A DNA stretch of 40,385 nucleotides from NCBI RefSeq assembly GCF_013911755.1, contig NZ_JACESP010000028.1:1-40385 (forward strand). The letters are read 5' to 3'. Below are positions 1 to 40,385 of the stretch, in pieces. Each line of letters opens with the position of its first letter. Position 1 is the stretch's first letter. This stretch comes from Sphingosinicella sp. Lineage in GTDB: Bacteria > Pseudomonadota > Alphaproteobacteria > Sphingomonadales > Sphingomonadaceae. The notes under the pieces were generated by a model, which was not told the DNA's origin, did not search any database, and saw nothing but the letters and a program-made list of their open reading frames with translations. The position numbers and the translations under genes were made by a program.

Positions 1-257
1 GGCTCCGAATGCGGCGCGCACACCGTGCCCTACATCGAAGTGAAGAACCCCTCGGCGCAGATCGAGCACGAGGCGACGACGAGCAAGATCAGCGACGACC
101 AGCTCTTCTACGCCCAGTCGCGCGGCCTCGACCGCGAGGCGGCGGTGGCGCTCATCGTCAATGGTTTCGCGAAGGAGGTGCTCCAGCAGCTCCCTATGGA
201 ATTCGCCGTGGAGGCACAGAAGCTCCTCGGTATCAGTCTGGAAGGAAGCGTCGGCTG

Positions 258-258
<1 letters not shown>
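1..258 (+). CDS. sufB: SufB, C-terminal 85 residues (5' end outside window)
   Basis: C-terminal piece of SufB, the scaffold subunit of the SufBCD complex that assembles Fe-S clusters in the cytoplasm. The frame is open from base 1 and ends at TGA 256-258. Visible SufB hallmarks are the run PYIEVKNPSAQIEHEATTSK, the segment DDQLFYAQSRG, and the ending EFAVEAQKLLGISLEGSVG, which is close to the well-known end of E. coli SufB. The stop overlaps the sufC start (TGATG), so the two are translationally coupled. The start and the rest of the protein lie upstream and cannot be judged here. Confidence 0.96.
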
Positions 259-1000
<742 letters not shown>

Positions 1001-1004
<4 letters not shown>

Positions 1005-1753
1005 ACGCCCTCGCGCTCCCAACCCGCCGCGACGAAGCCTGGCGCTACAGCGACCTTGAGGCGCTCGGCGAGGTCTGGCCCGCCGGTGTCCAGTCCGAAA
1101 CCATCGCCGTTCCTGCCGGCGAAGCCCGCGCGCTCACGCTCGTGGCAGACGCTGCGCAGCCCGTCTCGGTGCGCGACTGGACCGTCACCATCGCAGACGG
1201 CGCCCGCCTCGACATCCACATCCTCAACGTCGGCGGCGGCTATGGCCGCGTCGCGCTCGACATCACGCTCGGCGAAGGATCGCATTTCGAACTCGGCGCC
1301 GCGCAGGTCGCGGGCGGCAAGACCACGCTCGAAATCGTCACCCACGTCCGCCATGCCGCCCCGAACGCCACCAGCCGCCAGACCGTGCGCACCGTGCTCG
1401 CGGGCCAGGCCACCGGCACCTATCTCGGCAAGGTCGCCGTCGATCGCGGCGCGCAGAAGACGGACGCCGCGCAATCGGTGAAGGCGATGCTACTCGATCG
1501 CACCGCGACGGCGAATGCCAAGCCCGAGCTTGAAATCTTCGCCGACGACGTGAAGTGTGCGCACGGCGCCACCGTCGGCGAGCTGGACGCGACGCAGTAT
1601 TTCTACCTCACCAGCCGCGGTCTGCCGCCTTCCGAAGCGCGGCGTCTGCTGTTGCAGGCCTTCCTCGCCGATGCCTTCGCGGGCATGGACGATGCAGAGG
1701 GGCGCGAAACGCTCGAAACCGCCGCGCTCGGCGCGCTGGAGCAGCTCGCATGA
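1001..1753 (+). CDS. sufD: SufD, Fe-S cluster assembly protein (short form)
   Basis: Partner of SufB in the SufBC2D scaffold. The protein has 250 residues, far shorter than E. coli SufD (about 420) but consistent with compact forms I associate with sphingomonads. The N-terminus reads RRDEAWRYSDLEAL, the typical SufD entry motif for Trp-Arg-Tyr-Ser/Thr. The middle is repetitive beta-helix-like sequence. The C-terminal half carries DVKCAHGATVGELD and YFYLTSRGLPPSEARRLLL, both diagnostic of the SufB/SufD family; the His in CAHGAT corresponds to the conserved interface His. The GTG start at 1001 overlaps the sufC stop. The stop overlaps the sufS start. Family is certain; the boundaries of the N-terminal shortening are inferred from length only. 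Confidence 0.94.
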
Positions 1754-2955
1754 ACGCGCTGACGCCCATCACCGTCTCGCGCCGCACGGATTTTCCCGGT
1801 GTCAGCGACTGGGCCTATCTCGATTCTGCCGCCACCGCGCAGAAGCCGCAGGCCGTGATCGATGCCGTCGCAGCCGCTTACGGCCCCGAGTACGCCACCG
1901 TGCATCGCGGCGTCTACGCGCGATCGGCGACGATGACCGAGCGTTTCGAGGCGGCCCGGAATACCGCCGCGCGTTTCATCAACGCCGCGAGCCCGAACGA
2001 GATCGTCTTCGTGCGCGGCGCGACCGAGGCGATCAACCTCGTCGCGCAGACGTGGGGGATCACTCTCAAGGCCGGCGACCGCATCCTGCTCTCGCGGCTG
2101 GAGCATCACTCGAACATCGTGCCGTGGCAGCTTCTCCGCGACCGCACCGGCATCGAGATCGACGTCGCGCCGCTCACCGCCGATCACCGTATCGACGAGG
2201 ATGCGCTGGAAGCGATGCTCACCTCCGCGCACAAGCTCGTCGCCGTCGCCCACGTCTCGAATGTGCTCGGCTCGGTCGCCGATATTGCCCGCATCGCCCG
2301 TGCCGCACACGCTGTCGGCGCGAAGCTGCTTGTCGATGGCTGCCAGGCGGTGCCGCGCATGAGCGTGGATGTGCAGGCGCTCGGCGCGGATTTCTACGCC
2401 TTCTCCGGCCACAAGCTCTACGGCCCCACCGGCATCGGCGTGCTGTGGGCGCGCGGTGACATCCTTTCGGCGATGCCGCCATGGCAAGGCGGCGGCTCGA
2501 TGATCGAGACGGTGACGTTTGAGAAGACCACCTATGCGCCCGCGCCCACCCGCTTCGAGGCAGGCACGCCGCATATCGTCGGCGCCGTCGGTCTCGCCGC
2601 CGCCATGGATTATGTGTCGGTGATCGGTTTGGACGCCATCGACGCGCACGAACGGCACCTCGCGGGCCTCGCGCGCGCAGAGCTGCGCAAGGTCAATTCG
2701 CTGCGCCTGTTCGGGCCGGAGGATTCCAGCGGCATCGTCAGTTTTGCGATGGAAGGGGTGCATCCCCACGACATCGGCACCATATTGGATGAAGAAGGCG
2801 TCGCGATCCGCGCCGGGCATCACTGCGCCCAGCCGCTGATGGACACGCTCGGCGTGCCGGCCACGGCGCGCGCCAGCTTCGGTGTTTACAGCGATGAAAG
2901 CGATGTCGAGCGGCTGCTTCGCGGCATCGCGCGGGTGAAGAGGATTTTTGGATGA
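1750..2955 (+). CDS. sufS: SufS, cysteine desulfurase (type II)
   Basis: PLP-dependent enzyme that removes sulfur from L-cysteine as an enzyme-bound persulfide and feeds SufBCD. The protein has 401 residues. The PLP Lys222 is in SGHKLYGPTGIG. The His in RLEHHSN (about 116-122) and the Asp/Gln in DGCQAV (196-201) are the cofactor contacts. The catalytic Cys359 lies in RAGHHCAQPL, the short-loop arrangement of group II (SufS) rather than IscS/NifS. The ATG at 1750 overlaps the sufD stop (ATGA). A longer in-frame reading upstream exists but lies inside sufD. No SufE gene is visible; the sulfur acceptor is not encoded in the visible part of the operon. Confidence 0.97.
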   Translation: MNALTPITVSRRTDFPGVSDWAYLDSAATAQKPQAVIDAVAAAYGPEYATVHRGVYARSATMTERFEAARNTAARFINAASPNEIVFVRGATEAINLVAQTWGITLKAGDRILLSRLEHHSNIVPWQLLRDRTGIEIDVAPLTADHRIDEDALEAMLTSAHKLVAVAHVSNVLGSVADIARIARAAHAVGAKLLVDGCQAVPRMSVDVQALGADFYAFSGHKLYGPTGIGVLWARGDILSAMPPWQGGGSMIETVTFEKTTYAPAPTRFEAGTPHIVGAVGLAAAMDYVSVIGLDAIDAHERHLAGLARAELRKVNSLRLFGPEDSSGIVSFAMEGVHPHDIGTILDEEGVAIRAGHHCAQPLMDTLGVPATARASFGVYSDESDVERLLRGIARVKRIFG

Positions 2956-3407
2956 GCGAGGACACGCGGCCCTACACGGTCGAAAACGTCGACGCCGCGC
3001 CTTCGGCGCCGGAACGCCCCGTGCTTCAGGAAGCGCGGCGCAAGGCGGATTATCTCGAAGGCTTTCTCAGCCAGAAGCCCGCTGCGCCCGATCCCGGCGC
3101 TCCGGGTGGCAGCGTCTACGATCAGGTCATCCAGGCGCTGCGCGAAATCTATGATCCCGAAATTCCGGTGAACATCTACGATCTCGGGCTCATTTACGGC
3201 GTCGACATCGTGGACGATCACGCCGTCGTCACCATGACGCTCACAACGCCGCACTGCCCCGTCGCCGAATCGATGCCCGCCGAAGTGGAAATCCGCGTCG
3301 GCAGCGTGCCCGGTGTCGGCTCGGCAGAGGTCAACCTCGTCTGGGATCCGCCGTGGGACCCGCAGAAGATGTCCGACGAGGCGAAGCTGGAGCTTGGAAT
3401 GCTATGA
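2952..3407 (+). CDS. SufT-like DUF59 (MIP18 family) Fe-S assembly protein
   Basis: DUF59/MIP18-fold protein of 151 residues embedded in the suf operon, as in many alphaproteobacteria where it is annotated as a SUF system assembly protein (SufT-like). Residues 1-50 are a variable, Ala/Pro-rich leader. The DUF59 domain follows, with VIQALREIYDPEIPVNIYDLG (about 59-79), the conserved TTPHCP with Cys102, and the C-terminal VWDPPWDPQKMS segment. Members are thought to help Fe-S maturation or cluster transfer to targets. The exact role is not settled, so I give no gene symbol. The ATG overlaps the sufS stop and the TGA overlaps the sufA start. Confidence 0.9.
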   Translation: MSEDTRPYTVENVDAAPSAPERPVLQEARRKADYLEGFLSQKPAAPDPGAPGGSVYDQVIQALREIYDPEIPVNIYDLGLIYGVDIVDDHAVVTMTLTTPHCPVAESMPAEVEIRVGSVPGVGSAEVNLVWDPPWDPQKMSDEAKLELGML

Positions 3408-3757
3408 GCACAATCGTCCGCGAACGCCCGGCGCCCATCGCGCTCACCGAGAACGCCAACGCGCGCATCGCCGCGATGATGGCGCGCGCGCCTGAAGGCA
3501 CGCTCGGCGTGCGACTGTCGACGCCCCGGCGCGGCTGCTCGGGCCTTGCCTACAGCATCGATTACGTCACCGAGGCGAAGCCGGGTGACGAGCGCATCGA
3601 AACGCCCGGCGGCACCCTGTTCGTCGATGGCGGCTCGCTGCTCTACCTGATCGGCAGCCGCATGGACTGGAAGGAAGACGATTTCACTGCCGGCTTCGTC
3701 TTCGAAAACCCGAACGCCAAGGGCAGTTGCGGCTGCGGAGAGAGCTTCACCGTCTGA
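3404..3757 (+). CDS. sufA: SufA/IscA-type A-type carrier
   Basis: A-type Fe-S carrier (HesB/IscA/SufA family, 117 residues) that accepts clusters from SufBCD and passes them to apoproteins. The three invariant cysteines are all present: Cys45 in RRGCSGLAY, and Cys109 and Cys111 in GSCGCGES near the C-terminus. The segment VDGGSLLYLIG is the family's beta/alpha core. The ATG at 3404 overlaps the stop of the preceding gene (ATGA), so I prefer it to an earlier in-frame start at 3353 inside that gene. It is the last gene of the operon; 23 bases separate it from the next ORF, with no obvious terminator. Confidence 0.93.
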   Translation: MSTIVRERPAPIALTENANARIAAMMARAPEGTLGVRLSTPRRGCSGLAYSIDYVTEAKPGDERIETPGGTLFVDGGSLLYLIGSRMDWKEDDFTAGFVFENPNAKGSCGCGESFTV

Positions 3758-3780
3758 GGCTTTGCGGTTACGAAAGCGGG

Positions 3781-5007
3781 ATGAAAACACTTCGTGTCGC
3801 TTTCGCCGCCGCCCTCCTTGCCACCACCGCCCACGCCCAATCGCTGCCATCCGCGGTGCCGGCACCCATCGTCGATGGTCACAACGATCTGCCGTGGGCG
3901 CTGCGTCAGGAAAACGGCAGCCGTACCAGCGACTTCGATTTTCGCAACCTGCCGGAACGGCTGCGCGGCAAGGTCGTCACCGATTTCACGATGATGAAGG
4001 CGGGCGGCGTCGGCGGCCAGTTCTGGTCGGTTTACGTACCCGCCGATACCGAAGGCCCCGAAGCCGTTCGCCAGACGCTCGACCAGATCGACATCATGCA
4101 GCGCCTGATCGACGCGAACCCGTCGATGCTCGTCAAAACCAGCACCGTCGACGACTTCGAGCGCGCCATGAAGGCGGGCAAGATCGCGTCGCTGTTCGGT
4201 GTGGAGGGCGGCCATTCGATCGGCAATTCGCTCGGCGTGCTTCGCCAGTTCCACGCGCTCGGTGCGCGCTACATGACGCTGACGCACGGCAAGACGACGG
4301 CGTGGGCCGACAGCGCTACCGATGCGCCCAGGCACAACGGCCTCGCCCCCTTCGGAAAGGAGGTCGTGCGCGAAATGAATCGCCTCGGCATGCTCGTCGA
4401 TCTCAGCCACGTCACGCCGAAGGTGATGCACGACGCGCTCGACGTGAGTGCCGCACCGGTTATCTTCAGCCATTCGGCGGCAAAAGCCGTGCAGAATCGG
4501 CCGCGTAACGTGCCGGACGACGTGCTCGTTCGCCTCAAGGACAATGGAGGCGTCATCATGGTGTTCTTCGCCGAGGATGCGGTGGCGGAAAACGTGGCGG
4601 CGTGGAAACGCGAGCAGGCCGCGCAAAAGGCGCGGCTCGGCTACGATCATCCGGACCGGCCGGATCTCGTCGAGAAGGGCCTCGCCGACTGGCGCGCGGC
4701 CAATCCGCAGCCGCACGCGAACGTGGCGCTGATCGCCGATCATATCGATCATATCCGCAAGGTGGCGGGGATCGACGTTATCGGCATCGGTTCGGATTTC
4801 GACGGGCTTTCGAGCTACCCGCAGGGGCTCGGCACGGTCGCGGACTACCCGGCGCTGTTCGCCGAATTGCAGAAGCGGGGCTATTCGAAGGCCGATCTTG
4901 CGAAGATCGCCAGCGGCAACATCCTGCGCGTGATGCGTCAGGCCGAAAAGGTCTCGGCCCGGCTCAAGGCTGAGCGCGGGCCGAGCGAGGTGGGGTTTAC
5001 TGGCTAA
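3781..5007 (+). CDS. Exported membrane dipeptidase (peptidase family M19)
   Basis: Zinc dipeptidase of the renal dipeptidase family, 408 residues. A cleavable signal peptide covers about residues 1-20 (positively charged start, Ala-rich core, cut after AHA), so it should act in the periplasm on dipeptides. Metal ligands are in place: His34 and Asp36 in DGHNDLPW, Glu142 in VEGGHS, His210 in DLSHV, His231 in FSHSAAK, and Asp339 in GSDFDG. The ATG at 3781 begins exactly at the signal peptide; an in-frame reading upstream runs into the end of sufA. It is the first of two M19 genes in the window, the other being membrane-anchored (17888-19045). The physiological substrate is unknown. Confidence 0.92.
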   Translation: MKTLRVAFAAALLATTAHAQSLPSAVPAPIVDGHNDLPWALRQENGSRTSDFDFRNLPERLRGKVVTDFTMMKAGGVGGQFWSVYVPADTEGPEAVRQTLDQIDIMQRLIDANPSMLVKTSTVDDFERAMKAGKIASLFGVEGGHSIGNSLGVLRQFHALGARYMTLTHGKTTAWADSATDAPRHNGLAPFGKEVVREMNRLGMLVDLSHVTPKVMHDALDVSAAPVIFSHSAAKAVQNRPRNVPDDVLVRLKDNGGVIMVFFAEDAVAENVAAWKREQAAQKARLGYDHPDRPDLVEKGLADWRAANPQPHANVALIADHIDHIRKVAGIDVIGIGSDFDGLSSYPQGLGTVADYPALFAELQKRGYSKADLAKIASGNILRVMRQAEKVSARLKAERGPSEVGFTG

Positions 5008-5010
5008 ACG

Positions 5011-5625
5011 CTACGCAGCCAGCGCGAACCCTTCTGCACCGAGTTTTTTGAGTTCATCGGCCGCAGCGGCGATCGATTCCGTGCGCGCTTCGGGCGAAAT
5101 CGCCAGGCGTTCGGCGCGGACGAAAGTGATGTCGGTGATGCCGATGAAGTTCAACATGGCGCGGATGTGCGGTTCCTGCGCGTCGAGCGCCTTGCCGTCG
5201 CCTTCGCTGTAGAAGCCGCCGCGCGTCTCGACGACGATGACGCGCTTGCCGGAAAGATAACCGACAGGCCCTTCCGCCGTGTAGTGGAAGGTCACGCCGG
5301 CGCGCAGCACGCGGTCGAACCAGCTCTTGAGGTTCGATGTGATGCCGAAATTGTACATCGGCGCGCCGATCACGAGGACGTCCGCGGCCTGAAGTTCGGC
5401 GATCAGTTCATCGGAAAGCGCGCGTTCGGCGGTGGCTTCCGGGCCATCCGCGCCGCTGAAACCGCCGAGCGTGGTGCCCGAAAGATGCGGTAATGGGTTG
5501 GTGCCGACGTCGCGGGTCGTAACGTTTGCACGCGTTCCCAGGGTGGTGAGGAAATCATTGATGAGGCCCCGCGACGCCGATGCGTCGCCGAGTACGCTGC
5601 TTTGCACGACAAGAATATTCTGCAT
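5011..5625 (-). CDS. azoR: AzoR-type FMN-dependent NADH:quinone/azo oxidoreductase
   Basis: Flavodoxin-fold FMN reductase of 204 residues. The N-terminal phosphate-binding loop follows the first strand (ILVVQSSVLGDASASR). The FMN/substrate loop is GAPMYNFGITSNLKSWFD, diagnostic of the AzoR family, followed by LSGKRVIVVETRGG. Such enzymes do two-electron reduction of quinones and azo dyes and protect against thiol and electrophile stress. The ATG at 5623-5625 has AAGGA upstream. It is divergent from the LysR gene, with 93 bases between them holding an inverted repeat (5675-5698), a usual layout for a LysR-controlled detoxification gene. It converges with the dipeptidase gene, 3 bases apart. 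Confidence 0.92.
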   Translation of the reverse strand: MQNILVVQSSVLGDASASRGLINDFLTTLGTRANVTTRDVGTNPLPHLSGTTLGGFSGADGPEATAERALSDELIAELQAADVLVIGAPMYNFGITSNLKSWFDRVLRAGVTFHYTAEGPVGYLSGKRVIVVETRGGFYSEGDGKALDAQEPHIRAMLNFIGITDITFVRAERLAISPEARTESIAAAADELKKLGAEGFALAA

Positions 5626-5674
5626 GGGTCTGGTCCTTGTTCTCGGTTGCAGACCCCTAGCTAATGTGCGACCG

Positions 5675-5698
5675 GTGTTGCCGATAGCGCAGCAACAC
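5675..5698. promoter_or_regulatory. Inverted repeat between azoR and its LysR gene
   Basis: GTGTTGC at 5675-5681 is matched perfectly by GCAACAC at 5692-5698 across a 10-base spacer. The site lies in the 93-base divergent intergenic region, about 50 bases upstream of azoR and about 20 upstream of the regulator. LysR proteins bind T-N11-A-type dyads in such positions, and the repeat contains a T-N11-A (5679/5691). Binding by the neighbouring regulator is inference. Confidence 0.6.
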
Positions 5699-5718
5699 GA
5701 ACACCGGAGTTGCATGAA

Positions 5719-6657
5719 ATGGAACAGTCGAGCGACCTTTCCGATATCGCGGCGCTCGTCGCGGTCGTCGAAACCGGCAGCTTCAGCCGCGCTGCGGAGC
5801 GGCTCGGCATCTCGAAGTCGATCGTCAGCCGCCGCGTCGCCCGGCTTGAAGCCGCGCTCGGTGCACGATTGCTGACGCGCAGCGCGCAGGGCGCGCGGCC
5901 GACCGATGTCGGCGTGGACTATTTCGGCCGCGTGCGGGAGGCGATCGCCGGTCTTGAAGCCGCGCGCGATGCGGTTGCCGCGGCGATGGCCGAGATCGCG
6001 GGGCCGATACGGCTGTCCGCACCGCTTTCGTTTGGTCTCGCCTATCTCGCGCCCGTGCTCGCCGAATTCGCGGCCGCGCATTCGCGCGTCGAGTTCGACA
6101 TCGCTTTTGACGACCGCCGTGCCGACATCATCGGCGAAGGGCTCGATCTGGCCGTCCGCATCGGCCAGCTAGCCGATTCGACGCTCATCGCGCGCAAGCT
6201 CGCCCCGATCCGCGCCGTCGCGATTGCGAGCCCCGCCTATCTCGCGCGGATGGGAACGCCGTTGCATCCGCGCGAGATCGCGGATCACGACGTGCTCCAA
6301 TATGCGAATGTCGCCCCCTCGGAAGCCTGGCGGTTCGAAATCGACGGGCGCAGCGAATATGTGAAGGGCCGCACACGGCTCCGTGCGAACAGCGGCGAGA
6401 TGCTGCTCGCGGCGGCGGAAGCCGGTCTCGGCATCGCCATGCTGCCCACCTTCATCGCTTCCCCGTCGATCGCGAAGGGAAGCGTCGAGATCGTGCTCGC
6501 CGACTGGGCACCGGCTGAAACCGGCCTCTATGCCGTCATGCCGCCCGGCCGCAGCGCGACCGCGCGTGTGCGCGCGCTTGTCGATTTCCTCGCCGCCCGC
6601 TTCGGCCCCGAACCGACGTGGGACCCGTGCTGGCGGGCGATGAAAGAGGTTCGTTAG
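5719..6657 (+). CDS. LysR-family transcriptional regulator
   Basis: LysR-type regulator, 312 residues. The winged helix-turn-helix occupies about 5-65, with SFSRAAERLGISKSIVSRRV as the recognition segment. The effector-binding domain (about 90-295) includes PIRLSAPLSFGLAYLAP and GEGLDLAVRIG, typical of the subgroup near quinone/azoreductase genes. Start: the ATG at 5719 has GGAG ending 10 bases upstream. A TTG at 5710 would add three residues but sits right against the GGAG, so I reject it. Divergent from azoR with a dyad in between, it probably controls azoR and itself. The 3' end overlaps the convergent HerA-like gene by 3-4 bases. Confidence 0.93.
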   Translation: MEQSSDLSDIAALVAVVETGSFSRAAERLGISKSIVSRRVARLEAALGARLLTRSAQGARPTDVGVDYFGRVREAIAGLEAARDAVAAAMAEIAGPIRLSAPLSFGLAYLAPVLAEFAAAHSRVEFDIAFDDRRADIIGEGLDLAVRIGQLADSTLIARKLAPIRAVAIASPAYLARMGTPLHPREIADHDVLQYANVAPSEAWRFEIDGRSEYVKGRTRLRANSGEMLLAAAEAGLGIAMLPTFIASPSIAKGSVEIVLADWAPAETGLYAVMPPGRSATARVRALVDFLAARFGPEPTWDPCWRAMKEVR

Positions 6658-8339
6658 CCGCGACCCTGCCCGCGCCAGCGATGGATGGTGCGGCTGAGGA
6701 TTCCGGCTTCGTCACCTTCCTCGGTCCAGAGCTGGCTGAACAGTGGATCGTCCGATGCGGGGCGAAGCTGCGGCGCGAGGTCGTCGAGCCGGACGCGGAT
6801 CGGGATCGAAACACCCTCGCCGCAGATGATGCATTCGCGGTTGCGGAGCGCCGGGATCGAATCGAGGAAGCCGCGTGCGCCTTCCGGCATCGCGTTGCGC
6901 ACGTACATCTGGTCGCGTTCGTTGTTGAGACGCATGGAGATGATCGTGCCGCACTGCGACAGCACGCCTTCGGCAAGGTCCGATGGGCGCTGCGTGATAA
7001 GGCCCAGCGAAACGCCGTATTTACGGCCTTCCTTGGCGATGCGTTCGAGAACCTTGCGAACCGCGACGCCCTTCGTCTCGCGGTCTGACGGCACGTAGCG
7101 GTGCGCCTCTTCGCAGACGAGCAGGATCGGGCGTTGCGGTTCACGGCGTGCCCAGATCGCATAGTCGAACACCATGCGCGCGAGCACCGCGACCACCACG
7201 GTCACGATGTCGGAGGGCACGCCCGACAGGTCGACGATCGAGATCGGCTTGCCTTCCGCGGGAAGCCGGAAAATCTTCGAAAGGAACGGCGCCATCGAAT
7301 CCGAAACGAGCAGGCCGTTGAACATGAATGCGTAGCGCGGATCGCCCTTCAGCTCCTCGATCTTGGTTTTCAGGCGCATGTACGGGCCGAGATCGCTCGC
7401 CTTGTCGAGCTTGCCCATCTGCGCGTTGATGGCGCCGAGCAGGTCCGAAAGCAGGTAGGGCACGGGCGAATCGACCGTCATCTTCCCGAGCGATTCGGCG
7501 ATCCGGCTCTTGGAGCGTGCGGCGAGCAGGCACTTGGCCAGCACGTCCATATCCCGCTCGCGCTCGGCACCGTCGGTGGTGATGAAGACCTCGCAGTGCT
7601 CCTCGAAGTTCATCAGCCAGTACGGCAGGTTGAGGTTGTCGACGTTGAAGATCATGCCGTTCGAGCTGAACGCGGCGGCGTATTCGCCGTGCGGATCGAG
7701 CATCATGATGTGGCCCTTGGGCGCCTTCTCGACGATGCGGTGCAGGATCAGCGCGGCGCTCGTCGATTTACCCGTACCCGTGGAGCCGAGCAGCGCGAAG
7801 TGCTTGCCGAGCATCGCATCGATGAGCAGTGAGCCCCGCACGTCCTCGGTGGGGTAGACGGTGCCGATTTCGATGTGCGGGCGGTCTTCGGCGGCGAACA
7901 CGAGCACGAGGTCGGCGCGCGAGACGGTGAACACATCGTCGCCCGGCACGGGATAGCGCGTCACGCCGCGGCGGAACGCCTTCATCGATCCGGTCGCGGG
8001 GTCTTCGGGGCCTTCGCCGAGGAAGTCGATGTGCGAGAAGATGGTCGCGCCTGCCTCGTCCATGCGCATGTCGCGGACGTTGCCGAGCAGCCAGAGGTCG
8101 CCGACGCGCATCTTAACCTGGCTGCCGACCTGCCCGGACATGGCGACGGTCGTGTCCTCGTGGCCGGTGATCGCCTTCAGCTGCGTCGGGTCGAGGCTGC
8201 AGATCGCGGAGCCGCCGGCGATCTCGCGCACGCGGCCGATCACGCACGTGCTGGGCAGGCTTGCGGCCTTCTGGGGCTGCATGAAGACGTTGTGACCATC
8301 GGCCGACGACGCGCTCACCGGCATGAACGACTGATCCAA
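6654..8339 (-). CDS. HerA-like ATPase (HAS-barrel plus DUF87)
   Basis: Hexameric-translocase-type P-loop ATPase of the HerA/FtsK clade, about 561 residues. Residues ~30-165 look like the beta-rich HAS-barrel. Walker A is GSTGTGKS (185-192), followed by MLDPHGEY. Walker B is ILLVCEEAHRYV, and the sensor-like LITQRPSDL follows. In archaea HerA pairs with the nuclease NurA in end resection. No NurA-like gene is adjacent here, so the bacterial role is unknown. Start: an AAGGAG sits 6 bases before a TTG at 8339. A GTG at 8354 would place that AAGGAG inside the coding region, and an ATG at 8324 is 21 bases from it. I use the TTG with moderate confidence. The stop is shared with the convergent LysR gene. 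Confidence 0.88.
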   Translation of the reverse strand: MDQSFMPVSASSADGHNVFMQPQKAASLPSTCVIGRVREIAGGSAICSLDPTQLKAITGHEDTTVAMSGQVGSQVKMRVGDLWLLGNVRDMRMDEAGATIFSHIDFLGEGPEDPATGSMKAFRRGVTRYPVPGDDVFTVSRADLVLVFAAEDRPHIEIGTVYPTEDVRGSLLIDAMLGKHFALLGSTGTGKSTSAALILHRIVEKAPKGHIMMLDPHGEYAAAFSSNGMIFNVDNLNLPYWLMNFEEHCEVFITTDGAERERDMDVLAKCLLAARSKSRIAESLGKMTVDSPVPYLLSDLLGAINAQMGKLDKASDLGPYMRLKTKIEELKGDPRYAFMFNGLLVSDSMAPFLSKIFRLPAEGKPISIVDLSGVPSDIVTVVVAVLARMVFDYAIWARREPQRPILLVCEEAHRYVPSDRETKGVAVRKVLERIAKEGRKYGVSLGLITQRPSDLAEGVLSQCGTIISMRLNNERDQMYVRNAMPEGARGFLDSIPALRNRECIICGEGVSIPIRVRLDDLAPQLRPASDDPLFSQLWTEEGDEAGILSRTIHRWRGQGRG

Positions 8340-8405
8340 GACGTACTCCTTCACTGCGATAAGGCTTTGCCGCAGCGGTGTAACAGCGAAGGGATAAAGA
8401 AGCGT

Positions 8406-9152
8406 TTATCGCCGCGTGAAGAGCCCGGCGGTCCAGCCGAGCAGCAGCGCCAGTACGACCGCGAGCATCCCGTAGGAGAAGCTGTGCTCCTCGGCAGCGA
8501 CGGAGACCTGCCGCTCGAAGCCGGATTTGTCGATGCTGATCTCGCGCATCGCGCTCGCCACCACCTTGCCCTCGTCGATCAGGTGGATTTCGACCGTGTA
8601 ATTGCCCACGGGCACCTGGCTCGGAATCTGGATGCGGGCGCGGTAGAGCACGTTTTCGGTAAGTTCGACTCCCTGCGCATCATCGGAATACAGACCCTCG
8701 CGGCGGCGCAGGCTGAGAAAGCCCTGCTCGAACGTGCGAATATCGCTGGCATCGCTCGAAACCGGCGAAAGCTGCAGGTGCGAGAGGCCCAGCTCGTAGA
8801 TCGCAGCCGTCTCGTCGTTGACCAGCTTCGAAATCGGGCGCGTCGTTGCGACGCTGTAGAACGACGGCGCCGTCTCGAAGCGCACCGCGCGCGTGTTGAT
8901 CCAGATGCCCGCGACGCGCGCCTTGCGCCGCACCGTCACCGCCTCCGGTGGTCCGCGCACGATCACTGCGATGTCGGGACGCTCGTCGGGCGTCTGCCCG
9001 CCCGGATACTGGATCGCACCGAAGATCAGCAGTTCGGCGCCCGCGAAGCTGTAGACGATGTCGATCTTGCTGTGGCTGATATCGGTGATCAGCCGCGGCG
9101 GCGCCGCCGCCGACAGCAGCAGAAAGAATAGGGGCAGCCAGAATCGCTTCAT
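8406..9152 (-). CDS. TIGR02186-family membrane-anchored periplasmic protein
   Basis: 248 residues of the alphaproteobacterial TIGR02186 type. There is an N-terminal signal (about 1-17, hydrophobic, Ala-rich end), a periplasmic beta-rich body with ISHSKIDIVYSFAGAELLIFG and GNYTVEIHLIDEGKVV, and one C-terminal membrane helix (about 225-245, ending GLFTRR). The body resembles an immunoglobulin-like fold. Function is unknown. Family members sit next to sulfite exporter-like permeases, and here the ATG overlaps the stop of the TSUP gene (ATGA), so the two proteins are made together and may work together in anion export. The stop is TAA at 8406-8408. Confidence 0.85.
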   Translation of the reverse strand: MKRFWLPLFFLLLSAAAPPRLITDISHSKIDIVYSFAGAELLIFGAIQYPGGQTPDERPDIAVIVRGPPEAVTVRRKARVAGIWINTRAVRFETAPSFYSVATTRPISKLVNDETAAIYELGLSHLQLSPVSSDASDIRTFEQGFLSLRRREGLYSDDAQGVELTENVLYRARIQIPSQVPVGNYTVEIHLIDEGKVVASAMREISIDKSGFERQVSVAAEEHSFSYGMLAVVLALLLGWTAGLFTRR

Positions 9153-10063
9153 TCGGCAAAGACCGAATAAAGCTCGCTCGGCGTCCACGTCAGGCCGACA
9201 AGCAGGCGGATCGCCACCGCGACGACGAGCAGCGCGAGCCCGAATCGCAGTTTTTCGGGCGGCAGGCGCTGCGCCATGCGCGCCCCGATCTGCGCGCCGA
9301 TGACGCCGCCGACCAGCAGCATCAGCGCAAGCACGATATCGACCGTTTTCGATTGTACGGCGTGGAGCAGCGTGACCACGGCGGTCGTGAACACGATCTG
9401 GAACAGCGAGGTGCCGACCACGACCGAGACGGACATGCCGAGCAGGTAGATCATCGCCGGCACCATGATGAAGCCGCCGCCGATGCCCATGATGAAGGTG
9501 AGGATGCCCACAGCCACGCCGATGCCGAACGGCGCAAGCGGGGAGATGTAGAGGCCCGACTTGTAGAAGCGCATCTTCCACGGCAGCGCCGCGATGAACG
9601 GGATGTGCGGGTGCAGCTTCACGCGGCGGATTTCACCGGCGCGCGCGCGCCGCAGCGTCTGCCACGATTCCACCAGCATCAGCCCGCCCATCGTCGACAG
9701 GAACACCACGTAGATCAGGGAGATGGTGATATCGATCTGGCCGATTTTCTGGAGCAGCTTGAACACGTAGGAGCCGATCCCGGAGCCCACGATGCCGCCC
9801 GCCACGAGGACGGCACCCATCTTGAGATCGACGCCGCCGCGCCGCCAGTGCGCGAGTGCGCCGGAGACGCTCGATCCGGTGATCTGCGTGGCGGACGATG
9901 CCACCGCGACCGCGGGCGGAATCCCGTAGAAGATCAGCATCGGCGTGGTCAGGAAGCCGCCGCCGACGCCGAACATGCCGGACATGAAGCCGACCAGCAC
10001 GCCGAACCCCACAATCACCAGCGAATTGACGCTGAGTTCGGCGATCGGGAGATAGATGTCCAT
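9149..10063 (-). CDS. TSUP (TauE/SafE) anion permease
   Basis: Inner-membrane permease of 304 residues with about eight hydrophobic helices. The two pseudo-repeated family motifs are FGVGGGFLTTPMLIFYGIP in the N-terminal half and MGIGGGFIMVPAMIYLLG in the C-terminal half. TSUP proteins move sulfite, sulfoacetate, thiosulfate or similar organosulfur anions; the substrate here is not readable from sequence. The ATG at 10061-10063 has an AGGA just upstream. A longer reading to 10162 exists but runs through the shared upstream region with ada. It is coupled to the downstream TIGR02186 gene. A cytosolic loop of roughly 60 residues separates the two halves. Confidence 0.92.
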   Translation of the reverse strand: MDIYLPIAELSVNSLVIVGFGVLVGFMSGMFGVGGGFLTTPMLIFYGIPPAVAVASSATQITGSSVSGALAHWRRGGVDLKMGAVLVAGGIVGSGIGSYVFKLLQKIGQIDITISLIYVVFLSTMGGLMLVESWQTLRRARAGEIRRVKLHPHIPFIAALPWKMRFYKSGLYISPLAPFGIGVAVGILTFIMGIGGGFIMVPAMIYLLGMSVSVVVGTSLFQIVFTTAVVTLLHAVQSKTVDIVLALMLLVGGVIGAQIGARMAQRLPPEKLRFGLALLVVAVAIRLLVGLTWTPSELYSVFAE

Positions 10064-10232
10064 GCCGTCCTGACTAACCCAGCGGGGAGTCGCCCGCCAC
10101 CACCTTTGCTGCCAACATGCGCCTGTATCGAGACAAAATTTGGGCCGTGCGTATCGCTGCAAGGATCGGAACGTCTGCCGCTTCCGGCTCGCCTAGCTTG
10201 CGGGCCTGTCCGAAAAGGAGGAGCAGAAGATC

Positions 10233-11315
10233 ATGGAAACGGAATTGGCCGATCAGTCGCAATTCTGGGATGCCGTCGTGCGGCGGGATCGCGCGTTCGA
10301 CGGGCGGTTCGTCTATGCCGTGAAACGGTCGGGGGTCTATTGCCGCCCGTCGTGCCCGGCGCGGACGCCGAAGCGCGAGAACGTGCGCTTTTATCTAAGC
10401 GGTACGGCTGCCGAGGCGGACGGCTACCGGGCGTGCCTGCGCTGCCGCCCCGGCGCGCTCGAGGGGCGCGATCCGGCGGCGGAGAAAATGGCATCGCTCG
10501 CCCGTTATATCGAGGCGCACGTCGACACGCCGCTGCCGCTCGCCCACCTCGCGGAGATCGCGGGGCTCAGCAGCTTCCAGGTGCAGCGGGCGTTCACGGC
10601 AGTGATCGGCGTCAGCCCGAAAGCGTTCCAGATCGCGCTCCGGATGAAGCGGCTGAAGGCGAGCCTGAAGGAGGGCGACGGTGTTGCCGGCGCGATCTTC
10701 GAGGCCGGTTTCGGATCGACGAGCCGCGCCTACGAGCGGATGGACGGCCATCTCGGCATGACCCCTGCCGCCTACCGCGCGGGCGGCGCAGGCGAGACGA
10801 TCGCATGGGCGTGCCGCCCGACCGGCCTCGGCCTGCTGCTGATGGCGGCCACGATGCGAGGCGTTTGCGCGGTCGATTTCGGTGACGATGAAAGCGCCCT
10901 CGTCGCGCGGCTGCGGGCCGAATTCCCGCGCGCCGACATCGCGCCCTCGGATGCCGCCGCGTCGCCGCAGCTCGATGCCTGGATCGATGCGCTTCGGGCG
11001 CATCTCGCGGAAGGCGCGCCGCATCCCGATATCCCTGTCGATCTGCGCGGCACGGCATTCCAGATGAAGGTCTGGCGCTTCCTGCTCAGCGTGCCGCGCG
11101 GCAGCGTCGTCTCTTATGCCGAAGTCGCCGCCGGGATCGGTGCGCCCAGCGCCGTCCGCGCTGCGGCATCCGCCTGCGGCGCGAACCGGGTCGCCGTTCT
11201 GGTCCCCTGCCACCGTGTTCTGCGCGGCGACGGCGGGATCGGCGGTTATCGCTGGGGCGTGGAGCGGAAGCGCGCGCTTCTGGACGCCGAGCGGAAGAAG
11301 GGCCGTGCGGCATGA
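10233..11315 (+). CDS. ada: Ada: methyl-responsive regulator and O6-methylguanine-DNA methyltransferase
   Basis: Full-length Ada, 360 residues. Domains in order: the N-terminal zinc domain with Cys37, Cys41, Cys68 and Cys71 (VYCRPSCPAR and CLRCRPG), which accepts methyl groups from phosphotriesters; an AraC-type DNA-binding domain (about 85-180, GLSSFQVQRAF and AGFGSTSRAYERM); and a C-terminal methyltransferase domain with active Cys326 in VPCHRV and the arginine-finger helix nearby. It both repairs alkylated DNA and activates the adaptive response. The ATG at 10233 follows an AAGGAGGAG. It overlaps the following oxygenase gene by 4 bases. I saw no convincing Ada box in the 169-base upstream region. 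Confidence 0.96.
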   Translation: METELADQSQFWDAVVRRDRAFDGRFVYAVKRSGVYCRPSCPARTPKRENVRFYLSGTAAEADGYRACLRCRPGALEGRDPAAEKMASLARYIEAHVDTPLPLAHLAEIAGLSSFQVQRAFTAVIGVSPKAFQIALRMKRLKASLKEGDGVAGAIFEAGFGSTSRAYERMDGHLGMTPAAYRAGGAGETIAWACRPTGLGLLLMAATMRGVCAVDFGDDESALVARLRAEFPRADIAPSDAAASPQLDAWIDALRAHLAEGAPHPDIPVDLRGTAFQMKVWRFLLSVPRGSVVSYAEVAAGIGAPSAVRAAASACGANRVAVLVPCHRVLRGDGGIGGYRWGVERKRALLDAERKKGRAA

Positions 11316-12004
11316 CGATCGCGCTCGACTGGAACGCGCTTGAAGCCATGCTGGAGGAGCGCAGTTACGCAGTAACGCCGCCGCTGCTCGATGCCGACGC
11401 CTGCGCTGCTTTGGCGGAGAGCTTCAACGACGACGCCGCGTTCCGCAGTACCGTGGTGATGGCGCGGCATGGTTATGGACGGGGAAGTTACCGCTACTTC
11501 GCCCACCCGCTGCCGCCCGCCGTCGCGTCGCTGCGCGAGGCGCTTTATCCGCACCTCGCACGCATCGCGAACGGCTGGGCGGAGCGCCTCGGCCTGCCGG
11601 CTGACTGGCCGCCGACGCACGCGGAACTCATCGAACGCTGCCGCGCCGCCGGGCAGATGCGGCCGACGCCGCTGCTGCTCCGCTACGGACCCGGCGACTA
11701 CAACTGCCTGCATCAGGATCTTTATGGCCCGGTACATTTCCCGCTGCAGGCGGTCGTTCAGCTCGATCGACCGGGGGTGGATTTCGATGGCGGCGCGCTT
11801 GTCATCGTGGAGAACCGGCCGCGCCGTCAGTCGCGCTGCGAGGCGGTGCTGGCGCCGCAGGGCGCGATCACGATCCTGCCGGTGCGCGACCGTCCGCGGC
11901 AGGGTCCGCGCGGCGCGTATCGAACACAGCTGCGCCACGGCGTTTCCAGCATCGAACGCGGCGAGCGGCGAACCCTCGGGATCATCTTCCACGATGCCCT
12001 ATAG
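11312..12004 (+). CDS. 2-oxoglutarate/Fe(II)-dependent oxygenase coupled to ada
   Basis: Double-stranded beta-helix oxygenase, 230 residues. Fe(II) ligands are His134 and Asp136 in CLHQDLYG and His209 in LRHGVSS; Arg219 or Arg220 in GERRTLGIIFHDA is placed to hold 2-oxoglutarate. The motif spacing fits the superfamily, but the sequence does not show AlkB's own nucleotide-recognition lid, so it is not simply AlkB. The ATG overlaps the ada stop (ATGA), which implies co-translation with Ada and so a role in the alkylation response: demethylation of nucleic acid or modification of a protein. The substrate is unknown. The gene ends just before the 12-bp inverted repeat at 12020. Confidence 0.88.
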   Translation: MTIALDWNALEAMLEERSYAVTPPLLDADACAALAESFNDDAAFRSTVVMARHGYGRGSYRYFAHPLPPAVASLREALYPHLARIANGWAERLGLPADWPPTHAELIERCRAAGQMRPTPLLLRYGPGDYNCLHQDLYGPVHFPLQAVVQLDRPGVDFDGGALVIVENRPRRQSRCEAVLAPQGAITILPVRDRPRQGPRGAYRTQLRHGVSSIERGERRTLGIIFHDAL

Positions 12005-12019
12005 GGCAGAACGGCGACC

Positions 12020-12060
12020 CTATCAGATTTTGCGTATGACAACTCCGTAAAATCTGATAG
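12020..12060. promoter_or_regulatory. Perfect 12-bp inverted repeat upstream of the merR-type gene
   Basis: CTATCAGATTTT (12020-12031) and AAAATCTGATAG (12049-12060) are exact reverse complements separated by 17 bases. The element fills most of the 81-base gap and is A/T-rich in a GC-rich region. No U-run follows it in either direction, so a terminator is unlikely. Its place 26 bases before the MerR start suggests an operator for that regulator, possibly covering the promoter. Confidence 0.7.
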
Positions 12061-12085
12061 CTTCCGAGTCGCGCTCAGGAGGGAG

Positions 12086-12790
12086 ATGCACGGCGTGCGT
12101 ATGCGCGAACTTGAACGGCTGACGGGCGTGGGGCGGGAAACCATCCGCTTCTACATACGCGAAGGCCTGCTTCCCGAACCCGATCGTGCGAGCGCGAACA
12201 GCGCTTTCTACAACGACATGCACGTCGCGCGGCTGAAGGCGATCAAGCGCCTGCAGGAGGAACGCTTCCTGCCGCTCGCGATCATCCGCACGCTGCTCGA
12301 TGGCGAAGACGGCGACCGCTGGCTGCACGCCGACGCTTTCCCCGATCTCGACGCCATGCTGCGCGCCCGGCTCGATACCGGCGGCGAGGGCGCGACGCTC
12401 GAAGAGCTTGCCGCCCAGACCGGCTTCACGATCGAGGAGCTCGGCCGCGTGGTGGAGGACGGCGTGCTTTGCCCCGATCGCGATGGGCGCTTCGGGCCTC
12501 GTGATCTCGCTGTGGCGCGCTGCCTCAAGGAGCTGAAGGCCATCGGCTTCACCGAGGAGCGCGGCTTTATCGGCAGCGGCGTCCTGTACGCGCAGTTCGT
12601 CGAATGGCTCGTGGGACAGGAGATGCGCCTGTTCTTCGAGAACACGGCGGGCAAGATCAGCGACGAGGAAGCGCTGACCATGGCCGAGCGCGGCATCTCC
12701 ACCATCAACGAAATGCTGAGCCTGATGCGGACACGGGAAATCCTCCGTCAGCTGGAGGCGCGGCGCAGGATTGCCAACGATAACACATGA
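12086..12790 (+). CDS. MerR-family transcriptional regulator
   Basis: MerR-type regulator, 234 residues, longer than classic metal-sensing MerR (about 130-145). The N-terminal HTH has RELERLTGVGRETIRFYIREG, followed by the wing and a coiled dimerisation helix (about 50-70). The remaining ~150 residues are alpha-helical with a second HTH-like stretch (about 105-145, LEELAAQTGFTIEELGRVVE) and no cysteine cluster, so a metal sensor is unlikely; a small organic or lipid ligand is more plausible. The ATG at 12086 lies only 3 bases from AGGAGG; an ATG at 12101 is the alternative. It is followed by the diiron protein gene 22 bases later, so it probably controls it. Confidence 0.9.
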   Translation: MHGVRMRELERLTGVGRETIRFYIREGLLPEPDRASANSAFYNDMHVARLKAIKRLQEERFLPLAIIRTLLDGEDGDRWLHADAFPDLDAMLRARLDTGGEGATLEELAAQTGFTIEELGRVVEDGVLCPDRDGRFGPRDLAVARCLKELKAIGFTEERGFIGSGVLYAQFVEWLVGQEMRLFFENTAGKISDEEALTMAERGISTINEMLSLMRTREILRQLEARRRIANDNT

Positions 12791-12812
12791 TCCATTGGGA
12801 AGAGGACACGTC

Positions 12813-13886
12813 ATGGCTTTTTTGGACCTGTACCAGCTGACGCCGAGCGGCCCGACCTGGAACGTCGCGCAGGAGTTCCAGACGGTTTTCGATTTCGAAT
12901 ATTCCGACGATCGGGACGATCTCCTCAGCCTCTATGCCAAGGGCAAGAAGATGCAGTGGGATGCGGCCGAACGCATCGACTGGTCGCAGGAGCTCGATTG
13001 GGAAAACCCGCAGGGAATGCCGGAGCAGACCATCGGCATCTTCGGCTCGCCGATGTGGGAGAAGATGTCGAAGCAGGAGCGCATCGAACTGCGCCGCAAC
13101 ATGCAGGCGTGGTCCGTCTCGCAGTTTCTGCACGGAGAGCAGGGCGCACTCATTTGCTCGGCGAAGATCGTGCAGCAGGTGCCGGATCTTGAAGCCAAGT
13201 TCTACGCCTCCACGCAGACCATCGACGAGGCGCGGCACGTGGAAGCCTACAAGCGCCTGATCGAGAAGATCGGCATGAGCTATCCGATCACCGGTCCGCT
13301 CGCGACGCTGCTCGAACAGGTGCTCGAGGACAAGCGCTGGGACATGACCTACCTCGGCATGCAGGTGGTGATCGAAGGGCTCGCGCTCGCTGCGTTCGCG
13401 GGCATCCGCGACATGTCCACTTCGCCGCTCGCCGGCGCCGTCAACGCCTATGTGATGCAGGATGAAGCGCGCCACGTCGCCTTCGGCCGCCTGACCTTGC
13501 GCGAATATTATCCGCACCTGACAGCGGCCGAGAGGAAGGAGCGCGAGGAGTTCCTCGTCGAGGCGTGCTACCACATGCGCGATCGGTTCCAGTCGCGCGA
13601 AGTCTACGAGACTCTCGGGCTCAATGTCGCCGAGTGTGTGGCCTGGGCGGATGAGAGCGAGGGCGCGCGCAACTTTCGCAACCACCTCTTCAACCGCATC
13701 GTGCCTGTCGTTGCCGACATCGGCCTGTGGGGCGAGACCGTGCAGCGCGGCTATGCCCAGATGGGTGTGCTCGATTATGTGAACGTTGATGTCGAGGCGC
13801 TGCAGGCGAACGACGAGAAAATCGCCGAGGATTTCGACGCGCGTCGCAGGAATATCGAGGAGGTCGCCGGCGTCGCTGCCGAATAG
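12813..13886 (+). CDS. Ferritin-like diiron protein, probable oxygenase or desaturase
   Basis: Four-helix-bundle diiron protein, 357 residues. All six carboxylate/His ligands are visible: Glu109 (HGEQ), Glu139 and His142 (IDEARH), Glu188 (VIEGLA), and Glu218 and His221 (QDEARH). That is the E, ExxH, E, ExxH pattern shared by ribonucleotide reductase R2, acyl-ACP desaturases and related N-oxygenases. The long sequence and lack of an R2 tyrosyl-radical context argue against class Ib R2; a hydroxylase, desaturase or N-oxygenase is more likely. The substrate cannot be told. The ATG at 12813 has GGAAGAGGA upstream. It sits 22 bases after the MerR gene, and the pair forms a likely self-contained regulated unit. 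It converges with the nfrA-like gene, 2 bases apart. Confidence 0.87.
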   Translation: MAFLDLYQLTPSGPTWNVAQEFQTVFDFEYSDDRDDLLSLYAKGKKMQWDAAERIDWSQELDWENPQGMPEQTIGIFGSPMWEKMSKQERIELRRNMQAWSVSQFLHGEQGALICSAKIVQQVPDLEAKFYASTQTIDEARHVEAYKRLIEKIGMSYPITGPLATLLEQVLEDKRWDMTYLGMQVVIEGLALAAFAGIRDMSTSPLAGAVNAYVMQDEARHVAFGRLTLREYYPHLTAAERKEREEFLVEACYHMRDRFQSREVYETLGLNVAECVAWADESEGARNFRNHLFNRIVPVVADIGLWGETVQRGYAQMGVLDYVNVDVEALQANDEKIAEDFDARRRNIEEVAGVAAE

Positions 13887-13888
13887 GT

Positions 13889-15040
13889 TCAGAACCGTGT
13901 CGCGATGGTGAGCGCCGGGCCGCTATCCGGCGCGGCATCGCCCGCGACGCGGAACCGGTATTCGCCGCGCAGCTCGATCGTGCCCGTGCCGATCCGCTGC
14001 GAAAGTTGCGCGCCTGGTCCGAATTCGAGGCGCGATGCCGTGCGGCCGCCCCCGTCCTGCACGCTGCCCCACACGGCCCCGCCGAGCCCGATCCGCGTCC
14101 CCTCGCGCGCTGCGACCGGGTAGAGCGCGAGTGCCTGCGCGCCTGCAAACCCGTCCCGGCTGCTCGCGCCGACGACACCGGCTTCGGCATAGGCGCTGAG
14201 ATCGATCGGAAGCTTCGCGTCCGCTGCGCGCCACGCGCCGCCGGACACGCGGATGGCCCACGCATTCCGTCCCTCCCGGCCGATCGCGATCAGCCGTTCC
14301 CCGCTGACAGCGGGCCCGTCGCGCCCCAGCGGCATCCACGCCGCGCCGAGGGCGCCCTGGGCGCTGCGGCCTTTGAGGTCGAGCCAGTCGTGCGCGATCG
14401 CGAGGCGGCCAAAGAGCTCGATCGGTCGCCGCGCCAGCGGACCGGGCGTGTAGCCGAGCCGGATGCCGCTTTGGCCCCCGCCGAGCAGCGGACGGTCGCT
14501 AGCGAAGCCCGCGCCGCCGCTTCGGACCAGGCTGTAGGCGTCGACACGCCACGCCTTGTGTAGCGCCGCGCGTTCAGCCTGCCAGAGCGCGGCATTGGCG
14601 TGGCCCGGATCGGCGGCGAGCGCCGCGTCGAATTGCCGTGCCGCGGTGCGGCGGTCCCCCAGCGCCAGCGCGGTGTAGCCCGAGGCTGCGAAATCATGGG
14701 CTGTCGGGGCGTCGCGTCTCACCGGAACAGATGCGACCACCTGTGCGACGTTTCCGGCAACTTCTGTCAGGGCGACAGGGTCCGGCAAGACGCCGACGGA
14801 TGGGGCTGGGCGGAGCGCGCGAACCGGCAGCATACTAGGTGTCCCGGCCGGTGAGGCGGCCGCGATGTCTGCGCGTGGGCTGACCACGAGACGCTTCAGC
14901 GCCCGTGGACGCGCCGCCGGAGCAGGCCGGGCGTGCGCGGCGAGCATGGCGGCAAAGGTCTCGCGTGCCGCCTCGAAGCGCCACGTCGACCACAGCGCGA
15001 GCGCGGCGGCCATGACCGCGAATGCGCGAACGGGGCGCAT
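13889..15040 (-). CDS. NfrA-like outer-membrane protein with TPR, compact form
   Basis: 383 residues. An N-terminal hydrophobic segment (about 5-20) serves as signal or anchor, followed by a Pro/Ala-rich linker (about 35-95). A TPR-like stretch (about 115-155) reads GYTALALGDRRTAARQFDAAL. The C-terminal ~220 residues are glycine-rich with alternating hydrophobics, resembling the C-terminal domain of phage N4 receptor NfrA. It ends in LTIATRF, a terminal aromatic residue typical of beta-barrel insertion. E. coli NfrA is about 990 residues, so this is a minimal version. The ATG follows the glycosyltransferase stop with no gap (GGAGGAATAGATG), showing tight coupling. Assignment rests on partner, order and the C-terminal pattern. 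Confidence 0.72.
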   Translation of the reverse strand: MRPVRAFAVMAAALALWSTWRFEAARETFAAMLAAHARPAPAARPRALKRLVVSPRADIAAASPAGTPSMLPVRALRPAPSVGVLPDPVALTEVAGNVAQVVASVPVRRDAPTAHDFAASGYTALALGDRRTAARQFDAALAADPGHANAALWQAERAALHKAWRVDAYSLVRSGGAGFASDRPLLGGGQSGIRLGYTPGPLARRPIELFGRLAIAHDWLDLKGRSAQGALGAAWMPLGRDGPAVSGERLIAIGREGRNAWAIRVSGGAWRAADAKLPIDLSAYAEAGVVGASSRDGFAGAQALALYPVAAREGTRIGLGGAVWGSVQDGGGRTASRLEFGPGAQLSQRIGTGTIELRGEYRFRVAGDAAPDSGPALTIATRF

Positions 15041-16447
15041 CTATTCCTCCGCCACGATTTGCGGAAAACGGTGCGCGGTCTTTTCCCAGACCGGGCGCGT
15101 CTTGCTGATGAGGCCGCCGACATAGAGCCGACAGGCGCGGAGGGCAGCGAGGACGTTCACGATGTTGGCGATGAAGGCGCGGGGAAGCGCGCGAAGCGCT
15201 TCGGCAAGCCCATGCTGGCGTCCGGTGAACATCATCCGCATCGCGAGCCGCCAGACGAGAAGCGCGGTCGTGAGTCGCAGCAGCCAGTCCAGCCCCGCGC
15301 CGCGTTCGACGACCGCGGGGAGCGCGCGCGCGTCGGGTACCGTCCCCTTCAGCACGATCGCCGCCGCGTAGGCGATGGCCGCGACGTAGGCGACGACCAC
15401 GACGAGCGCGTTCAGCAGCGCCTTGCGGTCGCGCAGCAGCATGTAGCGCGCGGCGATCCCGCCCTGCCAGCCGATCCGGTCCCAGCCGTGGAGCGCGATG
15501 CCGAGCAGCCAGCGCGATTTCTGCCGCACGGCCGTTTCGAGCGTCGCCGGGAAATGTTCGCGCGTCGTCACGTGCGGCTCGCCGCGCGTACCCGGAATGC
15601 GCACGAACACGGCCTTGCCGCCGCGCGCGTGGATGCGGTGGCCGAGTTCGTAATCCTCGGTGAGCGAATCGGGATCGAACGGCGCGCCGCCCAGCGCGTC
15701 TGCAATCTGGCCCATCATCTCCCGCTCGAACCCGCACGCGACGCCCGCGGCGGGCAGCGCGGCGCCGATCGCCTCGCGCACCACCATGTCCTTGGTGTGG
15801 CTCTCGGCGAACTCGTCGAGGTAATGCCCGGCGATCCAGCGCGACTGCGGATCCGCGAAGGGCACGACCGGAAGCTGCACCATCGCCTTTGCGGGGATCA
15901 GATAGTCGATGACATCGAGTTCGCGCGCGTGCGCCACGTCTTCGGCGTCGTGCAGCACGACCGCCTTGAAGCGCACGCCATGCGCCCGCTCATACGCCTC
16001 CATGCCGCGCCAGATCGCGTTCAGGCAATCGGCCTTGGTCGTGGGGCCGGGGTACGGCGCGACGATGATTTCAACGCGCGGATCGCCGACCGCGTCCACC
16101 GCCGCGCGTGTGCCGGCGTCATTCGGATAGACGCCGACGAAGATCCGGTAGCGTGAATGTCGCATCGTGCGCGTGAACGTCGCGAGCATCTGGCCGATCA
16201 CGTCCGCCTCATCCCAGGCGGGCACGAACACCGCGATCGGCGCGCCGGCCTCGGGTCCCGCGAGCGAGCTCGCGTCCGCGCGCGCCCAGACGCGGTAGAC
16301 GGTGAGCCGCCGCCAGAGCTCCCGCGCGAAATAGAGAATGTCGAACAGAAGGTCGTCGAGACTCGAAACGGCAACGCCCGCCGCCGCGAGAAGCAGCAGC
16401 TCTCGCGTCAGCAGCCAGTATCCGGCCAGCCAGACATATGCATCCAC
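15041..16447 (-). CDS. NfrB-like membrane glycosyltransferase (GT2 family)
   Basis: Processive GT2-type glycosyltransferase, 468 residues from the GTG at 16447 (a TTG at 16450 is equally possible). An N-terminal membrane helix pair precedes the catalytic domain: VFVPAWDEADVIGQML, the DxD-type HDAEDV, TEDYELGHRI with the catalytic Asp, and QKSRW as the QxxRW motif. Three or four C-terminal membrane helices follow. E. coli NfrB (about 745 residues) carries an extra C-terminal c-di-GMP-binding MshEN domain, which is absent here. With the NfrA-like protein it likely makes and exports a polysaccharide. The ribosome site lies in the loop of a hairpin (16453-16473). Confidence 0.83.
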   Translation of the reverse strand: MDAYVWLAGYWLLTRELLLLAAAGVAVSSLDDLLFDILYFARELWRRLTVYRVWARADASSLAGPEAGAPIAVFVPAWDEADVIGQMLATFTRTMRHSRYRIFVGVYPNDAGTRAAVDAVGDPRVEIIVAPYPGPTTKADCLNAIWRGMEAYERAHGVRFKAVVLHDAEDVAHARELDVIDYLIPAKAMVQLPVVPFADPQSRWIAGHYLDEFAESHTKDMVVREAIGAALPAAGVACGFEREMMGQIADALGGAPFDPDSLTEDYELGHRIHARGGKAVFVRIPGTRGEPHVTTREHFPATLETAVRQKSRWLLGIALHGWDRIGWQGGIAARYMLLRDRKALLNALVVVVAYVAAIAYAAAIVLKGTVPDARALPAVVERGAGLDWLLRLTTALLVWRLAMRMMFTGRQHGLAEALRALPRAFIANIVNVLAALRACRLYVGGLISKTRPVWEKTAHRFPQIVAEE

Positions 16448-16452
16448 CAATG

Positions 16453-16473
16453 CTGAACGATCCCCCCGTTCAG
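16453..16473 (-). promoter_or_regulatory. Hairpin presenting the ribosome-binding site of the nfrB-like gene
   Basis: On the minus-strand transcript CTGAACG and CGTTCAG form a perfect 7-bp stem around a 7-base loop, GGGGGAT, which is the only Shine-Dalgarno-like sequence before the TTG/GTG start. The stem ends 2 bases before the TTG. Such a structure could tune translation. Regulation is inference. Confidence 0.45.
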
Positions 16474-16581
16474 AAACGCATCCGTAATGAAAACGGTTCG
16501 CAATGATTTGGCAAGTCCTTATTTTTGAAGGATTTGTGTCTTTTCTCGCCAAGCGGCTCGGGGCGTCGTATATCTCTCGCC

Positions 16582-17376
16582 ATGCAGCAATATCTCGACC
16601 TTCTCGCCCGCGTCCGCCGTCACGGCACGGAGCGCGGCGACCGCACCGGTACGGGCACGCTCAGCGTGTTCGGGCACCAGATGCGTTTCGATCTCGCCGA
16701 CGGCTTCCCGATGCTGACGACGAAGAAGCTGCACCTGAAATCGATCGCGCACGAGCTGCTCTGGTTCCTCTCCGGCGACACCAACATCCGCTACCTGAAG
16801 GAAAACGGCGTCTCGATCTGGGATGAGTGGGCGGACAGCGAAGGCGAGCTCGGCCCCGTCTACGGCAAGCAGTGGCGCCGCTGGGAAGCGCCAGGTGGGC
16901 GCGTGATCGATCAGATCGCGAACCTCGTCGAGATGATCCGCCGCAATCCCGAATCGCGCCGCCTCATCGTGTCGGCATGGAACGTCGCGGAGGTGGACAG
17001 CATGGCGCTGCCGCCCTGCCACTGCCTGTTCCAGTTCTACGTCGCCGAAGGCCGGCTTTCCTGCCAGCTCTACCAGCGCAGCGCCGACGTGTTCCTCGGC
17101 GTGCCGTTCAACATCGCCTCCTACGCGCTCCTCACGCAGATGATGGCGCAGGTCACGGGCCTGAAGCCGGGCGAATTCATCCACAGCTTCGGCGACGCGC
17201 ACCTTTACCTCAATCACCTCGATCAGGCCGACCTGCAGCTGACGCGCCGCCCGATGGCGCTCCCCGAAATGCGCATCAACCCGGACGTGAAAGACATCTT
17301 CGGCTTCCGTTACGAAGACTTCGAACTCGTCGGCTATGAAGCGCAGCCGCACATCAAGGCGCCGGTGGCGGTGTGA
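16582..17376 (+). CDS. thyA: Thymidylate synthase
   Basis: Converts dUMP and methylene-THF to dTMP and dihydrofolate. The protein has 264 residues, exactly the E. coli length, which with the start MQQYLDLL fixes the ATG at 16582; a reading from 16525 would add 19 unrelated residues. Landmarks: [33 protein letters not shown], catalytic Cys146 in [27 protein letters not shown], and [13 protein letters not shown]. The GTGA overlap with folA couples it to the enzyme that recycles its dihydrofolate product. No clear Shine-Dalgarno precedes the ATG; a TATATC 8 bases upstream leaves open a leaderless or very short-leader mRNA. Confidence 0.98.
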
Positions 17377-17888
17377 CCAGGGCGTACCGGCCGGACATCG
17401 TCCTCGTCGTCGCGCGTGCCGACAACCGGGTGATCGGCAAGGACGGCGCGATGCCGTGGCACCTTTCCGAAGACCTGAAGCGCTTCAAGCGGATCACGGT
17501 CGGCAAGCCCGTGATCATGGGTCGCAAGACCTTCGAGTCGATCGGCAAGCCGTTGCCCGGTCGGCACAATATCGTGCTCACGCGCCAGCCGGGATGGCAG
17601 CCGCAGGGTGTGACGGTGGTCCCGAATCTCGCCGAGGCGATCGCCGCCGCCGGCCTCGATCCGCGCACGCGCGCAGACGCGATCATGGTGGTGGGCGGCG
17701 CGGAGATCTACGCGCAGGCGCTCCCCTTCGCCACGCGCATCGAGCTCACGGAAATCCACGCGGAGCCCGAAGGCGATACCTATTTTCCAGAGCTTGATCC
17801 GGCGCGCTGGCGTGAGACGTTCCGCGACGTTCATCCGGCGGGGGAAACCCACCCCGCCTTTGATTTCGTGACGCTGGAGAAGGTCTGA
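17373..17888 (+). CDS. folA: Dihydrofolate reductase
   Basis: Reduces dihydrofolate to tetrahydrofolate with NADPH. 171 residues, the normal size. Motifs: [20 protein letters not shown] (Met-20 loop and the acidic active-site helix), [24 protein letters not shown], and [14 protein letters not shown]. The GTG start at 17373 overlaps the thyA stop, and the stop overlaps the next gene's ATG (TGATG), so thyA, folA and the M19 gene are one translationally coupled unit. The pairing makes sense metabolically because ThyA is the cell's main source of dihydrofolate. Confidence 0.97.
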
Positions 17889-19045
17889 TGGCAAAGGCGA
17901 AGGTGCGCAGGCGGCGCTGGCCGTGGATCGTGGCGGCGCTGGTCGTGCTCGCCGTCATCCTCTTCTTCGGCCTCGCGCCCGGCATCGCGGAGCGGTCAAT
18001 GAACCGCATCGCGGGTTCGGGCGAATGGACCGTCAGCCCCGCCGCGCAGGCGCTGCATGACCGGCTCGTGATCGCCGATCTCCACTCCGACACGCTGCTC
18101 TGGAAGCGCGACCCCGAAGCGCGTGCCGAGCGCGGCCATGTCGATCTGCCGCGGCTACAGGACGGCAACGTCAAGCTGCAGGTCTTCTCCTCCGTCACCA
18201 AGTCGCCGAAGGGCCAGAATTACGAGTCGAACGGCGCCGACACCGACACCATCACGATGCTCGCCATCGCGCAGCTGCAGCCGCCGCGCACATGGGATTC
18301 GCTGCTCCAGCGCTCGCTCTGGCACGCCGAGCGGATGCAGCGCGCCAAGGGCTACACGCTGGTGCAGACCGTGCGCGATCTCGATGCGCTGCTGGCCGAC
18401 AGGACCGCGACCGGCGCGCTGCTCTCGATCGAGGGGCTCCAGAACCTCGAAGGCAAGCTCGGCAACGTCGATGTGCTCTTCGATGCCGGATACCGCATGG
18501 CGGGCCTCACGCACTTTTTCGACAACGAGGTCGCGGGCTCGATGCACGGGCTTGAAAAGGGTGGGCTCACCCCGCTCGGTCGCGACGTCATCCGCCGCAT
18601 GGAGGCGAAGGGCATGGTCGTCGATCTCGCCCACGCCAGCCACAAGACCGTCGCGGAGGCACTCAAACTGGTGACGAAGCCGGTCGTTTACAGCCACGGC
18701 GGCGTCAAGGCGACGTGCAACACCAACCGCAACCTCACCGACGAAGAAATCCGCGGCATCGCGGCAACCGGCGGCGTCGTCGGCATCGGCTTCTGGGATG
18801 CCGCCGTGTGCGAGCCGACCCCGCAGGCGACCGCGCGCGCGATGCGGCACGTGCGCGATCTGGTCGGCATCGATCACGTCGGCCTTGGGTCGGACTGGGA
18901 CGGCGCGACGACCGTTGGCGTCGATGCCGCGCATCTCCCGGCGGTCACGCAGGCGCTGCTCGATCAGGGCTTCACGCAGGCCGAAATTGAGAAGGCGATG
19001 GGCGGCAACGTGCTTCGCGTCCTCCGCGCCACCTTGCCGCGTTAA
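17888..19045 (+). CDS. Membrane-anchored M19 dipeptidase in the folA-ribF operon
   Basis: Zinc dipeptidase of the renal dipeptidase family, 385 residues. Instead of a cleaved signal it has an Arg-rich N-terminus and one strong membrane helix (about 12-30), so the catalytic domain should sit in the periplasm tethered to the inner membrane. Ligands: His66 and Asp68 in DLHSDT, Glu182 in IEGLQ, His249 in LAHAS, His270 in YSHGG, and Asp336 in GSDWDG. It is coupled to folA by TGATG, though no biochemical link to folate or flavin metabolism is evident; this placement seems a conserved habit of sphingomonads (inference). It is the second M19 in the window (see 3781-5007). Confidence 0.92.
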   Translation: MAKAKVRRRRWPWIVAALVVLAVILFFGLAPGIAERSMNRIAGSGEWTVSPAAQALHDRLVIADLHSDTLLWKRDPEARAERGHVDLPRLQDGNVKLQVFSSVTKSPKGQNYESNGADTDTITMLAIAQLQPPRTWDSLLQRSLWHAERMQRAKGYTLVQTVRDLDALLADRTATGALLSIEGLQNLEGKLGNVDVLFDAGYRMAGLTHFFDNEVAGSMHGLEKGGLTPLGRDVIRRMEAKGMVVDLAHASHKTVAEALKLVTKPVVYSHGGVKATCNTNRNLTDEEIRGIAATGGVVGIGFWDAAVCEPTPQATARAMRHVRDLVGIDHVGLGSDWDGATTVGVDAAHLPAVTQALLDQGFTQAEIEKAMGGNVLRVLRATLPR

Positions 19046-19069
19046 GCCGGGCGGGATAGCAGAGCGCGC

Positions 19070-19999
19070 ATGGAACGCATCACGGGGGATGCGCCGCTGC
19101 CCGACGCGCTTCGCGGCGGCATCGCGGCGATCGGCAATTTCGATGGTTTTCACATCGGCCATCAGGCGGTCGTGGGCCGGGCGCTGGCGCGTGCACGCGC
19201 CGAAGGGCTACCCGCGCTCGTCGTAACGTTCGATCCGCACCCCGCACGCCTGTTCCGCCCGCAATTGCCGCCGTTCATGCTGACGACGGTGGATCAGAAG
19301 CTCGATCTGGTCGAAGCCTTCGGCATGGATGCGGCCGTCGTGCTGCGCTTCGATGCCGCCTTCGCGGCGCTTCCTGCCGATGATTTCGTCTCGGGCGTCC
19401 TCGTCGGGCGCCTCGGCCTTGCCGGCACCGTCACCGGTGAGGATTTCACCTTCGGCCGCGGCGCGAGCGGCGATCCGGCGAAGCTCCTCGAACTGGGCAG
19501 CGCCCACGGCCTCATCCCCGAAACCGTCGTGCCGGTGCGCGATGAAGGTTCGGCGATCATTTCCTCCACGCGCGTGCGCGCCGCGCTGCAGGCGGGCCAC
19601 TGCCGCGAGGCTGCGGCGCTGATGGGCCGCCCCTTTGCCATTCGCGGCATCGTGGAGCATGGCGACAAGCGCGGCCGCACGATCGACGTGCCGACCGCGA
19701 ACGTCGTGATCGGCGCCGAATACGTCCGCCCCGCCTACGGCATCTATGCCGCGCGCTGCCGGCTCGAAGACGGGCGCGTGGTGGATGGCATCGCGAATCT
19801 CGGCATCCGGCCGATGTTCACGCCGCCCAAGGAACTGCTCGAAGTCCACCTGTTCGATTATGCGGGCGATCTCTATGGGCAGACCATTGAGACCCAGCTC
19901 ATCGCGCACCTCCGCCCCGAAATGAAACTCGCGAGCCTCGAGGCGCTGAAGGCGCAGATCGCCAAGGATATCGTGGACGCGCGCGCCGCTCTCCTCTAG
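19070..19999 (+). CDS. ribF: Bifunctional riboflavin kinase / FAD synthetase
   Basis: Phosphorylates riboflavin to FMN and adenylylates FMN to FAD. 309 residues. The N-terminal nucleotidyltransferase domain has GNFDGFHIGHQ (22-32) and the closing motif ISSTRVR (164-170). The C-terminal kinase domain has GDKRGRTIDVPTAN (198-211) and GIANLGIRPMF. It lies 24 bases after the M19 gene and 5 bases before ileS; ribF-ileS-lspA is a widespread bacterial order. Nothing is missing from either active site. Confidence 0.97.
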   Translation: MERITGDAPLPDALRGGIAAIGNFDGFHIGHQAVVGRALARARAEGLPALVVTFDPHPARLFRPQLPPFMLTTVDQKLDLVEAFGMDAAVVLRFDAAFAALPADDFVSGVLVGRLGLAGTVTGEDFTFGRGASGDPAKLLELGSAHGLIPETVVPVRDEGSAIISSTRVRAALQAGHCREAAALMGRPFAIRGIVEHGDKRGRTIDVPTANVVIGAEYVRPAYGIYAARCRLEDGRVVDGIANLGIRPMFTPPKELLEVHLFDYAGDLYGQTIETQLIAHLRPEMKLASLEALKAQIAKDIVDARAALL

Positions 20000-20004
20000 G
20001 GCGT

Positions 20005-22875
20005 ATGCCCGATATGAACGACGATACCCGTAAAGACTACCGCGACACCGTCTTCCTGCCGAAGACCGATTTCCCGATGAAGGCCGGACTCGCCGATGCA
20101 GAGCCGAAATGGCTTGCGCGCTGGCAGGGGCTGGATTTCTACAAGCGCCTCCGCGCCGAGCGGAAAGGCCGCGAAAAGTTCGTCCTTCACGATGGCCCGC
20201 CCTACGCGAACGGCGACATGCACATCGGCCACGCGCTCAACCACGTGCTGAAAGACATGGTCGTCCGCACGCAGACGCTGCTTGGGCGTGACGCGCCTTA
20301 CGTTCCGGGCTGGGACTGCCACGGGCTTCCGATCGAATGGAAGGTCGAGGAAGAATACCGCAAGAAGGGCAAGAACAAGGACGAGGTCGACCCCAAGGCC
20401 TTCCGCGCCGAATGCCGCGCCTACGCGCAGAACTGGGTGAACCGCCAGCGCGAGCAATTGAAGCGCCTCGGCATCAACGGTGATTGGGACAATCCCTACC
20501 TCACGATGGATTTCCAGGCGGAAGCGACCATCGTTTCCGAGCTGCTGAAGGTGGCGGAGAGCGGCCAGCTTTATCGCGGCGCGAAGCCGGTGATGTGGTC
20601 GCCCGTGGAAAAGACCGCGCTCGCCGAGGCGGAGGTCGAGTACGAGGACATCGTCTCCACGCAGGTCGACGTGGCGTTCGAGATCACCGAGGCGCCGAAC
20701 GCGCCGGAGCTGGTCGGCGCTTATGCGGTGATCTGGACGACGACCCCGTGGACGATCCCGGTGAACCGGGCGCTCGCCTATGGCCCGGATGTTGAATATG
20801 TAGCGCTTCGCGTTTCTTGGGCAGTTCGCGATAGCGCGGAAACGCCGAATGTGCCGCCGGTGGTCCTTGTAGCGCGCCCGCTCCTTGAAGAGGTGTCACA
20901 ACGGACCGGAATCGGTGGCTATGAAGAGCTGTGGTCTGGCAAAGGCTCTGCCCTCTCGGGCGCCGTCGCCCGCCACCCGTGGCACCATCTCGGCGGCTTT
21001 TTCGCCGAGCCCCGCCCGCTCCTCGCCGGTGATTTCGTCACCACCGACACCGGCACGGGCATCGTCCACATGGCGCCGGACCACGGCGAGGACGATTTCT
21101 GGCTGTGCAAGGCCAACGGTATCGAGCCGAAGTTCGTGGTGGGGCCGGACGGCACCTATCAGGCGGACTGGCCGGTCGTCGGTGGCAATCACGTCTACAA
21201 GGTGAACGCGCCGGACGGTCCCGTCTGCACGGCTCTGAGAGAGGTCGGCGGCCTGCTCGCGGCCTCCGCCGACTACAAGCACTCCTACCCGCACTCGTGG
21301 CGCTCCAAGGCGAAGGTCATCTTCCGCTGCACGCCGCAGTGGTTCGTGCCGATGGACAAGCCGATCGACGGTCAGATCCCGCTCTGCAAGACCGAAGCGG
21401 ACATCCGCAGCGCGCAGGGTGAGGGCCGCACGCTCCGCGAAACCGCGATGGCGGAGATCGAGCGCGTGCGCTGGGTGCCGGAGCGCGGCGCGAACCGCAT
21501 CGGCGCGATGGTTTCCGGGCGGCCCGATTGGGTGCTCTCGCGCCAGCGCGCGTGGGGCGTGCCGATCACGCTGTTCGTGCATCGGCAGACGGGCGAATAT
21601 CTCGTCGATGCGGACGTGAACGCCCGCATCGTCGCGGCGGTTCGCGCCGAGGGCGTCGACGCGTGGACGGGCACCGATCCGCAGGTCTTCCTCGGAGACG
21701 CGTACAAGGCCGACGATTACGAGCGCATCGGAGACATTCTCGACGTGTGGTTCGATTCGGGCTGCACGCACGCCTTCGTGCTCGAATCGGGCCGCTGGCC
21801 CGATCTGCGCTGGCCCGCCGATCTCTATCTCGAAGGGTCGGATCAGCATCGCGGCTGGTTCCAGTCCTCGCTGCTGCAATCCTGCGTCACGCGCGGCCGC
21901 GCGCCCTATGATGCGGTCGTCACGCACGGCTTCACGCTCGATGCGTCGGGCCGCAAGATGTCGAAAAGCCTCGGCAACACCATCGATCCCAACAAGGTGA
22001 TCGGCGAAAGCGGCGCGGATGTGCTGCGCCTGTGGGCGGTGAACGTCGACTGGCGCGAGGATCACAGGATAGGCCCGGAAATCATGCGCGGCATGACCGA
22101 TGCCTACCGCAAGATCCGCAACACCTTCCGCTACCTCCTCGGCGCGCTCGACGGCTTCGACGAGGCCGAGCGCATCGCGGCGTCCGACATGCCGGAGCTG
22201 GAGCGCTGGGTGCTGCACCGCCTCGCGGAACTCAGCGACGAGCTGCGCGGTTGCGTGAACGACTACGATTTCACGCGCTACGTGACGGCTTTGCAGGCGT
22301 TCTGCGTCCACGACCTCAGCGCCTTCTACTTCGATGTGCGCAAGGACAGCCTCTATTGTGACGCCGTGACGTCACCGAAACGACGCGCCTGCCGCACGGT
22401 GATGGACACGCTGTTCCACGCGCTCACCCGCTGGTTCGCGCCCGTGCTCGTGTTCACCGCGGAAGAAGCCTGGCAGGCCCGCTTCCCCAGCGAAGATGGC
22501 TCGGTCCACCTGCTCGATTGGCCGGAGATCGATGCGGCGTGGCTGGACGCGGCGCTTGGGAAGAAATGGAACGAACTTCGTGAAATTCGTTCGGAAGTCA
22601 CGGAGGCTATCGAGCCCTTGCGACGCGAAAAGGTTGTTCGCTCTAGCAATGAAGCCGAGGTGAAGCTCTCGGACATTCGGGCAATACTAGCCGGGATGGA
22701 GACCCACGATCTTGCTGAGCTGTTTATCGTGAGCAAGGTTCTTCTTGTACCCGGTACAGAGCAAATCTCCATTGCTCGCACCGAGGCCGAAAAATGCGCC
22801 CGCTGCTGGCGCCACACCGGCGACGTTGATCCAGCCACCGAGCTTTGCGTGCGCTGCGACGAGGTTCTCGCGTGA
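20005..22875 (+). CDS. ileS: Isoleucyl-tRNA synthetase
   Basis: Class I synthetase charging tRNA-Ile, 956 residues. HIGH is at 73-76 (DMHIGHALNH) and KMSKS at 651-655. The editing (CP1) domain lies between them, with TTTPWTIPVNRALAYG near its start. The C-terminal zinc finger has Cys931, Cys934, Cys948 and Cys951 (CARCWRH and CVRCDE). The ATG at 20005 lies 5 bases after the ribF stop; a second ATG at 20014 is possible. Two stretches (about 20785-20945 and 22560-22790) use noticeably more A/T-ending and rare codons (CTA, ATA, GTA, TCT) than the rest, suggesting mosaic origin or relaxed constraint. The stop overlaps the lspA start. Confidence 0.97.
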   Translation: MPDMNDDTRKDYRDTVFLPKTDFPMKAGLADAEPKWLARWQGLDFYKRLRAERKGREKFVLHDGPPYANGDMHIGHALNHVLKDMVVRTQTLLGRDAPYVPGWDCHGLPIEWKVEEEYRKKGKNKDEVDPKAFRAECRAYAQNWVNRQREQLKRLGINGDWDNPYLTMDFQAEATIVSELLKVAESGQLYRGAKPVMWSPVEKTALAEAEVEYEDIVSTQVDVAFEITEAPNAPELVGAYAVIWTTTPWTIPVNRALAYGPDVEYVALRVSWAVRDSAETPNVPPVVLVARPLLEEVSQRTGIGGYEELWSGKGSALSGAVARHPWHHLGGFFAEPRPLLAGDFVTTDTGTGIVHMAPDHGEDDFWLCKANGIEPKFVVGPDGTYQADWPVVGGNHVYKVNAPDGPVCTALREVGGLLAASADYKHSYPHSWRSKAKVIFRCTPQWFVPMDKPIDGQIPLCKTEADIRSAQGEGRTLRETAMAEIERVRWVPERGANRIGAMVSGRPDWVLSRQRAWGVPITLFVHRQTGEYLVDADVNARIVAAVRAEGVDAWTGTDPQVFLGDAYKADDYERIGDILDVWFDSGCTHAFVLESGRWPDLRWPADLYLEGSDQHRGWFQSSLLQSCVTRGRAPYDAVVTHGFTLDASGRKMSKSLGNTIDPNKVIGESGADVLRLWAVNVDWREDHRIGPEIMRGMTDAYRKIRNTFRYLLGALDGFDEAERIAASDMPELERWVLHRLAELSDELRGCVNDYDFTRYVTALQAFCVHDLSAFYFDVRKDSLYCDAVTSPKRRACRTVMDTLFHALTRWFAPVLVFTAEEAWQARFPSEDGSVHLLDWPEIDAAWLDAALGKKWNELREIRSEVTEAIEPLRREKVVRSSNEAEVKLSDIRAILAGMETHDLAELFIVSKVLLVPGTEQISIARTEAEKCARCWRHTGDVDPATELCVRCDEVLA

Positions 22876-23351
22876 GCGCGGCGAAGGGCTATCTCGTCGC
22901 GGCGGCGATCTTCGTCGTCGATCAGCTCGTGAAGCTCTGGATCATCGCCGGGCTGGGCCTGCAGGCGAAGGGCAGCATCAATCTCTTGCCGGTCCTCAGC
23001 CTCACATGGGTGGAAAATCGCGGCGTTTCGATGGGCCTCCTCCAGGCGGACGGCGCCAAGGAGCGCTGGATTCTCACCGCCGTCACCGCGCTCATCGCGG
23101 CGGGCGTTGCCTGGTGGATGCGCAAGGAAACGAACCGCATCGACATCCTCGCGCTCGCGCTGGTGCTCGGCGGTGCGCTCGGCAACATCGTCGATCGCGT
23201 GCGTTTCGGCTATGTCGTCGATTTCGTGCACGTCCATGTCGGCGCGTGGAGCTTTTACGTCTTCAATGTCGCCGACGCGGCGATTACGATAGGTGTCGCA
23301 ATCCTGCTGCTGCGCGCGTTCTTCGAACGCAAGCCTGCGGCAGCAGAATGA
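22872..23351 (+). CDS. lspA: Lipoprotein signal peptidase (signal peptidase II)
   Basis: Inner-membrane aspartyl protease that cleaves prolipoprotein signal peptides. 159 residues, four membrane helices. Conserved blocks: VVDQLVKLW, the ENRGVSMGLL loop (commonly ENxGAAFG, so slightly divergent), GGALGNIVDRVRFGYVVDF with catalytic Asp108, and FNVADAAITIG with catalytic Asp135. The GTG at 22872 overlaps the ileS stop; an earlier in-frame start at 22845 lies inside ileS and would spoil the short N-terminus. The next gene encodes a probable lipoprotein, a natural substrate. Confidence 0.96.
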   Translation: MSAAKGYLVAAAIFVVDQLVKLWIIAGLGLQAKGSINLLPVLSLTWVENRGVSMGLLQADGAKERWILTAVTALIAAGVAWWMRKETNRIDILALALVLGGALGNIVDRVRFGYVVDFVHVHVGAWSFYVFNVADAAITIGVAILLLRAFFERKPAAAE

Positions 23352-23367
23352 AGTGGAGTTGAAAAGC

Positions 23368-23799
23368 ATGTCTTCCCTGACGCGCGCCGCGCTCGCGGCG
23401 ATCACGGCGCTTGGACTTTCCGCCTGCGGCAGCAGCGGCATCTTCGGGCGCGACGCGCCGGACGAGTTCGCCATCGGCCGCTCCGCGCCCCTCGTCGTGC
23501 CGCCCGACTACAACCTCGCGCCGCCGCGCCCCGGCGCCCCGCGCCCGATGGAAACCGATGCGCAGACGCAGGCGATGGAAGCGCTGTTCGGCCCCGGCGT
23601 GCGCCCTGCGCCGAAATCGGCGGGGGAGCAGAAGCTGCTTGACGACGCGGGCGCCGCGCGTCCCGATCCCTCGGCGCGCTCCACGGCGGGTGATCCCGCC
23701 ACGGAGGTCGTCAACAAGGGCGCGCTCCTGAAAACGATCATCGACGCGCAGCCCGCCAATACCGATCCGGCGACGGCAAACGTCTCGATCAACGGCTGA
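23368..23799 (+). CDS. Predicted lipoprotein, DUF3035-like
   Basis: 143 residues. The signal peptide ends in a lipobox (LGLSAC, Cys20), so the mature protein should be lipid-anchored. The body is Pro/Ala-rich and low in hydrophobics. The stretch APLVVPPDYNLAPPRPG resembles the short conserved block of DUF3035 proteins that follow lspA in alphaproteobacteria. Function is unknown; an envelope-assembly role is a guess. The ATG at 23368 has GGAG 9 bases upstream. It is the last gene of the thyA-to-lspA block, and its stop lies 3 bases from the convergent DUF853 gene. Confidence 0.8.
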   Translation: MSSLTRAALAAITALGLSACGSSGIFGRDAPDEFAIGRSAPLVVPPDYNLAPPRPGAPRPMETDAQTQAMEALFGPGVRPAPKSAGEQKLLDDAGAARPDPSARSTAGDPATEVVNKGALLKTIIDAQPANTDPATANVSING

Positions 23800-23802
23800 T
23801 CG

Positions 23803-25425
23803 TCAGCCGAACTTCTTCGCCATCCCGCGGCTGAAGCTTCCGAGCACGCCGCGGCCGATGCGTCCGCCCATCGGGCCCGCGATCGCCTTGCCGATCTCGT
23901 AGCCGATCTGGCTGCCTGCGGTTCCGACGGCGGTTGACGTCGCCGACGCGCTGCGGCGCGAGGGCTTCTTGCCCGCCAGACTGTCCCCGAAATCGCGCGC
24001 CTTCTTCGCCACGAAGGCGCCGATCACTGCGCCCGCGATCTTGCCGAGGATGCTGTTCGACCAGCTGCCGCCGCGTCCCCCCGTCGCTTTCGCTTCGGCC
24101 TTCGTTTCGGCTTCTGCCTCTGCATCTTCAAGCGCCTGCTCCGCCCGGCCCTTCAGAATCTCGAACGCCGATTCGCGGTCAAGCGTCTCCTCGTAGCGCC
24201 CCGCGAACGGTGAGCTTGCGATCATCACCTTGCGCTCCTGCTCGGTGAGCGGCCCGAGCCGCGAGCAGGGCGGGCGGATGAGCGCGCGCTCCACGGGCGC
24301 GGGTGCGCCGTCGCGATCGAGCAGCGAGACGAGCGCCTCGCCGACCTTCAGCTCGGTGATCGCGGTCACGACGTCGAGCCCCGGATTGACGCGGAACGTC
24401 TCGGCCGCCGCTTTGATGGCCTTCTGGTCGCGCGGCGTGAAGGCGCGCAGCGCGTGCTGGATGCGGTTGCCGAGCTGCCCGCCGACGCCTTCGGGCACGT
24501 CGATCGGGTTCTGCGTGATGAAATACACGCCCACACCCTTCGAACGAATGAGCCGCACGACCTGCTCGATCTTCTCGAGCAGTGCCTTCGGGGCCTCGTC
24601 GAACAGCAGGTGTGCCTCGTCGAAGAAGAACACCATCTTCGGCTGGTCGGGATCGCCCACCTCGGGCAGCGCCTCGAAGAGTTCGGAGAGCAGCCACAGC
24701 AGGAAGGTTGAATAGAGCCGCGGGCTTTGCATCAATTTGTCGGCGGCAAGGATGTTCACCTGGCCCCTGCCGTCGCCTGCCACCTGCATGAAGTCCTTCA
24801 CGTCGAGCGCGGGCTCGGCGAAGAAGCGCGCGCCGCCCTCGTTCTCCAGCACCAGCAGTTGCCGCTGGATCGCGCCGACGCTCGCCTTGGTGACGTTGCC
24901 GTAGCGCGTGCCGATCGTCGCGGCGTTGTCCGCCACATATGTCAGCATCGATTGCAGGTCCTTGAGGTCAAGCAGCATCAGCTGCTCCTCGTCGGCGATA
25001 CGGAACGCGATGGTGAGCACGCCCTCCTGCGTTTCGTTGAGCCCCATCAGGCGGGAGAGCAGCAGCGGCCCCATCTCGGAGACGGTGGTTCGCACCGGAT
25101 GCCCCTGCTCGCCGAACAGATCCCAGAACACGACCGGAAAGGCCTCATAGGCATAGTCGGCAAGGCCCATTCCGGCGGCGCGTTTCTGCAGGGCGTCGTG
25201 CGCCTTGTGCGTGGCGGAACCTGGCATCGCGAGGCCCGCGAGATCACCCTTCACGTCGGCCATGAACACGGGCACGCCCACCTTGGAGAAGCCTTCGGCA
25301 AGGATCTGCAAACTCACCGTCTTGCCGGTGCCCGTGGCGCCCGCGATCAGCCCGTGCCGGTTGGCGCGTTTCAGGTCGAGTTCGAGCCGCTTTTCACCCG
25401 CCGCACCGACGAAGATCGTTCCCAT
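23803..25425 (-). CDS. DUF853 (YjgR-type) HerA-like ATPase
   Basis: P-loop ATPase of the HerA/FtsK-related DUF853 family, 540 residues. Walker A is GATGTGKT (29-36), followed by FMADVKGDLAGLA. Walker B is MVFFFDEAHLLFDEAP (264-279) and a sensor-like GVYFITQNP follows. The C-terminal ~110 residues carry an acidic Glu/Ala/Lys coil (EDAEAEAETKAEAKA) and a glycine-rich end with hydrophobic stretches, typical of YjgR. E. coli YjgR has no firmly established function. The ATG at 25423-25425 has GGGAG upstream. It is the second HerA-like ATPase of the window; it lacks the HAS-barrel of the one at 6654. Confidence 0.92.
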   Translation of the reverse strand: MGTIFVGAAGEKRLELDLKRANRHGLIAGATGTGKTVSLQILAEGFSKVGVPVFMADVKGDLAGLAMPGSATHKAHDALQKRAAGMGLADYAYEAFPVVFWDLFGEQGHPVRTTVSEMGPLLLSRLMGLNETQEGVLTIAFRIADEEQLMLLDLKDLQSMLTYVADNAATIGTRYGNVTKASVGAIQRQLLVLENEGGARFFAEPALDVKDFMQVAGDGRGQVNILAADKLMQSPRLYSTFLLWLLSELFEALPEVGDPDQPKMVFFFDEAHLLFDEAPKALLEKIEQVVRLIRSKGVGVYFITQNPIDVPEGVGGQLGNRIQHALRAFTPRDQKAIKAAAETFRVNPGLDVVTAITELKVGEALVSLLDRDGAPAPVERALIRPPCSRLGPLTEQERKVMIASSPFAGRYEETLDRESAFEILKGRAEQALEDAEAEAETKAEAKATGGRGGSWSNSILGKIAGAVIGAFVAKKARDFGDSLAGKKPSRRSASATSTAVGTAGSQIGYEIGKAIAGPMGGRIGRGVLGSFSRGMAKKFG

Positions 25426-25483
25426 TGCCAGCTCCCTGTCCGCCTGCCGTCAAGTAAAGCATGTCGCGCGAAAACGGGAAGCC

Positions 25484-25526
25484 GGAAAACAAAACCCCGG
25501 CCGCGAACGTGTCGGGGCCGGGGTTT
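25484..25526 (-). terminator. Intrinsic terminator after the degP-type gene
   Basis: Read on the minus strand, AAACCCCGGCC (25526-25516) pairs perfectly over 11 bp with GGCCGGGGTTT (25502-25492) across a 13-base loop. The stem runs directly into a T-rich tail (TTTTGTTTT). It lies 27 bases after the DegP stop and should end the hflK-hflC-DUF2065-degP transcripts before the DUF853 gene. Confidence 0.9.
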
Positions 25527-25552
25527 GCGCTTCCGTGCAAAGGGTTGGGGGC

Positions 25553-27103
25553 TTAGTCCTCGTCCTTGCCCATCATCGCGATGCCGATGAACTGCGGCGG
25601 GCGTGCGCCGCGCTTCACGAACAGCACCACCGTATCGCGCCCGGCCTTGCGCGCCGCGTCCACGGCGGCGGCAGCGGCTGCGGGCGTCTTCGTCGGCTGC
25701 TGGTTGATCGAAAGGATCACGTCGCCCCGCTGCAGGCCACGCTTGGCGGCGTCGCTGTTGCGGTTGAGGCTGGCGATCACGACACCTTCGACATCGCTAT
25801 CCACGCCGAGCTGGCGACGCACTTCCGGCGTCAGTTCGGCAAGCGTGATGCCGAGGCTGCGCCGCGCCGAGGCCGTGGCCTCGTTCGCCGCCTTGTCGTC
25901 ACCCGGGGCCGCGTCGTCGCCGCCCGCGACAGCGATCTCGGCGGGACGTTCCACGAGCGTCGCCTGCACGGTCTGGCGCTTGCCCTTTCGATAGAGCTCG
26001 ATCGGCACGCGGCTGCCGATGCCGCTGTTCGCGACGATCGAAGACAGCGTGTTGTCGACGGTGACTTCCTGGCCGTTAACGCGTGTGATGACGTCGCCGG
26101 CAAGGATGCCCGCCTTCTTCGCCGGGCCGTCGTTCTCGACGCTGGCGACGATCTCGCCGCGATCCTTCTGGAGCCCGAGCGCGGAGGCGATTTCAGGCGT
26201 CACCGGCTGGATGCTGACGCCGAGATAGCCGCGCCGCACGCGGCCGATCGAACGCAGCTGGTCGATCACGGGGGAGGCCTGTTCCGCGGGAATCGCGAAG
26301 CCGATACCCACATTGCCGCCGGTCGGCGAGAAGATCGCCGTGTTCACGCCGATCACGTTGCCGGCAAGGTCGAACATCGGCCCGCCCGAGTTGCCCTGGT
26401 TGATCGAGGCGTCGGTCTGGATGTAGCGGTCGTACTGCCCCGCCTGGATGTTGCGGTGGAGCGCCGAGACGATGCCCGCCGTCACCGTGCCGCCAAGGCC
26501 GAAGGGGTTGCCGATCGCGATCACCCAGTCGCCGACGCGCACGCGCTCGGATTGGCCGAAGCGCACATAGGGCAGGTCCTTGCCCTCGATCTTCAGCAGC
26601 GCGAGGTCCGAAAGCGGATCGCGGCCCACGATGCGCGCCGAATATTCGGTGCGGTCGGAAAGCGTCACGGTAATCTTGTCGACGGGCTCGGTGCCGCCGC
26701 GCCCGGTGACGACGTGGTTGTTGGTGACGACATAGCCGTCGGGCGAGATGATGAAGCCGGAGCCGAGCGACTGCGCCTCGCGCGTCTCGGGTTCCTGTCC
26801 GTCCTGCTGCTGTTCCTGGAAGCGGCGGAACAGCTCGTCGAGCGGCGTGCCGGGCGCAAGGCGTGGGATGCCGCGCAGGCGGCCGACCTCGATCTCCTGC
26901 GTGGTCGAAACGTTGACCACCGCGGGTTGCAGGCGCGCGGTGAGGTCCGCGAAGCTGCCGGGTGCGCCGCCGGGGGCAGCCAGCGGCTGCGCGCTCAGCG
27001 ATTCCTGCGCCGTCTGCTGGGCGTGGCCCGGTTCCTGAAGGGCAAGTGTAGCGGCGCTGGCAAACAGAACAGCCGCGCCGGTCATGGCTAATGCGATACG
27101 CAC
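25553..27103 (-). CDS. DegP/HtrA-type periplasmic serine protease
   Basis: Periplasmic quality-control protease, 516 residues from the GTG at 27103. That start has GAGGAGA about 10 bases upstream; an in-frame reading from 27139 would add 12 residues before the signal peptide. The signal peptide is about 1-28 (cut near GHA). The catalytic triad is His130 (TNNHVV), Asp166 (SDLALL) and Ser239 (NQGNSGGP). Two PDZ domains follow (about 290-380 with GYLGVSIQ, and about 425-510 with SLGITLAEL). An unusually Gln/Glu-rich loop (about 93-110) precedes the protease core, where DegP has its LA loop. It is the last gene of the hfl cluster and ends at a strong terminator. Confidence 0.95.
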   Translation of the reverse strand: MRIALAMTGAAVLFASAATLALQEPGHAQQTAQESLSAQPLAAPGGAPGSFADLTARLQPAVVNVSTTQEIEVGRLRGIPRLAPGTPLDELFRRFQEQQQDGQEPETREAQSLGSGFIISPDGYVVTNNHVVTGRGGTEPVDKITVTLSDRTEYSARIVGRDPLSDLALLKIEGKDLPYVRFGQSERVRVGDWVIAIGNPFGLGGTVTAGIVSALHRNIQAGQYDRYIQTDASINQGNSGGPMFDLAGNVIGVNTAIFSPTGGNVGIGFAIPAEQASPVIDQLRSIGRVRRGYLGVSIQPVTPEIASALGLQKDRGEIVASVENDGPAKKAGILAGDVITRVNGQEVTVDNTLSSIVANSGIGSRVPIELYRKGKRQTVQATLVERPAEIAVAGGDDAAPGDDKAANEATASARRSLGITLAELTPEVRRQLGVDSDVEGVVIASLNRNSDAAKRGLQRGDVILSINQQPTKTPAAAAAAVDAARKAGRDTVVLFVKRGARPPQFIGIAMMGKDED

Positions 27104-27173
27104 GTATCTCGTCTCCTCAAGTTGACGCCATGTAAGCACCGCCCGGCGTCAATACAATCAGCCCCTATTGTCT

Positions 27174-27368
27174 TCATCCCTGTAACCGAACCGCCGCGAC
27201 GATCGCGACACCCGCGATCACTGCGCCGAGCCCGGCAATACGCACCGTGCTTTCTCCCTGCGCAAACAGCATCGCGGCCGCCCTTCGCATCGCATCGGGA
27301 AACAGCGCATAGGCCGCGCCCTCCAGAACGAGCGCGAGGCCGATCGCCGCAAGGAGATCGCTTCCCAT
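27174..27368 (-). CDS. DUF2065 small membrane protein
   Basis: 64 residues with two hydrophobic helices (about 5-23 and 43-61) separated by a short basic loop (FPDAMRRAA). The pattern LLAAIGLALVLEGAAYALFP is characteristic of DUF2065 proteins, which follow hflC in many proteobacteria. It is probably an inner-membrane partner or modulator of HflKC; the role is unproven. The ATG at 27366-27368 lies 5 bases after the hflC stop, so it is in the same transcript. The 70 bases to degP show no terminator. Confidence 0.9.
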   Translation of the reverse strand: MGSDLLAAIGLALVLEGAAYALFPDAMRRAAAMLFAQGESTVRIAGLGAVIAGVAIVAAVRLQG

Positions 27369-27373
27369 ACGGA

Positions 27374-28213
27374 TCAGCGACCGCGGACCCCTTGGAACTC
27401 GCGCAGGAATTCATTGTCGGGCGAGAGAATCACGCTGGCATTGCCGTCGTTGAACGTCGTCCGATACGCCTGCATCGCGCGGTAGAAGGCGTAGAAGTCC
27501 TTATCCTTGCCGAAGGACTGCGCATACACGCGCGATGCCTCGGCGTCGGCTTCGGCGCGGATGATCTGCGCCTGTTTGCGTCCCTGCGCACGGATCGATT
27601 CGGCTTCCTGCTGGCGCGCTGTCTGCATCCGCAGGAACGCGGACTGCAAGGGATCGCCAGGCGGCAGGTCGGCGCGCTTGATGCGCACGTCGACGATTTC
27701 GGCGCCGTAGCGGCGTGCTTCGCGGTTCACCGCCTCCTGGATCGTGTCCATCAGCTGGCCGCGTTCGGGGCTGAGCAGCGTTGCGAAGGTCTGCCGGCCA
27801 AGCTCGTTGCGCAGGCGGGAGCCGAGAATGCGAGACAGTTCGTCGGCGACGCGGTCTTCCGATCGCACGGTCTGGTACATGCGCAGGGGATCGACGATCC
27901 GGAAGCGTGCGAAGGCATCCACGACAAGGCGAAGCTGATCGGTGGAAAGCACCACCTGCTGCGGCATGTCGAGATCGCGGATGCGCTTGTCGACCCACAC
28001 GACGTTTTCGATGAACGGCGCCTTCAGCGTCAGCCCGGCGCCCGTCGCGCCGAAGGGGTCGTTCGGATTATACCGGTTGACGATCCTGTCGGGCTTGCCG
28101 AGGCGCACGATGATCGCCTGTTGCGATTCGGAAACGGTGAACAGCGACGTCGTGATCAGGATCAGCGCGAGGAAGGCGAGGCCGACGAGCGCGATCGGGT
28201 TGCGCAGGGTCAT
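27374..28213 (-). CDS. hflC: HflC, membrane protease modulator
   Basis: SPFH/band-7 protein that with HflK forms a large cage around FtsH and restrains its proteolysis. 279 residues. One N-terminal membrane helix (about 7-27), then the band-7 domain facing the periplasm (ESQQAIIVRLGKPDRIV, GAGLTLKAPFIENVVWVDKRI) and a long coiled C-terminal helix (about 170-230, RRYGAEIVDVRIKRADLP and REQ/Ala-rich heptads). The ATG overlaps the hflK stop (ATGA), which keeps the two subunits in balance. Confidence 0.96.
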   Translation of the reverse strand: MTLRNPIALVGLAFLALILITTSLFTVSESQQAIIVRLGKPDRIVNRYNPNDPFGATGAGLTLKAPFIENVVWVDKRIRDLDMPQQVVLSTDQLRLVVDAFARFRIVDPLRMYQTVRSEDRVADELSRILGSRLRNELGRQTFATLLSPERGQLMDTIQEAVNREARRYGAEIVDVRIKRADLPPGDPLQSAFLRMQTARQQEAESIRAQGRKQAQIIRAEADAEASRVYAQSFGKDKDFYAFYRAMQAYRTTFNDGNASVILSPDNEFLREFQGVRGR

Positions 28214-29262
28214 TGCGCGTCTCCCGTCGCGTTCGCAACGGCGCGTTTTCGCACCTCCGGCAGTGGCAGATAGGGGACGACGCCGTCAGCTTCGATGATC
28301 GTCTTGTCCACCTTGCCCAGCACCTCCTCCATCGTCTCCAGATACATGCGCTTGCGCGTCACTTCCGGAGCCAGCCGATATTGTTCGTACACCGCGTCGA
28401 AGGCGGCGGCCTGCCCCTGCGCCAGCGAAAGCAGCGACTGGGAATAGCGGCGCGCCTCGTTCAGATATTGCTCGGCGTTCTGCTGCGCGGCAGACACGTC
28501 CTTGAACGCCGTATCGACGGCGGCGGGCGGGTCGGCCTGCTTGATGTCGACGCCGACGATGTCGATACCGGCCTTGTAGCTGTCGAGCATTTCCTGCGTG
28601 CGCACCCGCACCTGCTCGGCGATCTGCGCGCGCTGCGGGCCGATCGCGGCGTCGAGCGGAACGCGCGCCACTTCCGCGCGCATCGCCGATTCGGCGACCT
28701 CGCGGATCGTGGTTTCGGGCTCGGCAAGCTGGAACAGGTACTGCACTGGGTCCTTGATCTTCCAGCGGATTGCATAGGCGATGTCGATGATATTCTGGTC
28801 GCCCGTCAGCATCAGGTTCTCGCTGGAGGCGTCGACCGTGCCGATGTCGATCGTGGAGACGGTTTCAACCGCGGGCTTGGTCACGGTTTCGAACGGTGCG
28901 GGCAGCTTGAAGTGCATACCCGGCCCCGTCGTGCGCGAATAGGCGCCGAAGCGCTGCACGACGCCGCGTTCTTCGGGCACCACGCGGTAGAACGACGTAA
29001 ACGCGATCCAGACGAGCACGATGCCGAGGATCACATAGCCCCACGGCATCGAACCACCCTTGGAGCCGCCGGGCAGGCCGGAACGAAGCCGTTCCTGGCT
29101 GCGGCGGATGAACTCGTCGAAATCGGGTCCGCCGCTGCCGCCGCCGCGATTGCCACCGCCGCCGGAGCCGCCGCCCGACCCGCCACCCCAGGGGTTGCGC
29201 GGACCGTTGCCGCTGCCGCTGCCCCAGGGCCCGGAATTGTTACTGTTGTTCTCCCAAGGCAT
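28210..29262 (-). CDS. hflK: HflK, membrane protease modulator
   Basis: Partner of HflC in the HflKC-FtsH complex. 350 residues. The cytoplasmic N-terminal tail (about 1-70) is almost entirely Gly/Ser/Asn/Pro, longer and more glycine-rich than usual. A membrane helix follows (about 73-92), then the band-7 domain (VVPEERGVVQRFGAYSRT, GPGMHFKLPAPFETV) and a coiled helix (about 250-310). The divergent mrp gene starts 88 bases away, so the intergenic region 29263-29350 should hold two promoters; I could not place them with confidence. Confidence 0.96.
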   Translation of the reverse strand: MPWENNSNNSGPWGSGSGNGPRNPWGGGSGGGSGGGGNRGGGSGGPDFDEFIRRSQERLRSGLPGGSKGGSMPWGYVILGIVLVWIAFTSFYRVVPEERGVVQRFGAYSRTTGPGMHFKLPAPFETVTKPAVETVSTIDIGTVDASSENLMLTGDQNIIDIAYAIRWKIKDPVQYLFQLAEPETTIREVAESAMRAEVARVPLDAAIGPQRAQIAEQVRVRTQEMLDSYKAGIDIVGVDIKQADPPAAVDTAFKDVSAAQQNAEQYLNEARRYSQSLLSLAQGQAAAFDAVYEQYRLAPEVTRKRMYLETMEEVLGKVDKTIIEADGVVPYLPLPEVRKRAVANATGDAQ

Positions 29263-29350
29263 TCGCTACCCGTCGATTGCTTCCAATGAGCAGCCTATAT
29301 ACGGACGCCTCCGCGCATTTGCGAGACATGCTGACCGGCAAGGAGTGAAA

Positions 29351-30400
29351 ATGGCGGGTGAAGACCTGTTGCGCGCGGCGCTTGAGCGGCTTGCGGACCC
29401 GGTATCGGGCAAGGATATCGTAAGCGCCGGGCGTGTTTCGGGCATCGTGCTCCGAAGCGCGCAGGCCGGGCTGGTGCTTGCCGTGGACGGACTTTCGCCG
29501 CACGACGCGAAGACGCTGGAGGCGCGCGTCGAAGCCGCGCTGCGCACTGTGCCGGGCGTCGAGGGTGCGCGCATCATCACCACGGCCGAACGCGGCGATG
29601 CGCCGCAGGGGCCACACCCGACCGCACCCGCGCCGCTTCCCGAAATCCGCCACATCATCGCCGTCGGCTCGGGCAAGGGCGGCGTCGGCAAGTCCACCGT
29701 CGCGGCGAACCTCGCCGTTGCGCTGGCGTCGCAGGGGCTCAGCGTCGGGCTGCTCGACGCCGATATCTACGGCCCGTCCGTGCCGATGCTGATGGGGCGG
29801 CAGGAGCGGCTGACGCTGCGCGAGAAGCTCATCCAGCCCGCCGAGGTGCACGGTTTGAAGGCCGTCTCGATCGGCGCGATGACCGATCCCGATCGTGCTG
29901 TCGTCTGGCGCGGGCCGATGGCGTCGAGCGCGCTGATGCAGATGCTGACGCAAACCGAGTGGGGACCGCTCGATGTGCTCGTCGTCGATCTGCCGCCGGG
30001 CACGGGCGATATCCAGCTCACGATGGCGCAGAAGGTTCCGCTCGCGGGCGCGGTGATCGTCTCGACGCCGCAGGATCTCGCGCTCATCGACGCGAAGAAG
30101 GCGGTCGCGATGTTCGGCAAGGTCGGCGTGCCGATCCTCGGCATGATCGAAAACATGTCGACCTTCCATTGCCCCGCGTGCGGCCATGAAAGCCACATCT
30201 TCGGCCATGGCGGCGCGGAGGAGGCCGCGAGGACGATGGGCATCGCTTTCCTCGGCGGCATCCCGCTTGAAATCGGCATCCGCGAGGCGAGCGACGCCGG
30301 CACGCCCGTTGCCCTTCGCGATGATCCGGCGGGGAACGCCTTCCGCCGCATCGCCGTTCAGGTGCTGGATACATTGAAGGAGACCGAACGTGGCCGCTGA
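29351..30400 (+). CDS. mrp: Mrp/ApbC-type Fe-S cluster carrier ATPase
   Basis: P-loop NTPase of the Mrp/NBP35 family that carries and transfers Fe-S clusters. 349 residues. An N-terminal MIP18/DUF59-like domain (about 5-78) precedes the deviant Walker [10 protein letters not shown] (108-116). Then come [20 protein letters not shown], and the cluster-binding Cys274 and Cys277 in FHCPACGH. The ATG at 29351 has AAGGAG 5 bases upstream, a textbook site; longer in-frame readings from 29060 run antisense through hflK. It overlaps the CoA-binding gene by 11 bases. It complements the Suf system at the left end of the window. Confidence 0.96.
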
Positions 30401-30812
30401 CGAGATTCGCGACCTGCTGACGACCACCCGCACAATCGCGATGGTCGGCGCATCCGATCGCCCGGACCGCCCGAGCCACGGCGTCATGGCCTATCTGCAG
30501 GGGCGCGGCTACCGCGTCATCCCGGTGAACCCGACGCTTGCGGGCGCCACGCTTCATGGCGAAACCGTCTACGCTTCGCTTGCGGATATTCCCCAGCCTG
30601 TCGACATGGTCGATATCTTCCGCCGCTCCGATGCGGTCGGACCGGTCGTCGATGAAGCCATTGCGATCGGCGCGAAAGCAGTGTGGATGCAACTCGGCGT
30701 CATCAACGAAGATGCCGCCGCGAAGGCGGAGGCCGCCGGTCTCAAGGTGGTGATGGACGATTGCCCCGCCCGCGCGATTCCCCGCCTCGGCGTCCCGAAG
30801 GTGTTGGAATAG
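30390..30812 (+). CDS. CoA-binding domain protein (YccU-like)
   Basis: Single Rossmann-type CoA-binding domain, 140 residues. The nucleotide loop is [19 protein letters not shown], followed by [21 protein letters not shown] and [12 protein letters not shown] with the conserved Cys. These small proteins resemble the CoA-binding part of succinyl-CoA synthetase and acetyl-CoA synthetase (ADP-forming) but have no catalytic domain; the function is unknown, possibly CoA-dependent regulation. The GTG at 30390 lies inside the end of mrp, giving an 11-base overlap and translational coupling. It converges with the tldE-type gene, 55 bases apart, with nothing notable between. Confidence 0.9.
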
Positions 30813-30867
30813 GAAAGCCGGCCGCAGATTCGACCGCCGTCCGACTACTTCCTCTACTTGTGAAGTC

Positions 30868-32214
30868 TCAGGCGCCCGCGACCGTCATGCCCTCGATGCG
30901 CAGCGTCGGAGCATTTACGGCGTAGCGGAACACGAGGTCGTCCGCCGGCGTCAGGTTCAGGAACATGGACTTGAGGTTGCCCGCGACGGTAATCTCGGCG
31001 ACCGCGCCCGCGATCTCGCCGTCCTCGATCAGGAACCCCGCCGCGCCCCTGCTGTAGTCGCCGGTCACGCCATTGACGCCCTGGCCGATGAGTTCGGTGA
31101 CGAGCACACCGCGGCGGATGTCGGCGATGAGTGCGCTGCGGCTGAGCTCGCCCGCCTCCATGTAGAGGTTCGACGTGGAAACGCCGGGCGGGCCCGAGAC
31201 GCCGCGCGAGGCGTGGCCGGAGGGGCTGCTGCCCAGCTGCCGCGCCGAGGCGCTGTCGAGCAGCCAGCCGGTGAGGCACCCGCTGTCGATGAGCCGCGTG
31301 CGCGCGGTCGGCAGGCCCTCGCCGTCGAACGGCCGGGAGCGGAGCCCACGCACGCGCAGCGGGTCGTCCACGACCGTAACGCCCTGCGGGAAGATGTCGT
31401 GCCCCAGCGAATCCTTGAGGAAGCTCGTCCCGCGCGTGATCGTCGACCCGCTGATCGCCCCCGCAAGGTGGCCAAGCAGCGAGCCCGCGACACGTGGATC
31501 GAACACCACCGGCATTGCGCCGGTCGCGAGTTTCACGGGCGACAAACGCGAGACGGCGCGCTCGCCCGCAAGGCGGCCCACGGCTTCGGGCGCTTCGAGA
31601 TCGGCATCGTGCCGCGCACTGTGATAGGCGTAGTCGCGCTGCATCGCGTCGCCCGATCCGGCGATGATCGAGGCTGACACGCCGTAGGAGCTGCCCGAAT
31701 AGGCGCCTGCAAAACCGTGCGAAGTGGCGAGCGCATAGACCGCGCGACCGCTGCTGGCCGACGCGCCCTGCGAATTGCTGACACCCTCCACGGCGCGGGC
31801 GGCTTCCTCGGCCGCAAGCGCGCGGCCCCTTAGCGCCTCGACCGGGATGTCCGCGCCGTCGTCGATGTCCAGTGTGGGCCAAGGCCCTTTCGTCAGCCGC
31901 TCGGCGGGGGCGAGGCCCGCGTAGCGATCCTCGGGCGCCTCACGCGCCATCGCGACCGCACGCTCGGCAGCAGCGGCGAGCGCGGCGGCGGAGAGATCGG
32001 ACGAGGAGACGTTGGCGCTGCGCTGGCCGATGAAAACACGAATGCCGATTTCCTCGGCCTCCGAGCGGCCGATGTCTTCAAGTTCGCCAAGCCGGACATG
32101 CACGCTCGACGACATGTCGCCAAAGTAGACCCCGTCTGCAGCATCGGCGCCGAGCGCCTTTGCGCGGGCGATGGCGTGGTCGAGGCGGTCGAGCGCGGCG
32201 TTCGGATCAAGCAT
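30868..32214 (-). CDS. TldE/PmbA-family protein
   Basis: TldD/PmbA family, 448 residues, close to E. coli PmbA (TldE, 450). The N-terminal domain has VRLGELEDIGRSE and IGIRVFIGQRSANVSSSDLS; the C-terminal domain has PVVFDPRVAGSLLGHLAGAI, STSNLYMEAG and GAAGFLIEDGEIAG. The HExxH metal motif of TldD is absent, which fits the TldE-type non-catalytic subunit. With TldD these form a periphery-closed protease acting on peptides such as modified antibiotics and CcdA; no tldD gene is in the window. The ATG at 32212-32214 lies 33 bases after the ubiA stop, so they are probably co-transcribed. Confidence 0.92.
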   Translation of the reverse strand: MLDPNAALDRLDHAIARAKALGADAADGVYFGDMSSSVHVRLGELEDIGRSEAEEIGIRVFIGQRSANVSSSDLSAAALAAAAERAVAMAREAPEDRYAGLAPAERLTKGPWPTLDIDDGADIPVEALRGRALAAEEAARAVEGVSNSQGASASSGRAVYALATSHGFAGAYSGSSYGVSASIIAGSGDAMQRDYAYHSARHDADLEAPEAVGRLAGERAVSRLSPVKLATGAMPVVFDPRVAGSLLGHLAGAISGSTITRGTSFLKDSLGHDIFPQGVTVVDDPLRVRGLRSRPFDGEGLPTARTRLIDSGCLTGWLLDSASARQLGSSPSGHASRGVSGPPGVSTSNLYMEAGELSRSALIADIRRGVLVTELIGQGVNGVTGDYSRGAAGFLIEDGEIAGAVAEITVAGNLKSMFLNLTPADDLVFRYAVNAPTLRIEGMTVAGA

Positions 32215-32247
32215 GGTTGCCGCGCATAGGCGCTCGGCACGCGTCCG

Positions 32248-33183
32248 TCAAAGTCCCGCCGCGAGGCAGGCCACGAACACCAGCGTGCCCGTCAACGTAT
32301 TCGAACGGAATAAGCGCAGTGCGCCCGCTGTGTCGGCGCAGCGCAGATCACGGACCTGCAACAGCAGATGGAGCGCTGCCGGGAGCAGCGCCGCAAGCAC
32401 GAGCGGTCGTTCCGGCGCGGCGAGCCAGAGCGCGGTGGCGAGCAGGACGACCGTGACGGCATAGAAGATCGCGACACCCGCGCGCACATCGCCGCCGAGC
32501 CGCCGCGCCGAGGACTTGATGCCCGCGAGCGCGTCGTCCTCGATGTCCTGAAGCGCGTAGATCGTGTCGTAGCCGAGCGTCCAGAACACGCCCGCCGCAT
32601 AGAGCGCGAGCGCTGCGGGCGGTAGGTCGCCGGCGATTGCTGCGAAGCCTACGAGCGCCCCCCAGTTGAAGGTCAGGCCGAGCCACGCCTGTGGCCACCA
32701 CGTGATGCGCTTCATGAAAGGATAGGCGCTCACCAGCAGCAAGGAGCCGAGCGCGACGAGCTGTGCGAACCCGCCGAGCTGGAGCAGGACGACGAGGCCG
32801 ACGAGCGACAGGCCGACGAGCAACGCCCAAGCGGCCTTCAGCGACACCCTACCGCTGGCGAGCGGACGGTCACGGGTGCGCTCGACACTCGCGTCGAGAT
32901 CGCGGTCGATGATGTCATTGTAGACACAGCCCGCCGAGCGCATCGCAAACGATCCGATCAGGAACAGCAGCAGCAGATATGTTTCCTGCGGAAGGCCGCC
33001 CGCCAGCGCCGTGCCCCAAGCGCAAGGCCAGAACAGCAGCCACGCGCCGATCGGCCGGTCCGCCCGCGCCAGCCGGGCGTACGGCTTCCACGACCGCGGC
33101 AGCATTTCGACCCAGCTTCCGGCAACAGCATCGGGCGTCGCGCGATCGTTCGGCTCCGGCGTGGTCAGGGGCGGGGTCTCCAT
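32248..33183 (-). CDS. ubiA: 4-hydroxybenzoate polyprenyltransferase
   Basis: Integral membrane prenyltransferase of ubiquinone synthesis, attaching the polyprenyl tail to 4-hydroxybenzoate. 311 residues with about eight or nine membrane helices. The two Asp-rich motifs that bind Mg-diphosphate are NDIIDRDLD in the first half and DTIYALQDIEDD in the second. RPIGAWLLFWPCAWG and RPLASGRVS are further UbiA marks. The ATG at 33181-33183 is divergent from rsmE, only 14 bases away, so the two promoters must overlap the opposite coding regions. Confidence 0.95.
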   Translation of the reverse strand: METPPLTTPEPNDRATPDAVAGSWVEMLPRSWKPYARLARADRPIGAWLLFWPCAWGTALAGGLPQETYLLLLFLIGSFAMRSAGCVYNDIIDRDLDASVERTRDRPLASGRVSLKAAWALLVGLSLVGLVVLLQLGGFAQLVALGSLLLVSAYPFMKRITWWPQAWLGLTFNWGALVGFAAIAGDLPPAALALYAAGVFWTLGYDTIYALQDIEDDALAGIKSSARRLGGDVRAGVAIFYAVTVVLLATALWLAAPERPLVLAALLPAALHLLLQVRDLRCADTAGALRLFRSNTLTGTLVFVACLAAGL

Positions 33184-33197
33184 GCTAGCGGGTCAGC

Positions 33198-33947
33198 ATG
33201 GGTGATCGATCATTGTCAAGCAAGGCAGGCCCCCGCCTGTTCGTGGACACGCCGCTGGGTGCGGGGAAGATATTGCCGCTAGCTTCGGCAGCCGGGCATT
33301 ATCTGACGCGCGTGATGCGGCTGCGCGAAGGCGACGGTGTCAGGCTGTTCGACGACCGCACGGGCGAGTGGCAGGCAGTGATCACCACCATCGGCAAGCG
33401 CGAGGTGGTGGTGCGCGCCGAGGCGTTGCTGAAGCCGCGCGAGGTGGTGCCGGACCTCTGGCTCTGCGCCGCGCCGCTGAAAGCAGGGCGTATCGACTGG
33501 CTCGCGGAAAAGTCCTGCGAGTTGGGCGTCGCGCGGCTCGTCCCGACAACCACGCGCCGAACCGTTGTGGGTAACCTGAAACTCGACCGCCTCCGCGCCC
33601 ACATGATCGAGGCCGCCGAACAATGCGAACGCACGGCCTTGCCCGAGCTTGGCGGTCCCGTTCCGCTCGTGGCGCTGCTTGCGGATTGGCCAGCGGAGCG
33701 CGCGCTGATCTTCTGCGACGAGGAAGGTGGCGAATCGGTCGCGGAGGTGCTGCCCGGCGTTGCTGCGCCCGCAGCAATCCTCATCGGCCCCGAGGGCGGG
33801 TTCGATGATGCGGAGCGCGCGGCCATCCGGGCACTGCCACAGTGCGTGCGCGTTTCACTCGGGCCCCGCATACTCCGCGCCGACACGGCAGCAGCAGCGG
33901 CGGTCGCGATCTGGCAGGCACTTGCGGGGGATTGGCGAGGAGCTTGA
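33198..33947 (+). CDS. rsmE: 16S rRNA m3U1498 methyltransferase
   Basis: SPOUT-class methyltransferase that modifies U1498 of 16S rRNA. 249 residues, a normal length. The N-terminal PUA-like domain has HYLTRVMRLREGDGVRLFD. The C-terminal trefoil-knot domain has LWLCAAPLKAGRIDWLAEKSCELGV, the SAM loop IGPEGGFDDAERAAI and SLGPRILRADTAAAAA. Divergent from ubiA; 54 bases before gshA in the same direction, a common alphaproteobacterial neighbourhood (ubiA, rsmE, gshA). Confidence 0.96.
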   Translation: MGDRSLSSKAGPRLFVDTPLGAGKILPLASAAGHYLTRVMRLREGDGVRLFDDRTGEWQAVITTIGKREVVVRAEALLKPREVVPDLWLCAAPLKAGRIDWLAEKSCELGVARLVPTTTRRTVVGNLKLDRLRAHMIEAAEQCERTALPELGGPVPLVALLADWPAERALIFCDEEGGESVAEVLPGVAAPAAILIGPEGGFDDAERAAIRALPQCVRVSLGPRILRADTAAAAAVAIWQALAGDWRGA

Positions 33948-34001
33948 GCCTCGCTCATTTCCTCTCTGGCGCGCGGCCGCGCGGACGGCTAAGCGCTCGC
34001 C

Positions 34002-35375
34002 ATGAGCACGCGCAAGGCCGGTGAAGGGGATGCCCTTCCTATCGAGTCAAAAGACGATTTGCTGAGCGTTTTCGAGCGCGGCAGCAAGCCCGCGGAGCGT
34101 TGGCGAATCGGTACTGAGCACGAGAAGTTCGTGTATCGCACCAGCGATCACCGCGCGCCCTCCTATGACGAGCAGGGCGGTATCCGAGACCTCCTGATGG
34201 CGATGACGCGCTTCGGCTGGGAACCGGTCGAGGAGAACGGCTATGTCATTGCCCTAGCGGGGGACGACGGGAACGTCAGCCTCGAACCAGCCGGACAGTT
34301 CGAGCTTTCAGGCGCGCCACTCGAAAACCTCCACCAGACCTGCGCCGAAACCGGGCGCCACCTGCGGCAGGTGCAGGAGGTCGGCAACGAACTCGGCCTC
34401 GGCTTCCTCGGGCTCGGCATGTGGCCGGACAAGCGCCGCGACGAACTGCCGATCATGCCCAAGGGGCGCTATGCAATCATGCTGCGCCACATGCCACGCG
34501 TCGGATCGCTCGGCCTCGACATGATGCTGCGTACCTGCACCATTCAGACCAACCTCGATTATTCGAGCGAGGCGGACATGGTGAAGAAGTTCCGCGTCAG
34601 CCTCGCGCTGCAGCCGTTAGCGACGGCGCTGTTCGCGAACTCGCCCTTCACCGAAGGAAAGCCCAACGGCTTTCTCAGCTATCGCAGCCATATCTGGACC
34701 GACACCGATGCAGCGCGCACGGGGATGCTGCCGTTTGTGTTCGAAGACGGCTTCGGTTTCGAACGCTGGGCCGATTATATTCTCGACGTGCCGATGTATT
34801 TCGCCGTGCGCGACGGCAACTACGTTGATCTCGCGGGCCAGGATTTCCGTGCCTTCATGGACGGCAAGCTCGATGCGCTGCCGGGTGAGCGCGCCACGCT
34901 CGGTGACTGGAACGATCATATCTCGACCGCCTTCCCGGAAGTGCGTCTCAAGTCCTACCTTGAGATGCGCGGCGCGGACGGCGGCCCATGGAACCGTATC
35001 TGCGCGCTGCCTGCCTTCTGGGTGGGGCTGCTCTACGACGACATCGCGCTCGATGCGGCGTGGGACGCGGTAAAGCACTGGTCGATCGAGGATCATCACC
35101 GCATTCGCGAGGAGGTGCCGAGACTGGGGCTGCAGGCGAAAGGGCCGCGCGGACGCACGTTCCAGCAGCTCGGCAAGGAAATCCTCGCCATCGCCGAAGC
35201 CGGGCTGACACGTCGGGCGCGGCTCAACAGTTCGGGCGACAGCGAGGCGATCTTCCTCGCGCCGCTGTTCGAGATTGTCGAAAGCGGCAAAACTCCCGCC
35301 GAGCGTTTGCTCGAGGCCTATCACGGCCGCTGGAGGGGCGATCTCTCGCGGATCTACGCCGAAGAGAGTTTCTAG
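34002..35375 (+). CDS. gshA: Glutamate-cysteine ligase (plant/alphaproteobacterial type)
   Basis: First step of glutathione synthesis, ATP-dependent joining of glutamate and cysteine. 457 residues of the type shared by alphaproteobacteria and plants, not the E. coli type. Landmarks: WRIGTEHEKFVYR (glutamate/Mg site), SLEPAGQFELSGAPL, FLGLGMWPDKRRDELPIMPKG, MMLRTCTIQTNLDYSSE and RLKSYLEMRGADGGPWNRI. The ATG at 34002 follows rsmE by 54 bases; a GGCCGCGC palindromic stretch lies between but has no T-run. The stop codon falls in a hairpin shared with the convergent acyl-CoA dehydrogenase. Confidence 0.95.
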   Translation: MSTRKAGEGDALPIESKDDLLSVFERGSKPAERWRIGTEHEKFVYRTSDHRAPSYDEQGGIRDLLMAMTRFGWEPVEENGYVIALAGDDGNVSLEPAGQFELSGAPLENLHQTCAETGRHLRQVQEVGNELGLGFLGLGMWPDKRRDELPIMPKGRYAIMLRHMPRVGSLGLDMMLRTCTIQTNLDYSSEADMVKKFRVSLALQPLATALFANSPFTEGKPNGFLSYRSHIWTDTDAARTGMLPFVFEDGFGFERWADYILDVPMYFAVRDGNYVDLAGQDFRAFMDGKLDALPGERATLGDWNDHISTAFPEVRLKSYLEMRGADGGPWNRICALPAFWVGLLYDDIALDAAWDAVKHWSIEDHHRIREEVPRLGLQAKGPRGRTFQQLGKEILAIAEAGLTRRARLNSSGDSEAIFLAPLFEIVESGKTPAERLLEAYHGRWRGDLSRIYAEESF

Positions 35376-35399
35376 CCGCGCCGCCTAAATGGCGCGGCT
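35374..35399. terminator. Shared hairpin between convergent gshA and acyl-CoA dehydrogenase
   Basis: AGCCGCGCC (35374-35382) and GGCGCGGCT (35391-35399) form a perfect 9-bp stem with an 8-base loop. Both stop codons (TAG 35373-35375 on plus, TAG 35387-35385 on minus) fall in or at the edge of it. There is no T-run on either side, so it may block or protect converging transcripts rather than act as a classic terminator. Confidence 0.55.
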
Positions 35400-36527
35400 C
35401 ACGACTTCCTTCATGATTTCCGATGTGCCGCCGTAGATGCGCTGTACGCGCGCGTCGCGCCATAGGCGGGCGATCGGGTATTCGTTCATGTAGCCCGCGC
35501 CTCCGTGAAGCTGGAGCGAGAGGTCGCACGCATCCCATTGTAGCTCGGTATGCCAGAGCTTGGCGGCGGAAGCCTCGGCGGCGGTGAGCTTGCCTTCGAC
35601 GTGGCGCTTCAGCGCCCAGTCGAGATGCGCCCAGCCCACCTGCAGTTTCGTCGCGAGGTCGGCGAGCGTGAACTTGGTGTTCTGGAAATCGAACACGGTC
35701 TTGCCGAACGCCCTGCGCTCCTTGGTGAACTTGACCGCTTCGTCGAACGCGCGCTGCGCGACCGCCTGGCCGGAGAGCGCGATCTGGAGACGCTCCTGAG
35801 GGAGCTGCTTCATCAGGTAGATGAAGCCCATGTTCTCCTCGCCGATGCAGTTGGTGATCGGGACGCGGACGTCGTTGAAGAACAGCTCGGAGGTGTCGGC
35901 GGAGTGTTGCCCGATCTTGTCGAGGTTGCGGCCGCGCGCAAAGCCCTCGCGGTCGGCTTCGACGAGGATGAGCGAGGTGCCCTTGGCGCCTTGCGACGGG
36001 TCCGTTTTGGCGACGACGATGATGAGGTCGGCGTTCTGGCCGTTGGTGATGTAGGTCTTGGAGCCGTTCACGACATAGTGGTTGCCGTCGCGCTTCGCGG
36101 CTGTCTTCACGCCCTGGAGATCGGAGCCGGCGCCGGGTTCGGTCATCGCGATCGCGGTGATGACCTCGCCGGAGACCATTCCGGGGAGCCAGCGGCGCTT
36201 TTGTTCTTCGGAGCCGTAGTTGATGATGTAGTCGACGACGATGTCGGAGTGGAGGGTGATGCCTGCCGAGGAGCCGGCGTAGCAAAGTTCCTCCCCTATG
36301 ACGGCGTTGTAGCGGTAGTCGAGGCCGAGACCGCCATATTCTTCAGGGACTTGCGGGCAAAGTAGACCCGCTTCGCCGCAGGCGCGCCAGAAGTTGCGGT
36401 CGACGATGCCCTCGTGCTCCCACCGGTCGAGGTTGGGATAGAGTTCGCGGTCGAAGAACTTGCGGACGCTGTCGCGGAAGAGGGCGTGATCCTCGTCGAA
36501 CGCGGTGCGGCGGGCGGTATCGAGCAT
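35385..36527 (-). CDS. Acyl-CoA dehydrogenase, long-chain type
   Basis: FAD-dependent acyl-CoA dehydrogenase of beta-oxidation, 380 residues. Landmarks: PEEYGGLGLDYRY, ITAIAMTEPGAGSDLQG (FAD/substrate site), YVVNGSKTYITNGQNAD, KERRAFGKTVFDFQNTKF, LQLHGGAGYMNEYPIARLWRD and IYGGTSEIMKEVV. The position used as catalytic Glu in medium-chain enzymes is Gly in YGGTSE. The base is probably Glu263 in AFDEAVKF, the location used by long-chain and isovaleryl enzymes, so I infer a long- or branched-chain substrate. The ATG at 36525-36527 has AAAGGA upstream. It follows an XRE regulator in the same direction. Confidence 0.93.
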   Translation of the reverse strand: MLDTARRTAFDEDHALFRDSVRKFFDRELYPNLDRWEHEGIVDRNFWRACGEAGLLCPQVPEEYGGLGLDYRYNAVIGEELCYAGSSAGITLHSDIVVDYIINYGSEEQKRRWLPGMVSGEVITAIAMTEPGAGSDLQGVKTAAKRDGNHYVVNGSKTYITNGQNADLIIVVAKTDPSQGAKGTSLILVEADREGFARGRNLDKIGQHSADTSELFFNDVRVPITNCIGEENMGFIYLMKQLPQERLQIALSGQAVAQRAFDEAVKFTKERRAFGKTVFDFQNTKFTLADLATKLQVGWAHLDWALKRHVEGKLTAAEASAAKLWHTELQWDACDLSLQLHGGAGYMNEYPIARLWRDARVQRIYGGTSEIMKEVVSRAI

Positions 36528-36541
36528 GAAGGGTTCCTTTC

Positions 36542-36565
36542 GGCGCCGCGGTTAGCGGCGGCGCC
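36542..36565 (-). other. Hairpin in the leader of the acyl-CoA dehydrogenase gene
   Basis: GGCGCCGC (36542-36549) and GCGGCGCC (36558-36565) pair perfectly over 8 bp with an 8-base loop, about 15 bases upstream of the gene's start and just before its ribosome site, between the XRE gene and the dehydrogenase gene. There is no T-run. It could separate expression of the two genes by processing or pausing. Confidence 0.4.
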
Positions 36566-36581
36566 TTCGGGCGCATACTCC

Positions 36582-37145
36582 CTAAAGTGGGCGTACCAAT
36601 GTTGCCGCGACCGCGAGCCAGGGGGTTTCGGAGACGACGAGCTGCCGCGCGCCGGGGACCAGCGGCAGGATGGCGAGGCGCTGGCCATCGAGATCGACGA
36701 GGCGGCCGAACACGAAGCGCCCGGCGGGGCGGGGGACGAGCACGTCGCGGTTGCGCGCGCGCTCGAAATCGGCCGGGGCAAGCCGTTCGCACCAGATCGA
36801 ATCGCCGGTGCGGTAGTCGCCGATGCCCGAGACGACCTGCACGGCGATCATCGCGCCGGAGGGGCGGGGCGGCAGCAGCGTCTGCGGCATCGTCGGCGCA
36901 CGCGCGCCGTCTGCGGCGAGGAGGGCGGCGACGGGGACGTCGGGGCGTTCGGGATGCGTGACGAGCTCGGCAGCTTCGACGCCGAGCGCGGCGGCGATGC
37001 GGTTGAGCCAGCCGACCGATACGGTGCGGGTGCCGGTTTCGAGGCGGCCGATGGTTTGCGGGGTGGTCGCAGGGCGGCAGCGTTCGGCGACGTCCGCCAG
37101 CGTGAGGCCCTTGCCCTTGCGAACCTCGCGGATGCGTGTGAGCAT
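36582..37145 (-). CDS. XRE-family regulator upstream of acyl-CoA dehydrogenase
   Basis: Helix-turn-helix protein, 187 residues. The XRE HTH is residues 1-62 (REVRKGKGLTLADVAERC, TIGRLETGTRTVSVGWLNRIAAALG). A ~110-residue C-terminal domain (SGIGDYRTGDSIWCERL, RDVLVPRPAGRFVFGRLVDLDG) recalls the fold of LexA/phage-repressor S24 domains, but I see no clear Ser-Lys catalytic pair. The start ATG 37143-37145 has AGGA 7 bases upstream. A dyad TGTCC-N6-GGACA lies 29 bases upstream and may be its operator. It precedes the dehydrogenase by 54 bases. A phage-derived repressor is an alternative, since the terminase scar is only about 1 kb away. Confidence 0.85.
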   Translation of the reverse strand: MLTRIREVRKGKGLTLADVAERCRPATTPQTIGRLETGTRTVSVGWLNRIAAALGVEAAELVTHPERPDVPVAALLAADGARAPTMPQTLLPPRPSGAMIAVQVVSGIGDYRTGDSIWCERLAPADFERARNRDVLVPRPAGRFVFGRLVDLDGQRLAILPLVPGARQLVVSETPWLAVAATLVRPL

Positions 37146-37173
37146 CGAATTATCCTATTGGGTTATTTTTCAC

Positions 37174-37189
37174 TGTCCTACAGCGGACA
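37174..37189. promoter_or_regulatory. Dyad TGTCC-N6-GGACA before the XRE gene
   Basis: TGTCC (37174-37178) and GGACA (37185-37189) form a short perfect dyad in the 87-base gap between the divergent XRE and DUF6456 genes. Position and symmetry suit an XRE operator that would affect both genes. Short arms mean it could be chance. Confidence 0.4.
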
Positions 37190-37232
37190 CGCGATGGCAA
37201 GGGCGATTCGCAACTGAACGCGAGGGAGCGCC

Positions 37233-37706
37233 ATGCCCGAAACCCGTAACCGTATGATCGTGAACAGCATCGACAGCCCGCCGCACCGCCGCGCGGCCAC
37301 CGAAGGCGCGCGGCACGCGAACCGCGCCGAGGAGCCGATCGCGTGGCTGCACGCGCGCGGCAAGATCAGCGACCGCCAGTTCGAGGCGGGCGTGCGCCTG
37401 CGCCGCGACTTCATGATCGCCGCGCGGGGCCCGCGCGTGACGATGGCGTGGGACGCGGGGCCGGTGGCGAAGGGCGCCCGCAACGCGCCCGCGTCCGATC
37501 CGACGACGGCGCAGATCGGCGCGAAAGCGCGCGTGGACGCGGCGCTCGCGCACGCGGGGCAAGGCCTTGCCGACGTGCTGACGCGTACGGTGTGCCTGGG
37601 CGAGGGGCTGGAAACGGCGGAACGGGCGATGGGCGGGCCGGCGCGCGCCGGAAAGGTGGTGCTGTGCCTGGGGCTGGACCGCGTGGCGGACTATTACCGG
37701 GTGTGA
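37233..37706 (+). CDS. DUF6456-like protein
   Basis: 157 residues, basic. The N-terminal half includes EEPIAWLHARGKISDRQFEAG, a helix pair resembling a DNA-binding entry. The C-terminal half ends in TVCLGEGLETAERAMGGPARAGKVVLCLGLDRVADYYRV, matching my memory of DUF6456, an uncharacterised alphaproteobacterial domain. The ATG at 37233 has GAGGGAG 6 bases upstream. It is divergent from the XRE gene. It sits upstream of the terminase remnants, so it may be a former regulator or neighbour of the GTA-like cluster; that link is inference. Its 3' end overlaps the small minus-strand gene by 13 bases. Confidence 0.78.
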   Translation: MPETRNRMIVNSIDSPPHRRAATEGARHANRAEEPIAWLHARGKISDRQFEAGVRLRRDFMIAARGPRVTMAWDAGPVAKGARNAPASDPTTAQIGAKARVDAALAHAGQGLADVLTRTVCLGEGLETAERAMGGPARAGKVVLCLGLDRVADYYRV

Positions 37707-37825
37707 GCGGCAGCGTCTGCGGCGGCAGGCGGCGTGGAGGCGATCGCGCCCGCGTGCGGCGGAATCGCAATGGCGCCGACGGCGGCGATGAACAGAAGGC
37801 AGGCGCAGACGATGATCGTTTTCAT
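37694..37825 (-). CDS. Tiny predicted exported peptide (43 residues)
   Basis: Short open frame ATG 37823-37825 to TAA 37696-37694. The peptide starts MKTIIVCACLLFIAAVGAIA, a Lys followed by an uninterrupted hydrophobic stretch, then a Pro/Ala/His-rich tail ending AAAHTR. This is the profile of a signal peptide or a single-helix small membrane protein. AGAGG lies 6 bases upstream of the ATG. It converges with the DUF6456 gene, overlapping by 13 bases. No homologue is known to me; the good ribosome site and the Lys-plus-hydrophobic start argue that it is real. Confidence 0.5.
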   Translation of the reverse strand: MKTIIVCACLLFIAAVGAIAIPPHAGAIASTPPAAADAAAHTR

Positions 37826-37960
37826 TTCAACCTCTTTTGCCCGGCCCCGGTAAGCTCCTCTTACAGCGCATAAAATTACGATCCGATGAACGACATATCA
37901 GGATCGACGCGGGAGGTGGCCCAGCCGCCGAGATGTTACAACCCGGGTGCGACCATAAGG

Positions 37961-38020
37961 ACCAAAAATAACCAAATAGGCAAAATAATGCTTGACGAGC
38001 GAACCGCTCTTCGCTAGAGA
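37961..38020 (+). promoter_or_regulatory. Strong-looking promoter with phased A-tracts
   Basis: TTGACG (37992-37997) and TAGAGA (38015-38020) are 17 bases apart. Directly upstream lie three A-tracts (37964-37968, 37974-37976, 37982-37985) at about 9-10 base spacing, the phase expected for an UP element or bent DNA. The predicted transcript starts near 38027, 90 bases before the terminase remnant. This is the most AT-rich stretch between genes in the window. Confidence 0.65.
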
Positions 38021-38040
38021 TCAGACACGCTGAGGAATTG

Positions 38041-38075
38041 CGGCTCCGGGGGTTCAGGCCCTTCGGAGCCGTTTT
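38041..38075 (+). terminator. Intrinsic-terminator-like hairpin right after the promoter
   Basis: CGGCTCCG (38041-38048) pairs with CGGAGCCG (38064-38071). Further GGG/CCC pairing is possible inside the loop, and TTTT follows directly. It begins about 14 bases after the predicted transcription start and 42 bases before the small-terminase start, so most transcripts would be about 50 bases long unless it is bypassed. Confidence 0.72.
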
Positions 38076-38116
38076 CATGTCGGGGCTCGGCGCGGCTTCT
38101 CCTGTGAAAGACCCCG

Positions 38117-38606
38117 ATGACGAAAACGACACCGGCGAAAAAGCCGGCGCGCCGCGCATCCCAGCGGCATGACGGATGGACGGCGAAGCGGCGCGGCATC
38201 TTCCTTGAAACGCTGGCGGAAACGGCGAATGTGCGCCGCGCCGTGGCGGCGACGGGCAAGACGACATGCGGTGTCTATGCACTGCGCCGCCGCGATGCCG
38301 ACTTCGCGCGGGCCTGGGACGACGCGCTTTCGCTCGCGATGGATGAACTGGAGGCGATCGCCTTTGATCGCATCCGCAACGGCGTGGAAAAAACCGTGGT
38401 GCGCGGCAGCGGCACGCCGGTGACGATCCGTGAATATTCGGACCGGCTGCTGATGTTCATGCTGAGCCGCCGCAGGCCGCAAGCCTATGCGATGATCGTG
38501 GGCGAAGAGGGGGGGGGAGGCGGAGGACGACGCGCTAGCGCTGTATCGCACCGTCGAAGCGCGTGCCGCCGCGATCGAGGCGCGGCGCGGAGACGCCGAC
38601 GCATGA
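38117..38606 (+). pseudogene. GTA/phage small terminase-like gene, frameshifted at a G9 run
   Basis: Encodes a protein resembling the first gene of GTA-like clusters (small terminase type): a basic leader, GWTAKRRGIFLETLAETANV, an HTH-like helix AVAATGKTTCGVYALRRRDADF, then AWDDALSLAMDELEAIAFDR. At 38509-38517 nine G occur. As written, the frame leaves the expected sequence and reads Gly/Arg-rich nonsense into the next gene. With eight G the frame continues as EAEDDALALYRTVEARAAAI and stops at TGA 38604-38606, overlapping the next ATG (ATGA), exactly the expected operon junction. So there is a one-base insertion, real or a homopolymer sequencing error. Confidence 0.75.
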
Positions 38607-39043
38607 CCCCGCCGAACCTGAAAGCGCGGCTGGAGGCGATGTCTCCCGCAGAGTTCGCCGAGGCGTTGGAGGGGATCCACCTTGAAGATCGCAACGCGCT
38701 GGTCGGAAGCTGGTATTGGCGCGCACGGTCTTCGCAGGTCATGCCGCCGGGTGATTGGCACACGTGGCTGGTGATGGCGGGCCGCGGCTTCGGCAAGACG
38801 CGCACGGGCGCCGAATGGGTGCAGCGTGCGGCGCGAAACGGCGGCGCGCGCATCGCCATTGTCGGGACGACGCTGCATGAAGCGCGCGCCGTGATGGTGG
38901 AAGGCGAATCCGGCCTGCTCCGCGTGCGTGCGGATTGGCGCCCGCAGTTCGAGCCCTCGCTGCGGCGGCTTTCGTGGCCGACGGGCGCGAAGGGCTTCCT
39001 TTATTCGGCGGAGGACCCGGATGCGCTGCGGGGCGCGCAGCAT
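38603..39043 (+). pseudogene. Large terminase N-terminal fragment (truncated)
   Basis: Starts ATG 38603 (overlapping the small-terminase stop in its corrected frame) and encodes about 147 residues typical of the ATPase part of a phage/GTA large terminase: SWYWRARSSQVMPPGDWHTW, Walker A AGRGFGKTRTGAEW (59-72), AIVGTTLHEARAVMVEGESG, FEPSLRRLSWPTGAKGFLYSAEDPDALRGAQH. Just after LRGAQH, where the family continues into its Walker B region, similarity ends. The frame then runs in Arg/His-rich out-of-frame sequence to a stop at 39301. The rest of the ATPase and the whole nuclease domain are missing, so it cannot package DNA. Confidence 0.85.
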
Positions 39044-39506
39044 AGTCATGCCCACCGGGCAGGCCCAGAAAGAACTCACGCACAACACCGCGATCCATGG
39101 CCTCGACCGCCTTGTCCATCTGTGCGCGGAGAGTCGCACACTTACGGTGCCGCCCGCATTGCCTGCGCCGGACACGACGTGGATCGTCGGCACGGACGCG
39201 ACGGGCGCGTGGGCGGGGCACGCCGGCGCGCTCGCGCACTGGGACGGCGCGTGGGTGATTGCGCCGCCGCCGGAAGGGATGCTGTGCTGGATCGCGGATG
39301 AGGCCGTCCTCGCCGTGTTCGGCGGCGGGGTGTGGAACGCCGCCCTGCCGGTCGCCGGCCTCAGAATCGGCGGCGCCGTGATGCTGACCGAGCCCCCGGT
39401 TGCGATTGAGGCACCGGCGGGCGGAAGCGTGATCGATATCGAGGCGCGAGCCGTGCTGGCGAGCCTGCTCAGCTACCTTCGCGAACAAGGTTTACTGACG
39501 TCATGA
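39044..39506 (+). pseudogene. DUF2793 gene lacking its 5' end, joined to terminase
   Basis: In a different frame from the terminase, this segment reads VMPTGQAQKELTHNTAIHGL, the signature start of DUF2793 proteins, then WIVGTDATGAWAGHAGALAHWDGAW, MLCWIADEAVLAVFGGGVW, and ends at TGA 39504-39506. DUF2793 proteins are found at the far end of GTA-like clusters in sphingomonads (family knowledge). The usual residues before the QAQKE motif are cut short at about 39044. An ATG at 39048 could start a 152-residue product, but no ribosome site precedes it. An intact short protein is possible, though degradation is more likely. Confidence 0.75.
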
Positions 39507-39612
39507 CCCCACTCAAAGCGCCAAAATCTGCAGCAATGTGCGATATTTATGCAACATTTCAGGGCTATATTCGGTTGCGCGGGATACTTCCGTGATATAG
39601 ATCGTTAAGGCG

Positions 39613-39626
39613 ACTTCCATGGAAGT
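39613..39626. promoter_or_regulatory. 14-bp perfect palindrome upstream of the OmpA-like gene
   Basis: ACTTCCATGGAAGT is self-complementary over all 14 bases and lies 27 bases before the start of the barrel gene, downstream of a possible -10 (TATAGA at 39596-39601). It could be an operator or a short 5'-UTR hairpin. The 147-base gap 39507-39653 otherwise holds AT-rich sequence without a clear -35. Confidence 0.45.
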
Positions 39627-39653
39627 TCGTGGAGACTGAGAAAGGGGATTTCA

Positions 39654-40385
39654 ATGCGTAGACTCGCCGTAGTCTTGGCGCTGGCCGGCACCGCTCTTGC
39701 GGGCCCGGCGCTCGCGCGCGACAAGGCCTGGTATGCAGGTATCGAGGGCGGTGCGCTGCTCATCGAGAATATCGATTTCGACGTGACCAGCCCGCAGGGT
39801 GTCGAAACGAGCAATGGCGTCACCGTCAAGCACAAGATGGGGTATGACGTCGATGGTATCGTCGGATATGATTTCGGCGGTTTCCGTACCGAGTTCGAAC
39901 TGGGCTTCAAGAAAGCTTCGCTCGACAAAGTGACGCTGACGGGCCTTGCGGTTCCGGGCAGCGGAACGGCAGCCAGCGGATCGTTCTCTGACGCGGGCGG
40001 CACCACGAGCGCGCTCAGCTTCATGGTGAACGGGCTGTTCGACTTCGGCGACGACGATGGCTGGAACGGCTATGTCGGTGGCGGCGTGGGTATCGCCCGC
40101 GTCAAGGCCGACATCTATCAAGTTGTTGATCAAGGAACTGATTTTGTCGACGACAGCGACACCGGATTTGCGTGGCAGGTCATCGCGGGTGTCCGCAAGG
40201 CGATCAGTGACAATGTCGATCTGGGCTTGAAGTATCGCTACTTCAACACGGATGCGCTTGATGTTGTTGGTGTGGACGGATCGGCATATGATGGCCGCTT
40301 CCGCAGCCACTCGCTGCTCGCGAGCGTGATCTTCAACTTCGGTGCGGAAGCGCCGCCGCCTCCGCCGCCTCCGGTTGCGGAACCG
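39654..40385 (+). CDS. OmpA-like outer-membrane barrel protein (3' end outside window)
   Basis: 244 codons, open to the window end. The signal peptide is about 1-22 (MRRLAVVLALAGTALAGPALA). The mature part begins DKAWYAGIEGGALLIENIDF and continues as amphipathic strands alternating with polar loops (VGYDFGGFRTEFELGFKKA, WNGYVGGGVGIARVKADIY, VDLGLKYRYFNTDALDV, HSLLASVIFNFG), an eight-stranded OmpA-type barrel. It ends in a Pro hinge (APPPPPPP) that usually leads to a peptidoglycan-binding OmpA domain, expected beyond the window. The ATG at 39654 has AAAGGGGA 5 bases upstream. The segment around 40105-40150 is visibly less GC-rich, probably a variable surface loop. Confidence 0.88.
   Translation, partial: MRRLAVVLALAGTALAGPALARDKAWYAGIEGGALLIENIDFDVTSPQGVETSNGVTVKHKMGYDVDGIVGYDFGGFRTEFELGFKKASLDKVTLTGLAVPGSGTAASGSFSDAGGTTSALSFMVNGLFDFGDDDGWNGYVGGGVGIARVKADIYQVVDQGTDFVDDSDTGFAWQVIAGVRKAISDNVDLGLKYRYFNTDALDVVGVDGSAYDGRFRSHSLLASVIFNFGAEAPPPPPPPVAEP

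Follow-up and report, generated by a model that had tools for sequence, protein, structure and literature searches.

A DUF2793 gene that lacks its start and follows directly on a truncated terminase gene raises the question of how the two came to lie side by side, and whether the join records one chance loss or a process that repeats itself. We address this for a window of 40,385 nucleotides, i.e. the whole stretch of DNA analysed, which is the complete contig C21 of a Sphingosinicella sp. assembly (G000; 48 contigs, 99.94% complete). Based on alignments to intact relatives combined with searches of 397 genomes of the family Sphingomonadaceae, we propose that the window probably shows a chromosome from which a GTA block has been removed by an excision that recurs, is precise to the base and resembles the action of a recombinase, giving rise to GTA-minus lineages that seldom persist.

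In the first-pass annotation, the locus was described as a small terminase gene (TerS) followed by the N-terminus of the large terminase (TerL) with its Walker A motif. Both identifications hold (Table 1), the latter through a Terminase_6N match on 38603-39052 (E 2.4e-11, Pfam scan of the window); no Pfam family was assigned to the window TerS. The TerL fragment, which had been put at ~147 codons, comprises 149-150 and breaks off just ahead of the Walker B motif (WCDE/WGDE), at a point past which the TerL of the intact congener G004 runs on. The abrupt switch into an out-of-frame, startless DUF2793 is likewise borne out and lies at 39051/39052. From 39052 onwards the sequence derives from DUF2793 (CC ACC GGG CAG..), with the junction dinucleotide CC as in the congeneric DUF2793 codon GCC. 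The DUF2793 frame (PF10983 match on 39048-39503, E 6.9e-25) is offset by one, and the native first residues (MTATARLGLPLI in G004) are absent. Relative to G004, TerS has gained 10 additional bases in a G-run near 38505-38519, leading to the TerS frameshift and to an in-frame fusion with the TerL fragment. The beta-barrel gene at the contig end occurs in five of the six genomes of the genus and adjoins DUF2793 in all five. Scans of the window for tRNA genes and Rfam families returned no match.

Table 1 Features of the truncated locus and its surroundings in the window.
Feature	Position	Strand	Remarks
Left flank	35646..38116		collinear with G004 and G001
TerS gene	38117..38602	+	frameshifted relative to the intact 159-aa TerS of G004
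TerL N-terminal part, 149-150 codons, Walker A GRGFGKT	38603..39051	+	88% identity to G004
Junction	39051..39053	+	TerL-derived ..CATGC up to 39051, then CC at 39052-39053, then DUF2793
DUF2793 (GTA tail-fibre family) gene without native start	39052..39506	+	stop at 39504-39506
Outer-membrane beta-barrel gene	39654..40385	+	cut by the contig end at 40385

The comparison to G004 defines what was lost. Window positions 35646-39052 match the left flank of G004 at 89.2% identity over 3,413 bp, where 35646 is the start of the G004 stretch compared; for G001, the left-flank identity is 85.7% over 4,031 bp, again ending at 39052. On the other side, window 39046-40385 matches the right flank at 84.6% identity. 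In G004, 18,250 bp separate the two break points, i.e. ~18.25 kb are absent from the window. The G004 locus is intact, with TerS, a full TerL (441 aa; Terminase_6N and Terminase_6C), portal, prohead protease and HK97 capsid, together with a connector, tail tube, tail completion protein, tape measure, DUF2460 tail-sheath TIM-barrel protein and baseplate hub protein. DUF2793 is located downstream of this cluster, and the same position beside cluster genes is found for DUF2793 in the window. Of the RcGTA-like cluster order (TerS, TerL, portal, protease, capsid, tail), only TerS and the N-terminal part of TerL (TerL-N) are left in the window. An assembly search of G000 detected neither the portal, nor the TerL C-terminus, nor the GTA capsid; the same capsid query matches G004, G003, G001, G065 and G211. 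Given flanks that match G004 up to the break points, and an assembly in which portal, capsid and TerL C-terminus were not found, a large deletion has left its scar in the window. The locus is a remnant and not a cluster, in agreement with the earlier reading that a GTA-like head-tail cluster was deleted here.

The distance between the break points is 10.4 to 14.4 kb in the 32 other intact genomes used. Extra ORFs in the G004 cluster (L032:13204-15793 and 7309-9660), which show weak matches to cupin and to DUF4440 and include a 783-aa protein not matched by Pfam, may account for a block of 18 kb instead of about 13 kb.

The same junction recurs across the family. TerL-N is present in 307 of the 397 family genomes, and a profile of the joined peptide matches 301. 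Among the matches listed, the junction is read through in at least 30 of the 397, a lower bound that leaves out G130, where the match continues past the site but the deletion is a different one. The count was taken from the profile search because a screen by frame length missed joined loci with long frames (G256, G274, G390). Reading all 30 at base level placed 29 in one fixed register, the sole departure being G102, which has a 1-nt indel directly past the join. In G006, which belongs to another genus, TerL-N meets DUF2793 at the very same base, again with 7 nt separating CATGCC from CAGGC. When the spacing was left free between 0 and 80 nt, 60 of 60 instances in 117 genome loci (repeats included) had the same spacing, and the fixed-register pattern yielded 50 non-redundant junctions in these loci. 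Joined relatives are spread over many genera of Sphingomonadaceae. A scan of named genomes, using a query biased towards joined forms, found 30 joined among the best 80 loci (5 of the 80 unclassified by motif), including Qipengyuania aquimaris JCM 12189, Q. intermedia, Croceicoccus mobilis, C. ponticola, Novosphingobium endophyticum, N. aquimarinum, N. aerophilum, N. cyanobacteriorum, Erythrobacter ani, E. crassostrea and Actirhodobacter atriluteus. The 'single deletion' of the first-pass annotation therefore stands as a deletion of the block, but not as a single event, the same join being found in many genera. With the same deletion recurring, there is no single event whose age would date one loss, and the suggestion that the breakpoint could serve this purpose has to be given up; the joins look recurrent and recent.

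Where the two parts meet is defined to within a dinucleotide. On the left, TerL sequence runs as far as the second base of the codon closing HSHA (variants HHIA, HSHG and HGFA), and in G370 the left end reads CACAC. On the right, DUF2793 sequence sets in at one of two places, either the second base of the codon preceding AGQAQKE or the first base of the codon that follows it. Across the 50 non-redundant junctions, the dinucleotides are TC (19), CT (12), TT (9), AC (4), GT (2), AT (2), CC (1) and TA (1), and TG is never seen. In intact relatives the TerL site reads NT, and the DUF2793 site reads TC, TT, AC or AT in most cases. Hence, the join seems to carry the pair of one parent as a unit, with TT and AT assignable to either parent and TA (L265) fitting neither simply. 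Short direct repeats, for which the first-pass annotation had suggested a check at the breakpoint, do not explain the junction: in 33 intact genomes, the two sites agree at 6.94 of 30 positions, below the mean of 8.13 for nearby pairs. Nor was an identical core in the two parental sites seen in the site table, the homology scan or the exact parent described below. Attachment-site-like palindromy is weak (product 4.91 of 14, with 7% of position pairs as good), the best inverted-repeat pair of the two regions falls about 16 nt to the left of the break in TerL and 1 nt away from that in DUF2793, and folding of five joined and two intact segments gave nothing beyond shuffles. No recombinase domain was detected in the 19 ORFs scanned at the G004 locus, a scan that does not take in ~2 kb before DUF2793. 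No excised circle or reciprocal junction was found at 166 TerL Walker-B sites in the viral contigs examined, and no joined form among the viral loci examined.

We propose that cuts staggered by 2 nt are made at two fixed sites, TerL codon 150 and about DUF2793 codon 12, and that the ends are then joined in an unvarying register, i.e. a presumably conservative exchange through which the RcGTA-like structural block would be excised recurrently and to the base. The actor would be a site-specific recombinase-like enzyme, which is hypothetical. End joining would instead be expected to leave 0 or 4 nt, too. The products would be GTA-minus lineages, likely of frequent origin and seldom persistent. 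Deletion by large serine recombinases, between attB and attP, involves a 2-bp exchange at two dissimilar sites and the directional loss of what lies between. The dissimilar sites and the directional loss are shared with the process considered here, presumably along with the 2-bp exchange. The differences are that the enzyme is hypothetical and that the two parental dinucleotides usually differ, which known serine recombinases tolerate poorly. A tentative extension of this proposal, possible and on balance doubtful, is that Sphingomonadaceae possess a dedicated, undescribed excision system for the GTA structural block, which would make cuts staggered by 2 bp at a TerL site and a DUF2793 site that have no core in common, and would switch producers to non-producers in part of a population.

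Alternatively, the locus may be a deletion hotspot that requires no dedicated enzyme, where replication or repair errors strike two fragile conserved sequences and the loss of a costly GTA then spreads. Other deletions at the locus are compatible with such fragility. In G130 the same TerL spot is joined to a small tail gene via a common TGCCTGG, with the region from the tape measure to DUF2793 kept. Two further genomes have other break points: in G002, of the same genus as the window (L070:12744-16515), TerS runs into the portion of the DUF2460 tail gene that encodes the C-terminus, and the last cluster genes and a native DUF2793 are kept, and in G070 the deletion extends from the portal to DUF2793. 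However, microhomology is only 0-1 bp in the pair with a known parent (L279), the sites resemble each other less than nearby pairs do on average, and a single spacing occurs in all 60 instances although the sites are 10-18 kb apart. We therefore regard a hotspot as unlikely.

That the joins arose separately is suggested by several observations. Of 19 joined copies, 14 have their closest intact counterpart in the same genus and 5 in another genus. A tree of TerL-N requires at least 34 changes between the joined and the intact state, 11 of which are forced by well-supported branches; it is based on 129 rows, partly picked by similarity to joined forms and with 43 counted as joined (among them G261, inferred from contig ends), and on 127 columns that leave many forks unresolved. 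In 500 shuffles the mean was 36.2 changes, i.e. the state is distributed on the tree in a near-random manner. In addition, letters specific to individual lineages reach the junction, namely GPEH in genus g2, PGQSQ in G349 and CC in g1, the genus of the window. The same junction is thus found to the base in independent events, as is characteristic of site-specific recombination. That the same base has been joined many separate times points to a repeatable cutting and joining, and not to one chance deletion.

The identical spacing everywhere and the near-random state on the tree, as well as contig ends at the junction in G261 and G169, would also be expected if one ancient joined allele had been maintained as a trans-species polymorphism, with recombination with intact alleles refreshing its flanks. 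Against this, the g2-specific GPEH is located about 12 nt left of the junction in G006, PGQSQ, also seen in G253 of the same genus, follows directly to its right in G349, and CC in G000 is specific to its genus; furthermore, there are two dinucleotide types, each matching intact parents, and L279 equals its intact partner to the base. An ancient allele is accordingly quite improbable. As a separate matter, a mobile block re-inserted by transfer was considered and rejected, since the divergences of TerL-N and TerL-C correlate (r = 0.90 for 195 close pairs among 78 intact loci, in which some genomes are represented twice).

Recurrent excision, the reading we prefer, is complemented by near-identical intact parents for a few of the joins. 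The joined L279, a MAG contig, is identical to the intact UViG_3300043466_004587 at 2,728 of 2,728 left and 407 of 407 right positions, and differs from it by a 12,592-bp deletion. The joined G349 has a single difference in 1,206 left nt to the intact isolate record UViG_2882129403, in which the right flank of G349 was not found; a scan of viral contigs with the G349 DUF2793 gave no relative. Intact partners were found at 97.4% over 1,751 nt for G006 and at 94.2% over 1,057 nt for G314. In total, 2 of 61 joined TerL-N queries (genome repeats included) have an identical intact partner among the viral loci examined. The window has none among 11 related viral loci, which show 50-63% identity, and its frameshifted TerS may reflect an older loss.

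Decay of the remnants is rare. Among the 30 joined genomes, disabling changes were seen in TerS of G000, in DUF2793 of G102 and in TerL-N of G370. In three sets of loci TerL-N is without stops in 19/19, 30/30 and 11/12, and the DUF2793 frame is open in 17/17, 29/29 and 12/12 of those with the end in view, where the 17 leave out G102, G261 and G169 and some genomes belong to both collections. The TerS frame is present in 19 of 20 loci (missing in G000) and was matched by the search pattern in 9 of 12 later loci, with no match in G387, G370 and G289. Such a small number of disabling mutations suggests that the joins are young.

The open TerL-N and DUF2793 frames would also be accounted for by a functional remnant of TerS, truncated TerL and DUF2793 that is kept by selection, e.g. 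by blocking packaging or receptors, and the low dN/dS of TerL-N in the closest pairs (for example 0.023/0.692 for G109-G176) is in line with this. However, the open DUF2793 frame contains no ATG, GTG or TTG, and hence no usual start codon, in 13 of 41 joined loci, every part is broken somewhere (TerS, TerL-N and DUF2793 in the three genomes given above), and the identical intact partner of L279 indicates that recency can suffice. Selection on the frame moreover leaves the fixed base unexplained. Relatives with the same fusion, which the first-pass annotation had weighed as a possible sign of a genuine gene under purifying selection, do exist in many genera, but a conserved intact fused gene was not found. 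Selection for a remnant thus has very little to commend it, and the rare decay suggests youth rather than selection as the simplest reading.

The assemblies themselves bear on the junction in two ways. In G261 (contigs C23/C19) and G169 (C48/C28), both of genus g95, TerL and DUF2793 are located at contig ends that abut at the junction, which is suggestive of a fork between coexisting intact and joined alleles. The TerL C-terminus and the capsid were not found in either assembly, so that the contig ends are no more than suggestive of coexistence. In nine joined records (L231, L233, L235, L250, L270, L282, L284, L290 and L305), the length stated by the submitter in the contig name equals the record length, and the block was thus seemingly not cut out of the records afterwards. 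That the same junction is present in many separately assembled genomes makes a chimera of the G000 assembly unlikely. An artefact of assembly or collection, as might be imagined from L279 being joined in a MAG and intact in a metagenome contig and from two assemblies breaking at the junction, is very improbable in light of these stated lengths, the several submitters, the mix of isolates and MAGs, and sites without a common sequence for an assembler to join.

Excision of the skin element, the nifD element and SP-beta represents a conservative join at fixed sites, through which a large block is excised in one orientation. The process proposed here shares the conservative fixed-site join and the large removal in one orientation, but differs in that there is no common att core and no recombinase among the block ORFs scanned. 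Moreover, both sites fall within conserved structural genes, and the outcome is the destruction of TerL and not the restoration of a gene. Compared to the RcGTA-like cluster of Rhodobacter capsulatus, the likeness is to the G004 gene set from TerS to the tail genes plus DUF2793. The difference is that the block from TerL codon 150 to DUF2793 is gone here and in at least 29 others of the 397 genomes, at one junction.

In the portions of PMC10883770 drawn on here, DUF2793 is the RcGTA tail fibre, co-evolving with the GTA genes. Pseudogenisation and complete loss of GTA clusters are described there for several lineages, possibly representing cheaters, and the persistence of GTA production despite the expected non-producing cheaters is considered unsolved; a fixed junction is not mentioned in those portions. 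PMC6821227 describes the conserved prophage of Viswanathan et al. 2017 as a predicted RcGTA-like element. A family-wide fixed junction was not found in print within the open-access literature, a scope outside which Viswanathan et al. 2017 falls. A recurrent loss at one base, in at least 30 of 397 genomes (at least 30 of the 301 matching the gene start), renders the rate and the fate of GTA loss directly measurable, and the near-identical intact copies available for some joins help in this, e.g. by junction PCR and read searches. If driven by an enzyme, the losses would further imply a recombination system whose two target sites are dissimilar and lie in coding sequence.

Elsewhere in the class, the profile, which was built from Sphingomonadaceae sequences, matches 103 of 385 genomes; 98 of these are outside the family, and none of the 98 reads past model position 46 or through the junction. 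Nine short-frame matches were also read, of which eight stay in TerL past the site and one stops at a contig edge before it. Within the family, the 3.0-Mb genome G372 has eight TerL-N matches, which may reflect many prophages or a duplication of terminase genes. In the 19 joined or contig-split genomes, G000 included, the capsid query matched G114 only, at 42% identity and on another contig, and the TerL C-terminus matched G102 (51%, on another contig) and, weakly at 24%, G166. On contig C8 of G114, which is not the contig of the joined locus, a second DUF2793 gene and the 42% capsid are located far apart (1002302, within L105, and 85073), and these genes possibly represent prophages.
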